A stretch of DNA of 64,000 bases. Source: Lachnospiraceae bacterium. Lineage in GTDB: Bacteria > Bacillota > Clostridia > Lachnospirales > Lachnospiraceae. Positions within the stretch are counted from its first letter, which is position 1. Each line of letters opens with the position of its first letter. The stretch covers positions 16,255 through 80,254 of the forward strand of contig JAFXXN010000192.1 in the NCBI GenBank assembly GCA_017542245.1. The letters run 5' to 3'. The notes beneath the pieces were generated by a model. It was not told where the DNA came from, searched no databases, and saw nothing but the letters and a program-made list of their open reading frames with translations. Shown here in pieces: positions 1-64,000 of this stretch. A program made the position numbers and the translations under genes.

Positions 1-1029
1 CTGCATCCGGATCCTGATACTTTGGCACTCCTTCCCTGGAGACCGGAACACGGTTCAGTAATCAGGATGTACTGTGGTATAACATATCCGGATGGTACCC
101 CCATCGAATGTGACACCAGGACCTTTTTGAAAAGAGCTGTTGATGCTGCTGCAAAGAAAGGCTATTCTTTCTCATTTGGATCAGAGCTTGAATTTTATCT
201 GTTTGAATTGGATGATAACGGCAACCCTACTGTTATTCCTCATGATCATGCCAGCTATATGGACATTGCTCCAAGCGACAAAGGCGAAAATGTACGTCGT
301 GAAATCTGCCTTACTTTAGAGCGTATGGGCATCCGTCCCGAAAGCTCACATCATGAGATCGGTCCCGGTCAGAACGAAATAAATTTCCGTTTTTCCGATG
401 CATTAAATGCCGCAGATAATGCAATGACATTCCGTACTGTCGTAAAAACTATGGCTCATAGGAACGGTCTTTACGCTGACTTCTCACCTCTTCCTATTAA
501 GGATGCCCCCGGAAACGGCTTTCACATCAGTATTTCTGTAAACAGCTCTTCTGATTCGTCCGATTCCGATAATGATAATCTGGCGACTATGCGGTATATG
601 CTCGCAGGCATCCTTGAAAAGATAGAAGATATGACTCTCTTTTTCAATCCACAAAAAGATTCTTATTTAAGACTTGGACACAACAAAGCTCCCAAGTATA
701 TCTCCTGGTCACATGAAAACCGTTCTCAGCTGGTCAGGATCCCGGCGGATTCACATGGACACGCAAGAGCAGAACTCAGATCTCCTGATCCTTCGGCCAA
801 TCCATACCTGGCTTACGGTCTGCTCATCTACGCCGGCCTATATGGTATTGAAAACAAACTGGTACTTCCCGAAGCCGCTAACATCAATTTCTTTAAAGCC
901 GATAAATCCACCCTGTCTAAGTTCAGCCAGCTTCCGGATTCACTCGAACTTGCGAAAAGAAATGCTTCAAGCAGTGATTTCATTAAGAATCTTGTTCCTG
1001 CAGAGATTCTCGAATTATATTGCAGATAA
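1..1029 (+). CDS. glnA: Glutamine synthetase, C-terminal part (gene enters from the left edge)
   Basis: The frame is open from base 1 and ends in TAA at 1027-1029, so about the last 342 residues are present and the N-terminal beta-grasp domain lies outside the window. The fold is the glutamine synthetase catalytic domain: a GSELEFYLF metal-site strand, the ATP/glutamate region with NEINFRF, GNGFHISIS, and the late segment with RSQLVRIP followed by RAELRSPDPSANPYLA. These match the ATP- and glutamate-binding loops of the family. The enzyme makes glutamine from glutamate, ammonia and ATP in the cytosol and is the main ammonium entry point. An ANTAR-domain antiterminator follows 39 bp downstream, an arrangement known for glnA-glnR of Clostridium saccharobutylicum, which suggests nitrogen control by antitermination. 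The exact GS subclass cannot be settled without the N-terminus. Confidence 0.93.
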   Translation: MHPDPDTLALLPWRPEHGSVIRMYCGITYPDGTPIECDTRTFLKRAVDAAAKKGYSFSFGSELEFYLFELDDNGNPTVIPHDHASYMDIAPSDKGENVRREICLTLERMGIRPESSHHEIGPGQNEINFRFSDALNAADNAMTFRTVVKTMAHRNGLYADFSPLPIKDAPGNGFHISISVNSSSDSSDSDNDNLATMRYMLAGILEKIEDMTLFFNPQKDSYLRLGHNKAPKYISWSHENRSQLVRIPADSHGHARAELRSPDPSANPYLAYGLLIYAGLYGIENKLVLPEAANINFFKADKSTLSKFSQLPDSLELAKRNASSSDFIKNLVPAEILELYCR

Positions 1030-1068
1030 TCCATAGATACCCTATGAAAGTTGAGAGGAGGGAAATGC

Positions 1069-1647
1069 TTGGATCAATCAGAACGCGTATATAGTGTGCT
1101 TATAGTTTCTTCGTCTAAAAGCTTTTTAGATCTGATGGCAGAAAATCTGCCGGAAGCAGGATTCAGCCCTGTACACACCGCCCCTACCATCAGTGCCGCA
1201 AGACGGAAGACAGGTGATTTTTCATACGATTTCATTTTTATAAATTCACCCCTTTCCGACGATATCGGGACCAGATTTGCAATAGATATTTGCAGCACTT
1301 CAGTTGTCCTGCTTCTGGTTAACAGTGAAATATACGAAGATATAAACTATAAAGTTTCAAAGCATGGCGTATTTACTCTTGCAAAGCCATTTTCCAAAGC
1401 CATGATATCCACAGCTATCAATTGGATGGCCAGTGCCCGTGAGATAATTAACAAATCTCAGAAGAAAACAAGCACCGTTGAAGAAAAAATGAGCGAGATC
1501 AGAGCTGTTAACCGTGCAAAGTGGCTTCTTATTAATGAACTTAATATGAGTGAACCAGAGGCTCACCGTTATATAGGCAAGCAGGCCATGGACAGATGTG
1601 TATCAAAAGGTACAGTGGCAAATGAGATTATAAATACATATACATAA
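1069..1647 (+). CDS. ANTAR-domain antiterminator with degenerate receiver domain (GlnR-like)
   Basis: The C-terminal third has the ANTAR pattern: a helical AKWLLINELNMSEPEAHRYI segment and a short final helix, known to bind two-hairpin RNA and prevent termination. The N-terminal 115 residues have receiver-like alternation (VLIVSSSKS, FIFINSPLS, a late FTLAKPF with the conserved Lys-Pro). However, the usual acidic pair and phospho-acceptor Asp are replaced by Ser/Asn, so phosphorylation control is unlikely. The longest frame would begin at TTG 1051, but that codon precedes the ribosome binding site GAGGAGGG at 1055-1062. TTG 1069 sits 6 bp after it and is the preferred start. It directly follows glnA, so the likely target is glnA-type leader RNA, which lies outside this window. 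Family assignment is firm; the target is inferred. Confidence 0.85.
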   Translation: MDQSERVYSVLIVSSSKSFLDLMAENLPEAGFSPVHTAPTISAARRKTGDFSYDFIFINSPLSDDIGTRFAIDICSTSVVLLLVNSEIYEDINYKVSKHGVFTLAKPFSKAMISTAINWMASAREIINKSQKKTSTVEEKMSEIRAVNRAKWLLINELNMSEPEAHRYIGKQAMDRCVSKGTVANEIINTYT

Positions 1648-1697
1648 AAACAGCTATCATAATCGACGTAAAACCCGACCATGACAGCTGTTTTTTT
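1646..1697. terminator. Bidirectional rho-independent terminator between the ANTAR gene and thioredoxin
   Basis: An inverted repeat pairs AACAGCTATCAT (1649-1660) with ATGACAGCTGTT (1681-1692), with one mismatch. It is followed by a T run on the plus strand and preceded by an A run, so it can serve both converging transcripts. Confidence 0.8.
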
Positions 1698-1714
1698 GTT
1701 CTTAAATATTCAAG

Positions 1715-2023
1715 TTATTTTAACATTTCCAATATCTTTTCCTTTGGCTGTACTCCTACCTGTTTAGCTGCTACTTCACCTTCTTTTAATACCACAAGAG
1801 TAGGTATGCTCATAACACCAAAGCTTTCCGCAAGGTCAGGTTCATCATCCACATTAACCTTTCCAACGATATATTCGGGATATTCCTCAGCTATTTTGTC
1901 CACAATAGGCGATACCATCTTGCATGGGCCGCACCAATCTGCAAAAAAATCAATAAGAACTGTCTTCTGACTATTCCTGATTTCTTCAAAATTTTTCTCT
2001 GTTATACTGATCACTGCCATCAT
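1715..2023 (-). CDS. trxA: Thioredoxin
   Basis: A 102-residue protein of normal thioredoxin length with the active-site motif WCGPCK in the context FFADWCGPCKMVSP, the buried Asp before it, and the cis-proline loop SIPTLVV. It is a cytosolic disulfide reductase that supplies electrons to target enzymes through thioredoxin reductase, which is not in this window. Two adjacent ATG codons compete for the start. The ribosome binding site GGAAAGGAAGGG at 2029-2040 favours ATG 2023 or 2020. It lies 21 bp after the aminotransferase gene on the same strand and is probably the last gene of that operon; the bidirectional terminator follows. Confidence 0.95.
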   Translation of the reverse strand: MMAVISITEKNFEEIRNSQKTVLIDFFADWCGPCKMVSPIVDKIAEEYPEYIVGKVNVDDEPDLAESFGVMSIPTLVVLKEGEVAAKQVGVQPKEKILEMLK

Positions 2024-2044
2024 CAATACCCTTCCTTTCCATAA

Positions 2045-3214
2045 TTAATCTGCTTTTCTGTATTTTTTTACAAATCTCTCAATTCTTTCCAATGCCTCTT
2101 TAATCTTATCTATAGAATAAGCATAGGAAATCCTCAAATAACCCTCACCACTGTACCCGAACGCCGTTCCGGGAACAACAGCCACTTTTTCTTCCTGTAA
2201 AAGCTTTGTAGCAAATTCTTCAGAAGTCATACCGGTACTTTTAATACACGGAAATACATAAAATGCACCTCTGGCCTCAAAGCAATCCAGTCCCATGTTC
2301 CTCAGTGCATGAAGAAGATATCTGCGGCGCTGGTCATAAGCCTCTGTCATCATTTCCACATCCAGGTCTCCATGCTTAAGTGCTTCTATAGCAGCATACT
2401 GGCTGGTGGTAGGGGCGCACATTATGGAAAACTGATGTAGTTTGGTCATCTGCTTTATTATCTCAGCCGGACCTGCAGCATATCCAAGTCTCCATCCTGT
2501 CATTGCATAGGACTTTGAAAATCCGTTTATCACTATAGTTCTTTCCTTCATTCCGTCTAATGAAGCTATAGATGTATGCTGTCCGCCATATGTCAGCTCG
2601 GCATATATCTCATCCGACAAAACAAAAAGGTCTTTTTCCTTTATGATATCTATGATCTTTTCAAGATCCTCTTTTGCCATTACTGCGCCTGTCGGATTAT
2701 TTGGAAACGGAAGAACCAATACCTTTGTTTTTTCTGTACATGCATCTTGGATCTGCTTTGCAGTCAGTTTAAACTCATCTTCCGCCTTCAGTTCTATTAT
2801 AACCGGCTTGCCGCCTGCCATTATTACACATGGTTCATAAGAAACATAACTGGGTTGAGGGACAAGTACTTCATCTCCCGGATCAAGCATGACACGAAGC
2901 GCGATATCTATAGCTTCACTACCGCCTATAGTGACAATCGTCTCTGTTTTCCAGTCATAACAAATATTAAATCTTCTGTGCATATACCTGCATATCTCTT
3001 CCCTCAGTTCTTTAAGACCTGAGTTCGAAGTATAGTAAGTTCTGCCTTTTTCTAATGAGTATATTCCCTCTTCCCTTATATGCCAGGGTGTATCAAAATC
3101 GGGTTCGCCAACTCCAAGCGAAATTGCATCTTTCATCTCATGAACGATGTCAAAGAATTTCCTGATTCCGGAAGGTTTTATCTCTGTAATAGTTTTATTT
3201 AACGGATTTCTCAT
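2045..3214 (-). CDS. Class I/II PLP-dependent aminotransferase
   Basis: A 389-residue fold-type I aminotransferase. The PLP lysine lies in NGFSKSYAMTGWRLGY, with the upstream LPFPNNPTGA and LSDEIYAEL segments holding the conserved Asn and Asp/Tyr that hold the cofactor, and a C-terminal YLRISYA substrate-carboxylate arginine. This is the aspartate/aromatic/alanine aminotransferase group Ig-like; the specific amino acid cannot be read from the sequence. It lies 39 bp downstream of an Lrp/AsnC regulator gene, a pairing common in Lachnospiraceae, suggesting that the regulator senses an amino acid handled by this enzyme. Length and motifs are complete with no sign of damage. Confidence 0.93.
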   Translation of the reverse strand: MRNPLNKTITEIKPSGIRKFFDIVHEMKDAISLGVGEPDFDTPWHIREEGIYSLEKGRTYYTSNSGLKELREEICRYMHRRFNICYDWKTETIVTIGGSEAIDIALRVMLDPGDEVLVPQPSYVSYEPCVIMAGGKPVIIELKAEDEFKLTAKQIQDACTEKTKVLVLPFPNNPTGAVMAKEDLEKIIDIIKEKDLFVLSDEIYAELTYGGQHTSIASLDGMKERTIVINGFSKSYAMTGWRLGYAAGPAEIIKQMTKLHQFSIMCAPTTSQYAAIEALKHGDLDVEMMTEAYDQRRRYLLHALRNMGLDCFEARGAFYVFPCIKSTGMTSEEFATKLLQEEKVAVVPGTAFGYSGEGYLRISYAYSIDKIKEALERIERFVKKYRKAD

Positions 3215-3253
3215 TTTTTAAGCCTCTTCAAAAACCGGATATTATTTTATCTA

Positions 3254-3745
3254 TCAGTATGACATCGTGATTCTGGGATCGTCACTCTCAAACTGCATAA
3301 TAAGACCCTGATCCTTATATTTTTTAAGTACAAAATGGGTTGCAGTACTCATTATAGATTCCATAGGCGCCAGCTTTTCGAATACAAAACGTGATACCTC
3401 ACGCATACTTTTTCCCCTAATGATCACGGTCAGGTCAAATCCTCCCGACATAAGATATACCGACTCAACCTCATCAAATTTATATATTCTTTCGGCTATA
3501 TTATCAAAGCCCTGTCCTCTTTGAGGAGTAACCTTTACTTCTATCAATGCTGTCACTTTTTCATCCGAAACCTTATCCCAGTCAATAAGAGTAGGATATC
3601 CGCAGATTATCTTATCTGCTTCCATTTCCGCAATAGCAGTCGTGATCTCTTCTTCAGTACTCCCAAGCATTATGGCCAATTCGTTTAAATCTGTCTTTGC
3701 ATTCTTTGCCAAAACTCTAAGGATTTTTTCTTTAAGTTCTTTCAT
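3254..3745 (-). CDS. Lrp/AsnC-family transcriptional regulator
   Basis: A 163-residue protein with an N-terminal winged helix (residues 1-60, LKEKILRVLAKNAKTDLNELA) and a C-terminal RAM/ACT-like effector domain (residues 65-145) containing the VESVYLMSGGFDLTVIIRG pattern typical of Lrp ligand-binding domains. Such proteins form octamers that bind amino acids and wrap DNA. Its start codon overlaps the last 4 bases of the upstream gene, so the two are translationally coupled. The aminotransferase 39 bp downstream is the likely regulated partner, though regulation is inferred from position only. Confidence 0.93.
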   Translation of the reverse strand: MKELKEKILRVLAKNAKTDLNELAIMLGSTEEEITTAIAEMEADKIICGYPTLIDWDKVSDEKVTALIEVKVTPQRGQGFDNIAERIYKFDEVESVYLMSGGFDLTVIIRGKSMREVSRFVFEKLAPMESIMSTATHFVLKKYKDQGLIMQFESDDPRITMSY

Positions 3746-4257
3746 TTTAAGTTTCCTTTCAAATATCTTACAGTATCGCCTACAACCGTTCTTGCTCTTT
3801 CCTTTGTGGTATAGCCTATAAGCGATGCGTTAATCCCATGTGCAGATAACAGGCTTAATGTTTCACCGGGATTTTGTACCGTAAATATATGGCTTCCGGT
3901 ACTGTCGGCCTCCTCATATGGATTTATGTCCACAAAATCACACAGTTCTATAACATGCTGGTCTATAGTTATATTCTTTAGTTCAACACACAGTCCCGTA
4001 TCAAGTTCTTCACCAAGTTTCCAAAGAGCTCCGAATATACCATCTGCCCCGCAGCTTACAAATGTGGAGAAGCTTGTCATTTCTTTTACCGATAAATACT
4101 CCTTTTGTTTTTTCATCTCCGTTTCGAGGAGTATCTTTATATCTCTTAAATATCTTTCGGAATAGATACGGGCCAGTTCTTTTCTTCTGTCATTAAGTAT
4201 CTTTTCTGCCGTCATCAGGCCTGCTGTCCCGAGCATTATTATGGCTTTTTCTCCCAT
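3742..4257 (-). CDS. AIR synthase-related / HypE-like protein, short form
   Basis: A 171-residue protein whose second half matches the C-terminal ATP-binding domain of the AIRS/HypE superfamily: a VSCGADGIFGALWKLGE helix, then CVELKNITIDQHVIELCDFVDINPYEE, and a final INASLIGYTTKERARTVV strand. The normal N-terminal domain of about 130 residues is missing, so this is either a natural half-protein or a degenerate relic. The first 60 residues form amphipathic helices. It overlaps the Lrp regulator gene by 4 bases and begins the part of the operon after a small membrane peptide. No hydrogenase maturation genes are nearby, so a HypE role is not supported. Superfamily likely, function unknown. Confidence 0.65.
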   Translation of the reverse strand: MGEKAIIMLGTAGLMTAEKILNDRRKELARIYSERYLRDIKILLETEMKKQKEYLSVKEMTSFSTFVSCGADGIFGALWKLGEELDTGLCVELKNITIDQHVIELCDFVDINPYEEADSTGSHIFTVQNPGETLSLLSAHGINASLIGYTTKERARTVVGDTVRYLKGNLK

Positions 4258-4302
4258 CTTTAGTACCTGCTTAGTTGAATTTAACGCCGGACTATGATAT
4301 AA

Positions 4303-4407
4303 TTACGGAACAAGTGCAGCAACAACAGATGCAACCAGCGCTGCAACAAGTATGATGACTATGATAAGTGTAAATATTTTTTTTGTTTTTTTGCTGTAAA
4401 GATTCAT
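4303..4407 (-). CDS. Small hydrophobic membrane peptide, 34 residues
   Basis: The open frame begins at ATG 4407 with GGAGA at 4415-4419 as ribosome binding site (7-base spacing) and ends in TAA at 4303-4305. It codes for a lysine-rich N-terminus (MNLYSKKTKKIF) followed by one strongly hydrophobic segment of about 20 residues (LIIVIILVAALVASVVAALV). This predicts a single-pass membrane peptide with its N-terminus inside. It lies 45 bp upstream of the AIRS-like gene in the same direction and may be the first gene of that operon. Such tiny proteins are often missed in annotation; the function is unknown. A good ribosome site and a coherent charged/hydrophobic layout support it. Confidence 0.6.
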   Translation of the reverse strand: MNLYSKKTKKIFTLIIVIILVAALVASVVAALVP

Positions 4408-4490
4408 GCTATGTTCTCCATTCTGTTGATAATATAATATTACACTTTTCTTTATCCTGTCCGGAAAAATAAAAGTGAGGAAGGACTGTT

Positions 4491-5111
4491 ATGAAAATTC
4501 CCGTATTCGGGCTGGTAATGATATTTGTTATCTGGCTCTCATATGAATTAAAAAAACATACTAAAGAAGAAGCCAAAACACATAAGGATTTCTGGGAACG
4601 AGAACGCAAATCCGGTTTTATTCCAAGGAAAAGCACCTCTGATATCCATTATATAACAATAACTGAAAGCTTTCTTCCCGTTGACAGGGGCGATGATACC
4701 AGTGAATTAAATGTTCTCTGCAAAAGGATATTAAACTTCTCCGATAAAAAAATCGCAGATCTGTCGTCCATGACCAACACCGAATTAAAAGAAAAATACG
4801 GAACCGCAAATTTTACAAGCCTTTCGGAAGCAGATACTAATTTTACAAATCTTGTTCCTCTCCTTGGCAGACTTTGCGAACTTCTTTATGAAGAAGGACG
4901 GCTCGCCGAAGCAGAGACTGCTGCCTTATTCTGTGTTGATTCAGGAATAATGACTTATCCTGTGTTATATACTCTCGGAAATATCTATTCCGTCATCGAT
5001 GACAAAGAAAGACTCGACCAGCTTATAAGTAAAGCCGAAACCCAACCGTCATGTCAGGAACGTACTTTAAATATGCTGAAAGCTCTTTCTTCATCGTCTT
5101 CTTCTGATTAA
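4491..5111 (+). CDS. Membrane-anchored hypothetical protein with helical repeat-like domain
   Basis: A 206-residue protein starting at ATG 4491 after AGTGAGGAAGGA. Residues 2-20 form a membrane anchor (IPVFGLVMIFVIWLSYEL), followed by a charged linker. The C-terminal half (about residues 110-200) is helical and TPR-like (LLGRLCELLYEEGRLAEAETAALFCVDSGI, then YTLGNIYSVIDD), and the protein ends in a serine run before an Asp. It converges on nth with a 9-bp gap. I do not recognise a named family. A role as a membrane-tethered protein-interaction module is possible but inferred from shape only. Confidence 0.75.
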   Translation: MKIPVFGLVMIFVIWLSYELKKHTKEEAKTHKDFWERERKSGFIPRKSTSDIHYITITESFLPVDRGDDTSELNVLCKRILNFSDKKIADLSSMTNTELKEKYGTANFTSLSEADTNFTNLVPLLGRLCELLYEEGRLAEAETAALFCVDSGIMTYPVLYTLGNIYSVIDDKERLDQLISKAETQPSCQERTLNMLKALSSSSSSD

Positions 5112-5120
5112 GTAATATTT

Positions 5121-5750
5121 TTATGCTTTTGCCGACGGACAATAATCTTTTAATCCGCAGATTTCACATTTGGGTCTACCTGATATACACACATTTCTTC
5201 CGTGATCGATCAGTTGAAGATTTAATCTTAGCCAATGTTCCTTCGGAATTATCTTCATGAGTTCAAATTCGGCTTTAACTGCATCATCAGTATCGGTTAA
5301 TCCCAGAAGCCTGGATATCCTTTTTACATGAGTATCAACTACAATACTGTCATCATTATATATATGACATCTTATGACATTTGCAGTTTTTCTACCTACA
5401 CCAGGAAGTCCTGTAAGCTCCTCAAGACTGCTCGGAACTTTTCCGTCATATGATGAAAGAAGCACAGCCGCACATTCTTTTATATGCTTTGCTTTTGATC
5501 TGAAATACCCTGCGGGTCTTACATCTTCTTCCAGTTCGTTTATGTCTGCAGAAGCAAAATCTTCCAATGTTCTGTATTTTTTATAAAGTGTTTTTGTTAT
5601 TATATTTACCCTTGCATCTGTACACTGAGCGCTTAAGATTGTTGCAAATAACAGCTGCCAGTCAGTTTCATACTCCAGATAGCATTTTTCGTCCGGGTAA
5701 AGCTCATCCAGCTTGTTTAATATTGCCGTAATCCGTTCCTTTTTTCGCAA
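5121..5750 (-). CDS. nth: Endonuclease III (DNA glycosylase/AP lyase)
   Basis: A 209-residue protein of normal length. It has the helix-hairpin-helix motif LTGLPGVGRKTANVI with the catalytic lysine, the catalytic aspartate in VVDTHVKRISRLLGL, and a [4Fe-4S] cluster loop with spacing C-X6-C-X2-C-X5-C near residues 188-204. The enzyme removes oxidised pyrimidines and cuts the abasic site in base excision repair. The likely start is TTG 5750, 6 bases after GGAGAG; no ATG lies nearby in frame. It sits between unrelated genes and appears to be a single-gene unit. Confidence 0.96.
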   Translation of the reverse strand: MRKKERITAILNKLDELYPDEKCYLEYETDWQLLFATILSAQCTDARVNIITKTLYKKYRTLEDFASADINELEEDVRPAGYFRSKAKHIKECAAVLLSSYDGKVPSSLEELTGLPGVGRKTANVIRCHIYNDDSIVVDTHVKRISRLLGLTDTDDAVKAEFELMKIIPKEHWLRLNLQLIDHGRNVCISGRPKCEICGLKDYCPSAKA

Positions 5751-5800
5751 ATTATCTCTCCGGTAAATTAATTCTTTTCTTTAGTTCTATCCATTTTATC

Positions 5801-7933
5801 TTAAGTAAGATAAGGAGGAAGATTCTTCATGCACACCCCTGAACGCGGTTTAAGACGAAGGCTTATTACTCCGTTCTCGGGACGATATACTATGGCTGAA
5901 GGAGTAAATCCTTCATCACTTGTTTCCATAAGCCTTACCATGGTTTCATGATCCGTAGAACCAAGCTCCCAGACAGGTATATCAACCGTTTCCCATGTAT
6001 CATTATTATTTATTGCTATAACAAATCTATGATGTCTGTCAAATCTTCCGTAACATATAATGCCATGTCTTCCTGCCAGATACTTTAACGACCCGGTCTT
6101 TAAAGTTTCATAATCGCGGTGCAGTTTTATAAGATCCTTATGATATCTTATAAGTTCCGTATCTTCTCTGCCCCACGGATATGTCCTTCTGCTATCCGGA
6201 TCCGTCCATCCGCAAAGTCCGGCTTCATCTCCGTAATATATTGTCGGAGCTCCCGGCCATGTCATCTGGATAAGAACAGCTTCCCTCATCACCGAAGGTC
6301 TTATGCCAAGTGACGCCGCATCGCTTCCTGCTGTATTAAGCCTTCCGCATCTGCCATGGGTTCTCGTCATAAATCGGGAATGATCATGATTCGAAAGTTC
6401 ATTCATCGCCGTCTGTAAAGACTGCCAGTTCATGCGGGACATATGATAAAGCATTGCTCCGTAAAATGCCTCATGATTATTCAGAAGATCAGCGCGAAAG
6501 TGGTCGTTGTGCTTTTCAAGCCCTGTAAGAAACCATGTAACCGGCTCCATAAATGCTTCATAATTCATGATGGTATCCCACTCATCACCCTGAAGCCATT
6601 TCCATGAAGCTTCATAGTTTTCTGCCAAAATGATTGCTTCCGGATTCGCTGCCTTAACTTCACTTCTGAATCTTTTCCAGAATTTATGGTTATATTCTTC
6701 TGAAAAACCCAAGTCGGCAGCTACATCCAGTCTCCATCCGTCAGCATTAAACGGCGGAGAAACCCATTTCTTTCCTATACCTATTATATAGTCTTCCAGT
6801 TCCTTAGAGCCCTCATAATTTAACTTAGGCAAAGTTTTATGCCCCCACCAGCCATCATAATCATCATTATCCGGCCAGTTTTCAGAATAAAACTTAAAGA
6901 AATCTCTGTATGGACTGTCAGCACTTACATATGCTCCGGGCTCATATCCCCTGTCGGCTCCGTAAATCTTCTGTTTGTCCATCCATTTATTAAATGAACC
7001 GCAGTGGTTAAACACACCGTCCAGTATAACTCTCATGCCTCTTCTGTGGATTTCGGAAACAAACATAGAAAAAAAGTTATTGCTGGCTTCAAGATTTCTT
7101 TTATCTGTTACACGGTTTCTGTACCGTTCCGCATAAATATTGTCATTTGTATTATCCGGAAGTATATCTCCGGTATCATAAGGAATGATTGTAAAATGCG
7201 GATCTATATAATCGTAATCCTGTATATCATATTTATGATTTGAAGGTGATACAAACAACGGATTGAAATATATAACCTCAACTCCAAGATCCTGCAGATA
7301 GTCCAGCTTATTTAAGACTCCCGTAAGATCTCCTCCGTAAAATCTCCTGATATCATCACATTCAGGATTTGAATGCCAGTTATATACCTTCTCAATATGC
7401 TTTCCAAGGTATGCATATTCATGATTCAATACTTCGTTGCTGCCATTTCCGTTACAGAAACGGTCAACGAATATCTGATACATTACCGCACCTTTGGCCC
7501 AGTCAGGAGTCTTAAATCCCGGCATGATCTTAAAATTATATGTCGGATCAAGTTCATCTGTAACACCAACCTGATTGTAATAGTAATACTTTTCGCCGCA
7601 CCATATCAGAAAATAATATTCGATGTTCTCTGACCCGACAACGAATGACGTCTCATAATAATCGAATAGGTCGTCCGATTCCACAACTGTCATTTGCATG
7701 CGGGTCTCACCGATAACCAGAACGGTAGCGAAAACATTCCCTCTGGCAGTTCTGAGTCTCAGCCTGACTTTTTCGCCTGCTTCCGGTTCCGCCGGGATCC
7801 TGTATTGATCGGTTCCATCCGAAAAAACAGCACGTCGGATAAACTCACGAACCATAAATGCGGTATTGGAGCCTGACATATTCTCCACCGGTGCATAATT
7901 CTGTTCAGTTTGAACTTTATGTCCAAATTCCAT
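5801..7933 (-). CDS. Glycoside hydrolase family 13 alpha-glucan hydrolase (neopullulanase/cyclomaltodextrinase-like)
   Basis: A 710-residue GH13 enzyme. An N-terminal beta-rich domain (about residues 25-140) of the CBM34/early-set type precedes the catalytic barrel starting at WAKGAVMYQIFVDRF. Conserved regions are present: ILDGVFNHCG (region I), DGWRLDVAADL with the nucleophile Asp (II), IILAENYEASW with the acid/base Glu (III) and ELSNHDHSRF (IV). A C-terminal beta domain with the GVISLRLKPRSGVCM ending closes the protein. No signal peptide is visible, so it probably acts in the cytosol on imported maltodextrins or cyclodextrins. A strong ribosome site before ATG 7933 is lacking; GGGAGAAAG lies 24 bases upstream, separated by the palindrome CCGTAATTACGG, so the true start is uncertain. 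Confidence 0.9.
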   Translation of the reverse strand: MEFGHKVQTEQNYAPVENMSGSNTAFMVREFIRRAVFSDGTDQYRIPAEPEAGEKVRLRLRTARGNVFATVLVIGETRMQMTVVESDDLFDYYETSFVVGSENIEYYFLIWCGEKYYYYNQVGVTDELDPTYNFKIMPGFKTPDWAKGAVMYQIFVDRFCNGNGSNEVLNHEYAYLGKHIEKVYNWHSNPECDDIRRFYGGDLTGVLNKLDYLQDLGVEVIYFNPLFVSPSNHKYDIQDYDYIDPHFTIIPYDTGDILPDNTNDNIYAERYRNRVTDKRNLEASNNFFSMFVSEIHRRGMRVILDGVFNHCGSFNKWMDKQKIYGADRGYEPGAYVSADSPYRDFFKFYSENWPDNDDYDGWWGHKTLPKLNYEGSKELEDYIIGIGKKWVSPPFNADGWRLDVAADLGFSEEYNHKFWKRFRSEVKAANPEAIILAENYEASWKWLQGDEWDTIMNYEAFMEPVTWFLTGLEKHNDHFRADLLNNHEAFYGAMLYHMSRMNWQSLQTAMNELSNHDHSRFMTRTHGRCGRLNTAGSDAASLGIRPSVMREAVLIQMTWPGAPTIYYGDEAGLCGWTDPDSRRTYPWGREDTELIRYHKDLIKLHRDYETLKTGSLKYLAGRHGIICYGRFDRHHRFVIAINNNDTWETVDIPVWELGSTDHETMVRLMETSDEGFTPSAIVYRPENGVISLRLKPRSGVCMKNLPPYLT

Positions 7934-7944
7934 CGTTTTTCTTA

Positions 7945-7956
7945 CCGTAATTACGG
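7945..7956. promoter_or_regulatory. 12-bp perfect palindrome before the GH13 gene
   Basis: CCGTAATTACGG lies 11 bp upstream of the annotated start, between it and a GGGAGAAAG sequence. It could be an operator or a small hairpin acting on translation start. No function is shown by the sequence itself. Confidence 0.4.
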
Positions 7957-8000
7957 CTTTCTCCCAAAAATAAAATCTGATATGCTTTGATAATCCGTAC

Positions 8001-10907
8001 TCAGTCCCAGATTATCGTCGTGTTACTGTACAGATAATCTTCAGCTTTGTATTCAAACATAGTATCAATGACTGATCTTTTTCCATAAACCGATTCATTG
8101 GTTGCTATCAGCTCTGAAGCACTGCTAAGTCCTAATTCCGATGCCAGTTTCTCATATTCCTTCGGAAGTTCTTCTTCGGAAATGCTCCAGTTATTTTGTG
8201 CGGCAATCGAAGCGGTAAGGGCATATTTAGCCATCATGTAATCGTACAGTTCTTTCTTCTTGACAACTATTTCTGCATCTGTATAGCCTGCCATCTTATA
8301 TGTCTGGTCTATTCCTGCTTTTTTCACATACTCGTCAATATAAGTATTAAGAATTTCCCTTGTCTCATCATCAAGGTCAGAAATATTATAATTCTTTATC
8401 GCTTCATCAAAAACAGCTGCTTTTACTTCACTCTCATCAGGAGCAGGAATGTCTTCAGGAAGATTTGCTTCTGCAGTATCATAGATTTCTTTTTCACACG
8501 CTTCCAAAGAATCATATCCTAATATTCCGACTATGAATCTCTCAGACCATTCAGGTCCGAAAGTCTTCTTAATATCCGTTACGGTTATCCTAAACACACC
8601 TGTATATCCTGCGAAAGCACCGTATCTGTCATCAAGTGTCAGCGTAAGATCCTTTGTTTGTCCAACCTTCACACCCAACAAAAGATCGTCAATACCAGCA
8701 CCGTATTCATATTGTCCGACAGTTGCGGTATTATCTTTGTATGAATAACTGTCAAGAACTATGCCACCGATAACAGCTGCGGCATCAAAAACTATACTGT
8801 CACCCATTTCTATACCGTTATCATTACCGGTGTCTTCGTAAACCGTACCCGCATACTGTGAAAGGAAATCCAATTTCGCCTGATCAAGATTTACCTCAAA
8901 TACTTCAGGTCTTGCAAAATGATCATATACCTTAAAACTGCGGTTTGAAACACTCACAGGAGAGCCTTGTAAAATATCCCAGGAATAAACATAAGCGCCA
9001 TCCTTTTGCCTGGGTTTTTCCATAAATTTCGAATAATCATATGGGTCTTCTATCCCAAGATATTCTTTAATCTTCTGTTTTACAAGTGTATTGGCTATTC
9101 CTGCAAGTCCGGAATTAACCATATCCCTGGCTCCGTTTATATCGGCACCGAGATATTCCTTAAGGATACCGTTAATGAAATTGTTCAGTTTGTCATCATT
9201 GATAGTATCAATTTTTTCGATGAGCTGTTTACCCAGTGTGGGAATATCTATATAATCCGTCTCATGAAGCTGAAACAGATCTATAGTATTGGCTTCAGAA
9301 GTATCTAAGGGCATCTCGACCGTTCCGGCAGTAAAATTATTTACGATACGGATCCTTGCAGATTCATTTTCCGACTGTTTAAGAACAATTGTTGCATCAA
9401 TGTCCGATGATGTAAAGCAATCACCGGAATAATTACCCGATACTGTCAGGCAGTACTGGCTGCCGCCTCTTAATACACTCTCAATTATAGCTCCGGGCTT
9501 AACGGTTAAATTAAAGAAAGTCTTTCCGTCTTTAAGTTCCGTTTCATTCAGTAAACTTCCAACCTTTATTCCGTTAAGTGAAAGCTCCATTCCAAATTTC
9601 TTTTTATTCTCATCTTCCTCATCAATGAGTTTCAGAAAATCCAGCTTAAGTTTTGTCTCATTGATTGAAACCTTTAAAGATCCTCCTAAGATATCCCCCT
9701 TATCATCTACATACAGCTTTATTTCCATAGAAATGGAAGCCTCATCCAGATTGCCTCCGAAAATATCCTTAATCTTATCGGTGATTCCTTTTATGGAATC
9801 CGGTAGGAACTTTTTAATGTCGATATCTTCATCTCCGGTTATGAAAGAAAGTTCTTTTTTATAAGAGTTGATAATATCCCTTGTTGCTTTTTTATCCAAT
9901 TTCCCCGTAAGGATATTTACATCTTTTTCAAGACCGTTTACAGTAATCTGGGCTTTTTTCTCAAGTTCAGCTTCTTCTACCTTATCATAGACGATATGGA
10001 TCAGTTTATCCAGTTCATCTCCGTTAAGCTTTCCCCTTATAAGAGAAAGTTTATCCTTAGCTTTCCCGATATCTATAACAGGTTCTTTATCCTTAGAAAG
10101 GCCAAGATAGCTGTCTGCCTTATTAACAATTTCCCGCAGTTTGGGATCGATTTTCTTTTCTTCATCAAGAAGACCTGAAATATCGATAGTCTGAGGCTTG
10201 TAAGAAGGGATGGAAAGATATACCTGCTCCGTATCTTTCTTATACTCTCCTCCAAGTGTGATAATGTCAACATCGTTATATGAAGGAGTAACCAGTATGC
10301 CGACAGCATTCTTCCCGTCTACATCCACTTCATAACTTATCCCAACATTATCTATCCCGGCAAATGTCTGTTCAAGGAAAAGCCTTCCGAATTCAGCTGA
10401 AATGAAGGCATTAATCTTTCCTTTTACCGCAAATGATTCAGGGAACTCTTTATCTTTATATTTTGCTGTATATTCATTAAAACTGTTTTCAGCCTTTTCA
10501 ATATTCCTGTCCATGACATATTCAAAATATTCAGTATCATTTTTTGTCATCATGGCCAGTTTATTTTTTACGTAATCTGTCTTGGTTGCATATAAAATTG
10601 CAAAACCTGCACCCAGTGCCAAAATTATTGCAACAATAGTGATTATAGCAATTTTCAGGCCCCTATGTTTTTTCTTTTTAAGAACCAGCTCTTTCTTCTC
10701 CTGTTTCTTCTCAGTATAGGCAGCTATTTCCATACTGTTTACAATACTATCCTGAGTCACCATGTTCTCAACCGGAGTATAAGTCATTTCAGCCGGAGCA
10801 GCAGTGATCTCAGCCGAAGCACCAGTGTTCTCAGCCGGAATACTTTCAACCGCGGTCTCTTCATTAACAGTATTATCATTTGTTATAACATTATTTTCCT
10901 CTTCCAT
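8001..10907 (-). CDS. Membrane-anchored protein with C-terminal FKBP/trigger-factor-like prolyl isomerase domain
   Basis: A 968-residue protein. An acidic, Pro/Ala/Glu-rich cytoplasmic tail (residues 1-65) and a lysine cluster precede one membrane segment (about 84-107). A long exported region of about 580 residues alternates beta-rich stretches and charged helices. From about residue 690 there is an FKBP-type isomerase domain (MGDSIVFDAAAVIGG, then VGQTKDLTLTLDDRYG and FRITVTDIKK), then a helical tail resembling the trigger factor C-domain (FIVGILGYDSLEACEKEI onward to the end). The topology places the isomerase outside the membrane, so it is probably an extracytoplasmic folding factor. Its promoter overlaps the stop codon of the penicillin-binding protein gene upstream, linking it to envelope biogenesis. 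The middle region is not recognised. Confidence 0.8.
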   Translation of the reverse strand: MEEENNVITNDNTVNEETAVESIPAENTGASAEITAAPAEMTYTPVENMVTQDSIVNSMEIAAYTEKKQEKKELVLKKKKHRGLKIAIITIVAIILALGAGFAILYATKTDYVKNKLAMMTKNDTEYFEYVMDRNIEKAENSFNEYTAKYKDKEFPESFAVKGKINAFISAEFGRLFLEQTFAGIDNVGISYEVDVDGKNAVGILVTPSYNDVDIITLGGEYKKDTEQVYLSIPSYKPQTIDISGLLDEEKKIDPKLREIVNKADSYLGLSKDKEPVIDIGKAKDKLSLIRGKLNGDELDKLIHIVYDKVEEAELEKKAQITVNGLEKDVNILTGKLDKKATRDIINSYKKELSFITGDEDIDIKKFLPDSIKGITDKIKDIFGGNLDEASISMEIKLYVDDKGDILGGSLKVSINETKLKLDFLKLIDEEDENKKKFGMELSLNGIKVGSLLNETELKDGKTFFNLTVKPGAIIESVLRGGSQYCLTVSGNYSGDCFTSSDIDATIVLKQSENESARIRIVNNFTAGTVEMPLDTSEANTIDLFQLHETDYIDIPTLGKQLIEKIDTINDDKLNNFINGILKEYLGADINGARDMVNSGLAGIANTLVKQKIKEYLGIEDPYDYSKFMEKPRQKDGAYVYSWDILQGSPVSVSNRSFKVYDHFARPEVFEVNLDQAKLDFLSQYAGTVYEDTGNDNGIEMGDSIVFDAAAVIGGIVLDSYSYKDNTATVGQYEYGAGIDDLLLGVKVGQTKDLTLTLDDRYGAFAGYTGVFRITVTDIKKTFGPEWSERFIVGILGYDSLEACEKEIYDTAEANLPEDIPAPDESEVKAAVFDEAIKNYNISDLDDETREILNTYIDEYVKKAGIDQTYKMAGYTDAEIVVKKKELYDYMMAKYALTASIAAQNNWSISEEELPKEYEKLASELGLSSASELIATNESVYGKRSVIDTMFEYKAEDYLYSNTTIIWD

Positions 10908-10972
10908 AGACCGTCCTTTCCGTTTAAACGGTAAACCACACCTTCTCTATCCGGATCATTAAAATCCTTACT

Positions 10973-11001
10973 ATTATACCTTTTTATTATTATTTAGTCA
11001 A
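10973..11001 (-). promoter_or_regulatory. SigA-type promoter for the FKBP-domain gene
   Basis: On the minus strand, TTGACT (11001-10996) and TATAAT (10978-10973) are separated by 17 bp. The -35 box overlaps the TGA stop of the penicillin-binding protein gene. The leader contains the perfect palindrome CCGTTTAAACGG at 10920-10931, close to the ribosome site GGAAAGGA. Confidence 0.75.
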
Positions 11002-13418
11002 TCCCCCGGAATGATACTTTCAGAAATCACCTCTGTCTTATGCATAACAGGTTTCCCTTCATGATCATATAGCGTCCAGCTCCCCTCTTTAAAATACCCA
11101 TCCGGATAGCCATCAGCTCCTACAATGACCTTATCACCATTCTCATCATAGAAAAACCGTTCTCCATCATCATCAAAATACACAGGCTTTCCTTCCCTGT
11201 CAAGTTCAGTATCATCGGAAATGTTAGGAGACAGCAGTATTTCGCTTCCATCTTCTCCAAAATAAAGTATCGTGCCATTAAAACCGGTTATATTGTCAGT
11301 ATCGGTATATATCTCAGAATCATTATCTGCAGCTTCGGTATCTCCGTTATCGGTAAGCAAACCGTTTTCATCCGTATTTCCATCAGAGCCGAGCCTGTCA
11401 TCAACATATGTTTCAAAGGATCTGTCCGGTAAACCCGTGTGGATTTTTTCCATAAAACTGTTCCAAATGTATCCCGGATAGGTATTACCCATCAGCTCTT
11501 CCATTTCACGAGGGTAATCATATCCTACCCAGATTCCCGTGGTATAATAGCATGTATAACCGACAAACCACCCATCTTTCTGTTTATTTGTGGTTCCGGT
11601 CTTCCCTGCAGAAGTCATACCTGAAAGCGCAAGTCTTCTTCCTGTACCTGAAGTCATAACTGTCTTCAGCACATCGGTCATCATCCTTGTTGCATTTTTT
11701 TCATATATACGCATCCTGTCATTTTCATTTCCGTATCCCCCGGTAACGGTATTCCCGTCAGAATCGGAAATTCTCAAAATACATGTCGGATTTCTAAATA
11801 CTCCGTCATTATAAAGAGCAGCATAGGCTCCTGTCATCTCCAAAGCGGTCACACCATATGTAAGGCCTCCTAAAGAAGCCACCGGAACATAATCCTTGTC
11901 AACTATGCTTTCAAAGCCCATACGTAAAAGATATGACAGACCAGTATCCGGAGTCAGTTCTTCAAAAAGCTTCCATGCTATAGTATTCTTGGACACCGCC
12001 ACAGCATATCTTATGTCTATCTCTCCCGAGTAAACTCCTCCTGAATTTCTGGGGCCTCCGCTAAATTTCTCATCAACCACAGTCGTATCCGGATAATATC
12101 CCCTCTCAAACATCGGTGTATATACTACCAAAGGTTTTATGGAACTTCCGGGTTGACGCGGACTCTGAAAAGCTCTGTTTAAAGTATATCCCTCATATTC
12201 GGAACTTCTGCCCCCGATAATTGCCACCACATATCCTGTATCGTTATCTATACATACTCCCGAAGCCTGAAGGCTGTAAATTCCTTCTTCATTTTTCTCG
12301 TCAAAATTACTCAATCCGTTATCTATCGACTCTTGGAGCAGGACTTGTTTCTCCGGGTTAAGCGATGTATAGATCCTATATCCTTTTGTATAAAGACTTC
12401 TCTTCAATCTGTAGTATTCTTCTTCATACAGTTCTTCATACGCAGCCCTGTCTTCTTCATCCAAAAAAGAATTCCTTATTTCAAATCCTTCACGCTTCAT
12501 CAATTCCCTTACCGCACAATAATAAGTAAAGGTTTCAGCATAATCCTGCTTTTCCGGATTATTTTTCTCCTTGATAATTATCTCTTCTTTAACGGCCTGA
12601 TCATATTCCTCCTGAGTTATAAGCCTGTTATCCCTCATTTGGAGCAGGACACTGTTTCTCCTTTTTAATGTACTTTCGAAACGCTTTATAGGATTATAAT
12701 CGGACGGACTGTTAGGTATTCCGCATAGAAAGGCAGTTTCAGATAAAGTCAGTTCTCCGACTGTCTTCCCGAAATAGCCTTTAGCCGCTGCCTGTATTCC
12801 GTAAAAACCGTTAGCAAAGTAAATATTATTTATATAAAATTCAAGTATTTCATTTTTAGTGTATTTTTTCTCAAGACCTACTGCAAGAAAGATCTCCTTA
12901 ACTTTACGATCAACAGTCTTCTCATTTGTAAGATATACCGTTCTTGCAAGCTGCTGGGTAATAGTGCTTCCGCCCTGCCTTATCTCCCCATCATTATCGA
13001 CATATGCTTTCGCTGCACGAAGTACTGCATAAAAATCAAATCCCGAATGTTCGTAGAATTTTCTGTCCTCTGTTGCAAGCATAGCATTTATACAGTTCTG
13101 TGGTATAGCATCATATGAAAGATAATATACGTCTTTTTCGCCCTTCATTACAGAAAGAACACTGCCGTCAGCCCAGTAACAGATTGAAGTCTGGGATGCC
13201 CTGAAATCCTCCGGTACAGATGACGCAGCTATAACCTCTGCCTCATTTTTCAGTTTATTGATCCGCTCTCCGTATTTACAATATAAAATAATGCCCAGAA
13301 TCAGACACACGCAAAAAAGTAAAAGAAACAGACTTAAGAAAATCTTTAAGATAATCCTTATAATCCCTCTTTTCTTTTTTTGTGAGGTATCCTTTCCAGA
13401 CATATTTTCAGGCTCCAA
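10998..13418 (-). CDS. pbpA: Class A penicillin-binding protein (PBP1A-type glycosyltransferase/transpeptidase)
   Basis: An 806-residue bifunctional cell-wall synthase. A short Lys/Arg-rich cytoplasmic start and one membrane segment (about 19-48) lead to the glycosyltransferase domain with EDRKFYEHSGFD, GGSTITQQLAR and the KVKEIFLA/GYFGK motifs. The transpeptidase domain carries the SSIK nucleophile (about residue 424), SKN (about 475) and KTG (about 606). After about residue 670 there is an unusual acidic tail of some 135 residues with repeating 'YF/YDxDG-x' units (for example YFDDDGERFFYDENGDKV and ADGYPDGYF) that recall short beta repeats of surface proteins. It polymerises lipid II and cross-links peptidoglycan. 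It lies 35 bp downstream of the thiamine pyrophosphokinase gene. The gene symbol is generic; the exact paralogue name is uncertain. Confidence 0.95.
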   Translation of the reverse strand: MEPENMSGKDTSQKKKRGIIRIILKIFLSLFLLLFCVCLILGIILYCKYGERINKLKNEAEVIAASSVPEDFRASQTSICYWADGSVLSVMKGEKDVYYLSYDAIPQNCINAMLATEDRKFYEHSGFDFYAVLRAAKAYVDNDGEIRQGGSTITQQLARTVYLTNEKTVDRKVKEIFLAVGLEKKYTKNEILEFYINNIYFANGFYGIQAAAKGYFGKTVGELTLSETAFLCGIPNSPSDYNPIKRFESTLKRRNSVLLQMRDNRLITQEEYDQAVKEEIIIKEKNNPEKQDYAETFTYYCAVRELMKREGFEIRNSFLDEEDRAAYEELYEEEYYRLKRSLYTKGYRIYTSLNPEKQVLLQESIDNGLSNFDEKNEEGIYSLQASGVCIDNDTGYVVAIIGGRSSEYEGYTLNRAFQSPRQPGSSIKPLVVYTPMFERGYYPDTTVVDEKFSGGPRNSGGVYSGEIDIRYAVAVSKNTIAWKLFEELTPDTGLSYLLRMGFESIVDKDYVPVASLGGLTYGVTALEMTGAYAALYNDGVFRNPTCILRISDSDGNTVTGGYGNENDRMRIYEKNATRMMTDVLKTVMTSGTGRRLALSGMTSAGKTGTTNKQKDGWFVGYTCYYTTGIWVGYDYPREMEELMGNTYPGYIWNSFMEKIHTGLPDRSFETYVDDRLGSDGNTDENGLLTDNGDTEAADNDSEIYTDTDNITGFNGTILYFGEDGSEILLSPNISDDTELDREGKPVYFDDDGERFFYDENGDKVIVGADGYPDGYFKEGSWTLYDHEGKPVMHKTEVISESIIPGD

Positions 13419-13453
13419 TCATTTTTTGAAAAAACTGCGGATAAAATAATACA

Positions 13454-14068
13454 CTATAATCTTGGCCAGATTATGAGCAATATTCCTTCCCTGACACTTA
13501 TCCTTGACTCTTTACCGACAAACTCATTGCTTACTCCTAAAGGAAAAGTATCGGTAAGCATATGCCCTCTGACCTCATATTTCAGGCCTTCTATATCTAC
13601 ATCCATGCTCTTATCCGAAAGTGAAAATACAGAAATAAACCCTTTTTCAAACGGCTCAAATCTGATCTCTCCGTTTTTTATAACCGTCAAAATACTCTTA
13701 TCGTTATACAGGTAACCACTGTAACCTTCTTTTGCAAGATTTGCAAGCAACTGTATATTGGCTACGGAATGCTCAATTCTCCCACCGAGTCCGCAGTAGA
13801 TATGAAATTCCCTGTATCCTCTTTTTATTCCCTGTTGCACCGCTTCCCAGGTATCTGTCACATCCTTTTCAGGTTTTAATGAAATAACATTCGGATGATT
13901 GGGAACATATTTCAGGGTATCAAAATCCCCTACGACCATGTCAGGTACTATTCCTTCTTTTTCTAAATATTTTAATCCGGCATCGGCTGCTATTATATAA
14001 TCATTTTCATTCTTTACAAAATCCAAAAGGCTGCTCTCACCCGCTGCCACTATAATACATTTCCCCAT
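13454..14068 (-). CDS. thiN: Thiamine pyrophosphokinase
   Basis: A 204-residue protein matching thiamine diphosphokinase. It has an N-terminal CIIVAAGE strand, IIAADAGLKYL, the metal/ATP motif PDMVVGDFDTL, the KDVTDTWEAVQQG helix, and CGLGGRIEHSVANIQLL, in family order. The C-terminal beta domain ends in GILLIIWPRL. The enzyme converts thiamine to thiamine diphosphate, the cofactor used by the phosphoketolase and indolepyruvate oxidoreductase encoded elsewhere in this window. ATG 14068 has GAAGGA 7 bases upstream. It precedes the penicillin-binding protein gene by 35 bp and may share its transcript. Confidence 0.93.
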   Translation of the reverse strand: MGKCIIVAAGESSLLDFVKNENDYIIAADAGLKYLEKEGIVPDMVVGDFDTLKYVPNHPNVISLKPEKDVTDTWEAVQQGIKRGYREFHIYCGLGGRIEHSVANIQLLANLAKEGYSGYLYNDKSILTVIKNGEIRFEPFEKGFISVFSLSDKSMDVDIEGLKYEVRGHMLTDTFPLGVSNEFVGKESRISVREGILLIIWPRL

Positions 14069-14103
14069 TGTTAAATCCTTCAGATATGATGTGGTCCGCT
14101 CAC

Positions 14104-14139
14104 AAAAACACTACCCCGACAGCACCTGCCATCGGGGTA
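14104..14139 (-). terminator. Rho-independent terminator after the DUF1858 gene
   Basis: TACCCCGA (14112-14119) pairs with TCGGGGTA (14132-14139). On the minus strand the stem is followed by GTGTTTTTGTG. It lies about 47 bp past the DUF1858 stop and separates that gene from thiN. Confidence 0.8.
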
Positions 14140-14185
14140 AGCTCCATAAATCTTAAAGAGTTCTTATGCTTATGCTCATTTTACC

Positions 14186-14389
14186 TCAAGCCTTATTCTT
14201 CTCAATAAAGCTATTAATTTCAGCAACAAGCTCATCTGCATCAAGACCATGAACGAGAGCTGCATCACCAATGGACTCTGCCTGAGAAGCGGGACATCCT
14301 AAACAATGCATTCCTGCACTCATCAGAACAGGTGCAACATCGGGAACTTCCCTTAAAAGCTCACCAATAGTAATATCCTTTGTTATCAT
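14186..14389 (-). CDS. DUF1858 / hybrid-cluster-associated redox disulfide protein
   Basis: A 67-residue protein with the DUF1858 pattern: [21 protein letters not shown], then an [11 protein letters not shown] motif holding a CxxC cysteine pair at the start of a helix, and a C-terminal [13 protein letters not shown] helix. The family (also described as hybrid-cluster-associated disulfide redox domain) is thought to take part in redox or iron-sulfur chemistry in anaerobes; its substrate is not established. It has its own promoter (14454-14482) and terminator (14104-14139), so it is a one-gene unit. Confidence 0.88.
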
Positions 14390-14435
14390 AATACCTACCT
14401 GCTTTCTTTAATAAATAATCATCTGCCGTACCTTT

Positions 14436-14482
14436 AGGCCGGCCTCAAGAGGTATAATACATGAATCATAACTCAATGTCAA
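14436..14482 (-). promoter_or_regulatory. Promoter of the DUF1858 gene with a palindrome at the start of transcription
   Basis: TTGACA (14482-14477) and TATTAT (14459-14454) are 17 bp apart on the minus strand. The 10-bp perfect palindrome AGGCCGGCCT (14436-14445) lies just after the -10 box, where a repressor would block initiation. Promoter call is solid; operator role is inferred. Confidence 0.65.
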
Positions 14483-14508
14483 TGTATTAAAATGATTTCA
14501 TAAAAGTT

Positions 14509-15276
14509 TTATTTTTTCTTCTTTGCCGGTTTTGTGTTCTTTTTTCCTTCCGGTTTATCATTTTTATTTTCAGGTTGGGATTTAGGCTCAGTAACATTCG
14601 GCTCTGCAACTTTATCAGACTTGTCGTCTTTATCTGTTTCTTTTTGTGCCTCTTCTTCGGGTTTCTTTCCTGCCCCTTCCTCTTTGGCTTTCTTTCCTGC
14701 TTCTTCCTCTTTGGCTTTCTTTCCTGCTTCTTCCTCTTCGGCTTTCTTTCTTGCTTCTTCCTCTTCAGCCTTTCTTCTTTCCTCTTCCTCTTTACGGCGT
14801 CTTTCAGCCTCTTCGGCCTCATAAACTGCCTTAAGTCCATTTTTAATATTGCTCAGATCGTTTTCGCTCATCAGCTTGTCATGATTCACGATCACTATCA
14901 GTCTTCCGTGATGACTGCAAGCACCCGCTACATATGCTGTTTTTCCTGAATTCACAATTATAGGAATCTTTTGCAGGTCTCCGTCATCAATATTATCTAT
15001 CTCTACAGTTTTATCTACTCTGTACCCAAATGTTCCGTGCCCTGTTTTCAGATATATGATCTGGCTAAGCCTGGGTTCCTCGCTTTTGTCGATATTCAGT
15101 AAAGTTCTCAGGCGTATCAACGGGACCCATTCACCCCTGAATTTAATAATACCTTCACAAAAATTCGGAGCACCCTCAAGTATCATCTCCGCTTTACCGT
15201 TCTCAATACTGCGTACAAGCAGGCTGTCCAGTCCGAAAAACTGGCCGTCTATTTCACAAATGACCTGTTTATTCAT
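14509..15276 (-). CDS. CheW-like domain protein with long charged coiled-coil/lysine-rich tail
   Basis: A 255-residue protein. Residues 1-140 form a CheW-type SH3-like domain: VICEIDGQFFGLDSLLVRSIE, GIIKFRGEWVPLIRLRTLL and FGYRVDKTVEI are the usual CheW strands around the receptor-binding groove. From about residue 150 the protein becomes an uninterrupted Glu/Lys/Ala helix with repeated 'EEEARKKA / EEEAGKKA' units, then a Lys/Pro/Asn-rich disordered end finishing in four lysines. Normal CheW stops at about 150 residues, so the tail is extra. Start chosen at ATG 15276, with GGAG 8 bases upstream. It may couple a chemoreceptor array to another partner or to nucleic acid/acidic surfaces; that is inference. 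It follows prfB by 50 bp. Confidence 0.82.
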   Translation of the reverse strand: MNKQVICEIDGQFFGLDSLLVRSIENGKAEMILEGAPNFCEGIIKFRGEWVPLIRLRTLLNIDKSEEPRLSQIIYLKTGHGTFGYRVDKTVEIDNIDDGDLQKIPIIVNSGKTAYVAGACSHHGRLIVIVNHDKLMSENDLSNIKNGLKAVYEAEEAERRRKEEEERRKAEEEEARKKAEEEEAGKKAKEEEAGKKAKEEGAGKKPEEEAQKETDKDDKSDKVAEPNVTEPKSQPENKNDKPEGKKNTKPAKKKK

Positions 15277-15326
15277 GATAATCTCCATTTCTCCGCTGCA
15301 AATTACGGTACAAACAGTGATATTCT

Positions 15327-16466
15327 TTATTCTGTCAGGTCTCCGCCCTTATAAGGAGGACACCCCTGTTTAAGCCATTTAAGATATCCGTTAATAAAGA
15401 GATCTATACTGCCGTTTAAGACCGAATCAGCATTTGCAGTACTGACACCTGTACGAAGATCTTTTATCATCTTATAGGGCTGCAGGAAATATGACCTGAT
15501 CTGACTTCCGAAGTTATTATCCTTTACTTCGCCACGGATATCCGCAGTCTTGTCAAGGTTTTCCTGCTGTTTCAAGATCAGAAGTTTTGACTTTAATATC
15601 TGCATAGCCTTATCTTTATTCTGATACTGAGACCGCTCATTCTGGCAGGATACAACTATACCTGTGGGGAAATGGGTGATACGGATGGCTGATGATGTCT
15701 TGTTGACCTTCTGTCCACCGGCACCCGATGAACGGAATATATCTATACGGATATCATCATCCGGAATTTCAATGTCAAGATCTTCTTCTATATCAGGCAT
15801 AACATCACACGAAACAAACGAAGTCTGTCTTTTTGCCTGCGCATTGAAAGGAGATATACGTACAAGTCTGTGTACTCCATGTTCGGACTTTAAATGTCCG
15901 TATGCATTTATGCCGTTAATCTGAAGTGTAACCGATTTATAGCCTGCTTCATCACCCTCAAGAAAATCAAGAAGTTCCAGTGAATATCCCTTTGCCTGAG
16001 CCCACATGGAATACATACGATAAAGCATACTGCACCAGTCACAGGCTTCTGTTCCGCCCGCTCCCGCATGAAGGGTAACGATTGCATTACACTTATCAAA
16101 TTCTCCGTCAAGAAGAGTTGCAAGCCTTACTTCTTCAAAATCTTCGGTAAATTTATCAAATTCAGCCTGAACCTCACCGACCATGGATTCATCATTTTCC
16201 TCATTAACCATCTCGATAAGATCATACAGATCATGATAATGAGCCTCAAGATCTTTATACTCCTGAACCGTATCCTTCAGGTTCTTAAGTTCTTTCATGT
16301 AGTTCTGTGCTTTTGCTGCATCATTCCAGAAGCCCTCTTCTTCCATGATGCCTTCAATTTCTTCTATCCTATAGCCTTTCTTTTCAAGATCGAGTGAATC
16401 CCCGACCTCTTTTAAAGGAGACGCATATTGATTCAATTCATATTTTATCTGGTCAAGAGCTACCAT
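15327..16466 (-). CDS. prfB: Peptide chain release factor 2, without programmed frameshift
   Basis: A 379-residue RF2. It has the SPF tripeptide anticodon (RISPFNAQAKRQTSF) that reads UGA and the GGQ hydrolysis motif in RSSGAGGQKVNKTSSA. The N-terminal helical domain (LEKKGYRIEEIEGIMEEEGFWND) aligns with the region that in many bacteria follows an in-frame UGA needing +1 frameshifting. Here the reading is continuous through CTC GAT CTT GAA, so the autoregulatory frameshift is absent. It lies 81 bp downstream of secA, the classic secA-prfB order in Firmicutes. The protein frees completed peptides at UAA and UGA codons. Confidence 0.96.
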   Translation of the reverse strand: MVALDQIKYELNQYASPLKEVGDSLDLEKKGYRIEEIEGIMEEEGFWNDAAKAQNYMKELKNLKDTVQEYKDLEAHYHDLYDLIEMVNEENDESMVGEVQAEFDKFTEDFEEVRLATLLDGEFDKCNAIVTLHAGAGGTEACDWCSMLYRMYSMWAQAKGYSLELLDFLEGDEAGYKSVTLQINGINAYGHLKSEHGVHRLVRISPFNAQAKRQTSFVSCDVMPDIEEDLDIEIPDDDIRIDIFRSSGAGGQKVNKTSSAIRITHFPTGIVVSCQNERSQYQNKDKAMQILKSKLLILKQQENLDKTADIRGEVKDNNFGSQIRSYFLQPYKMIKDLRTGVSTANADSVLNGSIDLFINGYLKWLKQGCPPYKGGDLTE

Positions 16467-16547
16467 TTTTTCTCTCCTCTTTATATCCGATACTACAAAT
16501 ACATTCTTTAAGCAACTTTACATACCCTGAAAAAGAAGGTTTTCCTG

Positions 16548-19196
16548 TCACTCAAATTTTCCGGACGCTTTACAGCAGAACTTATATTTCTTTCCGCTTC
16601 CGCAAGGACAGGGATCGTTGGGAAGTATTTTCTTTGAAGAACGGCGCTTAGGTGCATTAACAGCCGTATCATCTTTATTTGTTCCCGATTCCTTTGCTAC
16701 CTGTTCACGTTCAATCTTCCTTTCAACATGAACTCTGAGAAGCATTCTTATTGTGTCCTCTGCGATTCCGTCAGTCATTTCCTGGAACATATCGAAGCCC
16801 TGGATCTTATATGAATCGATAGGATTACGCTGAGCAAACGACTGAAGTCCTATACTCTGGCGAAGCTGATCCATATCATCGATATGATTCATCCACTTTG
16901 TATCTATAGCCTTAAGCAGAATGATTCGTTCAACCTCACGGAACTCTTCTGCCTGAGCAAATTCAGCCTCTTTTGCCTCATATAGCTCCAAAGCACGATG
17001 CTGTATCTTTTCAATCAGATTTTTCTTCTTAATAGTTCTTATCTCATCATCACTGATTGTTACCGGTTCCATAGGGAAGATGGGAAGAAGCATATCATTC
17101 AATGCCTTTATATCCCACTCTTCTGTTACCTGATCATCACTTATGCAGGCATTTACACAGCCATCGACAGTATCGTTCAGCATTCGGATAATGGTATCCC
17201 TCATGCTTTCTCCATCAAGAACCCTGCGTCTTTCAGCATAAATGATTTCACGCTGTTCGTTATTAACTTCATCGTATTCAAGAATATTTTTTCTGATACC
17301 AAAGTTATTATTCTCTATCTTCTTTTGTGCACGTTCTATTGCATTGGTAAGCATCTTATGATGAATTTCCTGCCCATGCTGAACGCCTAAAGCAGTAAAG
17401 ACTTTCATCATTCGTTCCGAACCGAAAAGTCTCATAAGATCGTCTTCCAAAGAAATAAAGAACTTCGATTCACCGGGATCGCCCTGACGTCCAGAACGTC
17501 CACGTAACTGGTTATCGATACGTCGTGCCTCATGTCTTTCGGTTCCGATGATCCTCAAGCCGCCGACTGCTTTAACCTTCTCGGCTTCTTCCAACCTCTT
17601 AGCTTCATCCATGCTGTCATCGCTTCCGCCAAGCTTTATATCGGTACCACGGCCGGCCATATTGGTCGCAATGGTAACTGCACCGTAACGTCCTGCCTGC
17701 GCTACTATCTCAGCTTCCATCTCATGGAATTTAGCATTTAAGACATTATGCTGAATGTTACGCTTCTTAAGATATGAACTGATCTCTTCGGAAGATTCGA
17801 TAGTAATCGTACCTACAAGTACAGGCTGTCCCTTCTGATGCGCTTCCACGATAGCATTTATTATTGCTTCGATCTTCTCCTGATGGGTGCAGTATACAGC
17901 ATCCTCATAATCCACACGGATAACAGGCTTATTCGGAGGTATGGTAACAACATCCATTCCATATATCTCACGGAATTCCTTGTCTTCGGTTATAGCTGTA
18001 CCGGTCATACCACACTTCTTCTCATATTTATTAAAATAGTTCTGAAGAGTAATGGTTGCAAGTGTTTTGGATTCACGGTTAACCTTTACATGTTCCTTAG
18101 CTTCAATAGCCTGATGAAGTCCGTCAGAATAACGTCTTCCGGGAAGGATACGTCCGGTAAAGTCATCTACTATCAGTACTTCATTATCTTTTACAACATA
18201 ATCTTTATCTCTAAACATAAGATTATGTGCACGAAGTGCAAGAATGATATTATGCTGTATCTCAAGGTTTTCAACATCAGCGAAGTTATCAAGGTGAAAG
18301 AACTGCTCAACTTTGGCAACACCCTGCTGTGTAAGATGTACTGCTTTTTCTTTCTCATTTACAACAAAATCACCGGTTTCCTCTGCCTGTTCTCCGCCAA
18401 ATTTAGCAGCCATAACCGTTTCCATTTTGCTAAGCTCTTTTTCGGTACCTTTCTCCATCTGACATGCAAGAATATCACACATCTCATAAAGTTTGGTAGA
18501 CTTTCCGCTGGGACCCGAAATGATCAAAGGAGTACGTGCCTCATCGATCAAACAGGAGTCAACCTCGTCGATAACGGCAAAGTGAAGTTCTCTCTGAACC
18601 ATATCTTCTTTATATATCGCCCTGTTATCACGAAGATAGTCAAAACCAAACTCATTATTGGTACCATATGTTATATCACAATTATATGCTTCACGTCTTT
18701 CATCATTTCCCATCGTGTTAAGAATATATCCACATTTGAGTCCCATGAACTCATAAATATGTCCCATATTCTCTGCATCACGCTTTGCCAGATAGTCATT
18801 TACCGTAACTACATGAACTCCCTTACCCTCAAGTGCGTTAAGGTAGATAGCCATAGATGATGTCAGTGTTTTTCCTTCACCGGTGAACATTTCGGATATA
18901 CGTCCCTGATGAAGAACGATAGCACCTAAAAGCTGCACATGAAATGCCCTCTGATGCAATGTCCTGACGCCGGCTTCACGGGCTGCGGCAAAAGCCTCCG
19001 GAAGAATATCGTCAAGAGTCTCTCCGTTTGCAAGACGCTCTTTGAACTTTAAAGTCATCCCTCTAAGCTCTTCATCCGACTTTGCCTGCATCTCAGGCTC
19101 AAGCCCCTCTATTTTCTGCGCAATAGGTTCAATTCTCTTTATCTCTCGCTCGCTGCGGGTCTTGAATATTTTGCGCCAAAAGCTTTTCTTTGCCAT
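16548..19196 (-). CDS. secA: Preprotein translocase ATPase SecA
   Basis: An 882-residue SecA. Nucleotide-binding fold 1 has the Walker A-like [11 protein letters not shown] and [17 protein letters not shown]; the preprotein cross-linking and helical domains follow; fold 2 has [15 protein letters not shown] and the arginine-finger segment [13 protein letters not shown]. The C-terminal zinc-binding tail [15 protein letters not shown], which contacts SecB or ribosomes in other bacteria, is intact. It drives proteins through SecYEG using ATP. A consensus promoter lies 94 bp upstream. Together with prfB and the CheW-like gene it forms a probable operon. Confidence 0.98.
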
Positions 19197-19289
19197 TTCT
19201 TAGTCCTCATTCCATATATATGATATTTATCTGTCATCGAGCTATGACCTAAATTATAACCCGGATCAAGTCTCAAAAACTATCGGAAT

Positions 19290-19318
19290 ATTATAACATA
19301 TTATAAACATTCTGTCAA
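19290..19318 (-). promoter_or_regulatory. Consensus SigA promoter of secA
   Basis: TTGACA (19318-19313), 17 bp, TATAAT (19295-19290) on the minus strand: a perfect match to the vegetative consensus. The leader to the secA ATG at 19196 is about 85 nt. Confidence 0.85.
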
Positions 19319-19332
19319 ATTCCGCTTTCGAA

Positions 19333-20871
19333 CTATGCCGAAAACTGGCTGTTATAGAGATTCGAATAGAATCCTCCCTTTTGAAGCAGTGTTTCATGGT
19401 CTCCCTGTTCTACAACATGTCCGTCCTTCATAACCAGTATTATATCTGCATTTTTTATGGTAGATAATCTATGTGCTACCACAAAGCTTGTACGGCCTTC
19501 CATCATAGCATCAAATGCTTTTCGGATTCCGATCTCTGTACGGGTATCAATAGAAGATGTTGCCTCATCCAGTATAAGCATCGGAGGAAGAGCCAGCATA
19601 AGACGGGTAATACATAAAAGCTGTTTCTGTCCTCCTGAGAGAGAACCTCCGTCTTCAGATATCAAAGTATCATAACCGTTAGGAAGCCTTCTTATAAAAC
19701 TATGTGCATGCGATTTCTTAGCAGCTTCTATTATCTCTTCATCTGTTGCATCAGGTTTTCCGACTATGATATTGTCCCTGATAGTCCCTTTCTTCAGCCA
19801 TGTTTCCTGAAGAACCATACCGTAATTCCGGCGAAGTGATTTTCTGGTCATACTTTTTATCGGAATGCCGTCAACACTTATTTCTCCCGAATTAACGTCA
19901 TAAAATCTCATTATCAGATTTATAAGAGTGGTTTTACCACATCCTGTAGGCCCTACTATAGCTATTTTCTGTCCGGGTTTAACCTTAAGATTAAGATTCT
20001 CAATAAGCTTTTTCTCAGGCACATATGAAAAGCTGACATTTTTAAGTTCAACAGCCCCTTTTGCATCCTTCAATTCTACAGCATCTGCTGCATCAGGTGT
20101 CTGTGCCTCGGTTTCGATGATAGAGAATACTCTGTCTGCACATGCAAGTGCGTTCTGCAGTTCCGTAACAACACCGGATATTTCATTAAACGGCTTTGTA
20201 TACTGATTTGCATATGAAAGGAAAATCGTAAGCTGTCCTATTGTAAGCCTGCCCGAAATCACCGAAAGCCCACCTGTAAGGGCTACTCCGGCATACACTA
20301 TGTTGTTTACAACTCTCGTAGAAGGATTAACCAGTGAAGAAAAGAAAATGGCCTTTAACGAACACTTTCTAAGTCTTCCGTTTACCTCATCAAATCTTTC
20401 TATAACTTCATCTTCCCTGTTAAATGACTGAACAACCTTCTGATTGGTTATCATTTCATTTATCAGGGCAGTCTGCTCACCACGGGTCGCACTTTGCAGT
20501 TTAAACATACCGTAAGTCTTTTTTGCAATAAAAGATGCCACGAACAAAGACAGCGGAGTTACCAGGAAAACCACCAGCGCTATCATAACATTTTCATAAA
20601 ACATAAAGAACAATGTTCCTATAATAGTAATTGCTCCGGTAAATAACTGTGTAAACCCGAGAAGAAGCCCATCTGCAAACTGGTCCACATCCGCTATCAT
20701 ACGGCTGACCATATCTCCGGAGGATGTTTTATCGAGATAACTCAGAGGAAGCTGTTGTATTTTCTTAAATGCCTTACGTCTGACATCCTGAGTTACGGAA
20801 TAGACAATCCTGTTATTGCAGAGTGTCATGGACCATTGTGTAACAGCTCCCACCAAAATAACCGAACCCAT
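19333..20871 (-). CDS. ABC exporter, major downstream part of an interrupted gene (permease helices plus ATPase)
   Basis: 512 residues hold most of a type IV exporter half-transporter: about five membrane helices with the intracellular coupling loops, then an ATPase domain with Walker A GPTGCGKTTL, signature LSGGQ, Walker B MLILDEATSSID and switch VAHRLST, all canonical. The missing first helix is encoded in the same frame just upstream (20896-21141), separated by a single TAA and eight codons. The protein would normally be about 602 residues. ATG 20871 lacks a clear ribosome site, so this frame is probably poorly translated unless the stop is read through or is a sequence error. Exporters of this kind usually pair with a second half-transporter gene, which is absent here. 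Most likely a recently disabled drug/lipid exporter. Confidence 0.8.
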   Translation of the reverse strand: MGSVILVGAVTQWSMTLCNNRIVYSVTQDVRRKAFKKIQQLPLSYLDKTSSGDMVSRMIADVDQFADGLLLGFTQLFTGAITIIGTLFFMFYENVMIALVVFLVTPLSLFVASFIAKKTYGMFKLQSATRGEQTALINEMITNQKVVQSFNREDEVIERFDEVNGRLRKCSLKAIFFSSLVNPSTRVVNNIVYAGVALTGGLSVISGRLTIGQLTIFLSYANQYTKPFNEISGVVTELQNALACADRVFSIIETEAQTPDAADAVELKDAKGAVELKNVSFSYVPEKKLIENLNLKVKPGQKIAIVGPTGCGKTTLINLIMRFYDVNSGEISVDGIPIKSMTRKSLRRNYGMVLQETWLKKGTIRDNIIVGKPDATDEEIIEAAKKSHAHSFIRRLPNGYDTLISEDGGSLSGGQKQLLCITRLMLALPPMLILDEATSSIDTRTEIGIRKAFDAMMEGRTSFVVAHRLSTIKNADIILVMKDGHVVEQGDHETLLQKGGFYSNLYNSQFSA

Positions 20872-20895
20872 TTTTATAAGTACGATCGTGAACTC

Positions 20896-21141
20896 TTACC
20901 AGAACATGGACGAAGTAAATGCAATCCATGTTTCTCCTAAAGGCATTTTCCCGTCTGCCAGATATTTTATTAAATCTACTGCATCACCGGTGAGGATAGG
21001 AAGGTACAACGCAGAGATTACAGACAAAAGTGCAAGAACTATCGTCAGGATAAAAAATCCAGTGTATGGCTTTATATATGGTAAGACTTTTTTTAATGTT
21101 GCTATCTGAGAAGCATTCTTCTTTACGTCTTTTTTACTCAT
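20896..21141 (-). pseudogene. N-terminal fragment of the same ABC exporter, ended by an in-frame TAA
   Basis: From ATG 21141 (GGGGA 8 bases upstream) the frame codes for 81 residues: a Lys-rich lead, PYIKPYTGFFILTIVLALLS (first membrane helix) and a periplasm-side segment ending FTSSMFW. TAA (20898-20896) then stops it. The following codons GAG TTC ACG ATC continue without frame change into the second membrane helix of the 512-residue frame. A single substitution would restore one gene. Confidence 0.8.
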
Positions 21142-21321
21142 AGGCCGTTCCCCGTTCATATGATATAACTACCTAAATAATCAGTATAACATAATAAGCA
21201 TTCAATATCTACTATTATTTTTTTATCAACCACCCACCATTTAAGTCTATGCAAATTTGTGTGCTACCACTTCAAAACTTCATCATTTTTTACAGATTTA
21301 AACCCACTTTAGGGCATAATA

Positions 21322-21346
21322 AAAAGCCTTGATAAACAAGGCTTTT
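21322..21346 (-). terminator. Hairpin terminator downstream of phosphoketolase
   Basis: AAAAGCCTT (21322-21330) and AAGGCTTTT (21338-21346) form a 9-bp stem with a 7-base loop; on the minus strand TTTATTAT follows. It lies about 210 bp after the phosphoketolase stop. Confidence 0.65.
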
Positions 21347-21455
21347 CGTTGATTTTTCTGTATTTGTCTGATATAGGCATTTTTGCCGTGATTTTATCTC
21401 TTTGTTAACGCTTGCCTATCTTTAGCCCCCGTAAATAGGCGTTTTTTAGACACGT

Positions 21456-21476
21456 TGGGTGCTGTACGGGTGCTAC
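21456..21476. repeat. Left copy of 21-bp direct repeat flanking phosphoketolase
   Basis: Contains two GGGTGCT units 11 bp apart (21457-21463 and 21468-21474). The whole 21 bp is identical to 24174-24194 on the other side of the phosphoketolase gene and in the same orientation. Confidence 0.8.
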
Positions 21477-21554
21477 GCAACAAGGCTTACATGCACTCAC
21501 ACATTCTTTTTAATCACTCACATAACTTCCTCTAAAGACGGATTTTGGTTTTCG

Positions 21555-23936
21555 TCAGTTTATGTCGTCCCATTTCCAGCTGACTACTTCAGGAAGATCT
21601 ACGCCGTAATCATGGATGTACTGCTTATGCTCAACAAGCTTATCGCTCATCTTCTGGTAGAGATATGCACCGGTATTTCCAAGCTGTGGCAGGAATCTTA
21701 ATGCATCCTGTACCAGATGGAAACGGTCGATATCGTTCTGTACACGTACGTCAAACGCTGTAGTGATGGTACCTTCTTCTTTGTAGCCGCGTACATGCAT
21801 AAGTCTGTTATTGTGACGACGGTATGTAAGCTCATGGATAAGTGTTGCATAGCCGTGGAAGTTGAATATTACAGGCTTGTTTGTGGTAAATAGCATGTCG
21901 TATTCAGCATCGGAAAGCCCATGAGGATGTTCCGCCTGAGGAACAAGCTTGAATAGGTCTACCACATTTATAAAACGGATCTTGATGTTTGGCAGTTCTT
22001 TTCTGAGGATGGATACTGCAGCTAAAGCTTCCAATGTTGGAGTTTCTCCTGCACATGCAAATACGATGTCGGGTTCCTTTCCCTGATCGTTTGAAGCCCA
22101 GTCCCATATGCTGATACCTTGCGTACAATGCTTTACAGCCTCTGGCATGGAAAGCCACTGGGGACGTGGATGCTTTGACGCTATAATAACATTTACATAA
22201 TTGCGGCTCTTTAAGCAGTGATCCATTGTAGAGAGCAGAGTATTTGTATCAGCAGGCAGATAGATACGTACTACGTCGGCCTTCTTGTTTGCAATATGAT
22301 CCATGAACCCGGGATCCTGATGTGTAAATCCGTTGTGGTCCTGCTGCCATACTGTAGAGCACATGAGGAGGTTCAGAGATGCGATCTCTTCTCTCCAGGG
22401 CAGCTGGTTGCAAACTTTGAGCCACTTTGCATGCTGTGCGCCCATGGAGTCGATGATCCTTGAGAATGCCTCATAGGTATCAAAGAATCCGTGACGTCCT
22501 GTGAGCAGGTATCCTTCGAGCCAGCCTTCGCACATATGCTCTGAAAGCATGGAGTCCATAACTCTTCCGAATCTGGAAAGATGATCGTCCATATCAGACT
22601 GCTCGGCATTCCAGTCTCTGTTTTCTACTTCGAATACGGAGGTGAAACGGTTTGAATTGTTCTCGTCAGGCGAAAAGATACGGAAGTTCCTGGCTTCTGC
22701 GTTAAGCTTGAATATGTCACGGATATAAGCGGCAAGATTTGCAGTATCCTGGCTTTCCTTTGCACCATGTTTTTCAATATCAAAACCATATTTCCTGAAA
22801 TCAGGGAGACGAAGGTCTCTGAGCAGTCTGCCTCCGTTTGCATGCGGATTCATGCCGAGTCTGCTGTCACCCTTGGGACAGAGCTCTGTGATCTCGGGAA
22901 GTACTTTGCCGAATTCGTCAAACAGTTCTTCGGGCTTATAGCTGTGCAGCCAGTCGGAAAGCATCTGTAAATGCTCGGGCTTATCCATCATGATGGGTAC
23001 CTGGTGAGCCAGGAAATTCCCCTCGATGCGGTTCCCGTCAACCACCTTGGGTCCGGTCCATCCCTTGGGAGTACGGAGTACTATCATGGGCCATACGGGA
23101 CGTGTTGCATCATTGTTCTTACGCGCATTTTCCTGAATATCCTTTATTCTTTCGATAACGGTGTCCATGGTCTCGGCCATAAGTCTGTGCATGGTCATGG
23201 GATCGTCACCTTCTACGAAATAAGGCTCCCATCCGTTTCCGTGGAAGAAATCAATAAGCTCCTGCTTTGACAGACGTCCGAAGATAGTAGGATTTGCGAT
23301 CTTGTATCCGTTGAGATGTAAAATAGGAAGTACGACACCGTCTCCTACAGGATTGATGAATTTGTTACACTGCCATGAGGTAGCCAGAGGTCCGGTCTCT
23401 GCTTCGCCATCGCCTACCACTACTGTAGCTATAAGGTCAGGATTGTCAAAGATGGCACCACAGGCATGGGCGATGGAATAGCCTAACTCACCGCCTTCGT
23501 GTATTGAACCGGGAGTTTCGGGGGCACAGTGGCTGGGAACTCCGCCGGGGAAGGAGAATTGCTTGAAGAGCTTCTGCATACCCTCCTCATCCTGAGAAAT
23601 ATTGGGATATATCTCGCTGTATGATCCGTCGATATAGTCGTTTGCTATAAAGAAGTTTCCTCCGTGACCGGGGCCGGAGAGAAGGATCATATCGAGATCA
23701 TAACGCTTGATAACCCGGTTTAAGTGCGTGAAAACAAAGTTCTGTCCAGGAACCGTTCCCCAGTGACCGACTATTTTTTTCTTTACCATGTCGGCGGTTA
23801 AAGGCTTTTTTAAAAGCGGATTATCCAGAAGATAAAGCTGGCATGCTGAAAGATAGTTTGCCGTACGGAAGTACTTGTCCATTTTCGTGATAAGCTCATC
23901 GGTAATGGGACCTTTTTCTAAGATGATATTTTCCAT
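21555..23936 (-). CDS. xfp: Xylulose-5-phosphate/fructose-6-phosphate phosphoketolase
   Basis: A 793-residue thiamine-diphosphate enzyme of normal family length. Typical segments are [18 protein letters not shown] near the N-terminus, GPGHGGNFF, the [16 protein letters not shown] helix, and the cofactor motif [30 protein letters not shown] and [14 protein letters not shown] follow in the C-terminal half. It splits xylulose-5-P or fructose-6-P with phosphate into acetyl-phosphate plus a shorter sugar phosphate, giving a bypass of glycolysis. Sampled lines of this gene look richer in G+C (about 52-58%) than sampled neighbours, though highly expressed genes can show this too. It is a single-gene unit with its own promoter and lies between two identical 21-bp repeats, which hints at acquisition by a mobile element. 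Confidence 0.97.
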
Positions 23937-24001
23937 ATTTGCGCCTTTCTACAATAAAATGTATAAACAATAGCGGCACGCTGCGTGTCACTCCTGATAT
24001 A

Positions 24002-24030
24002 AACATACTCTAAACGCTAAATTAAGTCAA
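24002..24030 (-). promoter_or_regulatory. Promoter of phosphoketolase
   Basis: TTGACT (24030-24025), 17 bp, TATGTT (24007-24002) on the minus strand. The leader of about 60 nt contains the small inverted repeat CACGCTGCGTG (23977-23987), a possible control site, and ends in AAAGGCGC before the ATG. Confidence 0.65.
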
Positions 24031-24163
24031 TACAAATAAATATCGATTTTTTTGCTGAAAACTGATTGATTTTTGACATATACGCCATTTCTGCCGGTAA
24101 ACATATATCGGAAGGTCTGAGTAGCAGAATAGACCACAGACTCCTTACGCTTCAGATATTAGT

Positions 24164-24194
24164 GGGTGCTGTATGGGTGCTGTACGGGTGCTAC
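24164..24194. repeat. Right copy: three GGGTGCT units at 11-bp spacing, with the 21-bp direct repeat
   Basis: GGGTGCT occurs at 24164-24170, 24175-24181 and 24186-24192, exactly 11 bp apart. Positions 24174-24194 equal 21456-21476. Evenly spaced short repeats next to a conserved gene end resemble arm-type binding sites of tyrosine integrases; rpsI ends 114 bp away. No integrase gene is present in the window. Confidence 0.75.
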
Positions 24195-24234
24195 CGTCAG
24201 TTTTTGAGCAGTTCTCAGCACGTTTTTCGGGCAA

Positions 24235-24275
24235 AAAGAAAACCTCGCAAACACAGTGTTTACGAGGTTTTTCGT
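24235..24275 (-). terminator. Strong terminator of the rplM-rpsI operon
   Basis: On the minus strand AAAACCTCGTAAACAC pairs with GTGTTTGCGAGGTTTT (one G-T pair), about a 16-bp stem at 24239-24272, followed by CTTTTTG. It lies about 35 bp past the rpsI stop. Confidence 0.85.
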
Positions 24276-24307
24276 TGTTTTTGATAAATAAACCCGTTCG
24301 GGATTGA

Positions 24308-24709
24308 TTATCTCTTTGAGAACTGAGGAGCACGACGAGCTGCCTTTAAGCCGTACTTCTTTCTTTCCTTCATACGAGGATCTCTTGTTAAGAAACCTGC
24401 TTTCTTAAGAAGAGGACGATATTCCTCTGAATCAGCCTGAAGAAGTGCTCTGGAGATACCATGTCTGATAGCACCTGCCTGACCTGTAAATCCGCCGCCA
24501 TGTACATTAACAAGTACATCAAACTTGTCAACAGTATTTGTAAGTTCGAGAGGCTGACGAACTACAACCTTAAGTGTTTCAAGGCCGAAATATGAATCAA
24601 TATCTCTTTTATTTACAGTGATCTTGCCTGTTCCGGGTAATAAATATACTCTTGCAATACTGCTCTTTCTTCTTCCTGTTCCATAAAATCTGGATGTATC
24701 TTTAGCCAT
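24308..24709 (-). CDS. rpsI: 30S ribosomal protein S9
   Basis: 133 residues ending in the invariant FSKR tail that reaches the decoding centre. [16 protein letters not shown] at the start and [24 protein letters not shown] in the middle are diagnostic for S9. It is cotranscribed with rplM (23-bp gap), as in nearly all bacteria. The 3' end of rpsI is a known integration site for some conjugative elements in Firmicutes, relevant to the repeats just downstream. Confidence 0.98.
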
Positions 24710-24732
24710 TTTATTATTCTCCTTTCACCCGA

Positions 24733-25185
24733 TTAGCTAAGCTTTGTATCAATAACAAGTACTTCGGGCTTCTGAGCCTGCTGCTCATGCTCGGGACCTG
24801 CATATACGTGAAGTTTCTTTATCATCTGGCGTCCAAGTGCTGCTTTGGGTAACATACCCCTAACTGCAAGACGGATGACTTCCTCAGGCTTCTTAGCAAG
24901 CAGCTGACGAAGAGTGGTCTCACGGAGTCCACCCGGATAATCCGAATGATTGTAATAAATCTTCTGATCAAGCTTCTTTCCTGTAACCTTAACCTTAGCT
25001 GCGTTAACAACTATAACATTGTCTCCCATATCAAGGAAAGGGGTAAAGGTAGGCTTGTTCTTGCCTCTTAAAATACTAGCAATCTGAGCGCAAAGACGAC
25101 CTAATGTCTGTCCTTCAGCATCAACAACATACCACTTTCTCTCAATGGTCTTTCCACTGGGCATATAGCTCTTTGTTGTGTCCAT
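24733..25185 (-). CDS. rplM: 50S ribosomal protein L13
   Basis: 150 residues of normal length with [37 protein letters not shown] and [26 protein letters not shown], all L13 signatures. First gene of the rplM-rpsI operon, preceded by GGAGGAACTGA as ribosome site and a roughly 108-nt leader behind a strong promoter. Confidence 0.98.
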
Positions 25186-25329
25186 TTCAGTTCCTCCTGC
25201 TATTAATCTTTTATGCCTTCATATTATAAAGGCTGTATACCTGTCCCAATGGCAAGCCATAGGAATAGTAATCTCTTTTCAGCAAAACGCTGCGTGGGTG
25301 AGTATACTATATAGTTTTTAATCTGTCAA
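25186..25329 (-). promoter_or_regulatory. rplM promoter and leader
   Basis: TTGACA (25329-25324), 17 bp, TATACT (25306-25301) on the minus strand. The transcript leader from about 25294 to 25186 contains partly self-complementary segments (AAGCCATAGG/CCTATGGCTT around 25250-25262 and ATATTATAAAGGC/GCCTT near 25213-25231). Firmicutes have known L13 leader RNAs that act in feedback control; whether this one belongs to that class was not tested. Confidence 0.6.
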
Positions 25330-25484
25330 TGGTTTTATTAAAATTTTTTCCAAAAAAATCAATTTTTTATTTTTTCAAAGGCATTTTTGTCATTTTAATA
25401 ATTACTTATTTGTCCTTTCTCGTTTTTTAATATTTTTTCCATAAAATTATCCCAAATCATGGAACCGTTTATTTCATTCTGTCG

Positions 25485-25518
25485 TCTAATCTTCACAAAG
25501 GACATAAATAAGATTAGA
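25485..25518. repeat. Inverted repeat in the leader of the vWA lipoprotein gene
   Basis: TCTAATCTT (25485-25493) and AAGATTAGA (25510-25518) are perfect inverted repeats with a 16-base spacer, 33 bp before the start codon. They could form a leader hairpin or an operator. The region 25330-25484 is very AT-rich and shows no gene. Confidence 0.5.
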
Positions 25519-25551
25519 TATATAAAAAGCATTCCATTAAGGAGGTTTCTT

Positions 25552-27015
25552 ATGAAAACATCAAAATTGAAAATGTTACTTATTATTATATTATGTTTCA
25601 TCCTTGTCTTTACAGGATGTTCAAAAGCAGAAAGCAAAAAGGATTCATCCTCGCCGGTTAAAGAATCGTCCGTGCCGGGAACAGCCAAAGATGACGATTC
25701 CTCATCATCCGGCGAAAGATCAGGATCTTCTGCTGTGGAGCCGATCATGTCCCCGGACAGTCCTGTATCATCCTCTTCTGCTTCTGATTCCGGAAGTTCC
25801 GAATATAAAGTTGGTGCTGACGCACTTCTCAGTGAATCCAAGTTTTCCCTTTCTGACGCTTCTGCCGGAACCGACGGAGTAACTGCAGACGCATTTTCGT
25901 CAAAAACTGATTCCGATTATGGAGAAACGGAACCCATGGAACCCATAGATATTTATGAGCCTATACGTCCCGATAATGAACAGATTTCTGCCGGACTCCT
26001 TACAGCCGGTGAATGGAATGATAACAAAAATTTTGACTTCCTGAAAAAACTGCTTTCCGACGGACAGAATTATCCTTATGAAAATTTCTTTACCAGTTGG
26101 AATCTGTCTCCGTTCAACAGGCTGGTGATCGAGTGTTCATCCGGTGAAGTAAAAGTAACAGGTGCCAAAGTAAGTGTTCTTGATCAAAATGGCAACCCCA
26201 TCTGGCAAGGTGTCACAGATTATGAAGGAACTGTCTATGCATATTACGCACTCTTAGATCCCGATATGATGCCGGCTCAGGTTAAAGTAAATTATGACAG
26301 TTCAGAACAAACTTATACCGTATCAAAAGATGATCTCCTGGAAACTTCGGTTATCAAGATCAATCTCGAAGAATACATCCCAAAAACAAAGACACTCGAT
26401 CTTATGTTTACAGTAGATACCACAGGATCTATGGGAGATGAAATCTTTTATCTTCAGAAAGAGCTTGAAAATGTAATCAAACGCGTTCAGGAAGATTCTT
26501 CGAATATTCCTACCAGACTCAGCGTTAACTTCTATCGTGACCATGGCGATTCTTATGTTGTCCGTCCTTATGAATTTAGTTCAGATATAAATAGTCAGCT
26601 TGCATATCTGAACAAAGAGTATGCAACAGGTGGCGGAGACTTTGAAGAAGCATTGGAAGAAGCACTCGAAAGTTCAATCAAAGAGCATGCATGGAATGAA
26701 GACAGCATCAAACTTTTATTCCTTGTACTGGATGCTCCCCCTCATAAAACCGATGCAATCAAGCAAAGCCTGATAGATACACTTCAAAAAGCTTCTGAAA
26801 TGGGTATCCGAATTATCCCCGTTGCTTCAAGCGGAATAGATAAGGATACTGAGTTCCTGCTTAGAGCATTTGCCATGACCACCGGAGGAACCTACACATT
26901 CCTTACCGACGACAGCGGCATAGGCGGATCCCACCTTGAACCCACAGTAGGTGAATATACAGTCGAACATTTAAACGATCTTCTTGTAAGAATCATTGAA
27001 GAATATATCGGCTGA
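25552..27015 (+). CDS. Lipoprotein with C-terminal von Willebrand factor A domain
   Basis: 487 residues from ATG 25552, which has GGAGG 7 bases upstream; longer frames lack this. The first 23 residues are a lipoprotein signal (KTSKLKMLLIIILCFILVFTGC) with Cys23 as the lipidation site. A Ser/Asp/Pro-rich linker (24-150) follows, as in proteins crossing a cell wall. A beta-rich carboxypeptidase-regulatory-like segment (about 190-275) precedes a vWA domain (about 284-480) with a MIDAS-type DTTGS metal site, a GGGDFEEALEEAL threonine-lacking middle motif and LFLVLDAPPHK. vWA domains bind metal-dependently to proteins or glycans, so this is probably a surface adhesion or sensing lipoprotein. The partner is unknown. 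Confidence 0.85.
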   Translation: MKTSKLKMLLIIILCFILVFTGCSKAESKKDSSSPVKESSVPGTAKDDDSSSSGERSGSSAVEPIMSPDSPVSSSSASDSGSSEYKVGADALLSESKFSLSDASAGTDGVTADAFSSKTDSDYGETEPMEPIDIYEPIRPDNEQISAGLLTAGEWNDNKNFDFLKKLLSDGQNYPYENFFTSWNLSPFNRLVIECSSGEVKVTGAKVSVLDQNGNPIWQGVTDYEGTVYAYYALLDPDMMPAQVKVNYDSSEQTYTVSKDDLLETSVIKINLEEYIPKTKTLDLMFTVDTTGSMGDEIFYLQKELENVIKRVQEDSSNIPTRLSVNFYRDHGDSYVVRPYEFSSDINSQLAYLNKEYATGGGDFEEALEEALESSIKEHAWNEDSIKLLFLVLDAPPHKTDAIKQSLIDTLQKASEMGIRIIPVASSGIDKDTEFLLRAFAMTTGGTYTFLTDDSGIGGSHLEPTVGEYTVEHLNDLLVRIIEEYIG

Positions 27016-27060
27016 TCAATATGACAACATCCATTTTACGCTCCCCTGGATTTAGATACG

Positions 27061-27097
27061 GAAACTCCGCAGGATGATTCTTGTCCTGCGGAGTTTC
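27061..27097 (+). terminator. Strong hairpin after the vWA lipoprotein gene
   Basis: GAAACTCCGCAGG (27061-27073) pairs perfectly with CCTGCGGAGTTTC (27085-27097), a 13-bp stem. A clean T run is missing (TATTAAT follows), so termination is probable but not certain. Confidence 0.65.
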
Positions 27098-27126
27098 TAT
27101 TAATAGTAAAAACTTATTCTTTAAAA

Positions 27127-27173
27127 TCAACGTCACCTCGAAAACGCCTCCAGCGTTTCCTCGATAACAAAAC
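27127..27173. repeat. Short copy of a dispersed hairpin repeat
   Basis: 47 bp match 43240-43286 with 4 differences. It contains the hairpin AAACGC-ctcca-GCGTTT; the stem is unchanged between the copies while the loop differs. On the minus strand it starts 2 bp after the stop of the CofE-like gene. Confidence 0.75.
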
Positions 27174-27175
27174 AA

Positions 27176-28396
27176 TCAATATCCCTTGCTCAGGTTATCA
27201 AAATAACCCTGAATAAGTATTATAGGAGTTCCCTTATCACCGCTTCCGGAAGTAAGATCGCAAAGCGATCCGATAAGGTCGGTCAGTCTTCTCGGTGTAG
27301 TTCCCTGAGAAACCATATCCCCTACAAGTGATTTGTCTTTATTCTTTGCTAAGTCTGCATCCTTCTCGCGGATACGTTCTTCTATTGCTTTCTTAAGTTC
27401 ATCTCCCTTAAGCTCTGCAAAATCATTATCTGCAAGATATTTAAGTTTAAGTTCATTTGGCTGTCCGATAAGTCCTGCTGTATGGAAAGGAGATACTACC
27501 GGATCAGCAAGCTCCCAGATTTTTCCGACAGGATCCTTGAATGCACCGTCACCGTAAATCATAACTTCAATATTCTTTCCGGTTTTCTCCTTAAGCTGGG
27601 CTGCAATACCATCAACTATAGGCTGTGCATTATCCGGGAAAAGCTTAACAGTTTCTTCGGTAGCCTTATTTGTTCCGAGCAGGCCGTAGGAAGAATTACA
27701 TCCGCTGCCGTCAACGGGTGAAGTCAAAATATCATCAAGTCCTAAAACAATTTCTCCGCCTGCTGCCTTTAAAAGTCTTTTGGTACGTACTCTGGTATGT
27801 ATATCACAGCAGAGAACACTCTTCGTATATTTCAGAATAGTTCTGCAGTCATTAGCAAGAATAACCTCACATTCACAATCCTGGCTTTCTATAAGCTCCT
27901 TATAATACTGTATATAATCAACGCCGGTAAAAGGATGCTTAACAATACCGAAATAGTCTCTGAACTGCTTCTCTGTAAGTACATCCGTCCATGGATTAAT
28001 TCCTTTTTCGTCAAGAGAATCAAGATCTATCAAATGATTTCCAACTTCATCCGAAGGATAGCTCAGCATAAGGACTATCTTCTTTGCACCTCTTGCTATA
28101 CCCTTAAGGCAGATAGCAAAACGGTTACGGCTCAGAATTGGGAATATAACTCCTATTGTACTGTCACCAAATTTATTACTTATATCTTTAGCAATCTGAT
28201 CTACCGATGCATAATTACCCATTGCTCTAGCAACTACGGCCTCGGTAACCGCTACTACATCCCTGTCACGAAGTTCAAATCCTTCACCTTTAGCTGCTGC
28301 AAGCACGCTGTCAACAACGATCTGTGCGATATCATCTCCCTGTTTGATAATGGGCGCACGGACACCTCTTGATACTGTTCCTACGAATCTCTCCAT
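27176..28396 (-). CDS. CofE-like (coenzyme F420-0:glutamate ligase family) protein
   Basis: 406 residues. The N-terminal part matches the F420 ligase fold: TVSRGVRAPIIKQGDDI, LRDRDVVAVTEAVVARAMG, then a late VMIYGDGAFKDPVGKIWELADPVV metal-site segment and TSGSGDKGTPIILIQGY at the end. Firmicutes of this kind do not make F420 and no other F420 genes are visible, so the real substrate is probably another molecule receiving a glutamate or similar amide-linked residue. A DUF1846 gene lies 61 bp upstream on the same strand and may be cotranscribed. Family assignment is good; the reaction is unknown. Confidence 0.8.
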   Translation of the reverse strand: MERFVGTVSRGVRAPIIKQGDDIAQIVVDSVLAAAKGEGFELRDRDVVAVTEAVVARAMGNYASVDQIAKDISNKFGDSTIGVIFPILSRNRFAICLKGIARGAKKIVLMLSYPSDEVGNHLIDLDSLDEKGINPWTDVLTEKQFRDYFGIVKHPFTGVDYIQYYKELIESQDCECEVILANDCRTILKYTKSVLCCDIHTRVRTKRLLKAAGGEIVLGLDDILTSPVDGSGCNSSYGLLGTNKATEETVKLFPDNAQPIVDGIAAQLKEKTGKNIEVMIYGDGAFKDPVGKIWELADPVVSPFHTAGLIGQPNELKLKYLADNDFAELKGDELKKAIEERIREKDADLAKNKDKSLVGDMVSQGTTPRRLTDLIGSLCDLTSGSGDKGTPIILIQGYFDNLSKGY

Positions 28397-28457
28397 AGTC
28401 TTACCTCCATTTTACATTTTCTGTATTATCAACTTTACTTATGGCAATTTATAATTT

Positions 28458-29948
28458 TCATGATTTATGATAAAGCTTCTTGTTCTGATATACCGGTTCA
28501 GTCGTCAGATTTACACCAAGTTTTCTGAAAGTATTTACATCAACCTGTGAAAGGATTACACTTGAATGAACTTCACATCCCTTTAATTTCTCAATCTGCT
28601 GCATAGCAGTCTCGGCCAAAGGATCGGTTACGGCGCATATTGAAAGTGCGATCAAAACCTCATCCGTATGTAATCTCGGATTATGATTTCCCAGATGATT
28701 AACCTTTAAATCCTGAATAGGCTCAATGATGCTCGGAGAAATAAGTTCTATCCTGTCATCAATACCACCCAGTTCTTTTAATGCATTAAGTAAGAGTGCC
28801 GAAGATGCTCCAAGCAGTGAGCTGGTCTTTCCGGTAATTATCTTTCCGTTTGGAAGTTCCATGGCGGCCGCAGGCTCTCCTGTCTGTTCTGCTTTAATTC
28901 GTGCAGCAACCGTTACCGCTCTGTCATCACAGGTAATGCCTGCCTGCTTCATAAGCAGCTCGATCTTTAAGACTTCATCTTCGCTTCCGCTGCCTTTTCG
29001 AAGCTGACTTAAAGCATTATAATATCTTCTGATTATTTCCTGATTTGCGGCCTCCTTTACAACCTCGTCATCTGTTATACAGTTTCCAACCATGTTTACA
29101 CCCATATCGGTAGGAGACTTATAGGGTGATTCTCCGAGGATAGCCTCAAATATGGCATTCAGTACCGGGAATACTTCAACATCACGGTTATAATTTACTG
29201 CCATATTTCCATATGCTTCAAGATGGAACGGATCTAACATGTTTACATCATTCAAGTCAGCCGTTGCTGCTTCATATGCAAGATTAACCGGATGTTTAAG
29301 AGGAAGGTTCCAAACCGGGAAAGTCTCAAACTTTGCATATCCTGCCTTAATCCCGCGTTTGTTCTCATGATAGAGCTGAGAGAGACAAGTTGCCATCTTT
29401 CCGCTTCCCGGTCCCGGCGCCGTAACAACAACAAGTGAACGTTCGGTTTCAATATAATCATTTTTACCGTAACCTTCATCACTTACTATGAGGGAAATAT
29501 TTGCCGGATATCCCGGGATAGAATAATGTCTGTAAACCTTAATTCCTAAGCTTTCAAGTTTTTTCTCATAAGCAACCGCACTTGGCTGGGCTGCGTACTG
29601 CGTCAGTACAACACTTCCGACATAAAGCCCATATCCCCTGAATGCATCAATAAGACGAAGTACATCCGCATCATATGTGATTCCAAGATCACCACGAACC
29701 TTGTTTTTCTCTATATCGCCCGCATTTATAGCTATAACTATCTCGGCCTGATCCTTAAGATTTACAAGCATATTTATCTTACTGTCGGGGGCAAATCCCG
29801 GAAGAACCCTTGAAGCATGAAAATCATCAAAAAGCTTTCCGCCAAATTCAAGATACAGTTTTCCTCCGAAGCTGCCTATACGCTCCCTGATATGTTCTGA
29901 CTGCATCTTCAGATATTTATCATTATCAAAACCTAATTTTCTGTTCAC
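28458..29948 (-). CDS. DUF1846 family protein
   Basis: 496 residues, the usual length for DUF1846, starting at GTG 29948 with AAGGAGAG 10 bases upstream; the longer frame to 30029 has no ribosome site. Recognisable family segments are [19 protein letters not shown] at the start, [37 protein letters not shown] (a P-loop-like glycine-rich motif) and [23 protein letters not shown]. The family is widespread in anaerobic Firmicutes; structures show a nucleotide-binding-like fold but no settled function. It lies directly upstream of the CofE-like gene. Confidence 0.9.
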
Positions 29949-30095
29949 TGTGTTTATTCTCTCCTTCCGGATAATAGATGTATCGTATAAGCAACTGTTA
30001 TATCTGCATCCTTCATTTCTTAAAAACAAAAAAAATTATATCAAATCGTGCTGTTAATTTCAACATAAAATTAGCTTTTTTGAAAAATATTTATG

Positions 30096-30124
30096 TTGCA
30101 AAAACATAAAAAATCTTGTATTCT
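30096..30124 (+). promoter_or_regulatory. Promoter of the Na/Pi cotransporter gene
   Basis: TTGCAA (30096-30101), 17 bp, TATTCT (30119-30124). Leader of about 45 nt; ACGAGGT serves as ribosome site before ATG 30175. Confidence 0.6.
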
Positions 30125-30174
30125 TAAAGTGATAGCTTTTTGTAGAAAAAGGTCTCTTTTACGAGGTAATTAAG

Positions 30175-31962
30175 ATGGATCTGGCACATGTACTTCAGCT
30201 TATAGGCGGTATAGGACTGTTTTTATACGGAATGAAATATCTGGGTTCTTCACTTGAAAGACTTGCGGGAGCCCGGCTTGAAAAAACACTCGAAAAACTT
30301 ACCGGGAACCGTGTTTCCGGTCTTTCTTTCGGCATACTTGTTACAGCTGTCATCCAGAGTTCTTCTGCAACCACCATCATGCTCGTCGGTTTTGTTAATG
30401 CCGGTATAATGAAACTGGCACAAACAATTCCCGTTCTTCTCGGTGCCAATATCGGTACAACCGTTACAGGTCAGATATTAAGACTTGGCGATGTATCCGG
30501 AAACGGAAGCCTCTGGCTTACTATGTTAAAACCTTCTTCCTTTGCTCCGCTTATTATCGGTATCGGTGCTTTCATAATGCTCATGAGCAAGAAAAAGAAG
30601 GCTAATAATATTGCTTCCATACTTATAGGCTTCGGTATTCTGTTTTTCGGAATGACTACGATGGAAACAGCACTCGACCCTCTAAAGACTTCCGAATCAT
30701 TCCGGGAAGCTTTCACCACCTTCACCAATCCCTTTATCGGGCTTGCACTCGGCATAATTCTTGCCATGATCCTTCAGAGTTCCTCTGCCGCAGTAGGTAT
30801 TGTACAGGCAGTTGCCGCTGCTACGGGTAATGTAACCATGGCAGTAGTTGCGCCTATGGTGATAGGTATCAGTATCGGAAAACTTTTCCCTGTATTTCTT
30901 GCAAGCATCGGAACCAAAAAAGAAGCCCAGCAGGTTGCACTTTCACAGCTTTTCATAAGTGCCGTCGGAGGTCTCCTCGGTATGGTTGTCTTTTATGTTG
31001 CGGTAGTTCCCTTAGGACTGGTTAATATGGATACCGTAATGAACCGTGGTAATATAGCTGACTTCAATACCATATATAATGTTGTAGTCAGTCTATTCTT
31101 CCTTCCCTGGTGCAGCTTTGTGGCAAAAGTTGTCAAAAAAATCCGAAAGGATTCCCGCCCGAGCAAGATCGACCAGGAACTTGCCATGCTCGACGTCATC
31201 TTCTTAAAAACTCCTGCTGTCGCTTTGGAACAGTGCCGCAAAGTAATTAACGGCATGGGAACCACGGTTATAGAAAACTACGGTATAGCCATGGATATGC
31301 ATGAGGAATACAATGAAAAAGCAATAGAGCTTCTTAATGAAAACGAACGGTTTCTTGACAAATCAGAAACAGTCCTTAACGATTATATGGTTAAAGTAAA
31401 TGCATGTAACCTTAATCCGGAAGAACAGAAACTTGCCACAGAAATCCTCCACTCGGTCATGGATTTTGAACGAATGGGCGATCACTGTATAAAATTGTAT
31501 GATGTAGCAGAATATAACAAAAATGAAAAAATAGAGTTTTCACCTATTGCCAAAAAAGAGCTTGGAATCTTAAGTGAAGCCGTGTCCGAAATAGTAAAAA
31601 CCACGGTTGGATCCCTTACAATGGACAATCCCGAACTTGCTCTTAAAGTAGAACCTTTGAGGGATATAATCTCATCTTTGAGCGAATCTATAAGAGAACG
31701 CCATGTAAAACGTCTTCAGGCCGGTCATTGCACTGTTCAAAGCGGTATATCCCTGGTTGAATGTCTCACCAGTTTTGAAAGGATTTCGGCATACAGTTCC
31801 AATGTAGCCCTGCATGTTATTGAGCGTCATTATGCAAAGGGCAGTTTTGATATGCATCAATATACCAAGGATATAAAGGCAAATTCCAAAGAATATAAGG
31901 ATTTCCATGACTCCTATGAAGAAAAATATATCAAGGCATTAAATGATATTGCTGCTGTCTGA
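30175..31962 (+). CDS. Na+/phosphate cotransporter with C-terminal PhoU-like domain
   Basis: 595 residues. The N-terminal 320 residues form the NptA/PNaS membrane domain with its two inverted repeats, each carrying a QSSS motif (VIQSSSATTIMLVGF and ILQSSSAAVGIVQA), starting from LIGGIGLFLYGMKYLG. Residues about 340-560 are helical and PhoU-like (TEILHSVMDFERMGDHCIKLYD). The membrane part imports phosphate with sodium; the PhoU part is thought to regulate flux. A clear promoter precedes it and the tlyA gene converges with a 5-bp gap. Confidence 0.93.
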   Translation: MDLAHVLQLIGGIGLFLYGMKYLGSSLERLAGARLEKTLEKLTGNRVSGLSFGILVTAVIQSSSATTIMLVGFVNAGIMKLAQTIPVLLGANIGTTVTGQILRLGDVSGNGSLWLTMLKPSSFAPLIIGIGAFIMLMSKKKKANNIASILIGFGILFFGMTTMETALDPLKTSESFREAFTTFTNPFIGLALGIILAMILQSSSAAVGIVQAVAAATGNVTMAVVAPMVIGISIGKLFPVFLASIGTKKEAQQVALSQLFISAVGGLLGMVVFYVAVVPLGLVNMDTVMNRGNIADFNTIYNVVVSLFFLPWCSFVAKVVKKIRKDSRPSKIDQELAMLDVIFLKTPAVALEQCRKVINGMGTTVIENYGIAMDMHEEYNEKAIELLNENERFLDKSETVLNDYMVKVNACNLNPEEQKLATEILHSVMDFERMGDHCIKLYDVAEYNKNEKIEFSPIAKKELGILSEAVSEIVKTTVGSLTMDNPELALKVEPLRDIISSLSESIRERHVKRLQAGHCTVQSGISLVECLTSFERISAYSSNVALHVIERHYAKGSFDMHQYTKDIKANSKEYKDFHDSYEEKYIKALNDIAAV

Positions 31963-31967
31963 AAACA

Positions 31968-32705
31968 TCAATATACCTTATGTTCAAATAAAGACAGGTA
32001 TTCAGTATTCCCGTCTCCTCCTTTTATAGGAGACGCTATGTGTTTTATATATCTGAATCCAATATTTTCCATATCGCGGATGACTCTGTTTACTACTTCG
32101 ATACGTATCAGGTCATCCGTTATTACGCCCTTATATTTTGCAGCAAGTTTGGGACCGCATTCAAACTGAGGTTTTATAAGTGCCATCAACATAAAATCAT
32201 GTTTTGAATTTCCCAGATTTTTAAGGGCTATAGGGAGTGATATGAAAGACGCATCACAAACCGCATAGTCGATATCTGAATAATTCTCCTCTTCAAAATC
32301 CCTTATATCAGTTTTTTCATGAAGTTCAACTCTCGGATCACTCTTAAGTTTTTCATCCATTATGTCCGTTCCGACATCCACAGCTATAATCTTTGCTGCC
32401 CCATGTTTTAGCGCACAATCCGTAAAGCCTCCGGTAGATGAACCGATGTCAAGTATTACCTTATCCTTAAAATCCAGTCCGAATTCTCTGATTGCCCCTT
32501 CAAGTTTCAGTCCCCCACGGGATACATATTTTAACACTTCATTCTCAGAAATAGTTATCAGATCCTTTTCCAAAACCAACTGACCGGTTTTCGTAACCTG
32601 TTTTCCGTTACAGTAGACGAATCCGCCCCTTATCAGTTCCTGGGCTTTTGACCGGCTTTTTATCCCAAGGCTTTCCGTCATATATACATCAATCCGTTTT
32701 CCCAT
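31968..32705 (-). CDS. tlyA: TlyA-family rRNA 2'-O-methyltransferase
   Basis: 245 residues from ATG 32705, preceded by AAGGAAA. An N-terminal S4 RNA-binding domain (RIDVYMTESLGIKSRSKAQELI) is followed by an FtsJ-type methyltransferase with the SAM motif LDIGSSTGGFTDCALKHGA, DVGTDIMDEK, and CDASFISLPIAL. The family methylates 16S/23S rRNA and was earlier called hemolysin. A 264-residue start further upstream would read through a terminator-like hairpin and is disfavoured. Confidence 0.93.
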   Translation of the reverse strand: MGKRIDVYMTESLGIKSRSKAQELIRGGFVYCNGKQVTKTGQLVLEKDLITISENEVLKYVSRGGLKLEGAIREFGLDFKDKVILDIGSSTGGFTDCALKHGAAKIIAVDVGTDIMDEKLKSDPRVELHEKTDIRDFEEENYSDIDYAVCDASFISLPIALKNLGNSKHDFMLMALIKPQFECGPKLAAKYKGVITDDLIRIEVVNRVIRDMENIGFRYIKHIASPIKGGDGNTEYLSLFEHKVY

Positions 32706-32724
32706 AAATAAATATTTCCTTATC

Positions 32725-32757
32725 AAAACACCCCTGAAGGCATGCCTTACAGGGGTA
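32725..32757 (-). terminator. Hairpin between the kinase-like gene and tlyA
   Basis: ACCCCTG (32730-32736) and CAGGGGT (32750-32756) enclose the self-complementary AAGGCATGCCTT (32737-32748). On the minus strand GTTTTGATA follows, so it may partly terminate or attenuate reading into tlyA. Confidence 0.6.
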
Positions 32758-32766
32758 TACAAAATT

Positions 32767-33519
32767 TTATAAACATTTTACGGATACAAACTCATATCCT
32801 TCCCTTGCTGCTTTTTCTATACTGTCACGGCCTGAAACAATTTCAAAATCTTCTGCTCCGGGTGTGATCACAGCTTCCGTCTCAAATACCTCATCATTAT
32901 CACGGGTATTTCCCGCCTTATCCTTCAGCAGGCGGGCAGGTGACAGAAGGAAACGTGCTCCTTTACCTTCTTCAAACCTCTTTTTCTCGTTAATAATGAT
33001 CTCTGCCAATACTTCAGGCTTTGTAAATGTTGAATCCAGGACAAGATCGTAATTATTCAGGTTAAAATAATCGATCCCGTATAATTCCCTGTACCTCGCA
33101 TCCTCAGTCCGCGCCCGTTCAATAAGGTTTAATTTAGCGTCTTCAAGCGAAGAATAGCTTTCAACCTCACCGCGTTTGTTGTCATTAAAAACACGTCTGG
33201 AAGCTTCATCGATACTCACTGAAAGGAAAACTTTAAAAGCATTTTCCGCGAAATGCCAAGCCAGCCTTGAGTCAAAGAAAAGCTCCTTCTTACTTTCTAT
33301 CGAAAGCTGTCTGACTTTTTCATCAATAATGTTGTCAAAAGAATGATCCTGCTGCATAAGCTTGTTCATCTCAAGCACTGTAAGTCCGCGTTCTTCTGCA
33401 AGCTCACGCTGTATCTTACCGGTCGAATATATTTCTAATCCGTATTTCTCCTGCATTATCTTTGCAATGGTCGATTTACCGCTTCCGAGATTTCCTGTTA
33501 ACGTAATATGCATCTTCAT
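32767..33519 (-). CDS. Cytidylate-kinase-like P-loop protein
   Basis: 250 residues. The Walker A motif GNLGSGKSTIAK lies at the N-terminus, followed by a CMP-kinase-like NMP region (YSTGKIQRELAEERGLTVLEMNKLM) and a LID-like segment with SRRVFNDNKRGE. This fits the cytidylate_kin2 group of nucleoside/nucleotide kinases. About 70 residues past the kinase fold form an extra Lys/Glu-rich C-terminal extension that I do not recognise. ATG 33519 is preceded by GAGGTGAT. Substrate not determined. Confidence 0.8.
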   Translation of the reverse strand: MKMHITLTGNLGSGKSTIAKIMQEKYGLEIYSTGKIQRELAEERGLTVLEMNKLMQQDHSFDNIIDEKVRQLSIESKKELFFDSRLAWHFAENAFKVFLSVSIDEASRRVFNDNKRGEVESYSSLEDAKLNLIERARTEDARYRELYGIDYFNLNNYDLVLDSTFTKPEVLAEIIINEKKRFEEGKGARFLLSPARLLKDKAGNTRDNDEVFETEAVITPGAEDFEIVSGRDSIEKAAREGYEFVSVKCL

Positions 33520-33547
33520 CACCTCGTATACTTTGGTTCAACAGACA

Positions 33548-34798
33548 TTATTTACCTGATCCCTGGGGATAATATACATACTCAACTTCCTGAGGAACTT
33601 CTTCTATAGTCCAGTTATCCGTCCACGGTATCTTACCCTTCTTTAATGTAGGTCTGACATCGGGAGCCTCAGCAAGCTTAAGCTGTTCCCTGATAGCCTT
33701 GGTTTCGGTATCCTTTGAAGAACCGGCTCTGATAGTAACTTCAGTTCCGGGAGCTGCATTATAATATATCCATCTTGCATCGGGAACAGGAAGTCTTACA
33801 CAGCCGTGTGAAACAGCATTTCCAAGGTTATTCCAAGATGTTCTGGTCCAGGAATTTGCATCTCCTAATGTATCGTAAAGAATTGAATGGAAATATGTGG
33901 CGCTGGTGATCAGGCTCCAATACTGTGCATTTCCGCCTACATTGAAATGGCCAAACCTTACCTTAGTAGATTTCATCTTGAAAGTTCCCTGTCTTGTAGG
34001 TGTAGAAGATTTACCTACAGTACAAAGCATATATCTTACGGGGATGGTATATTTTCCGTTACTGTCCTTAGTGTATACCATTACCACTCTCCAGTAAAGG
34101 TCAACTATGATCTTATAAGTATCAGGGCTGGGACAAGCCTTAGGATATCCTGATTCTCCGGAGTCACCTACAAGTTCTTCAAATGTCATATGAGTAGTAG
34201 GTGCAAGATCATCAAATGTAGGATTCTCAATTATCTTAATCTTCTCATATACATGAATAGTTACACTGTAACTTTTCCCGCTCTTACAGCTGGCTGTAAT
34301 GGTCGCCATACCTGTCTTATTTGCAGTGATCACACCATCATCATCGACTGAAGCGATTCTCGGAGAAGATGAAGAGAACTTTTCAACCTTATCTCCTTTA
34401 ACCTTTGCTTTCATAGTGTTTCCGATTCTCATATAATCATCTTTAACACTTATGTAAGGCTCTACAACAGTTACTTTACATGTATATTTAATATCGTTGC
34501 ATTTTGCCTTGATCTTACATTCTCCGGCTCCGACTCCGACAACAACACCGTTTTCAACTGTTGCCACATTTGTATCGGAACTCAGCCACCATTTGATCTT
34601 CTTAGGCGCATTATTCAGAACGAGCTTAAACTTTTTACCGACATATATTGTCTTTTCGGTATAGTTAAGACCTATCTCTTCTGAGCCCTCAGCCTCATCA
34701 GCTCTTACGGGAGTGCTGAAACTTCCCGATAATACTGCGATTATAACCAACATTGTTATAATCCTGATCATAGTTTTGCCTTTTTCTCCTATCTTCAC
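33548..34798 (-). CDS. L,D-transpeptidase with bacterial Ig-like (Big2) domains
   Basis: 416 residues from GTG 34798, which has AAGGAGG 5 bases upstream; ATG 34774 is an alternative. A signal peptide (MIRIITMLVIIAVLSGSFSTPVRA) sends it outside. Two Big2-like repeats follow (for example TNVATVENGVVVGVGAGECKIKAKC and ASVDDDGVITANKTGMATITASC). The C-terminal YkuD domain carries the catalytic motif SHGCVRLPVPDA (Cys about residue 332). It cross-links peptidoglycan through 3-3 bonds or attaches proteins to it. It is one of two peptidoglycan cross-linking enzymes in the window, the other being the class A PBP. Confidence 0.93.
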   Translation of the reverse strand: MKIGEKGKTMIRIITMLVIIAVLSGSFSTPVRADEAEGSEEIGLNYTEKTIYVGKKFKLVLNNAPKKIKWWLSSDTNVATVENGVVVGVGAGECKIKAKCNDIKYTCKVTVVEPYISVKDDYMRIGNTMKAKVKGDKVEKFSSSSPRIASVDDDGVITANKTGMATITASCKSGKSYSVTIHVYEKIKIIENPTFDDLAPTTHMTFEELVGDSGESGYPKACPSPDTYKIIVDLYWRVVMVYTKDSNGKYTIPVRYMLCTVGKSSTPTRQGTFKMKSTKVRFGHFNVGGNAQYWSLITSATYFHSILYDTLGDANSWTRTSWNNLGNAVSHGCVRLPVPDARWIYYNAAPGTEVTIRAGSSKDTETKAIREQLKLAEAPDVRPTLKKGKIPWTDNWTIEEVPQEVEYVYYPQGSGK

Positions 34799-34881
34799 TT
34801 TTTCCTCCTTATAATATCCGGTTCCGGCAGAAATATACTGCCGTTCTCCGGTAATGTTCTCTCGTACCACATACTCCTGTT

Positions 34882-37800
34882 TTATTTGATTGAAGCATGA
34901 AGTTCCTGAATGGAGCGGATCGGCGAAGTCTGTCCGCGTTTTACTGCAAGTATGCCCTTAGCCGCCGCCTTGGCTGCTGCCATGGTAGTTATATAAGGAA
35001 CATGCTCTCTGATAGCAGACTTACGAATATAACTTCCGTCATTTCCGGCTTTCTTTCCTGCAGGAGTATTGATAATAAGCTGAACCTGTTTGTTGATGAT
35101 AATATCTTCAACATTAGGACGGCCTTCTCCTAATTTATCAATCTTTTCAACATTAAATCCTGCTGCCTTTATAAGCTCGTAAGTCCTTCCGGTCGCTATA
35201 AATGTAAATCCTGCTTCCGCTAAGTCTCTGACTGCTTCCAAAACTTCAGTCTTATCGCGGTCATTTACACTGACAAGTGCCTTTCCTTCTGTAGGAAGTA
35301 CTGTCTGAGTAGCTTCTTCTGCCTTAAAGAATGCTTCTCCAAAGTTATCCGAAATACCAAGAACTTCACCTGTCGAACGCATCTCGGGACCAAGTACGGG
35401 GTCAACCTCCGGGAACATATTGAACGGGAATACCGCTTCCTTTACTCCATAGTAAGGAATATCGCGCTCCTTTAAATCATGTATGGGTGAAGGACGTCCT
35501 GTAATCTCCTTAGTGATTATCTCTGTAGCGATGGGTACCATATTTACTGCACAAACCTTTGATACAAGCGGTACCGTACGTGATGCACGAGGGTTTGCTT
35601 CTATAACGTAAACCTTGTCGTTTTCTATCGCATACTGCATATTCATAAGTCCCTGTACATGCAGTTCTTCTGCTATCTTTCTTGTATAATCTTCAATTGT
35701 CTTAATATTCTTTAATGAAAGGTTCAATGAAGGAATGATACATGCGGAATCTCCCGAATGGATACCTGCAAGTTCGATATGCTCCATAACAGCGGGAACA
35801 TATGCATGCTGTCCGTCACAAATCGCATCTGCCTCACACTCTGTAGCATGACGAAGGAATCTGTCGATAAGAATAGGACGGTCAGGTGTTACGCCAACTG
35901 CTGCAGCCATATATTCCTTCAATGTATCACGGTCATATACGACTTCCATTCCACGTCCGCCAAGTACATATGAAGGACGTACCATAACAGGATATCCGAT
36001 TCTTTCTGCAACTTCAATAGCTTCATCAACATTTACTGCCATACCTGCCTCAGGCATCGGTATATTCAGTTTTTCCATCATTGCACGGAATCTGTCTCGA
36101 TCCTCTGCAAGGTCGATAACCTCAGGAGTAGTTCCAAGGATCTTTACTCCGTTAGCCTGAAGCTGTGAAGCAAGGTTAAGAGGTGTCTGTCCTCCGAACT
36201 GAGCAATAACTCCCACAGGCTTTTCTTCATTGTATATACTTAATACATCCTCTAATGTCAGGGGCTCAAAATAGAGCTTGTCCGATGTATCATAGTCTGT
36301 TGAAACCGTCTCGGGATTACAGTTTACGATAATAGTCTCAAATCCGAGCCTCTTAAGAGACAAAGCTGCATGAACGCTGCAGTAATCGAATTCGATACCC
36401 TGACCGATTCTGTTAGGACCACCGCCTAAGATCATTATTTTCTTCTTGCCGTTATCAACTGCGGGTACACCCTTACCTTCGGGAATATTGTAGCTTGAAT
36501 AGTAGTATGCACTGTTCTCGGTACCGCTGACATGTACGCCTTCCCAACGCTCTACGATACCTGCCTCAATTCTTGCATTTCTGATGTCTGCCTCGGATAC
36601 TTCCAAAAGTTTAGCAAGATACTTATCTGAGAAACCATCCTGCTTGGCAGTTCTCAATACATCAGCTGAAGGAACGGCACCTTTCATGGCGATAAGGCTT
36701 TCTTCTTCCTCAACAAGTTCTAACATCTGCTCAATAAAATATTTCTTGATCTTGGTAAGGTTATAAAGCTCATCTATCGAAGCACCCTTACGAAGAGCTT
36801 CATACATAATGAACTGTCTCTCGCTCGAAGGGTTCTTTAAAAGATTTAAGAGCTCTTTTACATCCATATCGTGGAATGTCTTGGCAAATCCTAAACCGTA
36901 TCTTCCGGTCTCAAGGCTTCTGATTGCCTTTTGGAATGCTTCCTTATAAGTCTTACCGATGCTCATTACCTCGCCTACCGCGCGCATCTGGGTTCCTAAT
37001 TTATCCTGAACACCCTTGAACTTCTCGAATGCCCAACGTGCAAACTTGATAACAACATAATCTCCGTCAGGAACATACTTGTCAAGTGAGCCGTACTTTC
37101 CACAAGGAATCTCATCAAGTGTAAGTCCCGAAGCAAGCATTGCTGAAACCATGGCAATGGGGAATCCCGTTGCTTTGGAAGCAAGCGCCGATGAACGTGA
37201 AGTTCTGGGATTGATCTCTATTACTATAATTCTGTCGGATACAGGATCATGTGCAAACTGTACATTCGTTCCGCCGATAACCTGTACTTCATTTACAATC
37301 TTATATGCCTGCTCCTGAAGACGATCCATAACTTCCTGTGAAATAGTAAGCATGGGAGCTGAACAGAAAGAATCACCGGTATGAACACCCATGGGATCGA
37401 TGTTCTCGATAAAGCAGACGGTGATCATCTGTCCCTTAGCATCTCTTACAACTTCAAGCTCAAGTTCTTCCCATCCCATGATGGACTCTTCTACAAGAAC
37501 CTGACCTACAAGAGAAGCCTGAATACCGCGTTCGCAGACAATCTTTAACTCTTCTGTGTTGTATACAAGTCCGCCGCCTGCGCCACCCATAGTGTATGCG
37601 GGACGAAGTACTACAGGATATCCGAGTTTATCGGCTATAGCCAAAGCATCCTCAACCGAATAAGCAACTTCTGACCTTGCCATCTCAATACCAAGTTTGT
37701 TCATGGTATTTTTAAATTCTATTCTGTCTTCACCACGCTCAATGGCATCAAGCTGGACACCTATAACCTTCACGCCGTACTTGTCAAGTATTCCTTTTTC

Positions 37801-38109
37801 TCCGAGTTCGGAACATAAATTAAGACCGGATTGACCGCCTAAATTGGGCAGAATAGCGTCCGGTCTCTCTTTTTCGATAATCTGTTCAAGCCTCTTAACA
37901 TTAAGGGGCTCAATATATGTAACGTCAGCCATATCAGGGTCGGTCATAATGGTTGCGGGATTAGAGTTAACAAGAACGATCTTGTAACCCAGTTTACGCA
38001 ATGCCTTGCATGCCTGAGTTCCCGAATAGTCAAATTCACATGCCTGTCCTATGATTATAGGCCCCGAACCGATAATGAGTACTTTGTTGATGTCACTTCT
38101 TTTTCCCAT
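34882..38109 (-). CDS. carB: Carbamoyl-phosphate synthase large subunit
   Basis: 1075 residues from ATG 38109 with GGAGG 6 bases upstream. Two homologous ATP-grasp halves are present (N-terminal IIGSGPIIIGQACEFDYSG and central ILGGGPNRIGQGIEFDYC), each with VIEINPRTSRSSALASK / VIEANPRASRTVPLVSK. A C-terminal MGS-like regulatory domain follows (FIATGRTYELIKAAGFNVEKI). It forms carbamoyl phosphate for pyrimidines and arginine with the small subunit CarA, which is not adjacent. A promoter and a hairpin lie in its leader. Confidence 0.97.
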   Translation of the reverse strand: MGKRSDINKVLIIGSGPIIIGQACEFDYSGTQACKALRKLGYKIVLVNSNPATIMTDPDMADVTYIEPLNVKRLEQIIEKERPDAILPNLGGQSGLNLCSELGEKGILDKYGVKVIGVQLDAIERGEDRIEFKNTMNKLGIEMARSEVAYSVEDALAIADKLGYPVVLRPAYTMGGAGGGLVYNTEELKIVCERGIQASLVGQVLVEESIMGWEELELEVVRDAKGQMITVCFIENIDPMGVHTGDSFCSAPMLTISQEVMDRLQEQAYKIVNEVQVIGGTNVQFAHDPVSDRIIVIEINPRTSRSSALASKATGFPIAMVSAMLASGLTLDEIPCGKYGSLDKYVPDGDYVVIKFARWAFEKFKGVQDKLGTQMRAVGEVMSIGKTYKEAFQKAIRSLETGRYGLGFAKTFHDMDVKELLNLLKNPSSERQFIMYEALRKGASIDELYNLTKIKKYFIEQMLELVEEEESLIAMKGAVPSADVLRTAKQDGFSDKYLAKLLEVSEADIRNARIEAGIVERWEGVHVSGTENSAYYYSSYNIPEGKGVPAVDNGKKKIMILGGGPNRIGQGIEFDYCSVHAALSLKRLGFETIIVNCNPETVSTDYDTSDKLYFEPLTLEDVLSIYNEEKPVGVIAQFGGQTPLNLASQLQANGVKILGTTPEVIDLAEDRDRFRAMMEKLNIPMPEAGMAVNVDEAIEVAERIGYPVMVRPSYVLGGRGMEVVYDRDTLKEYMAAAVGVTPDRPILIDRFLRHATECEADAICDGQHAYVPAVMEHIELAGIHSGDSACIIPSLNLSLKNIKTIEDYTRKIAEELHVQGLMNMQYAIENDKVYVIEANPRASRTVPLVSKVCAVNMVPIATEIITKEITGRPSPIHDLKERDIPYYGVKEAVFPFNMFPEVDPVLGPEMRSTGEVLGISDNFGEAFFKAEEATQTVLPTEGKALVSVNDRDKTEVLEAVRDLAEAGFTFIATGRTYELIKAAGFNVEKIDKLGEGRPNVEDIIINKQVQLIINTPAGKKAGNDGSYIRKSAIREHVPYITTMAAAKAAAKGILAVKRGQTSPIRSIQELHASIK

Positions 38110-38167
38110 GATACGCCTCCATATTATCAAAACTATTAGTCTCCAGCTTAATTGCTCAATCTGTATA

Positions 38168-38268
38168 AAAGACTATCTGCAAGTAAACTTGCGATAGTCT
38201 TTCTGTGCAAATCAGCTGTGAATAGTACCTATCTGAAATATAGTAGCATATTATCTGATTCTTATCAA
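38168..38268 (-). promoter_or_regulatory. carB promoter and attenuator-like leader hairpin
   Basis: TTGATA (38268-38263), 17 bp, TACTAT (38245-38240) on the minus strand. About 35 nt after the expected start, AAAGACTATCGCAAG pairs with CTTGCAGATAGTCTTT (38168-38202, one G-T pair and a short loop) and is followed by TATACAG after a TTTT end. The placement between promoter and gene suggests attenuation, but it could instead be the galE terminator. Confidence 0.55.
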
Positions 38269-38337
38269 CTTTTTTTTTCAATTCTTCAGTTAGAAATTTA
38301 AGTGCAGCGCCAACTATTATTTGTGCAATTTTGAAAA

Positions 38338-39351
38338 TTAATATCCTTCAGGATTATTTTTCTGCCATCTCCAGGAATCTTCGCACATTTCTTCAATGCC
38401 ATACTTTGCTTCCCATCCAAGCTCTGCCTTTGCCTTAGACGCATCCGCATAACACTCGGCAATGTCTCCGGGACGTCTGGGCGTGATCTCGTAAGGAATT
38501 TTAACTCCCGAAGCCTTTTCAAAAGCCTTTACAATATCGAGAACACTATATCCCTGACCTGTACCGAGATTGTATATTTTCAGTCCGCAGTTCTCTTTGA
38601 TCTTGTCAAGCGCCTTAACATGTCCCAAAGCCAGATCCACTACATGGATATAATCACGGACTCCCGTTCCGTCATGTGTAGGATAATCATTTCCGAAAAC
38701 ATTCAGATGATCACGTCTGCCTACTGCAACCTGAGTAATATAAGGCATCAGATTGTTCGGAATGCCACTCGGGTTCTCACCCATGGTTCCGCTCTTATGA
38801 GCTCCTATGGGATTAAAGTATCTGAGTAATATAACATTCCATTCTTTATCCGGAACTGTCAGATCGGAAAGTATCTGCTCCAACATGGACTTCGTCCATC
38901 CATAAGGATTTGTGCACTGTCCTTTAGGGCATTCCTCCGTAATAGGTACAAATGCCGGATCACCATATACTGTGGCCGATGAAGAAAATACTATGTTCTT
39001 CACTCCTGCATCTCTCATAACTTCCAACAGACAGAGAGTCCCGTAAATATTGTTATTGTAGTATTCCAAAGGCATACTGACAGATTCTCCCACAGCCTTC
39101 AGTCCCGCAAAATGAATACAAGATTCTATGTCAGGATTTTCGCCGAAGATTTTCTTTAACGCTGTCTTGTCCCTTATATCTGCTTCATAAAACGCAGGTC
39201 TTTTTCCTGTGATCTTCTCTATTCTGTTTAAAACCTCAGGGCAGGAATTGCTCAGATTATCTACTATGACAACTTCATAACCAGCATTCTGAAGTTCAAC
39301 AACTGTATGGCTTCCTATGTATCCGGTTCCACCGGTAACCAATACTGACAT
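38338..39351 (-). CDS. galE: UDP-glucose 4-epimerase
   Basis: 337 residues of normal length. NAD site [16 protein letters not shown], the catalytic SSATVYG and [12 protein letters not shown] (YxxxK), and [12 protein letters not shown] are all canonical GalE. It interconverts UDP-glucose and UDP-galactose for galactose use and surface polysaccharides. Own promoter upstream with a palindrome at the transcription start. The carB promoter follows downstream. Confidence 0.97.
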
Positions 39352-39416
39352 TTTTCATACTCCCTTCTTAATAGAAAAAATGTTATTGCCCCGTACAGAT
39401 AATTTCGGGACAAAAC

Positions 39417-39464
39417 AGGATTTAATCCTAACACAATAATATACTATATTCCAATCATTTACAA
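39417..39464 (-). promoter_or_regulatory. galE promoter with palindrome at the start site
   Basis: TTGTAA (39464-39459), 17 bp, TATTAT (39441-39436) on the minus strand. The 13-base palindrome AGGATTTAATCCT (39417-39429) lies where transcription would start, a possible repressor site. Confidence 0.55.
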
Positions 39465-39524
39465 GCATTTCTTTATCGGATTTCTTTGAATATCAAACAA
39501 TAAATATGCATGTCTTATGTCTGT

Positions 39525-39586
39525 TGACCGTTTATGGTCATAAAACATAAAAAACAATTGCAAGAACATCCTTTTCGTGGTATAAT
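39525..39586 (+). promoter_or_regulatory. Promoter of the chemoreceptor gene with an upstream inverted repeat
   Basis: TTGCAA (39558-39563), 17 bp, TATAAT (39581-39586). TGACC (39525-39529) and GGTCA (39536-39540) form an inverted repeat 17 bp before the -35 box, a possible activator site. It is a SigA-type rather than sigma-D-type promoter. The leader to ATG 39701 is about 108 nt. Confidence 0.65.
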
Positions 39587-39700
39587 CAATATTTGTGTAA
39601 TACTGTTTTTTTCTTCAGGTAAAAATGTTTGTTCAGCATAGAAATACTTGATTTTTTATAGCTATATGCTTTATTTTTAATGCGTCGGAGGCATTATATC

Positions 39701-42208
39701 ATGAAAAACGGGAATTTTGGCACTAACAGCAATGAAAAACTTTCTATTTTCTCCAGCATGAGCACCAAGATTGCAATCCTTATAAGTATCCTGGTATTCA
39801 TCATAGTTGCTGTCGAAGTATTTATCGCTTCTAACAGGGCATCGACAGCTATGCAGACCACATATCTTAATTATGCGCAGAATCTTGCAGAAGAAGCTGC
39901 ATTAGGCGTTGATTTTGCTACAGAATTCGGCGAAGAAGCATATGGCGGTTATGCTAAGAACCTTGCTCAGGAAGCTGCTGTTTCCATAGATTTCTCCCGC
40001 AGATTTGGAGAATCGGTATATAAATCATATGCCCACAATCTCGCAGAAGAGGTAGCTCAAAGTGTAAGCCTGGCTTCCTCAGCCGTCAGCAGTCTTGCCA
40101 CCGGCACAGAAAACACTGAAGGTGCTAACTCCGAAAATTCCCTGAAATTTGAAGCATATAATTCCATTCTTAACGATGTAACAATAAAAGATGTTGACGG
40201 TTCATACGCATATTTGGTTTCTCCTTTAGGCGAGATGCTTTGGCATCCAAATTCCGAAAAAATCGGACAGCCTGTAGAGAATGCAGCTGTGAAAGGTATT
40301 GTTGAAGAACTTAAAGCCGGAAAAAAAGTTGAAAACGGCTCCATCCTTTATGAATATAAAGGTGCAACAAAACTGGCCGGCTACGCATTTACAGATGACG
40401 GCAATATATTGATAGTCACAGCTGACTACAATGAATTCATGAAGATTGACTACGATACTCTTTTGGGCAATATCCATATCGACGGAGTTGACGGTTCATA
40501 TGCATATATGGTTTCACCTACAGGTGAAATGCTTTGGCATACAAATACCGAGAAAATCGGACAGCCCGTTGAAAACGCTGCCGTTAAGGGGATTGTTCAG
40601 GATCTTAAGGACGGCAAAAAAGTTGAAGACGGTTATGTTATTTATGAATACAAAGGTACAATCAAACTGGCCGGTTATTCCTTTACCGAAACAGGCAATA
40701 TCGTCCTTGTTACAGCCGATTATGATAAATTCATCATCATCGATTATGACAAGCTGATAGGCGGAATTGAGATATCCGGAGTCAGCGGTTCTTATGCTTA
40801 TATGGTTTCTCCCGACGGTACCATGTTATATCACAAAACTACCGAAAAAATCGGGCAGCCTGTTGAGAACGCTGCAGTTAAGGGCATCGTTGAAGATCTG
40901 AAGAATGGCAAGAAAGTCCCGAACGGTTCTTGTGAATATGAATATAAAGGTTCCTATAAAGTTGCCGGATATGCCTTTACCAATTCCGGTAATGTAGTAA
41001 TCGTTACAGCCGATAAAGATGTCATGATGGCATCCGTAGATAATATGAGACATTCACTCATCATTTACGGTATCATATGCATAATAGTAGCAGTAATACT
41101 TGTTTCATTCTTCATCATACTTCTGGTAGGCTCATTAAAGAAACTCATACCGGTTATCAATAAGACTGCAAACTATGATTTCTCAACCGATCGAGAATCT
41201 GACAAGCTGGAAAAGCGAAGTGATGAAATCGGTCTCATCGCAAGAGCTCTTTCAAAAACACGAAACAATCTTCGCAGTATTGTCGCAACGATTTCAGATT
41301 CAGGATCAAGCATCGACGAGAATGTAGATAAACTTAAAGTCACCATAGACAGAGTTGGGCAGATGTGCGAGAATAATTCCGACATAACCGAAAAACTGGT
41401 TGCCGGTATGGAAGAAACAGCAGCTACCACATCTTCCATCACACAAAATGCCGAAAGTGTCCGTGCAAACGCCAAAAGCATTGAAGACAAAACAAATGAA
41501 GGAGCTGTTCTTTCCAAGGAGATCCTTTCAAGGGCACAAGAGCTTGCAATAACTACAGAAAAAGCAAGTAAGACTACAATAGAGATTTATGAAGCTGTAA
41601 AAATTAAGTCTGCTGAAGCAATCAATGCTTCAAAATCCGTCAATAAGATTAATGAACTGACCAACACGATCAATTCTATATCATCGCAGACCAGCCTGCT
41701 TTCACTTAATGCTTCTATTGAAGCTGCCAGAGCAGGAGAGGCAGGAAGAGGATTTGCCATTGTCGCTTCGGAGATCAGCAATCTGGCAAATCAGACCTCA
41801 GAAGCTGTAAGCAGCATCTCAAACATCGTCAAAGAAGTCAATAATGCTGTCGGCCAGATGTCAGAATGCCTGGCACAGACAACTTCATTTCTCGAGAAGA
41901 ATGTTCTTAATGATTACAGGGTGTTTGGTAAAGTCAGTGAACAGTATAAAATCGATGCAGATACATTTGGAGACAGCATGCTGGCAATTAAAGAAAGCAT
42001 CAAGAGTCTTAATGCCGACCTTGAAAACATTGTATTTTCAATAAACGACATTGACAAAGCCATTAACGAACAATCCGGAGGTGTAAGTGATATCGCCGAA
42101 AAGACAATGGATATTGTAAATGAAACTTCGGGAAGTTCCGAAGAAGTCGAGAAATGTAAAGACGCCGTGTCCGGATTGAATGACATAATCCAAAGATTTA
42201 ACCTATAA
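39701..42208 (+). CDS. Methyl-accepting chemotaxis protein with triplicated sensory modules
   Basis: 835 residues from ATG 39701 (GGAGG 10 bases upstream). A first membrane helix (about 20-42) leads to an outer region with three 26-residue helical repeats (starting YAQNLAEEA, YAKNLAQEA, YAHNLAEEV). Three 98-residue Cache-like modules follow, each starting near DGSYAY/SGSYAY, with EKIGQPVENAAVKGIV in the middle and ending VTAD. A second membrane helix (about 450-475), a HAMP-like linker and a cytoplasmic signalling domain follow. The signalling tip reads SSQTSLLSLNASIEAARAGEAGRGFAIVA. It should sense a small ligand and control CheA through a CheW protein such as the one at 14.5-15.3 kb. Terminator follows at 42230. 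Confidence 0.95.
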   Translation: MKNGNFGTNSNEKLSIFSSMSTKIAILISILVFIIVAVEVFIASNRASTAMQTTYLNYAQNLAEEAALGVDFATEFGEEAYGGYAKNLAQEAAVSIDFSRRFGESVYKSYAHNLAEEVAQSVSLASSAVSSLATGTENTEGANSENSLKFEAYNSILNDVTIKDVDGSYAYLVSPLGEMLWHPNSEKIGQPVENAAVKGIVEELKAGKKVENGSILYEYKGATKLAGYAFTDDGNILIVTADYNEFMKIDYDTLLGNIHIDGVDGSYAYMVSPTGEMLWHTNTEKIGQPVENAAVKGIVQDLKDGKKVEDGYVIYEYKGTIKLAGYSFTETGNIVLVTADYDKFIIIDYDKLIGGIEISGVSGSYAYMVSPDGTMLYHKTTEKIGQPVENAAVKGIVEDLKNGKKVPNGSCEYEYKGSYKVAGYAFTNSGNVVIVTADKDVMMASVDNMRHSLIIYGIICIIVAVILVSFFIILLVGSLKKLIPVINKTANYDFSTDRESDKLEKRSDEIGLIARALSKTRNNLRSIVATISDSGSSIDENVDKLKVTIDRVGQMCENNSDITEKLVAGMEETAATTSSITQNAESVRANAKSIEDKTNEGAVLSKEILSRAQELAITTEKASKTTIEIYEAVKIKSAEAINASKSVNKINELTNTINSISSQTSLLSLNASIEAARAGEAGRGFAIVASEISNLANQTSEAVSSISNIVKEVNNAVGQMSECLAQTTSFLEKNVLNDYRVFGKVSEQYKIDADTFGDSMLAIKESIKSLNADLENIVFSINDIDKAINEQSGGVSDIAEKTMDIVNETSGSSEEVEKCKDAVSGLNDIIQRFNL
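39872..40105 (+). repeat. Three 78-bp tandem repeats in the chemoreceptor gene
   Basis: The codons for TYR-ALA-x-ASN-LEU-ALA recur at 39872, 39950 and 40028, exactly 78 bp (26 codons) apart. The repeats have diverged in sequence but kept the spacing. Confidence 0.8.
40164..41045 (+). repeat. Three 294-bp tandem repeats encoding Cache-like sensory modules
   Basis: The same landmark (GTTGACGG/GTCAGCGG) occurs at 40193, 40487 and 40781, exactly 294 bp (98 codons) apart. EKIGQPVENAAVKGIV is identical in all three modules, showing recent duplication or strong constraint. Unit boundaries are approximate. Confidence 0.9.
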
Positions 42209-42229
42209 AACACAAAATATGATAGCGCA

Positions 42230-42268
42230 ACAAAATGGCTTCCCATCAGAAACGGGAAGCCATTTTTA
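42230..42268. terminator. Bidirectional terminator between chemoreceptor and nucleotidyltransferase
   Basis: AAAATGGCTTCCC (42233-42245) pairs with GGGAAGCCATTTTT (42254-42267). A and T runs on both sides let it serve both converging genes. Confidence 0.85.
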
Positions 42269-42276
42269 TGCAAATT

Positions 42277-43206
42277 TCAAAATCTTAAAACTGTCTGCCA
42301 GAGTTTTTCAGGATATTTTCCTTCTGCTATCAGGTTACGGATAGCTTCTACCACTTTCGGCCTGTCTTCTTTATAGGTAACGCCGAACCACTTTGCATCG
42401 GTTTCCAAAAGTCTTACTTCTGCGGTTTTAGCGTCTATTTCATCCTGAACAGCTGTAAGTAAATAATATTCAGCCTTATTAAGCTTATCGCCTTTATTGA
42501 TTTCAAAAAATTCTTTGAGTCCTTTCTCCAAAGTATCGAAGAATTTGGGTGTAAAGCCCCAGCAATTCATAGAAACATGTAAATTTTCATCAAGTTCTTC
42601 TATATTACCGTTCTCATCAGTATTTATCAGTCTTCCGTCGGAAATCCTTTCTATCTTTGTATGCTCCGAAATAGATGTTAGATTTCCGTCCTTATCCATA
42701 CATACTCCCCTCGAAACAGACCCGTTCTCGGTAAGGGTATTCTTCAGCAGATAAGCAGCCATACAGTATTTATGTATACCGTCATTTTCTGACGAGCTGC
42801 GTCCAAGGTATTCAGCCAGACACTTAAAAGCTTCCGCTCCGTAAAAATCGTCAGAATTAATAACCGCAAAAGGTTCATCAACATATTTTCTGCAGCAATA
42901 TACCGCATGTGCCGTTCCCCAGGGCTTTACACGTCCTTCCGGAATGCTGCCGTTTTCAGGAATATCTTCTATATCCTGAAAAGCATATTCCACCTTAACA
43001 GCCTTTTCTATACGCTCTCCGACAGTACTTCTGAATAGATCCAGATTCTCCTTTTTTATTACAAAAACTACTTTGTCGAATCCGGCAGCTTTTGCATCAT
43101 AAATTGAATAATCAAGCAAAAACTCCCCTCCGGGTCCTAGGGGATCTAGCTGTTTCAAGCCTCCGTATCTGCTGCCCATTCCTGCAGCCATAATCACAAG
43201 TGTCAT
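42277..43206 (-). CDS. Sugar-phosphate nucleotidyltransferase family protein
   Basis: 309 residues with the nucleotidyltransferase signature AAGMGSRYGGLKQLDPLGPGGEFLLDYS near the N-terminus and the metal-binding FAVINSDDFYG later; KPWGTAHAV is the base-binding loop. Related to UDP-glucose pyrophosphorylase-type enzymes, but the sugar cannot be read. C-terminal WFGVTYKEDRPKV is seen in this group. It lies downstream of aroE on the same strand, with a hairpin-rich repeat between them, so cotranscription is uncertain. Confidence 0.85.
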   Translation of the reverse strand: MTLVIMAAGMGSRYGGLKQLDPLGPGGEFLLDYSIYDAKAAGFDKVVFVIKKENLDLFRSTVGERIEKAVKVEYAFQDIEDIPENGSIPEGRVKPWGTAHAVYCCRKYVDEPFAVINSDDFYGAEAFKCLAEYLGRSSSENDGIHKYCMAAYLLKNTLTENGSVSRGVCMDKDGNLTSISEHTKIERISDGRLINTDENGNIEELDENLHVSMNCWGFTPKFFDTLEKGLKEFFEINKGDKLNKAEYYLLTAVQDEIDAKTAEVRLLETDAKWFGVTYKEDRPKVVEAIRNLIAEGKYPEKLWQTVLRF

Positions 43207-43239
43207 TTTGTTTTCCTCTTTTCTGTAATTATTCCGGAG

Positions 43240-43391
43240 TCAATGTCACCTCGAAAACGCCTTCTGCGTTTCCTCGGTAACAAAACGATGCTCCGCATCT
43301 CATTTCAGTCGGGGCTTGAACCCCGCCTGAAACGAAGATCTCCCCCCACCTTCGCTACGCTAAGAGGTGGGGGATATCTTCTATTTTGTTA
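43240..43391. repeat. Multi-hairpin dispersed repeat element (full copy)
   Basis: Successive hairpins: AAACGC/GCGTTT (about 43255-43270), GATGC/GCATC (43287-43299), TTTCAG-CGGGG/CCCCG-CTGAAA (43303-43331), and CCCCCCACCT/AGGTGGGGG (43344-43376). An outer stem TAACAAAA (43278-43285) with TTTTGTTA (43384-43391) encloses the last three, giving a cloverleaf-like fold. Positions 43240-43286 recur at 27127-27173. The layout recalls structured ends of IS200/IS605-type elements, but no transposase or TnpB gene is present. Confidence 0.65.
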
Positions 43392-43409
43392 TACTGCTGT
43401 TTTTAACAA

Positions 43410-44306
43410 TCAAGAAGACAGCAATACATCTACTCCACATCTTGCCTGTTCTTCAAGCATTCGTATGCCTTTTACTGTCATGCATCCTGCTTCTTTCGCT
43501 TTTTTTATAAGCAGCGTTTCATCCGGATTATATACGCAATCTGCAACCACTAAATCTTTCCTTAGTCCTGTTTCTTTAGGAATCGGCAGTTTTAGTTCAT
43601 CACCGTTTCCGGTCACCATTCCAACAGGAGTTGAATTAATCAGAATATCTGCTTTATTAAGCGAATCTAGTATTCTCTCCGTGTTACAACTGTCAACAAA
43701 TTCAATAAAAGTATCTGCCTTTTTTAATTTTCTAAGCATCTTTAAAGTAAGATCCATATTGGAAGAAATTCCATTATGTCCGGTAAAATTCTCTTCATCC
43801 GTTTTAGTATCGTGAGTAAATGATTCCAAAGCTGATCCTCCACGGCATACTATGGTAATCATTCTCATTTTTCTTAAAACGGCTTCTGCTATGATAGACC
43901 GTGCGGCACCTCCGCAGCCAAGTATAACCATATGCCTGCCAGTAAGCTTTCCGCAACACGGTTCTATGGCGTTCAGCATCCCTCGGCCATCCGTTGAATC
44001 TCCGTAAAGTTTTCCGTTCCTAAACGATACGGTATTAACTGAATCGGTAACCAAAGCCGTTTCCGACAATTCATCCATGAGTCCTGCCACATCTGTTTTC
44101 CATGGCATGGTTACATTGCAGCCTTTCCATTCACCATTTTTTAATTCATTAAAAAATCTTTGGAGTTCCTCTTCGGTTTGGATCTCATTACGTATATATA
44201 CGACATCCCTGCCATATACAAGTCCACGTTCCGAAACAAATCTCTCAAAAAGCTCCGGTGATTTTGAATGTCCCACCGGAGTTCCTATTACACAAAACTT
44301 TTTCAT
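43410..44306 (-). CDS. aroE: Shikimate dehydrogenase
   Basis: 298 residues. The N-terminal substrate domain has GTPVGHSKSPELF and NVTMPWKTDVAGLMDE (catalytic Lys), with DSVNTV and STDGRGMLNAI. The NADP-binding motif VILGCGGAARSIIAEA and a C-terminal NSTPVGM segment follow. It reduces 3-dehydroshikimate in the aromatic amino-acid pathway. The dCMP deaminase gene is 68 bp upstream on the same strand. Confidence 0.95.
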   Translation of the reverse strand: MKKFCVIGTPVGHSKSPELFERFVSERGLVYGRDVVYIRNEIQTEEELQRFFNELKNGEWKGCNVTMPWKTDVAGLMDELSETALVTDSVNTVSFRNGKLYGDSTDGRGMLNAIEPCCGKLTGRHMVILGCGGAARSIIAEAVLRKMRMITIVCRGGSALESFTHDTKTDEENFTGHNGISSNMDLTLKMLRKLKKADTFIEFVDSCNTERILDSLNKADILINSTPVGMVTGNGDELKLPIPKETGLRKDLVVADCVYNPDETLLIKKAKEAGCMTVKGIRMLEEQARCGVDVLLSS

Positions 44307-44374
44307 ATTATATTTTCCAATATCTAAGTCCGTTATTTATTTTCTGCCAACAGCTTATAAAATCTTTTAGTAGG

Positions 44375-44857
44375 TCACAATTCAAGCGAAATCTTCCGTC
44401 CGGTCCTCTCGTATTTTCTCAAAACAACACCTGCACTCTTAAGCATCCTCTTAGAACATATAGTACTCTGCTGATCGGCATATTTGTCGCAATCGTAAAC
44501 AACTTCTTTTATTCCGGACTGAATAATGGCTTTAGCACATTCGTTACACGGAAAGAGCGTGACATAAATGGTTGTACCTTCAAGGTTTCCGCCTCTGTAA
44601 TTTAATATTGCGTTGAGCTCGCTATGGGCAACATAGAGATATTTATTATCCTCTCCTTCACGGCACCAGGGATATTCATCATCCGAGCAGCCCATGGGCA
44701 GACCGTTATATCCTATGGAAAGAATCTTATGTGAAGGGCTTACTATACACGCTCCAACCTGGGTTCCCGGATCCTTTGACCTGCAGGCTGCAAGCTGTGC
44801 CACTCCCATAAAGTACTCATCCCAGCTTATATATTCTTTTCTTTTATCGTCTTTCAT
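44375..44857 (-). CDS. dCMP deaminase (ComEB/cytidine-deaminase family)
   Basis: 160 residues from ATG 44857 with AAGGAGA 7 bases upstream. Zinc motifs HSELNAI (proton-shuttle Glu) and PCNECAKAI are present, with the leading EYFMGVAQLAACRSKDPGTQVGACIV typical of dCMP deaminases. It makes dUMP for thymidylate synthesis. The promoter at 44897-44925 shows it is expressed separately from flagellin. Confidence 0.93.
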   Translation of the reverse strand: MKDDKRKEYISWDEYFMGVAQLAACRSKDPGTQVGACIVSPSHKILSIGYNGLPMGCSDDEYPWCREGEDNKYLYVAHSELNAILNYRGGNLEGTTIYVTLFPCNECAKAIIQSGIKEVVYDCDKYADQQSTICSKRMLKSAGVVLRKYERTGRKISLEL

Positions 44858-44896
44858 GTCTTTTCTCCTTAAAATATAAATCATCAACCCGTAAAA

Positions 44897-44925
44897 AGTA
44901 TATCATTTCTTTAAGAATTTGACAA
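44897..44925 (-). promoter_or_regulatory. Promoter of the dCMP deaminase gene
   Basis: TTGTCA (44925-44920), 17 bp, TATACT (44902-44897) on the minus strand, 28 bp after the flagellin stop codon. Confidence 0.65.
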
Positions 44926-44952
44926 GAAGACTTTTTAATATGAGACTATTTC

Positions 44953-46464
44953 TCAGCCATTCAGAAGACTCAAAATAGTCTGAGGTCTTTCGTTAGCCTG
45001 GGCAAGCATAGCCGTTCCTGCCTGCTGAAGTACATTCTGCTGAGTAAATGCAGTCATCTCTTCCGCCATGTCCGCATCCTCTATTCTTGACATAGCTTCC
45101 GTCATGTTAAGTCCGGCCGTATCAAGATTGGTCACAGTGTGCTCAAGCCTGTTCTGATAAGCACCAAGCTTTGATCTCATGGCAGAAACTGCATTTACCG
45201 CATTATCAAACATTGAAATGGCATAATTTGCAGACTCATAAGTACATACATTAAGATTTCTTATACCTAAAGTCTCCGAATCAATACGAGGTAATTTCAC
45301 CTCCATTGTCTGATCCTCATTTGCGCCCAGCTGGAGGAACATACTTCCCGCAGCAAGCAATGTAGATTTAACTTCAAGCTCGCCGTCAGAGGTATATGTC
45401 TGGTCCACGCTTCCGTCACCTTTAGCATCCGTAAAGACAGTTCCCGCAAGTCCGGGATCAAGCTTTATCTTCATTTCAAAACCGTCACCGTCTTTTACCG
45501 TTACTATATTTCCTTCTGCGGAATATGTTGAAGTCTCTGAAAAGCCGCTTTCTCCAAGACTTATCTCAGCGTCAACACCTTTCGCAGAAACAGTCTCTTC
45601 TTCATCGTACATAATACCTAAAGCATCTGCCAGATCAGGATTGTCACACTTTAATTCTATTTTCTGAGCTGAGCCATATCCTTTTGAAACAAATATCAGA
45701 TTTCCGCTACCGATATCCTGTTTCTCGTAACCGGCAGTCTCAGCAGGACCTTCGGTATTTTCATCACTTCCGAAGAAAACATCTATGCCTATAACATCAC
45801 ATGTGCTTCTAAGAGAAGCAAACCATTCCTCCTGGGTCATATCCTCCTTAAAGTCCACGGGTACCCCGTTTATGTACAATGTTCCTGCTTCTGCCTCCGA
45901 AACATCAGAAAGAGAAGGGGCCTCACAATTGATAACTGCCTGCCTGGCATCCGTTACCACGGTTATATCATAATTTCCCGCCATTACCGTATCAGAAGTA
46001 TAAATAATATCTACACCCGGTATATCCGAATATGAATTATTATCAAGATCGCCGTTAAGCAGGGACTTGGTATTGAACTCCGTCGTCTCAGAGATACGGT
46101 CAACTTCTTTTAAAAGCTGATTAATCTCTGTCTGCAGAGCCAATCTGTCATCTCCTGTATTGGTATCGCTTGCTCCCTGAACTGCAAGCTCCCTGCATCT
46201 CTGCAGAAGGGAAGTCACCTCGTTCAAGGCTCCTTCAGCTGTCTGTATTACAGATATTCCGTCCGATCCGTTCATAGAAGCTCTTTCAAGACCTTCTATC
46301 TGCGTTTTCATTTTTCTCGAAATAGCCATGCCCGCAGCATCATCGGCGGCTTTATTTATCTTATATCCTGACGATAATTTCTGCATAGCTTTATCAAGTG
46401 AATTTCCGGTTGTTCTCATATGTGCATTTGTCTGTAATGCTGAAATATTATGATTTATTCTCAT
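44953..46464 (-). CDS. fliC: Flagellin with large central variable domain
   Basis: 503 residues. The conserved N-terminal D0/D1 region (INHNISALQTNAHMRTTGNSLDKAM, then LSSGYKINKAADDAAGMAIS) and C-terminal D1/D0 region (SRIEDADMAEEMTAFTQQNVL, QANERPQTILSLL) are intact. Residues about 165-395 form a variable domain rich in acidic and beta-prone segments that would face outward on the filament. It is the filament protein and carries no cleavable signal because it is exported by the flagellar type III system. It lies 32 bp after a giant partner gene and may be transcribed with it from the sigma-D promoter. Confidence 0.97.
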   Translation of the reverse strand: MRINHNISALQTNAHMRTTGNSLDKAMQKLSSGYKINKAADDAAGMAISRKMKTQIEGLERASMNGSDGISVIQTAEGALNEVTSLLQRCRELAVQGASDTNTGDDRLALQTEINQLLKEVDRISETTEFNTKSLLNGDLDNNSYSDIPGVDIIYTSDTVMAGNYDITVVTDARQAVINCEAPSLSDVSEAEAGTLYINGVPVDFKEDMTQEEWFASLRSTCDVIGIDVFFGSDENTEGPAETAGYEKQDIGSGNLIFVSKGYGSAQKIELKCDNPDLADALGIMYDEEETVSAKGVDAEISLGESGFSETSTYSAEGNIVTVKDGDGFEMKIKLDPGLAGTVFTDAKGDGSVDQTYTSDGELEVKSTLLAAGSMFLQLGANEDQTMEVKLPRIDSETLGIRNLNVCTYESANYAISMFDNAVNAVSAMRSKLGAYQNRLEHTVTNLDTAGLNMTEAMSRIEDADMAEEMTAFTQQNVLQQAGTAMLAQANERPQTILSLLNG

Positions 46465-46496
46465 AGTCTATACCTCGCTTTCATTCTGTTCTTCTA

Positions 46497-49400
46497 TCAA
46501 AACGCCGAAACTATCGCTCCCGCCGCTTTATAAAGTTCATCTGCTCCGGGTATTCCCTCTTCATCCGACCCGTTTTTTAATCGGGAAAGATATGAAATAT
46601 AAGCATCGTCAGATTGTTCAATATTTGAATATGTTAAACCTTCTACCGATATGCCTGCTTCTGTAAGTTTCGCTTTAAGCGCCTCAATACTTTCATCGTT
46701 ACCTGTTTTTAATCCATCGCTTTTTCCTTTGGATGGCTTTATATATACTATTCCTTTCACTGACGGTCCATCATATTTCGTATCCATTATGACCATATTC
46801 AGATCAGCCCTGATACTGCTGTCTTTTTCTGATATCTGTACAGAAACCGTCCCACTGTTTCCGGAATTCCTGATAAGTGTCAGATTTACCTGCTTAGATC
46901 CGTTTTCATCTTCCACATTAAATCTGTAATGCCCCTTTCCGGCCAGTTTTTCAAGCATCTCTATCCGTTCAACTCTTGAATTCAGTTCAGCCGCTGCCTG
47001 AGCAGTTATCGCTGTTTTAAAAGCCTGTCCGGTAAGTGCATTAGCCATACGCGTCTTTATCCCAAGGAGTTCGTCCGTCTTTGACTGCGAATTAAGGGCT
47101 TCATTTAGTTCTGAGGATGATACGCTGACTGCAGTATCTGTCTTTCCGCCTTCCTCCAGAATATCTCTTAATGCATTTCTGTTAATAAACGAATCCTTAA
47201 TTCCCAAACTGTTAAGGAATGAAGCCTCCGTGGAGTTGGTCATCATTAAAGATGCAATTTCCTTTGCCTTCTCAATTGAACCGCTTCCTGGCGAATAGTT
47301 TTCGAGTCCCTCAGACAGGTCTTCCAAAGTTATATTCCCCAGATCTTTTCCAGCAAGAGCTTGGTTCCACGCTGAAGGTTCTGTCACATTTAGGCTTTTC
47401 TCCAAAAGTCCGTTCTGGTAGCGGAATGCTGAATCTATCTGATCCGTAACCGAATTTCTGTAATACGAATTCTTCTGTTCCGTTTGATCGTCAATCTTAA
47501 AATCTATTTCTGTATTAACAGATCTTACCTCTGTCATAAGATTCCTTAACGAAATCTCTTTTCCTGAGTTAAGTGCCGCTCCTAAAGCAGCTCCGTCATT
47601 TTTACTTATATTATACAGCAGTCTGTAAATTCCTATATAAGCATTTCTTTCATTTTCGCTTATCAGGCTGCTTTCCTCCATTTTTACCAGAAATTCTCCG
47701 TAACTTCGTTCCTTTGAAACGCCCTGCTCCTTAAGGAATGACGAAAGCTCGGAATCAAGTTCGTCGATACTCATATCAAGAGGATTTTTACCGTTTCTTA
47801 TCATATCCATAACAACCGGAGGCGTCATCTTCTGTATTATACCGCAGACCTTTGCATCATAATACTTTATCTCCGTAATGTTTTCGGATGTAATCTCCAT
47901 ACTGTTATATCCAAGTATTCTTACCGCTCTTCTGTTTGCCTCGGTAATATCAAGTCCGTTACCGTTAAGCAGGCTGTCAACACTTCCTCCAAATGCTTTC
48001 TTTATCGAATCACCCAGATCTCTTCTGATCTCGGTTGCAGAATTTTCATATTCGGTAAGCGCATTTTTCATGGAGGACGGATTTATTCTGATCGTATCAT
48101 TATTTTCCGCTGTTATTTCTTTCAGCTCACTGCCTTTTTCTGAAAGTTCTCCCAAAGTTATGCTGTGTCTTACGCTGAAAGTCATCCTATAAAGTTCAAG
48201 AGAGGAATCGGATACAGTTCTTAAGCTCTCTTCCGTCTTTAAAGCCAGTTCCAGTTCTGTCTCGGAAGCTTCTTTTAATGCTCCCATACCCTTATCATCG
48301 GCAGCTATTTCCTTATAAAGATCTCTTAAATACTCTTTTTCAAGTTCCCGTATTCCTTCCGTTACCCTCAGAAGACTGTCTGAAATGATATTTATCCCTT
48401 TCGACATAAGTCTTCTACCTGCCTCAAGGTTCATTCCATACCTTACTTCTTCCAGCCTGATCTTTATCTTAACTTCTTTTATTGTCAGCTGCTCTGACAA
48501 TCCCGCAGATAATGCACCGCTTCCTTTTTCCGCTTCCAAAGCATTTTCGGCATTTATAAGCTCTCCAAGGGAAATTTCATCCGTTTCAGGGTTGATGTTT
48601 GCCGTATATTTTATGGCTGCATCCGATATATGAGTCATTTCCTGCAGTGCAAGTGCTATCTGTTCATCCGCTTTTAAATCATCAGGATTGTTTTTGCTTA
48701 TAAGAACCCCCGAGGAAGCGGAACGCCCTTCCTGCATTGCTCCGACAGCTATTTGGAACAGGTTTTCTCTGTCATTATCATTTAACGCCTCTGCAAGTCC
48801 ATCAAGTTCATTCTTATAAATAAGATTTTCTGCTGTTAAAGGAATATCATGTTCAATAAGCCATCTTGCATTATCAAGAGATATGTTTTGGCTGTTATCC
48901 CCTGTTATCTCCTGTACTGAATCTGCTATTTCGGAAGCTTTTGTTTTTAACTGTTCCCACGCATTTTCATCAATTTTTATAAATCTCATCTCGCCGCTGT
49001 GAGTAGCCTTATATACATTTTCTATCGTCGGAGGCAGATTATTCTTTATCAGATATCCTTTGGATGAATCTGATAAACTTTTTGCTTCTTCGGCTTTTTC
49101 CGTTGCCTGTTTTATCTCCTCAATATTTTCTTCGGTTACGGGAATATCGGCCTCATAAAGCATTTTTGCAATAGCTCTTTCCATTCCGCTGTCGGTTCTG
49201 GCATTTAAAGCCATTTTTTCTACCGTTGCTTCAAACTCCTGTTTTTTTAATATACTTTCTTCAAGCCTTAAATCCTTAACCTTTCGGTTTTCTTTTATTC
49301 TTTCTATCGCCTTTTCAAGCCTTTCGCGGCTAAACTTTTCAACAGACATTCCTTCTTCTTCAAGTATGTCATAATCATCGCCGGTTAGATTTTTTACCAG

Positions 49401-49685
49401 CTCTTTATCATTGTTTGAACCTGCCTCTATTTCAGATTGTATTTTTTTACTCATTCCTTCGGGTTCTTTTCCCAAAGCTTCTTTAAAAGTATAAGTATAA
49501 TTTCGGTTTCCGTTCACAGACTTGCTGTCAGCAGTATTAAAAAAACCGACAACACCCCTGTTTTTATCCAAAGGTGCCGCGGTTTTTCTATTTTCATTAT
49601 TTTCTGCAATATCAATTAAGGATAAATCATTATTTATCCCTGTAGATTCTTTCATGGTACCGCCGAGTAAATCATTTATACGCAT
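46497..49685 (-). CDS. Large flagellin-linked protein (DUF6240-like, tentative), mostly helical
   Basis: 1062 residues, charged and helical with no signal peptide or membrane segment. A motif recurs: ADIPVTEENIEEI, NNLPPTIENVYKA, HDIPLTAENLIYK, NSMEITSENITEI. Each unit begins a helix after a 'D/N-x-P-x-T-x-E-N' turn, giving a tandem helical-repeat protein. The end (about 900-1062) turns beta-rich with YRFNVEDENGSKQVNLTLIR, recalling FliK-type C-terminal domains. Position directly before flagellin and behind a sigma-D-type promoter ties it to flagellar assembly, export or length control. Similar large proteins occur in Lachnospiraceae flagellar loci; I recall DUF6240 but cannot confirm it. Function unproven. 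Confidence 0.75.
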   Translation of the reverse strand: MRINDLLGGTMKESTGINNDLSLIDIAENNENRKTAAPLDKNRGVVGFFNTADSKSVNGNRNYTYTFKEALGKEPEGMSKKIQSEIEAGSNNDKELVKNLTGDDYDILEEEGMSVEKFSRERLEKAIERIKENRKVKDLRLEESILKKQEFEATVEKMALNARTDSGMERAIAKMLYEADIPVTEENIEEIKQATEKAEEAKSLSDSSKGYLIKNNLPPTIENVYKATHSGEMRFIKIDENAWEQLKTKASEIADSVQEITGDNSQNISLDNARWLIEHDIPLTAENLIYKNELDGLAEALNDNDRENLFQIAVGAMQEGRSASSGVLISKNNPDDLKADEQIALALQEMTHISDAAIKYTANINPETDEISLGELINAENALEAEKGSGALSAGLSEQLTIKEVKIKIRLEEVRYGMNLEAGRRLMSKGINIISDSLLRVTEGIRELEKEYLRDLYKEIAADDKGMGALKEASETELELALKTEESLRTVSDSSLELYRMTFSVRHSITLGELSEKGSELKEITAENNDTIRINPSSMKNALTEYENSATEIRRDLGDSIKKAFGGSVDSLLNGNGLDITEANRRAVRILGYNSMEITSENITEIKYYDAKVCGIIQKMTPPVVMDMIRNGKNPLDMSIDELDSELSSFLKEQGVSKERSYGEFLVKMEESSLISENERNAYIGIYRLLYNISKNDGAALGAALNSGKEISLRNLMTEVRSVNTEIDFKIDDQTEQKNSYYRNSVTDQIDSAFRYQNGLLEKSLNVTEPSAWNQALAGKDLGNITLEDLSEGLENYSPGSGSIEKAKEIASLMMTNSTEASFLNSLGIKDSFINRNALRDILEEGGKTDTAVSVSSSELNEALNSQSKTDELLGIKTRMANALTGQAFKTAITAQAAAELNSRVERIEMLEKLAGKGHYRFNVEDENGSKQVNLTLIRNSGNSGTVSVQISEKDSSIRADLNMVIMDTKYDGPSVKGIVYIKPSKGKSDGLKTGNDESIEALKAKLTEAGISVEGLTYSNIEQSDDAYISYLSRLKNGSDEEGIPGADELYKAAGAIVSAF

Positions 49686-49766
49686 GCCTGGCTCCGTTCC
49701 GCCCCGGAAACTGACGATACCTCCGTGTATCCATTTCCTTGCAGTTATTTCATCCCTGTACTTTTA

Positions 49767-49794
49767 TTTTCGGCAGAAACGGACAAAAACTTTA
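49767..49794 (-). promoter_or_regulatory. Sigma-D (sigma-28) type flagellar promoter
   Basis: On the minus strand TAAA (49794-49791), 16 bp, GCCGAAAA (49774-49767), close to the SigD consensus TAAA-N15-GCCGATAA. The -35 box overlaps the TAA stop of the ACT-domain gene. The leader to ATG 49685 is about 75 nt with GGAG 8 bases before the start. Confidence 0.75.
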
Positions 49795-50178
49795 TACCTC
49801 TTCCAAAACCTTTTCAATTTCCTCAGGATTTGCCACTTTTAAAATAATAACAGGACCTTCTTCAGTAGGAAGTGTATACATATATTCTATACTAGAAACA
49901 TACCCTTCAAGTTTACAAAGAAGATTGTAAAGAAATCCAATCTGATAATCTGCTTTTACAGCAAGAACATCCGTGATCCTGGCAGGGAATCCTGCTGCCT
50001 TAAGCTCTTCTTTTGCCTTCTCGGCATCCGAAACTATGAGGCGGAGCATTCCAAATTCGGAAGTATCTGCAAGGCTCATGGTCTTGATATCAATCCCGCT
50101 TTCCTTGAGTACCTGTGTAATGAGCTTCATGCGCCCTTCTTTGTTTTCCACAAAAACCGATAATTGTTTAAGTATCAT
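49792..50178 (-). CDS. ACT-domain protein, amino-acid binding type
   Basis: 128 residues consisting of two ACT-like units (QLSVFVENKEGRMKLITQVLKESGIDIKTMSLADT and FLYNLLCKLEGYVSSIEYMYTLP). It lies directly after phenylacetate-CoA ligase (41-bp gap), a pairing seen with indolepyruvate oxidoreductase genes. It probably senses an aromatic amino acid or a related acid and adjusts the pathway. No catalytic domain. Confidence 0.9.
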   Translation of the reverse strand: MILKQLSVFVENKEGRMKLITQVLKESGIDIKTMSLADTSEFGMLRLIVSDAEKAKEELKAAGFPARITDVLAVKADYQIGFLYNLLCKLEGYVSSIEYMYTLPTEEGPVIILKVANPEEIEKVLEEV

Positions 50179-50219
50179 AATAAACCCCCAATCTGCCTTT
50201 GCCTTCCGAGGCTGTTTAT

Positions 50220-51515
50220 TTACAGTTTACGCTTATCAATTACACGCTTTGCCTTTCCTTCACTTCTCTCAAGCGTCTTAGGTTCAACAAGTTTAACCTT
50301 TGGTGCAATAAGAAGTGCCTGTTGCAGAACATGTGTGATTTTCTTGGTCAGGTTTTCAAGTTCTTTTATCTCGTCAGAGAAGAATTTCTCATCAACCTCT
50401 ACAAGAACTTCCAAAGTATCAAGGTTGTTCTCACGGTCAACTATCATAAGGTAATTCGGACTTGTTTCGCCCATTTCAAGAAGGGCTGCCTCAACCTGTG
50501 AAGGGAATACGTTTACGCCGCGGATGATAAGCATATCATCCGAACGTCCAACGAATCTCGAAAGTCTTGCAGTTGTACGTCCGCACTCGCATTTTCCATG
50601 AGATATACTTGTAAGATCCTTTGTCCTATAGCGGATAAGAGGAAGCGCTTCCTTTGTAAGAGTTGTAAATACCAGTTCGCCAATCTCACCGTCGCCGATC
50701 GGATTCAGGGTATCTGCTGAAATTATCTCAGGAAGGAAATGATCTTCATTTATATGAAGTCCTTTATGATAAATACAGTCGCCTGCAACACCGGGTCCCA
50801 TGATCTCGCTCAATCCGTAAATATCATGAGCATGGATATGAAGACGTGATTCCATCTGATTTCTCATCTCCTCGGTCCAAGGCTCTGCACCGCATACCGA
50901 AGCTTTTAACTTAAGCTCGTCGAGAATTCCCTGTTCCTCAATAGCTTCAGTCAGATACATAAGATAAGAAGGAGTACACATGATTGCTGTAACTCCGAGA
51001 TCTTTCATCATGGTAAGCTGCTTCTTTGTATTTCCTGTTGAAATAGGCACAACAGTTGCACCCACATTCTCAACTCCGTAGTGAGCTCCCAAGCCTCCGG
51101 TAAATAACCCGTATCCGTAAGATACCTGAACGGTATCCTCTCTTCCTATTCCGGCCATGGTAAGAACTCTTGATACACACTCTGACCATACTTCGATATC
51201 GCGTCTGGTATATCCAACAACGGTAGCCTTTCCGGTTGTACCCGATGATGCGTGTATTCTTACCACCTCAGATCTAGGAACTGCAAAAAGCCCGCAAGGA
51301 TATGTATTTCTTAAATCATCCTTTGTTGTAAAGGGAAGCTTTGTAATATCCTCTATCCCCTTGATATCTCCGGGTTCAAGTCCCACAGCCTGCATCTTCT
51401 TACGATAATATTCCACACTGTGATAAACATATTTTACCTGTTTGACAAGCCTTGCACTCTGAAGATGTTCCATCTCATCGCGGCTCATACATTCCTTTGC
51501 TTCATTCCAGATCAT
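50220..51515 (-). CDS. paaK: Phenylacetate-CoA ligase
   Basis: 431 residues of the adenylate-forming family. The P-loop-like SSGTTGKATVVGYTRRDIEVW, DIYGLSEIMGPG, and IRYRTKDLTSI (with the conserved Asp) and the C-terminal VRGVNVFPSQVE Lys/Arg region match PaaK. It activates aryl acetates, products or substrates of the neighbouring keto-acid oxidoreductase, as CoA thioesters. Own promoter at 51559-51587. Confidence 0.94.
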   Translation of the reverse strand: MIWNEAKECMSRDEMEHLQSARLVKQVKYVYHSVEYYRKKMQAVGLEPGDIKGIEDITKLPFTTKDDLRNTYPCGLFAVPRSEVVRIHASSGTTGKATVVGYTRRDIEVWSECVSRVLTMAGIGREDTVQVSYGYGLFTGGLGAHYGVENVGATVVPISTGNTKKQLTMMKDLGVTAIMCTPSYLMYLTEAIEEQGILDELKLKASVCGAEPWTEEMRNQMESRLHIHAHDIYGLSEIMGPGVAGDCIYHKGLHINEDHFLPEIISADTLNPIGDGEIGELVFTTLTKEALPLIRYRTKDLTSISHGKCECGRTTARLSRFVGRSDDMLIIRGVNVFPSQVEAALLEMGETSPNYLMIVDRENNLDTLEVLVEVDEKFFSDEIKELENLTKKITHVLQQALLIAPKVKLVEPKTLERSEGKAKRVIDKRKL

Positions 51516-51558
51516 AATAATACCTTTGGCTTAGCCGTTCCTCTCTGTGTTTTTTTCT

Positions 51559-51587
51559 ATTATAAGCCTATAATACCAAAATAACAA
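51559..51587 (-). promoter_or_regulatory. Promoter of paaK
   Basis: TTGTTA (51587-51582), 17 bp, TATAAT (51564-51559) on the minus strand, giving paaK-ACT a transcript separate from iorAB. Confidence 0.7.
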
Positions 51588-51620
51588 TGCTCGTCATGCT
51601 ATATTTTTAACCACTTTCTA

Positions 51621-52190
51621 TCACATAGCATACCCAACTTCAAATGCCTGCTTATTAATCTCTATTGTTTTTGGAGGAACAGTACTTTCTATAACTTCAA
51701 GCCAATCCTCTTTCTTAAAGTCCATATGTTTTGCAGCCATTCCGAGAACAATGATATTGAAAGTCCTCGCATTTCCAAGTTTCAGTGCTTCTTCCATGGC
51801 ATTTACTTTAAGCACTTTATATTTCTTTTCAAGGCCTTCGATTATGCCCTCAGGATATTTTGCGGCACCTATAACTACCGGCATGGGATCTATCCTTTGA
51901 TCATTGACAACAAGAACTCCGTCCTTCTTCAGGAAATGAGCATATCTTAATGCCTCAAGTTTCTCAAATGCAATAAGCACATCTGCCTGTCCTTCCTCAA
52001 CTATGGGCTCGTTTACCTTTTCACCGTAACGAACAAATGTTACTACGCTTCCGCCACGCTGAGCCATACCATGAACCTCGGAAAGTTTAACATCAAAGCC
52101 TGCTTTTATAGTTATTCCGCCAAGTATACGGCTGGTAAGAAGTGTTCCCTGTCCACCGACACCGACTATCATAATATTTTTAGTTTCCAT
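51621..52190 (-). CDS. iorB: Indolepyruvate ferredoxin oxidoreductase, beta subunit
   Basis: 189 residues from ATG 52190 with GGAGG 5 bases upstream. It is the gamma-type (POR_gamma) subunit: IMIVGVGGQGTLLTSRILG at the N-terminus, EVHGMAQRGGSVVTFVRYG, and DVLIAFEKLEALRY. Together with IorA it oxidises indolepyruvate and other aryl pyruvates to acyl-CoA, or reverses the reaction, with ferredoxin. 29 bp after iorA. Confidence 0.95.
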   Translation of the reverse strand: METKNIMIVGVGGQGTLLTSRILGGITIKAGFDVKLSEVHGMAQRGGSVVTFVRYGEKVNEPIVEEGQADVLIAFEKLEALRYAHFLKKDGVLVVNDQRIDPMPVVIGAAKYPEGIIEGLEKKYKVLKVNAMEEALKLGNARTFNIIVLGMAAKHMDFKKEDWLEVIESTVPPKTIEINKQAFEVGYAM

Positions 52191-52219
52191 ATTATCCTCC
52201 GAATTATCAGTCACTCTAT

Positions 52220-53953
52220 TTATCTTAAAATAGCTCCGAATTTACACTGGCCCTCGCACAGACCACAGCCGTTACACATAGTAGCATTAATGGATACTGT
52301 GCCGTCATCAGCCTTTGTGATAGCGGGGCAAGCAGGCTTCATGCACATGTAACAACGCTTACACTTGTCCGTATCAATATGGAATGCGGGCTTCGGCTTA
52401 TTGGATTTAAGAAGTGCACAAGGTGCCTGTACTATGATAACGGATACTGCATCACGGGCTACTTCTTCTTTTACAGCCTTCTCAAGCTCCTTAGTATCAA
52501 ATGCGTTTACTATTCTGGTATTCTCTATACCGATTCCGTCATGACAGAGCTTAAACAGATCAATAGCCGGAACTATCTCACCTCTCAAAGTCTTACCTGT
52601 TGCGGCATGATCCTGGTGTCCGGTCATACCCGTGGTTGAGTTGTCAAGAATAAGTACTGTGCCGGTACTCTGGTTGTAGAACATATTCATCAGAGAATTA
52701 ACACCTGTATGCATAAATGTTGAATCACCGATAACAGCAACCCAATCCTTTATGTATTCTTTGCCCTTTGCCTTCTCCATACCGTGAAGTGTAGAGATGG
52801 AAGAACCCATACATACAGTAGTTTCAACTACACTGAGAGGTGCAACCGCACCAAGTGTATAGCATCCGATATCTCCTGCTGCATGAATTTTCAATTTATT
52901 AAGAGTAAAGAAGGTACTTCTGTGAGGACATCCGGGACAAAGTATCGGAGGTCTTACAGGTACGTCAGCCTTCTGCTCTATCTGCAGTTCCTGTCCAAGG
53001 ATAGCTTTCTTAAGCATGTTTGTGCTGTATTCACCCTGAATGGTAAGTATTTCTTTTCCAACACACTCTATTCCCCAGGATTTAACCTGCTCTTCAATGA
53101 TAGGATCAAGTTCCTCGATAATGTAGAGCTTATCTACTTTCTTTGAGAAATCGATTATCATCTGTTTAGGAAGCGGATTTACACAGCCAAGCTTAAGAAC
53201 TGAAGCTGTGGGAAGCGCTTCTTTAACATACTGATAAGGAATACCCGAAGTAATAACACCGATCTTGGTATCATTCATTTCTATCCTGTTTATAGGAAAT
53301 TCAGCTCCGTCCACAGCCATCTGCTTCTCTCTGGCTTCTACAACAGGATGACGCTTGATGGCATTGCCGGGCATCATAACATTCTTTGCCACATTTTTTG
53401 TATATTCGATATCTATGGGCTCGCAGCGATCCTCAAGTTCCACCAATCCCTGAGAATGTGCAATACGTGTAGTAGTCCTGAACATAACGGGAGTATCATA
53501 TTTTTCACTTATATCATAAGCAAACTTAATGAATTCCTTTGCTTCGGCACTGTCGGAAGGCTCGATCACGGGGATATGAGCAGCACGTGCTACCGCACGT
53601 GAATCCTGTTCATTCTGTGAACTGTACATTCCGGGATCATCTGCCGCAACAAGGACAAGTCCTCCGGTAACTCCTATATAACTAACAGTGTAGAGCGGAT
53701 CAGATGCCACATTAACACCTACATGTTTCATTGAAACAAGTGACCTTACACCTGCCAAAGAAGCTCCTATGGCTACTTCCATAGCTACCTTCTCATTAGG
53801 TGACCACTCACAGTAAATCTCTTCATACTTAACAATATTTTCACTTATTTCGGTACTGGGTGTTCCCGGATATGCGGCTGAAACCTTAACTCCTGCTTCA
53901 TATGCTCCGCGGGCAATAGCTTCATTTCCCAGCATCAGTTTTTTCTCTGCCAT
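52220..53953 (-). CDS. iorA: Indolepyruvate ferredoxin oxidoreductase, alpha subunit
   Basis: 577 residues from ATG 53953, with AAGGAGG 8 bases upstream. The fused pyruvate-ferredoxin-type domains read GNEAIARGAYEAGVKVSAAYPGTPSTEI, then the TPP motif GDSTFMHTGVNSLMN and the C-terminal ferredoxin-like clusters CKRCYMCMKPAC and CNGCGLCEGQC. It is the catalytic thiamine-diphosphate iron-sulfur subunit. The thiamine pyrophosphokinase gene at 13.5 kb would provide its cofactor. Confidence 0.96.
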   Translation of the reverse strand: MAEKKLMLGNEAIARGAYEAGVKVSAAYPGTPSTEISENIVKYEEIYCEWSPNEKVAMEVAIGASLAGVRSLVSMKHVGVNVASDPLYTVSYIGVTGGLVLVAADDPGMYSSQNEQDSRAVARAAHIPVIEPSDSAEAKEFIKFAYDISEKYDTPVMFRTTTRIAHSQGLVELEDRCEPIDIEYTKNVAKNVMMPGNAIKRHPVVEAREKQMAVDGAEFPINRIEMNDTKIGVITSGIPYQYVKEALPTASVLKLGCVNPLPKQMIIDFSKKVDKLYIIEELDPIIEEQVKSWGIECVGKEILTIQGEYSTNMLKKAILGQELQIEQKADVPVRPPILCPGCPHRSTFFTLNKLKIHAAGDIGCYTLGAVAPLSVVETTVCMGSSISTLHGMEKAKGKEYIKDWVAVIGDSTFMHTGVNSLMNMFYNQSTGTVLILDNSTTGMTGHQDHAATGKTLRGEIVPAIDLFKLCHDGIGIENTRIVNAFDTKELEKAVKEEVARDAVSVIIVQAPCALLKSNKPKPAFHIDTDKCKRCYMCMKPACPAITKADDGTVSINATMCNGCGLCEGQCKFGAILR

Positions 53954-53989
53954 CAGCAAAACCTCCTTCAAATTTATACCCAAAAAATA

Positions 53990-54017
53990 ATTATATCACC
54001 TTGAACGAAAGTGTCAA
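53990..54017 (-). promoter_or_regulatory. Promoter of iorAB
   Basis: TTGACA (54017-54012), 16 bp, TATAAT (53995-53990) on the minus strand. Confidence 0.75.
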
Positions 54018-54057
54018 GAAAATTTACCGTGAATCTTACTGTTAAGTAGCATATTTA

Positions 54058-54086
54058 TTGACAAATACCTCTTCTACAGATATAAT
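54058..54086 (+). promoter_or_regulatory. Consensus promoter of the LiaF-like/DHH/TIR operon
   Basis: TTGACA (54058-54063), 17 bp, TATAAT (54081-54086), a perfect SigA match. It is divergent from the iorAB promoter and drives the three following plus-strand genes, which have no internal promoter or terminator that I can see. Confidence 0.8.
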
Positions 54087-54138
54087 ATAATAGGTTTTTG
54101 TGTGTTTTAACAGGATAAAAAGAAAGCGAGGTTTTGGT

Positions 54139-54705
54139 ATGTTTTTTGGGATCTTTCCCTTTCCTTTTCTGATAATCGCTATTATCGCAATCGTATGCGT
54201 TCGAAAAAAGAATATGAACAACCGGCTCCCGGGAGACGGAAATAACCGTGGATATATAGACTATGACCGGAATATGACCTACAACGGCAGTAATTTTCCG
54301 GATAAAAACCGCTATGTGCAGGAACCCGGATTTGTTCAGAACGGCGGGATGCCGTATATGAGCGAAAACGGTGAGGATATTGTAATCGATAACAGTATGG
54401 GAAATCTAACAAGGTATCTGCAATCATCTCATTTAAGAAGTCTAAAAATAAGCAACGGTATGGGCAATTGCATAATTTACTATGACAATGTCATGGTAGA
54501 TGAGTTTGGATCAAATTTGACAATCAATAACGGAATGGGCACAGTCAAGGTTTATATTCCTCCGTTTTACAGATTCCAGATGAGTCAGAATAACGGTCTT
54601 GGAAGTATCAAGGTTCACGGCAACCCAAGTATGAACCCACAGGATCCGATGATTGAAGCATATGTTGAAAACGGTCTCGGCAAAGTTGATTTCTATTTTG
54701 GCTAA
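54139..54705 (+). CDS. Membrane-anchored LiaF-like beta-repeat protein
   Basis: 188 residues from ATG 54139 (GCGAGG 8 bases upstream). One N-terminal membrane segment (FFGIFPFPFLIIAIIAIVCV) is followed by a polar linker of about 60 residues. Then come five similar beta units: NSMGNLTRYL, NGMGNCIIYYD, NNGMGTVKVYI, NNGLGSIKVHG and ENGLGKVDFYFG. This is like the LiaF / DUF4097 C-terminal beta-helix found in cell-envelope stress proteins. It begins a three-gene operon, 14 bp before the DHH gene. The short cytoplasmic N-terminus makes the repeat domain either outside or inside depending on orientation, which the sequence does not settle. Confidence 0.7.
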   Translation: MFFGIFPFPFLIIAIIAIVCVRKKNMNNRLPGDGNNRGYIDYDRNMTYNGSNFPDKNRYVQEPGFVQNGGMPYMSENGEDIVIDNSMGNLTRYLQSSHLRSLKISNGMGNCIIYYDNVMVDEFGSNLTINNGMGTVKVYIPPFYRFQMSQNNGLGSIKVHGNPSMNPQDPMIEAYVENGLGKVDFYFG

Positions 54706-54719
54706 ACAAGGAGGATATT

Positions 54720-56225
54720 ATGTCATTCAGCCTTTCTAAATTAACAGAATATTCCAATATAGTCATACAGTGCCATGATAATCCCGATGCGGATGCATTG
54801 GCAAGTGGTTTTGCGTTAAAATGGTATCTGGATAAAAAGAAAATCCCCGCCAGGTTTATTTATAGTGGGAAAAATATGGTCCAAAAGAGTAATCTTGTGC
54901 TGATGATAAAGAGGCTCAATATACAGGTTGAATATGTTACCCAGCTTCCTAAACCGGAGCTCCTGGTCATGGTCGACTGTCAGTACGGCCAAAGCAATGT
55001 TACAAAATTTGAAGCTGATAATATCATTGTCATAGATCACCATCAGGTCTCCGGTACACTTCCGACGTTATCCGATGTCAGATCGAATTACGGCTCCTGT
55101 TCTACCGTCATCTACGACCTTTTGGCTAAGGAAGGCATTGATATCAACGAAGATCAGGATATCTCAACCGCTTTATACTATGGACTTTTAACTGACACCA
55201 ATAATTTTACCGAAATATCCCATCCTGTAGATAAGGATTTAAGAGATTTTGCGAAATTTAAAAATGCCGAGATAATCCTTTACAGAAACTCAAATCTTTC
55301 AATAGAAGAGCTCAGGATGGCGGGGGAAGCTTTAAGGAATACGGAATGCAACAGTAAATATGCTTACGGTATCATAGAAACAGAGCCCTGTGACCCCAAT
55401 ATCCTCGGTATCATATCCGATATGCTCTTAGAAGTTGATGTCATCGGTACATGTCTTGTCTACAATATCCTTCCGGGTTTGGTAAAAATCTCTGTAAGAA
55501 GCTGTATAAAAGAAGTCAAGGCTTCTGAACTTGCATCATATGTTGCAAGCGGTTACGGAGGCGGCGGCGGGCATCTTGTAAAAGCCGGCGGAACTCTTCA
55601 GCGAGATCTTTTGGAAAGGGACGGTATCGAATATACTAAAGAAGGCCTGCAGGAATTTTTCAAGAAAAGAATGGATACTTACTATGATACATCCAAGATA
55701 ATGCATGTCGGTACAGATAAAGTCGATACCACAAATATGAAACATTACAGAAAAAAAGACTGTGCATTCGGCTATATCAAGACTCGCGACTTTGCCGAGG
55801 AAGGAACCAATATTCATGTCCGTACTCTTGAAGGAGATGTTGATATAACGGTAAGCGAAAATGTCTATATTGTTATAGGTATAGAGGGCGAAATCTGGCC
55901 TATAAAAAAACAAAAATTTGAAGCGTCATATCGTGTTAATGATGAAGAATATAAGTTTGAAGGAGAATATCCCCCTTCTGTTGTAGATTCTGAAAAAGGG
56001 ATCAAGATAAATCTGCTTCCCTATGCCAGAAGCTGTGTTGCATCAGGCGGGACCGGAATATATGCTTCAAAACTTGACCACCGTGTTAAGCTCTTTACTA
56101 CTTGGGATCCGGATAAATACTATCTCGGCGTTCCGGGAGATTATCTTGCTGTAAGGGATGATGATCCAAATGACTATTATGTCATTATAGGGCGTATTTT
56201 CCCGCGAACTTATGAGGAAGCTTAA
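54720..56225 (+). CDS. DHH/DHHA1 phosphoesterase with two C-terminal PGDY-type modules
   Basis: 501 residues. The catalytic half has the DHH-family metal motifs: HDNPDADA (19-25), Asp86 in MVDCQYG, IDHHQ (105-109) and Asp159 in GLLTDTNNF. DHHA1 follows with GYGGGGGHLVKAGG (278-291). This is the NrnA/RecJ-like group that cleaves nanoRNA, pAp or cyclic dinucleotides. After about residue 330 come two modules uncommon in this family. YRKKDCAFGYIKTR to GIEGEIWPIKKQKFEASY (343-404) resembles a domain common in phage and mobile-element proteins. A second copy (about 420-501) retains PGDYLAVR. No membrane segment. Between a LiaF-like protein and a TIR protein, its role may be to remove a nucleotide signal, but that is inference. 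Confidence 0.85.
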   Translation: MSFSLSKLTEYSNIVIQCHDNPDADALASGFALKWYLDKKKIPARFIYSGKNMVQKSNLVLMIKRLNIQVEYVTQLPKPELLVMVDCQYGQSNVTKFEADNIIVIDHHQVSGTLPTLSDVRSNYGSCSTVIYDLLAKEGIDINEDQDISTALYYGLLTDTNNFTEISHPVDKDLRDFAKFKNAEIILYRNSNLSIEELRMAGEALRNTECNSKYAYGIIETEPCDPNILGIISDMLLEVDVIGTCLVYNILPGLVKISVRSCIKEVKASELASYVASGYGGGGGHLVKAGGTLQRDLLERDGIEYTKEGLQEFFKKRMDTYYDTSKIMHVGTDKVDTTNMKHYRKKDCAFGYIKTRDFAEEGTNIHVRTLEGDVDITVSENVYIVIGIEGEIWPIKKQKFEASYRVNDEEYKFEGEYPPSVVDSEKGIKINLLPYARSCVASGGTGIYASKLDHRVKLFTTWDPDKYYLGVPGDYLAVRDDDPNDYYVIIGRIFPRTYEEA

Positions 56226-56249
56226 AATCAGAAAAGGACTATATACATC

Positions 56250-59200
56250 GTGAAATATAATGCATTTATAAGCTACAGACATATGCAACTTGATATGGAA
56301 ATGGCAAAAAAAGTCCATTATGGTCTCGAGACTTACCATATCCCTAAAGCAGTGCAGAATAAAACCGGTAAAAAGAAGATTGAGCGCGTTTTCAGAGATC
56401 AGGAAGAGCTTCCGATAGGAAGCGATCTTAATGATAATATTTCAAATGCTCTCAAAAACTCCGACTATCTCATAGTAATATGTTCACCGGATACTCCTGC
56501 TTCGTACTGGGTAAATAAAGAAATAGAAACCTTTATAGCTATGCACGGCAGGGAGAAAATACTTGCAGTACTCATATCAGGAGAACCCAATGAAAGTTTT
56601 CCTGAACAGCTTCTTACCGATGACAACGGTAATCCTGTAGAACCGCTTGCAGCAGATGTCAGAGGCGCAACTCCAAAGGATCGGAAAAAGTTGTTTAAAA
56701 CAGAAATTCTCCGCCTTGCAGCACCTATCATCGGATGCAGTTATGATGATTTAAAACAGCGTCATAGGGAAAGAATACTTAAAAGAAATATTGCTATAGC
56801 TTCAGTCAGTGCCGCTGTCATAGCCATTGCAGGCACTGCTTTCGGAATATACAATGCAAATGTCGCCGACAGGATGGAAAAACTTGCAAATGAAAAATCT
56901 CAGCTTGCTGACGAGAAAACTCTTCTTGCATCCGAAAAATCCCAACTTGCTGATGAAAAGTCAGAACTTGCCGATAGAATGGAAAAACTTGCGGGGGAGA
57001 AATCCCAGCTTGCTGAAGAGAAAACCCGGCTTGCTGATGAAATTCTTCTTGAATATACCGAAAAACAGCGAAACCAGTCAAGGTTTTACGCGGAGGAAGC
57101 ACTGTCCGTATTTAAAACCGGCAACCGTGAAGATGCGGCGCTTATTGCCCTAAGCGGACTGGGTACCGATGATAATCCGCGTCCTTATGTCCCGGAAGCT
57201 GAATATGCTCTCTCTGAGATACTTTATGCATATAGCAGCGGAAGCGGACTTTCTTATGACAGAACCCTTTCACACGATATGATCGTTGAAAATATGAATT
57301 TGAGCAGCGATGGATTATATCTTACCACTGTCGATCAGGGTCATAATGTATATGTACGTGAAACCGACGGATTTAGTCTTCTGGCAAAAATACCTCCCAC
57401 AACAAAAGATAATAATTATCTTTCTAACGTGAAAGAAGCCTGTGCGGATAAAGATGGCATTTATGTTCTTAGTGACAGTAGTTTCAGTAAATATGATCTA
57501 TCCGGCAATGTTGTTTATTCTTTAAAACATGGCAGTTTTATCGGTGGTCTCATATCACCTGTCTATGGCAAAGCATTTATTGTCGGAGGCAGTGAAATAT
57601 CGATATTAGATTTAAAAACCGGAAAAGAATTAAAGAAAATAGAAAACAGTTCAGAAAACTATTTCAGTTCCGGAATAGTTTTAAGCGCAGATGGCAAAAA
57701 GCTTGCCGTTTCTCATTATCATTATACCGATGAAATCGAGGAAGGGCTTGTAAGTATAATAGATCTTTCAGACTATACAGTTTCAAGTTATGCAACTTCC
57801 ATGCCCTATATAGCGGACATGACTTTTTGTAATGATAACAGACTCGCCGTGATCAGTAATGTAACTAACTTTCAAAGTGACCAGTTGTTCTTGGTTGATC
57901 TGATCCAGCCCGATCAGGAACGTTTATGGAGTGCAGAAATAAATGCTCATTTACAGGATTCCGTCTCATTTAGCGTTTTGTCTGAATCAAATATCATAGG
58001 AGACGATCATTTTCTGACAGTAGTTATAGATACCGATATTTATACATATGATCTTTCGGACGGTAAGCTTATAGCCTCTGCAAACCTTCCTTCTCATGCG
58101 CGTACTCTCAACCTTGTCGAAGGGAAATCAACCGCCTACATAGGATATTACAACGGAGATATAGATGTTGTAAACGCCCTTGAAGGAACTATTTCTGCAG
58201 GCAGGACTATTAATACAAACGTTGCAATCAGTAAAATGGAGATCATATCAAACGGAATCATTCTGCTCTCTCATGCTTCCAATAATATATGGGTAATGAA
58301 ATATCATACCGCCCCTGATCTGGAAGTGATTGCGAACCTTGATAAATCTTCATATGCAATCGGAGTATCCCCGGATTCAAACTATTTTGTCACAGGCGAA
58401 AACAGTTCAAGGATATGTCACTTTTTTGATAATTCCGGAAAGCTGCTTTACACTCCGGATGGTTCAGATAAAATTCCCATCGGCTACAGCTTTAGGGACA
58501 ATCTGTTTGTTATTGCTGATTATGACGGCTTTACGGAAGTTGATCCTTTTAATGCCAAAAGTCAAAAATATCTTTTCAGCGACTTGGGATTTGAACGGTT
58601 GGTAAGTAATATTTCTTTTTCATCGACCGGAAAATATGCAGTTTTATGGGGACAGAATTACATAGGAGTTATAGACTTAACGGATAAAAAATTAGTTTAC
58701 TCAGAAAAAAGCACTGCAGTTGTGGGCTGTTGCGCAGTGTCTCAATCGGAGGATCTGCTTCTGGTTTCACGTACCGGAGAGAATCTGAATATTATTGATT
58801 TAAAAAGCGGAGATGTAAAAATACATGCGGATGAATCGCTGAGAGCTTTATCAAATACTTACTCAACCAGATATATCCACATAAGCCCCAATGAAAAGTA
58901 TGCTGCATTTGCTTGTTCCGACGGGAATGTCAGAATTCTTGATCTGTCATCTAATGCTGATATCCTCTGTTCCATTCCGCTTACAGCAGTCAACCATTGT
59001 TTCATATCCTTCTCGAACGATGAAAATTGCATTTTCCTTCAGGGAGATGATTATAAACTTAATATCTGGAAACTGTTACAAGGTAGTGATGGCAAAACTT
59101 TAAACGCTGAATATGCCGGTTCCGTGGACGACCTCTATAAGATTTCATACAGTGTTGAAGATAACGATGGCTATATTGCCTTTAGTAATTCATATTCAAC

Positions 59201-59414
59201 ATTGCTTTTAGAGCCGAAAAACTACAGCCGTGTAGCTTTCGCAGATGCAGGAACCACATATCTTCCGAGTGACAAATCGTTTATATTGTATAAGAATAAT
59301 TCTTTATATAAGACGCATTATAAAGATTTTAAACAGCTGATCGCTGAAGTAACCAATCAGTTCCCGGATTCAAATTTAAGCGAACAAAAAAAACAGGAAT
59401 ACAACATTGATTAG
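56250..59414 (+). CDS. TIR-transmembrane-coiled coil-beta propeller protein
   Basis: 1054 residues starting at GTG 56250 after AAAAGGA. Residues 1-160 are a TIR domain (YNAFISYRHMQLD, VFRDQEELPIGSDL, SDYLIVICSPDTPASYWVNKEIETF); Glu91 in SYWVNKE is at the catalytic position of NADase TIRs. One membrane helix (about 180-202) is followed by eight perfect heptads of the EKSQLAD type (208-263), a helical segment (270-335) and a WD40/PQQ-like propeller to the end with repeated blades. The predicted topology puts TIR inside and the propeller on the other side of the membrane. Such proteins are common in Lachnospiraceae but poorly studied; NAD cleavage, signalling or phage defence are all possible. 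Confidence 0.88.
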   Translation: MKYNAFISYRHMQLDMEMAKKVHYGLETYHIPKAVQNKTGKKKIERVFRDQEELPIGSDLNDNISNALKNSDYLIVICSPDTPASYWVNKEIETFIAMHGREKILAVLISGEPNESFPEQLLTDDNGNPVEPLAADVRGATPKDRKKLFKTEILRLAAPIIGCSYDDLKQRHRERILKRNIAIASVSAAVIAIAGTAFGIYNANVADRMEKLANEKSQLADEKTLLASEKSQLADEKSELADRMEKLAGEKSQLAEEKTRLADEILLEYTEKQRNQSRFYAEEALSVFKTGNREDAALIALSGLGTDDNPRPYVPEAEYALSEILYAYSSGSGLSYDRTLSHDMIVENMNLSSDGLYLTTVDQGHNVYVRETDGFSLLAKIPPTTKDNNYLSNVKEACADKDGIYVLSDSSFSKYDLSGNVVYSLKHGSFIGGLISPVYGKAFIVGGSEISILDLKTGKELKKIENSSENYFSSGIVLSADGKKLAVSHYHYTDEIEEGLVSIIDLSDYTVSSYATSMPYIADMTFCNDNRLAVISNVTNFQSDQLFLVDLIQPDQERLWSAEINAHLQDSVSFSVLSESNIIGDDHFLTVVIDTDIYTYDLSDGKLIASANLPSHARTLNLVEGKSTAYIGYYNGDIDVVNALEGTISAGRTINTNVAISKMEIISNGIILLSHASNNIWVMKYHTAPDLEVIANLDKSSYAIGVSPDSNYFVTGENSSRICHFFDNSGKLLYTPDGSDKIPIGYSFRDNLFVIADYDGFTEVDPFNAKSQKYLFSDLGFERLVSNISFSSTGKYAVLWGQNYIGVIDLTDKKLVYSEKSTAVVGCCAVSQSEDLLLVSRTGENLNIIDLKSGDVKIHADESLRALSNTYSTRYIHISPNEKYAAFACSDGNVRILDLSSNADILCSIPLTAVNHCFISFSNDENCIFLQGDDYKLNIWKLLQGSDGKTLNAEYAGSVDDLYKISYSVEDNDGYIAFSNSYSTLLLEPKNYSRVAFADAGTTYLPSDKSFILYKNNSLYKTHYKDFKQLIAEVTNQFPDSNLSEQKKQEYNID

Positions 59415-59485
59415 GAGTTGATCTAAACCCAATTCATATCTATAAACACTTACATAGTTTACTTGACAACCCCTATAAAATGCAT

Positions 59486-59519
59486 GCGGCAGGGATTTCC
59501 CTGCCGCGTCTTTTCTCAT
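59486..59519. terminator. Terminator between the TIR gene and the PD-(D/E)XK gene
   Basis: GCGGCAGGGA (59486-59495) and TCCCTGCCGC (59498-59507) form a perfect 10-bp stem with a 2-base loop, followed by GTCTTTTCTCATTTTTTT on the plus strand. It ends the operon begun at 54058. The reverse strand has only a weak T run. Confidence 0.85.
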
Positions 59520-60481
59520 TTTTTTACTCCATTATTTAATCGGCTCTTCAATTCTTTTATCTGCTCAAGAGCGTCTGAAAGTTCTTTTTCCAAAGCATCC
59601 GCACGGGATTTTTCTTTTAAAGTATTGGCCATTTCAAATTCTCGTCCTTCCTCCCATGCTTCTTCTCTTTCCATTTTTATGTGTTTTTCTTCATCATACT
59701 CAGTCAGTAACATCATTTTCACCTCCGCCCGGTTTCCGACAAGGAACTTCTTTATAAGAAAATCCTCCGGCATCTCATCTATAGTCCTGTCTATAGCAGA
59801 ATCAAGGTCCATACTCTTCTCCTGATATTTACGAATCTTATCTACCAGCCATGCGTACTCTTTTAAAGGTTTACAGGCATCCATTAATTTCTTATTCTTA
59901 CCATAATTGATATTCAACATGGTTACCAAAACTTCTATATCGCCATTACCGTCATAAGCATCACTCAGTTTTAAAATCTTTTTCTCCGGCTGCTCCATCT
60001 TGCCGTTATAAAAACAGATACACTTAGGTCTTGGTATCGATTGAAGTTTACTACTGAATTTGTTATATTTGCTGGTAGCTGTGTATTTATCATACAGGGC
60101 ACCTGCATATACAAGAAATCTCAATGGCATATTCGGATTAAAGGATGACTGTCCTTCCCACAGGTTCATTTCAAAACTGACTATGAACGACATATCGTTC
60201 TTCATCCTCATATAAACAACATCTTCTATAGTGTTAAAAACAAGTTCATCAGGATTTGTATAATTCGTGCCGTTTATGGCATTATACAAAGAAAGTGTCC
60301 AGATTTTATTTTCCGGATTTCCAAAGATAAACTTGAAAAGTCTGTCCTTAGTTTCTCTGTTAGCCTCCTTTAGCCTTTTCTCGTCAACAAGTGTCTTGTA
60401 AGTTTCCTTCTCACTTTCTGCCTTAGCAAGTCTTTTCTTGAGTTCCTCAATCTGTCTGATAAGTTCTTCATTAACATCCAT
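59516..60481 (-). CDS. PD-(D/E)XK nuclease-like protein (Rpn/transposase_31-like)
   Basis: 321 residues from ATG 60481 with GGAGGAG 9 bases upstream. After an N-terminal coiled coil, residues 45-230 show the pattern of Lachnospiraceae proteins annotated as PD-(D/E)XK transposase/Rpn: RLFKFIFGNPENKIWTLSLYNAINGTNY, VYMRMKNDMSFIVSFEMNLWEGQSSFNPNMPLRFL, and a C-terminal coiled coil. The MNLWEGQS segment replaces the more usual E-Q-S nuclease motif, so activity is uncertain. Related Rpn proteins promote RecA-independent recombination or serve in defence. Lies at the border of accessory DNA next to the TIR operon. Confidence 0.8.
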   Translation of the reverse strand: MDVNEELIRQIEELKKRLAKAESEKETYKTLVDEKRLKEANRETKDRLFKFIFGNPENKIWTLSLYNAINGTNYTNPDELVFNTIEDVVYMRMKNDMSFIVSFEMNLWEGQSSFNPNMPLRFLVYAGALYDKYTATSKYNKFSSKLQSIPRPKCICFYNGKMEQPEKKILKLSDAYDGNGDIEVLVTMLNINYGKNKKLMDACKPLKEYAWLVDKIRKYQEKSMDLDSAIDRTIDEMPEDFLIKKFLVGNRAEVKMMLLTEYDEEKHIKMEREEAWEEGREFEMANTLKEKSRADALEKELSDALEQIKELKSRLNNGVKK

Positions 60482-60920
60482 TACTGTCATCTCCTCCTGT
60501 AAAATATAATGCCGGCTCGTTTTACATGATTTTAAATAAAAACATGTAAATGCAGGAGATGATAGTTTATTCTACTCCTGCTCAACTAACCATAAAGGGA
60601 AAAGCAAGAGTGAATTTGAAAAAAATAAACCTAAAGAAAATTAATAATCGTGTTTCAATCAAAAAAATAAAAATCTGTTTCAAAAAATATTGGTTCAAAT
60701 AAGTACTCTTTGCCTTTGATACCATTATAATATAATGATTTTCGGGTTTTGTCAAGGTAAAAAGATAGGTAGGGTTCTCGATATTTCAATCAAAAACTCT
60801 AGCAAGCAAGAATCATATCCATGTATGAAAAAATGTTTGCAAACACTTTTTTAACATACATTTTAATGTTTGCAAACATTTTTTGTTCTTCTTTGACTAT
60901 TTAGAAACATGTCGGTAACC
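60482..60920. other. AT-rich intergenic region with paired palindromes
   Basis: 439 bp with no credible gene. It holds the inverted repeat TTTACATG (60521-60528)/CATGTAAA (60543-60550) close to the PD-(D/E)XK start, runs of A/T, and the two TGTTTGCAAACA sites near the esterase end. No strong promoter for the PD-(D/E)XK gene was recognised. Confidence 0.6.
60834..60878. repeat. Two copies of the palindrome TGTTTGCAAACA, 33 bp apart
   Basis: TGTTTGCAAACA occurs at 60834-60845 and 60867-60878. The second extends to a 16-bp perfect palindrome (60865-60880). The 33-bp spacing is three helical turns. Both are followed by T runs on the minus strand, so they may also end the esterase transcript. Confidence 0.7.
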
Positions 60921-61811
60921 TTAATGTTTCTGAAACCAGCTTACAATCTCGTTTATCACTCTCTCACTCTCAGGTAGATCAGGACGTAAAACCGGGAAAG
61001 CGTGTATTAACTTAGGATCACTTCCCATATGGCGTAAATAATGTTCAACGCCTTTATTTCCAAGCTCGCCCGCAAAATCAAGCGTATACCTTTCCAACAT
61101 ATCATATTTACTGGTCACAAGATAGCACGGCGGTATGTTATATATTATCTCGGGATGCTCAGGATTTGTAAACTTAGCCATTCTCTTACTTCTGGCATCA
61201 TTCCCATAAAACGAACGAGACAGGAACCTTCCGGTAGCATCTTTTCTTGTAGTATAAAACATCCCACTGATAAGACCAAGGGCCTTTATCTTCATTTTTG
61301 ATGGCTTATATCCTATAGCTGCCTGGAGTAGTTTTGAATTCCTCATTGCTGCCACATACGTTGCCAGATATGCTCCGGCACTTTCTGCTACCATGTATAT
61401 TCTTGTGAAATCAACTTCAAAATCTACCAGTTTCCTTCCTACACAGTCCATACCTGCACATACATCATCAAACTGCTCGTATACGCGAACATCAGGTATC
61501 AGGCGATATTCCAGGGAGCATACAAGATATCCCCTCTTAGCAAACTGTCTGCAGAAACCCTCGGACAGATTTTTATTTCCTTCTATCAAAGCACCTCCGT
61601 GAATGTTAATAACAACAGGTAATTCTGTTCCTTTTTCAACCACAGGTTCATAAATATCCATCAGAAGTTGTTTACCTGCCCTGTTGGTATAAGCTATATC
61701 CCTGTATTCTTTTATCCCTTCCGATGAAATCGGCTTTATTGCATCTAAATCAAGTGCATGATCAAGTTTAAACTTTACCAATGAAATAACAGCATTTTCA
61801 AATACGCCCAT
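60921..61811 (-). CDS. Alpha/beta hydrolase (esterase/lipase family)
   Basis: 296 residues. Motifs of hormone-sensitive-lipase-type esterases: VINIHGGALIEGNK (oxyanion hole), the nucleophile elbow AESAG (replacing the usual G-x-S-x-G by A at the first position) and a late DPKLIHAFPVL histidine. DVRVYEQFDDVCAGMD has the usual carboxylate region. No clear signal peptide. It is the last gene of a minus-strand set with two acyltransferases and a ligase, so the substrate may be an acyl ester made by them. Confidence 0.87.
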   Translation of the reverse strand: MGVFENAVISLVKFKLDHALDLDAIKPISSEGIKEYRDIAYTNRAGKQLLMDIYEPVVEKGTELPVVINIHGGALIEGNKNLSEGFCRQFAKRGYLVCSLEYRLIPDVRVYEQFDDVCAGMDCVGRKLVDFEVDFTRIYMVAESAGAYLATYVAAMRNSKLLQAAIGYKPSKMKIKALGLISGMFYTTRKDATGRFLSRSFYGNDARSKRMAKFTNPEHPEIIYNIPPCYLVTSKYDMLERYTLDFAGELGNKGVEHYLRHMGSDPKLIHAFPVLRPDLPESERVINEIVSWFQKH

Positions 61812-61847
61812 AATTCTTCCTCCGATCTAAAGGCTTTCTACATTTTA

Positions 61848-62633
61848 TCATCCTTTAAAAACCACTGATTTCTCATATTCGAAGTCTAATTTCGGATACT
61901 CTTCTACCAAACTGACTAATAAACGCCTTTCATCATCAATATTCAGCTTTTTTCTTCGATATATACCTCTCTTCTCAAATAAATACCACCTAAGTGTAGC
62001 CATACTATCTCTTAGACAGTCAATACCATCTTTTAGAGTCATACCTCTGACATCCATAGGTTTGCCAAACATGTATCTGCATATCTTCTTATCATAATCA
62101 TAATCTAACGCCATTGGAACTATAATGGCTCCTGAACGTTGAGCTACTTCAATGATTCCCCACTTCATCATTAGCATAAGCTGAGCGTCAGTCATGTTCC
62201 AAGTTCCTTCCGGCCACATCAACAAATTTCTTCCAGATTTAACATTTCCGATCATGGCTTTTTTAGATAGTCTCATGTCATTACTATCTTTTCTATCAAC
62301 GTAAATAGCTCCATTTAGATTAAAGAATAATTCATCTATCTTATATAAAGGCTGTTTCCCAATCAAGAGGTATGTATGCTTTTTTATAGCTTTTAAAGCT
62401 ATGGGAATATCATGACTATTTGTATGATTACAAGCAAATATTATACCTCTTGTTTTAGGTATCTTCGATCTATTTCCAGACTTTAAAAAACATTCTTCCA
62501 TCTTGAAAATAACTTTTGTTGAAGCTAAATTTAACAAAAATGGGTGAATAGACCTTTTTATAAAGGAAGTTAGATTATTGTCATATAACCTTTTTCCCTT
62601 ATTCCTTTTATATAAACTTGTTCTCTGTACCAT
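61848..62633 (-). CDS. 1-acyl-glycerol-3-phosphate acyltransferase-like (PlsC family)
   Basis: 261 residues with the PlsC acyltransferase motifs: HTNSHD (HX4D catalytic pair) in ACNHTNSHDIPIALKAI, then GAIYVDRKD and WPEGTWN. Membrane association is likely through its basic N-terminal stretch (Lys/Arg-rich, residues 1-30). It attaches a fatty acyl group to a phospholipid precursor or related alcohol. Neighbouring acyltransferase and ligase genes suggest a specialised acylation rather than housekeeping lipid synthesis. Confidence 0.87.
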   Translation of the reverse strand: MVQRTSLYKRNKGKRLYDNNLTSFIKRSIHPFLLNLASTKVIFKMEECFLKSGNRSKIPKTRGIIFACNHTNSHDIPIALKAIKKHTYLLIGKQPLYKIDELFFNLNGAIYVDRKDSNDMRLSKKAMIGNVKSGRNLLMWPEGTWNMTDAQLMLMMKWGIIEVAQRSGAIIVPMALDYDYDKKICRYMFGKPMDVRGMTLKDGIDCLRDSMATLRWYLFEKRGIYRRKKLNIDDERRLLVSLVEEYPKLDFEYEKSVVFKG

Positions 62634-62669
62634 ATTTCAAAATCACTTTAACTATCCTCATATATAAGT

Positions 62670-63293
62670 TCAAAACAATTCTTTCTTGTACACTACTTTA
62701 TCTTTTGCAGAAATCTTACGAACTACACGGCAGGGACTCCCACAAGCAAATACTCCAGAAGGAATATCTCGTGTAACCACGCTCCCTGCTCCTATTACAG
62801 TATTATCTCCGATAGTGACTCCGCTACATACTACAGTCTTTGTAGCTATCCATACCGAATTTCCAATGTGAACCGGCTTATTAATTTCAATACTATTCCT
62901 CTTATTCGGTTCAAAGCTATCCTTTGTATAGAATATATTCCTTTGTTTCGGAATCAAAGAATGTGACACTGTTGTAATCGTTACATCCGGAGCAAGCCAG
63001 ACATCATCCCCGATATATATCCCACCGTGATCAAGGAATTTACAATTATAGTTACAGAAAAAATTCTTCCCTATATAAGTGTTATTCCCTTGCTGAAAAT
63101 ATACCGGAGAGGTTACACATAATGGTGTTCCATCTATATGAGCTACAATCAATTTTATTAACCAATTTCTAACATGAACAAACCAAAGAGGAGTCTTATT
63201 AAGCCTTCTATTCAGAAACTCACTACTAAGCATTGTCCAAAAATATTTTTTTGTTGTATTGTTAAAAAGTTTATATTCACCTTTGTTTACCAT
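62670..63293 (-). CDS. Hexapeptide-repeat acyltransferase (maltose O-acetyltransferase-like)
   Basis: 207 residues of left-handed beta-helix acetyltransferase type. IGKNFFCNYNCKFLDHGGIYIGDDVWLAPDVTI shows the hexapeptide rhythm, then HIGNSVWIATKTVVCSGVTIGDNTVIGAGSVVTRDIPSGVFACGSPCRVVRKI. The His within TTVSHSLIP is the usual acetyl-transfer residue. It likely acetylates a sugar or similar hydroxyl. It starts 16 bp after the truncated ligase gene in the same direction. Confidence 0.92.
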   Translation of the reverse strand: MVNKGEYKLFNNTTKKYFWTMLSSEFLNRRLNKTPLWFVHVRNWLIKLIVAHIDGTPLCVTSPVYFQQGNNTYIGKNFFCNYNCKFLDHGGIYIGDDVWLAPDVTITTVSHSLIPKQRNIFYTKDSFEPNKRNSIEINKPVHIGNSVWIATKTVVCSGVTIGDNTVIGAGSVVTRDIPSGVFACGSPCRVVRKISAKDKVVYKKELF

Positions 63294-63309
63294 AATTTCC
63301 TCTTAAAAT

Positions 63310-63864
63310 TCATCTTTTCTCCCCCATCCTTTCCAGCTCACGGAAATCCACCTTACCTATAGCGGTTAACGGGAGTTTATCAATTTCTACAAATTTGCAG
63401 TTTTCTATATAGTATTCCGGCAAAGTCTGTTTACATATGTTTTCTAATTCTTTTAAAACAGCTTCTGCATTCCCACCATCTTGCTTTTTCAACACGACAT
63501 ACGCCATCGGTATCTGACCATGGCCATGTTTTCTATCACTAATACCTACAACCTTACATTGTGAAACGGCTTTATGAGAATTTATTACTTTTTCTATAAC
63601 AGAAGGATAGATTTTGAATCCATCATAACGTGTGATCATTTCTTTAATTCGTCCATCTACGAAAATAAAACCGTCTTCATCTATATGACCCAGATCACCG
63701 GTATGTACCCAAATATACCCATCTTTATGTCTGCGAAGCACCTCTTTTGTCTGCTCATCATTCTTAAAATACCCTAACATCTGATTTGGAGTTCTCATGC
63801 AGATTTCACCTTTTTCCCCATAAGACAACTCCTCGTCAATTGTCGTTTTGGTTTCTTCGATAAA
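63310..63864 (-). pseudogene. C-terminal remnant of an AMP-dependent acyl-CoA synthetase/ligase
   Basis: The frame codes for the last 184 residues of an adenylate-forming enzyme: SYGEKGEICMRTPNQMLGYF, VHTGDLGHIDEDGFIFVDGRIKEMI (the hinge Asp and Arg/Lys loop) and the conserved final lysine in LTAIGKVDFREL. Homology continues upstream of the TTG 63828 frame start to about 63864, where TAG (63867-63865) and unrelated sequence begin, so about 350 N-terminal residues are missing. A foreign sequence junction explains this. The remaining piece cannot form adenylate alone. Confidence 0.8.
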
Positions 63865-63889
63865 CTATAATTCCGCATAAATTTTCGAC

Positions 63890-64000
63890 TTACACCTCTA
63901 TGGTAGTAAGTGGGATTTTATAAGGCACTTGAACCTTGAAAATATCATATATGGCATTGACTTCCTTGCGAGGTTCCTGCGGTATTGCGTAATCCTTATA
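63890..64000 (-). CDS. C-terminal end of an unidentified ORF, possibly a transposase (runs off the right edge)
   Basis: A 36-residue open end with a clean, natural-looking composition (KDYAIPQEPRKEVNAIYDIF then KVQVPYKIPLTTIEV) stops at TAA 63892-63890. It adjoins the broken ligase gene, so it is probably the transposase of an element that landed there. The family cannot be named from this short piece. Confidence 0.4.
   Translation of the reverse strand, partial: YKDYAIPQEPRKEVNAIYDIFKVQVPYKIPLTTIEV

Follow-up and report, generated by a model that had tools for sequence, protein, structure and literature searches.

A DHH-DHHA1-PGDY2 gene and the gene of a receptor-like TIR protein are recurrent neighbors in gut and rumen bacteria

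Known relatives and layout of the locus

Animal Toll-like receptors combine an external sensor domain, one membrane helix and a TIR domain inside the cell, and TIR effectors are common in defense. A protein of similar predicted build, with an external sensor, a single membrane helix and an internal TIR domain, is encoded in the DNA analyzed here, a 64,000-nt stretch from a Lachnospiraceae bacterium (GCA_017542245.1, contig JAFXXN010000192.1, 16,255-80,254, forward strand) referred to as the window. In contrast to Toll-like receptors, its TIR domain lies at the N-terminus, which reverses the order of the parts, and a propeller stands in place of the LRR; we found no evidence for common descent of the whole protein with these receptors. 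The domain also matches the ThsB_TIR model and thereby resembles Thoeris (ThsB TIR plus ThsA), but it belongs to a membrane propeller protein whose partner is a DHH-DHHA1-PGDY2 protein, and no ThsA-type partner was found with Pfam, NCBIfam or PADLOC among the three genes of the locus and their downstream neighbor.

Stand-alone DHH-DHHA1 enzymes (TM1595, Rv2837c, DhhP, NrnA and the catalytic part of GdpP) resemble this partner in the predicted fold of residues 1-328 and in their active-site residues, whereas the window protein adds tandem PGDY modules and a TIR partner. One report cites MAD, a membrane-associated DHH-DHHA1 nuclease of Sulfolobus islandicus, and describes such a nuclease as an off-switch that removes an immune nucleotide (PMC7854544). 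For the window protein a comparable role is a proposal; the targets described there are CRISPR cyclic oligoadenylates, while the window pair has a TIR partner and carries its membrane helix on that partner. MoxR-vWA-beta-propeller ternary conflict systems are described as having a third component whose N-terminal part varies and is followed by a membrane segment and then TPR or propeller at the C-terminus (Kaur et al., 2020; PMC7159879), a layout shared by the window protein with TIR as the N-terminal part. The likeness extends to related loci, since MoxR-AAA, VWA and LRR-like genes lie between DHH and TIR in L072, L077, L080 and L100 (in L077 by gene sizes only), and MoxR/VWA-like genes follow DHH in L104. 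The VWA protein of L080, however, has no propeller match, and the AAA protein there scores 25.0 with bpMoxR, under the cut-off of 27; among the three window genes and their downstream neighbor, Pfam finds neither MoxR nor vWA matches.

The three genes lie on the plus strand (Table 1), separated by gaps of 14 and then 24 bp and flanked by one promoter and a shared terminator, as the initial annotation had described. Promoter-like sites (27 vs. 22.1 expected from shuffling) and terminator-like sites (7 vs. 5.2) occur in the region at near-chance numbers; the promoter of the locus is one of only two in the region with a full consensus score. The first gene could also begin at GTG 54100, but ATG 54139 is the likely start because the GTG lies just 14 bases past the promoter end. 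The downstream neighbor (59516-60490), which had been called a nuclease-like Rpn gene, is not recognized as such, having no over-cut-off match in Pfam or NCBIfam and none in PADLOC.

Table 1. Features of the locus, in window coordinates.
Feature	Position	Strand	Basis or remark
Sigma-70-type promoter, TTGACA-17-TATAAT	54058..54086	+	12/12 consensus positions, 17-base spacer
LiaF-like single-span protein, 188 aa	54139..54705	+	PF09922 at 25.1 bits (cut-off 29, hence weak)
GGAGG, likely ribosome-binding site of DHH gene	54710..54714	+	Read from sequence
DHH-DHHA1-PGDY2 protein, 501 aa, predicted metal-dependent phosphodiesterase	54720..56225	+	Domain matches, fold prediction, alignment
DHH catalytic domain	54756..55184	+	PF01368 E 1.8e-14, over cut-off
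DHHA1 domain, GGGGHLVKAGG motif	55359..55604	+	PF02272 E 4.4e-6, over cut-off
PGDY module A, phage-related	55695..55955	+	phrog_419; profile match to phage proteins; structure model
PGDY module B (PGDYLAVRDDD), weak repeat of A	55956..56222	+	A aligned to B with hhalign: probability 39%, E 3e-4
TIR-TM-coiled coil-propeller protein, 1054 aa, GTG start	56250..59414	+	ORF, domain matches, alignments
TIR domain, W87xxxE91	56250..56699	+	TIR_2 and ThsB_TIR over cut-off; alignments
Membrane helix (residues 182-200) whose positive side faces TIR	56793..56849	+	Hydropathy
Heptad coiled coil; in relatives variable in length or absent	56859..57053	+	Alignment
Propeller region, fast-diverging	57240..59339	+	WD40/propeller-type models
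Terminator-like hairpin	59484..59509	+	11 pairs

Domain composition of the two paired proteins

The window protein contains both domains of DHH-DHHA1 phosphodiesterases together with the metal-binding Asp/His residues, and in the alignment H19, D23, D25, D86, D106, H107, H108 and D159, as well as K288 of DHHA1, are invariant in 120/120. Its predicted fold resembles pApA, c-di-AMP and nanoRNA phosphodiesterases, to which the DHH core is closest. The protein is a predicted phosphodiesterase; this modeled fold does not single out one substrate. We know of no DHH enzyme that acts on cADPR-type products.

The tandem PGDY modules, initially annotated as phage-like, do relate to phage families (phrog_419; 52/54 relatives), although comparison of the structure model gave no match among solved folds. 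The PGDYG family PF14083 does not match the window proteins at E 1 and is found in 0/60 genomes, where the control likewise lacks any match; viral proteins named PGDYG compare with the predicted fold at probabilities up to 0.92, but at E 0.09 and worse. All seven PGDY proteins without DHH in the family sample (7/7) follow TIR and cyclase-like genes, and in this second cassette TIR adjoins a class III cyclase, accompanied in L173 by a GAF-GGDEF protein. At another locus (L049), a GGDEF-EAL gene overlaps DHH-PGDY2.

The domain list, membrane helix and sensor-like build first assigned to the TIR protein likewise hold. TIR_2 scores 44.2 against a cut-off of 28 bits, hydropathy finds the helix in a receptor-like layout, and stretches of the C-terminal region hit WD40/propeller-type models at E values as low as 6e-22, nearly all of these hits falling below the cut-off of the model concerned; two long partners (L039, L044) have no propeller by Pfam. 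On hydropathy and charge, the TIR domain is probably inside and the propeller outside the membrane. Across 53 partners, mean identity is 73% for TIR and 26% for the propeller. The catalytic glutamate of TIR NADases is present, and the protein is a putative NADase. E91 is kept in 47/47 long and 15/15 mixed TIR domains in the alignments; L038 and L043, whose partner TIRs are short, do not retain W87.

Recurrence of the pair in related genomes

DHH-DHHA1-PGDY2 and TIR-TM-propeller genes are recurrent neighbors that keep their catalytic residues in both proteins. The PGDY gene has a TIR gene at most two genes away at 62 of the best 80 database loci, as does DHH-PGDY in 24/48 cases of the family sample. 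The hosts of the pair include many related gut and rumen bacteria; one copy of the TIR protein is that of Butyrivibrio sp. WCD3002 (L088). Rare adjacency in related genomes would, according to the initial annotation, have spoken against a joint role; for these two genes adjacency is common.

An accidental grouping under one promoter would fit the 19/48 DHH-PGDY2 genes of the family sample whose fetched stretch lacks a TIR, with both flanks at least 1.5 kb. This is nevertheless barely credible, as the adjacency recurs with either gene first and on either strand, and is specific to the PGDY2 form (23/42, vs. 0/21 for DHH-DHHA1 genes without it, p 5e-6). Conversely, 17/43 genomes with a matching TIR have no PGDY2, and therefore each gene can stand alone. 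In L060, the closest DHH relative of the window (65%), no TIR follows directly downstream, and the upstream flank is 1.2 kb long. The distances of the paired proteins correlate (r 0.90), which speaks for infrequent exchange of partners but would follow from common descent by itself as well.

Of the three-gene module originally proposed, the pair stands, whereas the LiaF-like gene was found at none of 106 other loci (0/106). It apparently shares a transcript with DHH and TIR in this genome, where one promoter and one terminator-like site flank all three, and an envelope stress operon with the LiaF-like protein as sensor is conceivable on this basis. Given that absence, and a LiaF C-terminal domain below cut-off in both libraries (25.1 vs. 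29 in Pfam, 25.6 vs. 57 in NCBIfam), we regard such an operon as very improbable. Weak LiaF-like matches occur in 4/149 other genomes, none on the contig of a PGDY gene. The LiaF-like gene is outside the recurrent pair, and the joint unit consists of two genes, not three.

Candidate roles of the pair

We tentatively favor, at somewhat below even probability, a two-gene signaling pair in which an envelope-sensing TIR receptor generates a nucleotide signal that the DHH-PGDY enzyme limits. The propeller would sense an envelope or extracellular cue, which the conserved juxtamembrane part would relay to the TIR domain inside; TIR would then act on NAD+, or another nucleotide, to yield the signal. 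The soluble DHH-DHHA1-PGDY2 protein would bind and degrade this signal, or a messenger under its control, and so reset the switch. PGDY2 may be the part that recognizes TIR or its product, because it is common to the TIR-linked versions.

Alternatively, TIR may be a scaffold and not an enzyme, docking DHH-PGDY2 at the membrane and setting its activity on housekeeping messengers (c-di-AMP, pApA or nanoRNA, for example), with messenger level as the output. This would suit the nearest relatives of the DHH core, the many DHH-PGDY2 genes without TIR nearby, the cyclase and GAF-GGDEF neighbors of the second cassette and the overlapping GGDEF-EAL gene. A pure scaffold, however, would not need the E91 that all long and mixed TIR domains retain, and we consider it rather less probable than the signaling pair.

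Anti-phage defense, in which TIR would drain NAD+ upon infection and DHH-PGDY2 would act as an off-switch comparable to MAD, the nuclease of CRISPR type III, accords with the frequency of TIR effectors in defense, the reported DHH-DHHA1 off-switch, the intervening MoxR-AAA, VWA and LRR-like genes, which recall conflict systems, and the PGDY modules of phages. The genomic context covered here does not support it. Among 95 flanking genes, taken from loci up to L098 and other than MoxR/VWA, the Pfam families listed (25 of 81) were mostly housekeeping, and PADLOC matches resembled in kind those in 95 control genes; the defense-island enrichment for which a search had been suggested did not appear in this set. 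Among the window proteins, PADLOC-DB 2023 gave no strong core-gene match (best PDC-S66, E 6.4e-10, best stretch 58 TIR residues) and none for the DHH or LiaF-like protein. Confirmed relatives were found in 0/15 stretches of viral_contigs, no relative in the plasmid set covered >80% of the query, and the two full-length relatives in the phage set are both unverified faecal scaffolds. As the correlated distances also suggest seldom-swapped partners, with the reservation about descent made above, we hold defense to be unlikely.

A bolder version of the signaling pair, which we regard as more doubtful still, would make it a counterpart of Toll-like receptors: the external, fast-evolving propeller would drive a TIR enzyme, and PGDY would read TIR-made NAD-derived nucleotides, tied either to a DHH eraser or to a DHHA1-like remnant beside the class III cyclase. 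Phage PGDY modules may act on the same signal.

The recurrent pair ties a receptor-like TIR protein to a predicted nucleotide phosphodiesterase in gut and rumen bacteria, and offers a functional lead for the PGDY modules, whose matching phage families have no known function. It looks like a variant form of TIR nucleotide signaling, whose chemistry we infer. If this is true, TIR signaling would serve the sensing of the outside, and not phage defense alone.

The DHH-PGDY2 and TIR genes as recurrent neighbours

The DHH-PGDY2 gene and the TIR gene form a recurrent pair whose catalytic residues are kept and in which the TIR link is specific to the PGDY2 form. Searched against 150 genomes of the family at a threshold of E 1e-10, the DHH protein found a match in 53, with near-full coverage of its 501 aa in 22 matches (own copy included) from 21 genomes, while PGDY2, its tandem phage-related C-terminal modules A and B, gave 57 matches in 53 of 299 family genomes. 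The family sample comprises the neighbourhoods of 55 of these 57 matches, leaving out the own copy and a 42 aa fragment. A second set, 80 loci from named genomes, represents the best 80 of 480 relatives and is biased towards the nearest ones; it partly covers the same contigs, so that the two sets are not independent.

Among these best 80 of 480 relatives, a TIR gene lies within two genes of the PGDY gene in 62 loci, mostly as a direct neighbour on the same strand (59 loci, 51 downstream and 8 upstream, at most 107 bp apart or overlapping, including L096, which ends at a contig edge). A direct TIR neighbour is divergent in 2 loci, and in 1 it lies on the opposite strand with one small ORF intervening; TIR is separated by at least three genes in 4, absent from the stretch in 10 and absent next to a short flank in 4. 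In the family sample, the 48 DHH-bearing PGDY2 genes have TIR within two genes in 24 cases, further off in 1 and absent in 19, with 4 short flanks lacking it, and all 7 PGDY2 genes without DHH have TIR within two genes. Without near-identical or odd-length rows, and with the own copy included, the counts are 23 with TIR, 19 without and 4 with short flanks. Among the matches listed, 21 DHH-DHHA1 genes without PGDY2 served as a control, and none had a TIR gene, either within two genes or in the whole stretch. The difference in adjacency is significant (23/42 versus 0/21; Fisher 5e-6). The refuting condition set in the initial annotation, that the genes are rarely neighbours in related genomes, does not hold for these two.

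At the genome level (n=299), PGDY2 occurs in 53 and the TIR-TM-linker form in 43, both in 26 versus 7.6 expected (p 3.8e-12, rising to 1.3e-11 once the own genome is excluded, by a statistic that ignores phylogeny). In a tree built from 120 DHH-PGDY2 proteins, TIR adjacency requires at least 17 changes, 7 rows of unknown state being uncounted, and the link has therefore been gained or lost many times; the relative orientation of TIR also varies. Distances of 54 paired proteins are correlated (Mantel r 0.897, 0 of 2000 permutations), a result which common descent alone could yield. Few genomes outside the family carry PGDY2: among 398 genomes of the phylum 7 have it, and 3 of these belong to the family. 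Of the four outside genomes, one (L221) has TIR two genes from DHH-PGDY2 and three have no TIR in the stretch.

Gene layout and the LiaF-like gene

The window sequence contains the three genes with their gaps of 14 and 24 bp, along with the consensus promoter and hairpin, and DHH, DHHA1, TIR_2 and ThsB_TIR passed curated cut-offs in the domain-model search. The draft assembly of the window genome has 8.58% contamination; since its relatives typically carry the pair, this hardly matters. For the LiaF-like gene, ATG 54139 is the likelier start. The gene had been included in the module; this membership is not upheld, since the gene was found in 0 of 106 other loci (phmmer, E 1e-4) and gave weak matches in 4 of 149 other genomes, never on a contig with a PGDY gene. 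Its LiaF_C match falls below both curated cut-offs (Pfam and NCBIfam); in the window genome the gene may share a transcript with the pair. The adjoining gene, read as Rpn-like in the initial annotation, gave no Pfam or NCBIfam match above cut-off. By eye, the second promoter faces an apparent indolepyruvate oxidoreductase operon.

Coordinates of further features in the window and in fetched loci
Feature	Position	Direction or source	Basis
Second sigma-70-type promoter, 12/12	window 53990-54017	opposite to the three genes	promoter scan
324 aa gene	window 59516-60490	convergent	Rpn-like in the initial annotation
KpS8 PGDY-module protein	L249:3384-3845	Klebsiella phage	profile match
C-terminal HAD phosphatase-like domain fused to DHH-PGDY2	L177:7949-10294		by eye
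C-terminal HAD phosphatase-like domain fused to DHH-PGDY2	L189:4201-6423		by eye
GGDEF-EAL-GAF gene overlapping the DHH-PGDY2 start by one base	L049:8435-12624

The TIR protein and a second cassette

All 47 long relatives and all 15 mixed ones carry the catalytic E91; W87 is kept in 22 of 22 sequences of one alignment and in at least 90% of the 47 long relatives, and is not kept in L038 and L043, whose TIRs are short. The WxxxE motif is tied to cADPR-type products. The Lachnospiraceae include Coprococcus eutactus, Dorea formicigenerans and Roseburia intestinalis. PMC9092222 gives ADPR or variant cADPR as products of TIR_2 domains from gut bacteria such as these three. Hydropathy places a membrane helix in 69 of 75 TIR proteins, and in 66 of the 69 the side facing TIR is the more positive one. 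Mean identity of the window protein to 53 partners is 73% in the TIR domain, 81% in the juxtamembrane part and 26% in the propeller; the coiled coil varies in length, and several relatives have a short one or none. In the C-terminal region there are hits to WD40-type models, almost all of them scoring below their own cut-offs. Four long partners (L035, L037, L039, L044) show no match to the window's propeller, and in L039 and L044 Pfam finds nothing besides TIR, so their C-terminal parts are unproven propellers. Short TIR partners of 311-506 aa also occur (L038, 506 aa, with DUF6273; L169, 472 aa; L126, L128, L043 and L190), and PGDY2 is therefore linked with TIR, not with the propeller. We infer the membrane topology, the NAD chemistry and a reset by the DHH enzyme.

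In the family sample, each of the 7 PGDY2 proteins that lack DHH comes after TIR and cyclase-like genes (L048, L170, L172, L173, L176 and L178; in L056 the cyclase is fused to PGDY2). The class III cyclase-like protein, which has a receiver-like part, is assigned by a profile built from L048 and L056 and by Pfam for L048, L056 and L173. Upstream of TIR lie a GAF-GGDEF protein and a xylose-isomerase-like (TIM-barrel) protein in L173 and a hybrid histidine kinase in L172, and these neighbourhoods point to signalling. By hhalign, the DHH-less proteins have an N-terminal part akin to DHHA1 (95%, E 3e-8, versus 0.2, 0.3 and 0.9% for DHH, PGDY2 and TIR segments), with an altered glycine motif; the common theme is therefore DHHA1-PGDY2 with TIR, accompanied by a phosphodiesterase or a cyclase. 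The cassette looks like a multi-messenger operon.

Phage relatives, defence and signalling

The two modules, A and B, form a weak repeat. The predicted model of the tandem (pLDDT 92.7) found no convincing match among solved structures; predicted viral proteins match it (best E 7e-8, TM 0.59 by query; E <=0.001 for 5 of them), and a phrog_419 match is present in 52 of 54 relatives. A module-A protein of Klebsiella phages KpS8 and P8734 is matched by profile at E ~1e-8 (for 1000 sequences), whereas single-sequence tblastn gives only E 0.3-0.6. In KpS8, a gene annotated as Sir2-like is followed by an annotated DNA ligase and then directly by the PGDY-module gene, an order that hints at a possible NAD link of phage PGDY. 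No confirmed relative was found on viral contigs (0 of 15 stretches).

The flanks gave no support for enrichment in defence islands: the Pfam families of 95 flank genes are mostly housekeeping among the 25 of 81 shown, and PADLOC matches in 95 flank genes, a set drawn from loci up to L098 and free of the MoxR/VWA genes, do not differ in kind from those in 95 control genes. Between DHH and TIR in L072, L077, L080 and L100 lie DUF2201 VWA-like, MoxR-type AAA (bpMoxR 25.0 versus a cut-off of 27) and LRR_5 genes, assigned by Pfam in L080, by sequence likeness in L072 and L100 and by gene sizes in L077; in L104 they stand beside DHH-PGDY2, but not between DHH and TIR. The genes of these four loci recall the ternary conflict systems with propellers described in PMC7159879, where the third component combines a membrane segment with a propeller. 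For a DHH-DHHA1 enzyme as an off-switch, the nuclease MAD, as cited in PMC7854544, offers a precedent. A defence role of the pair is possible, but general signalling is better supported than defence.
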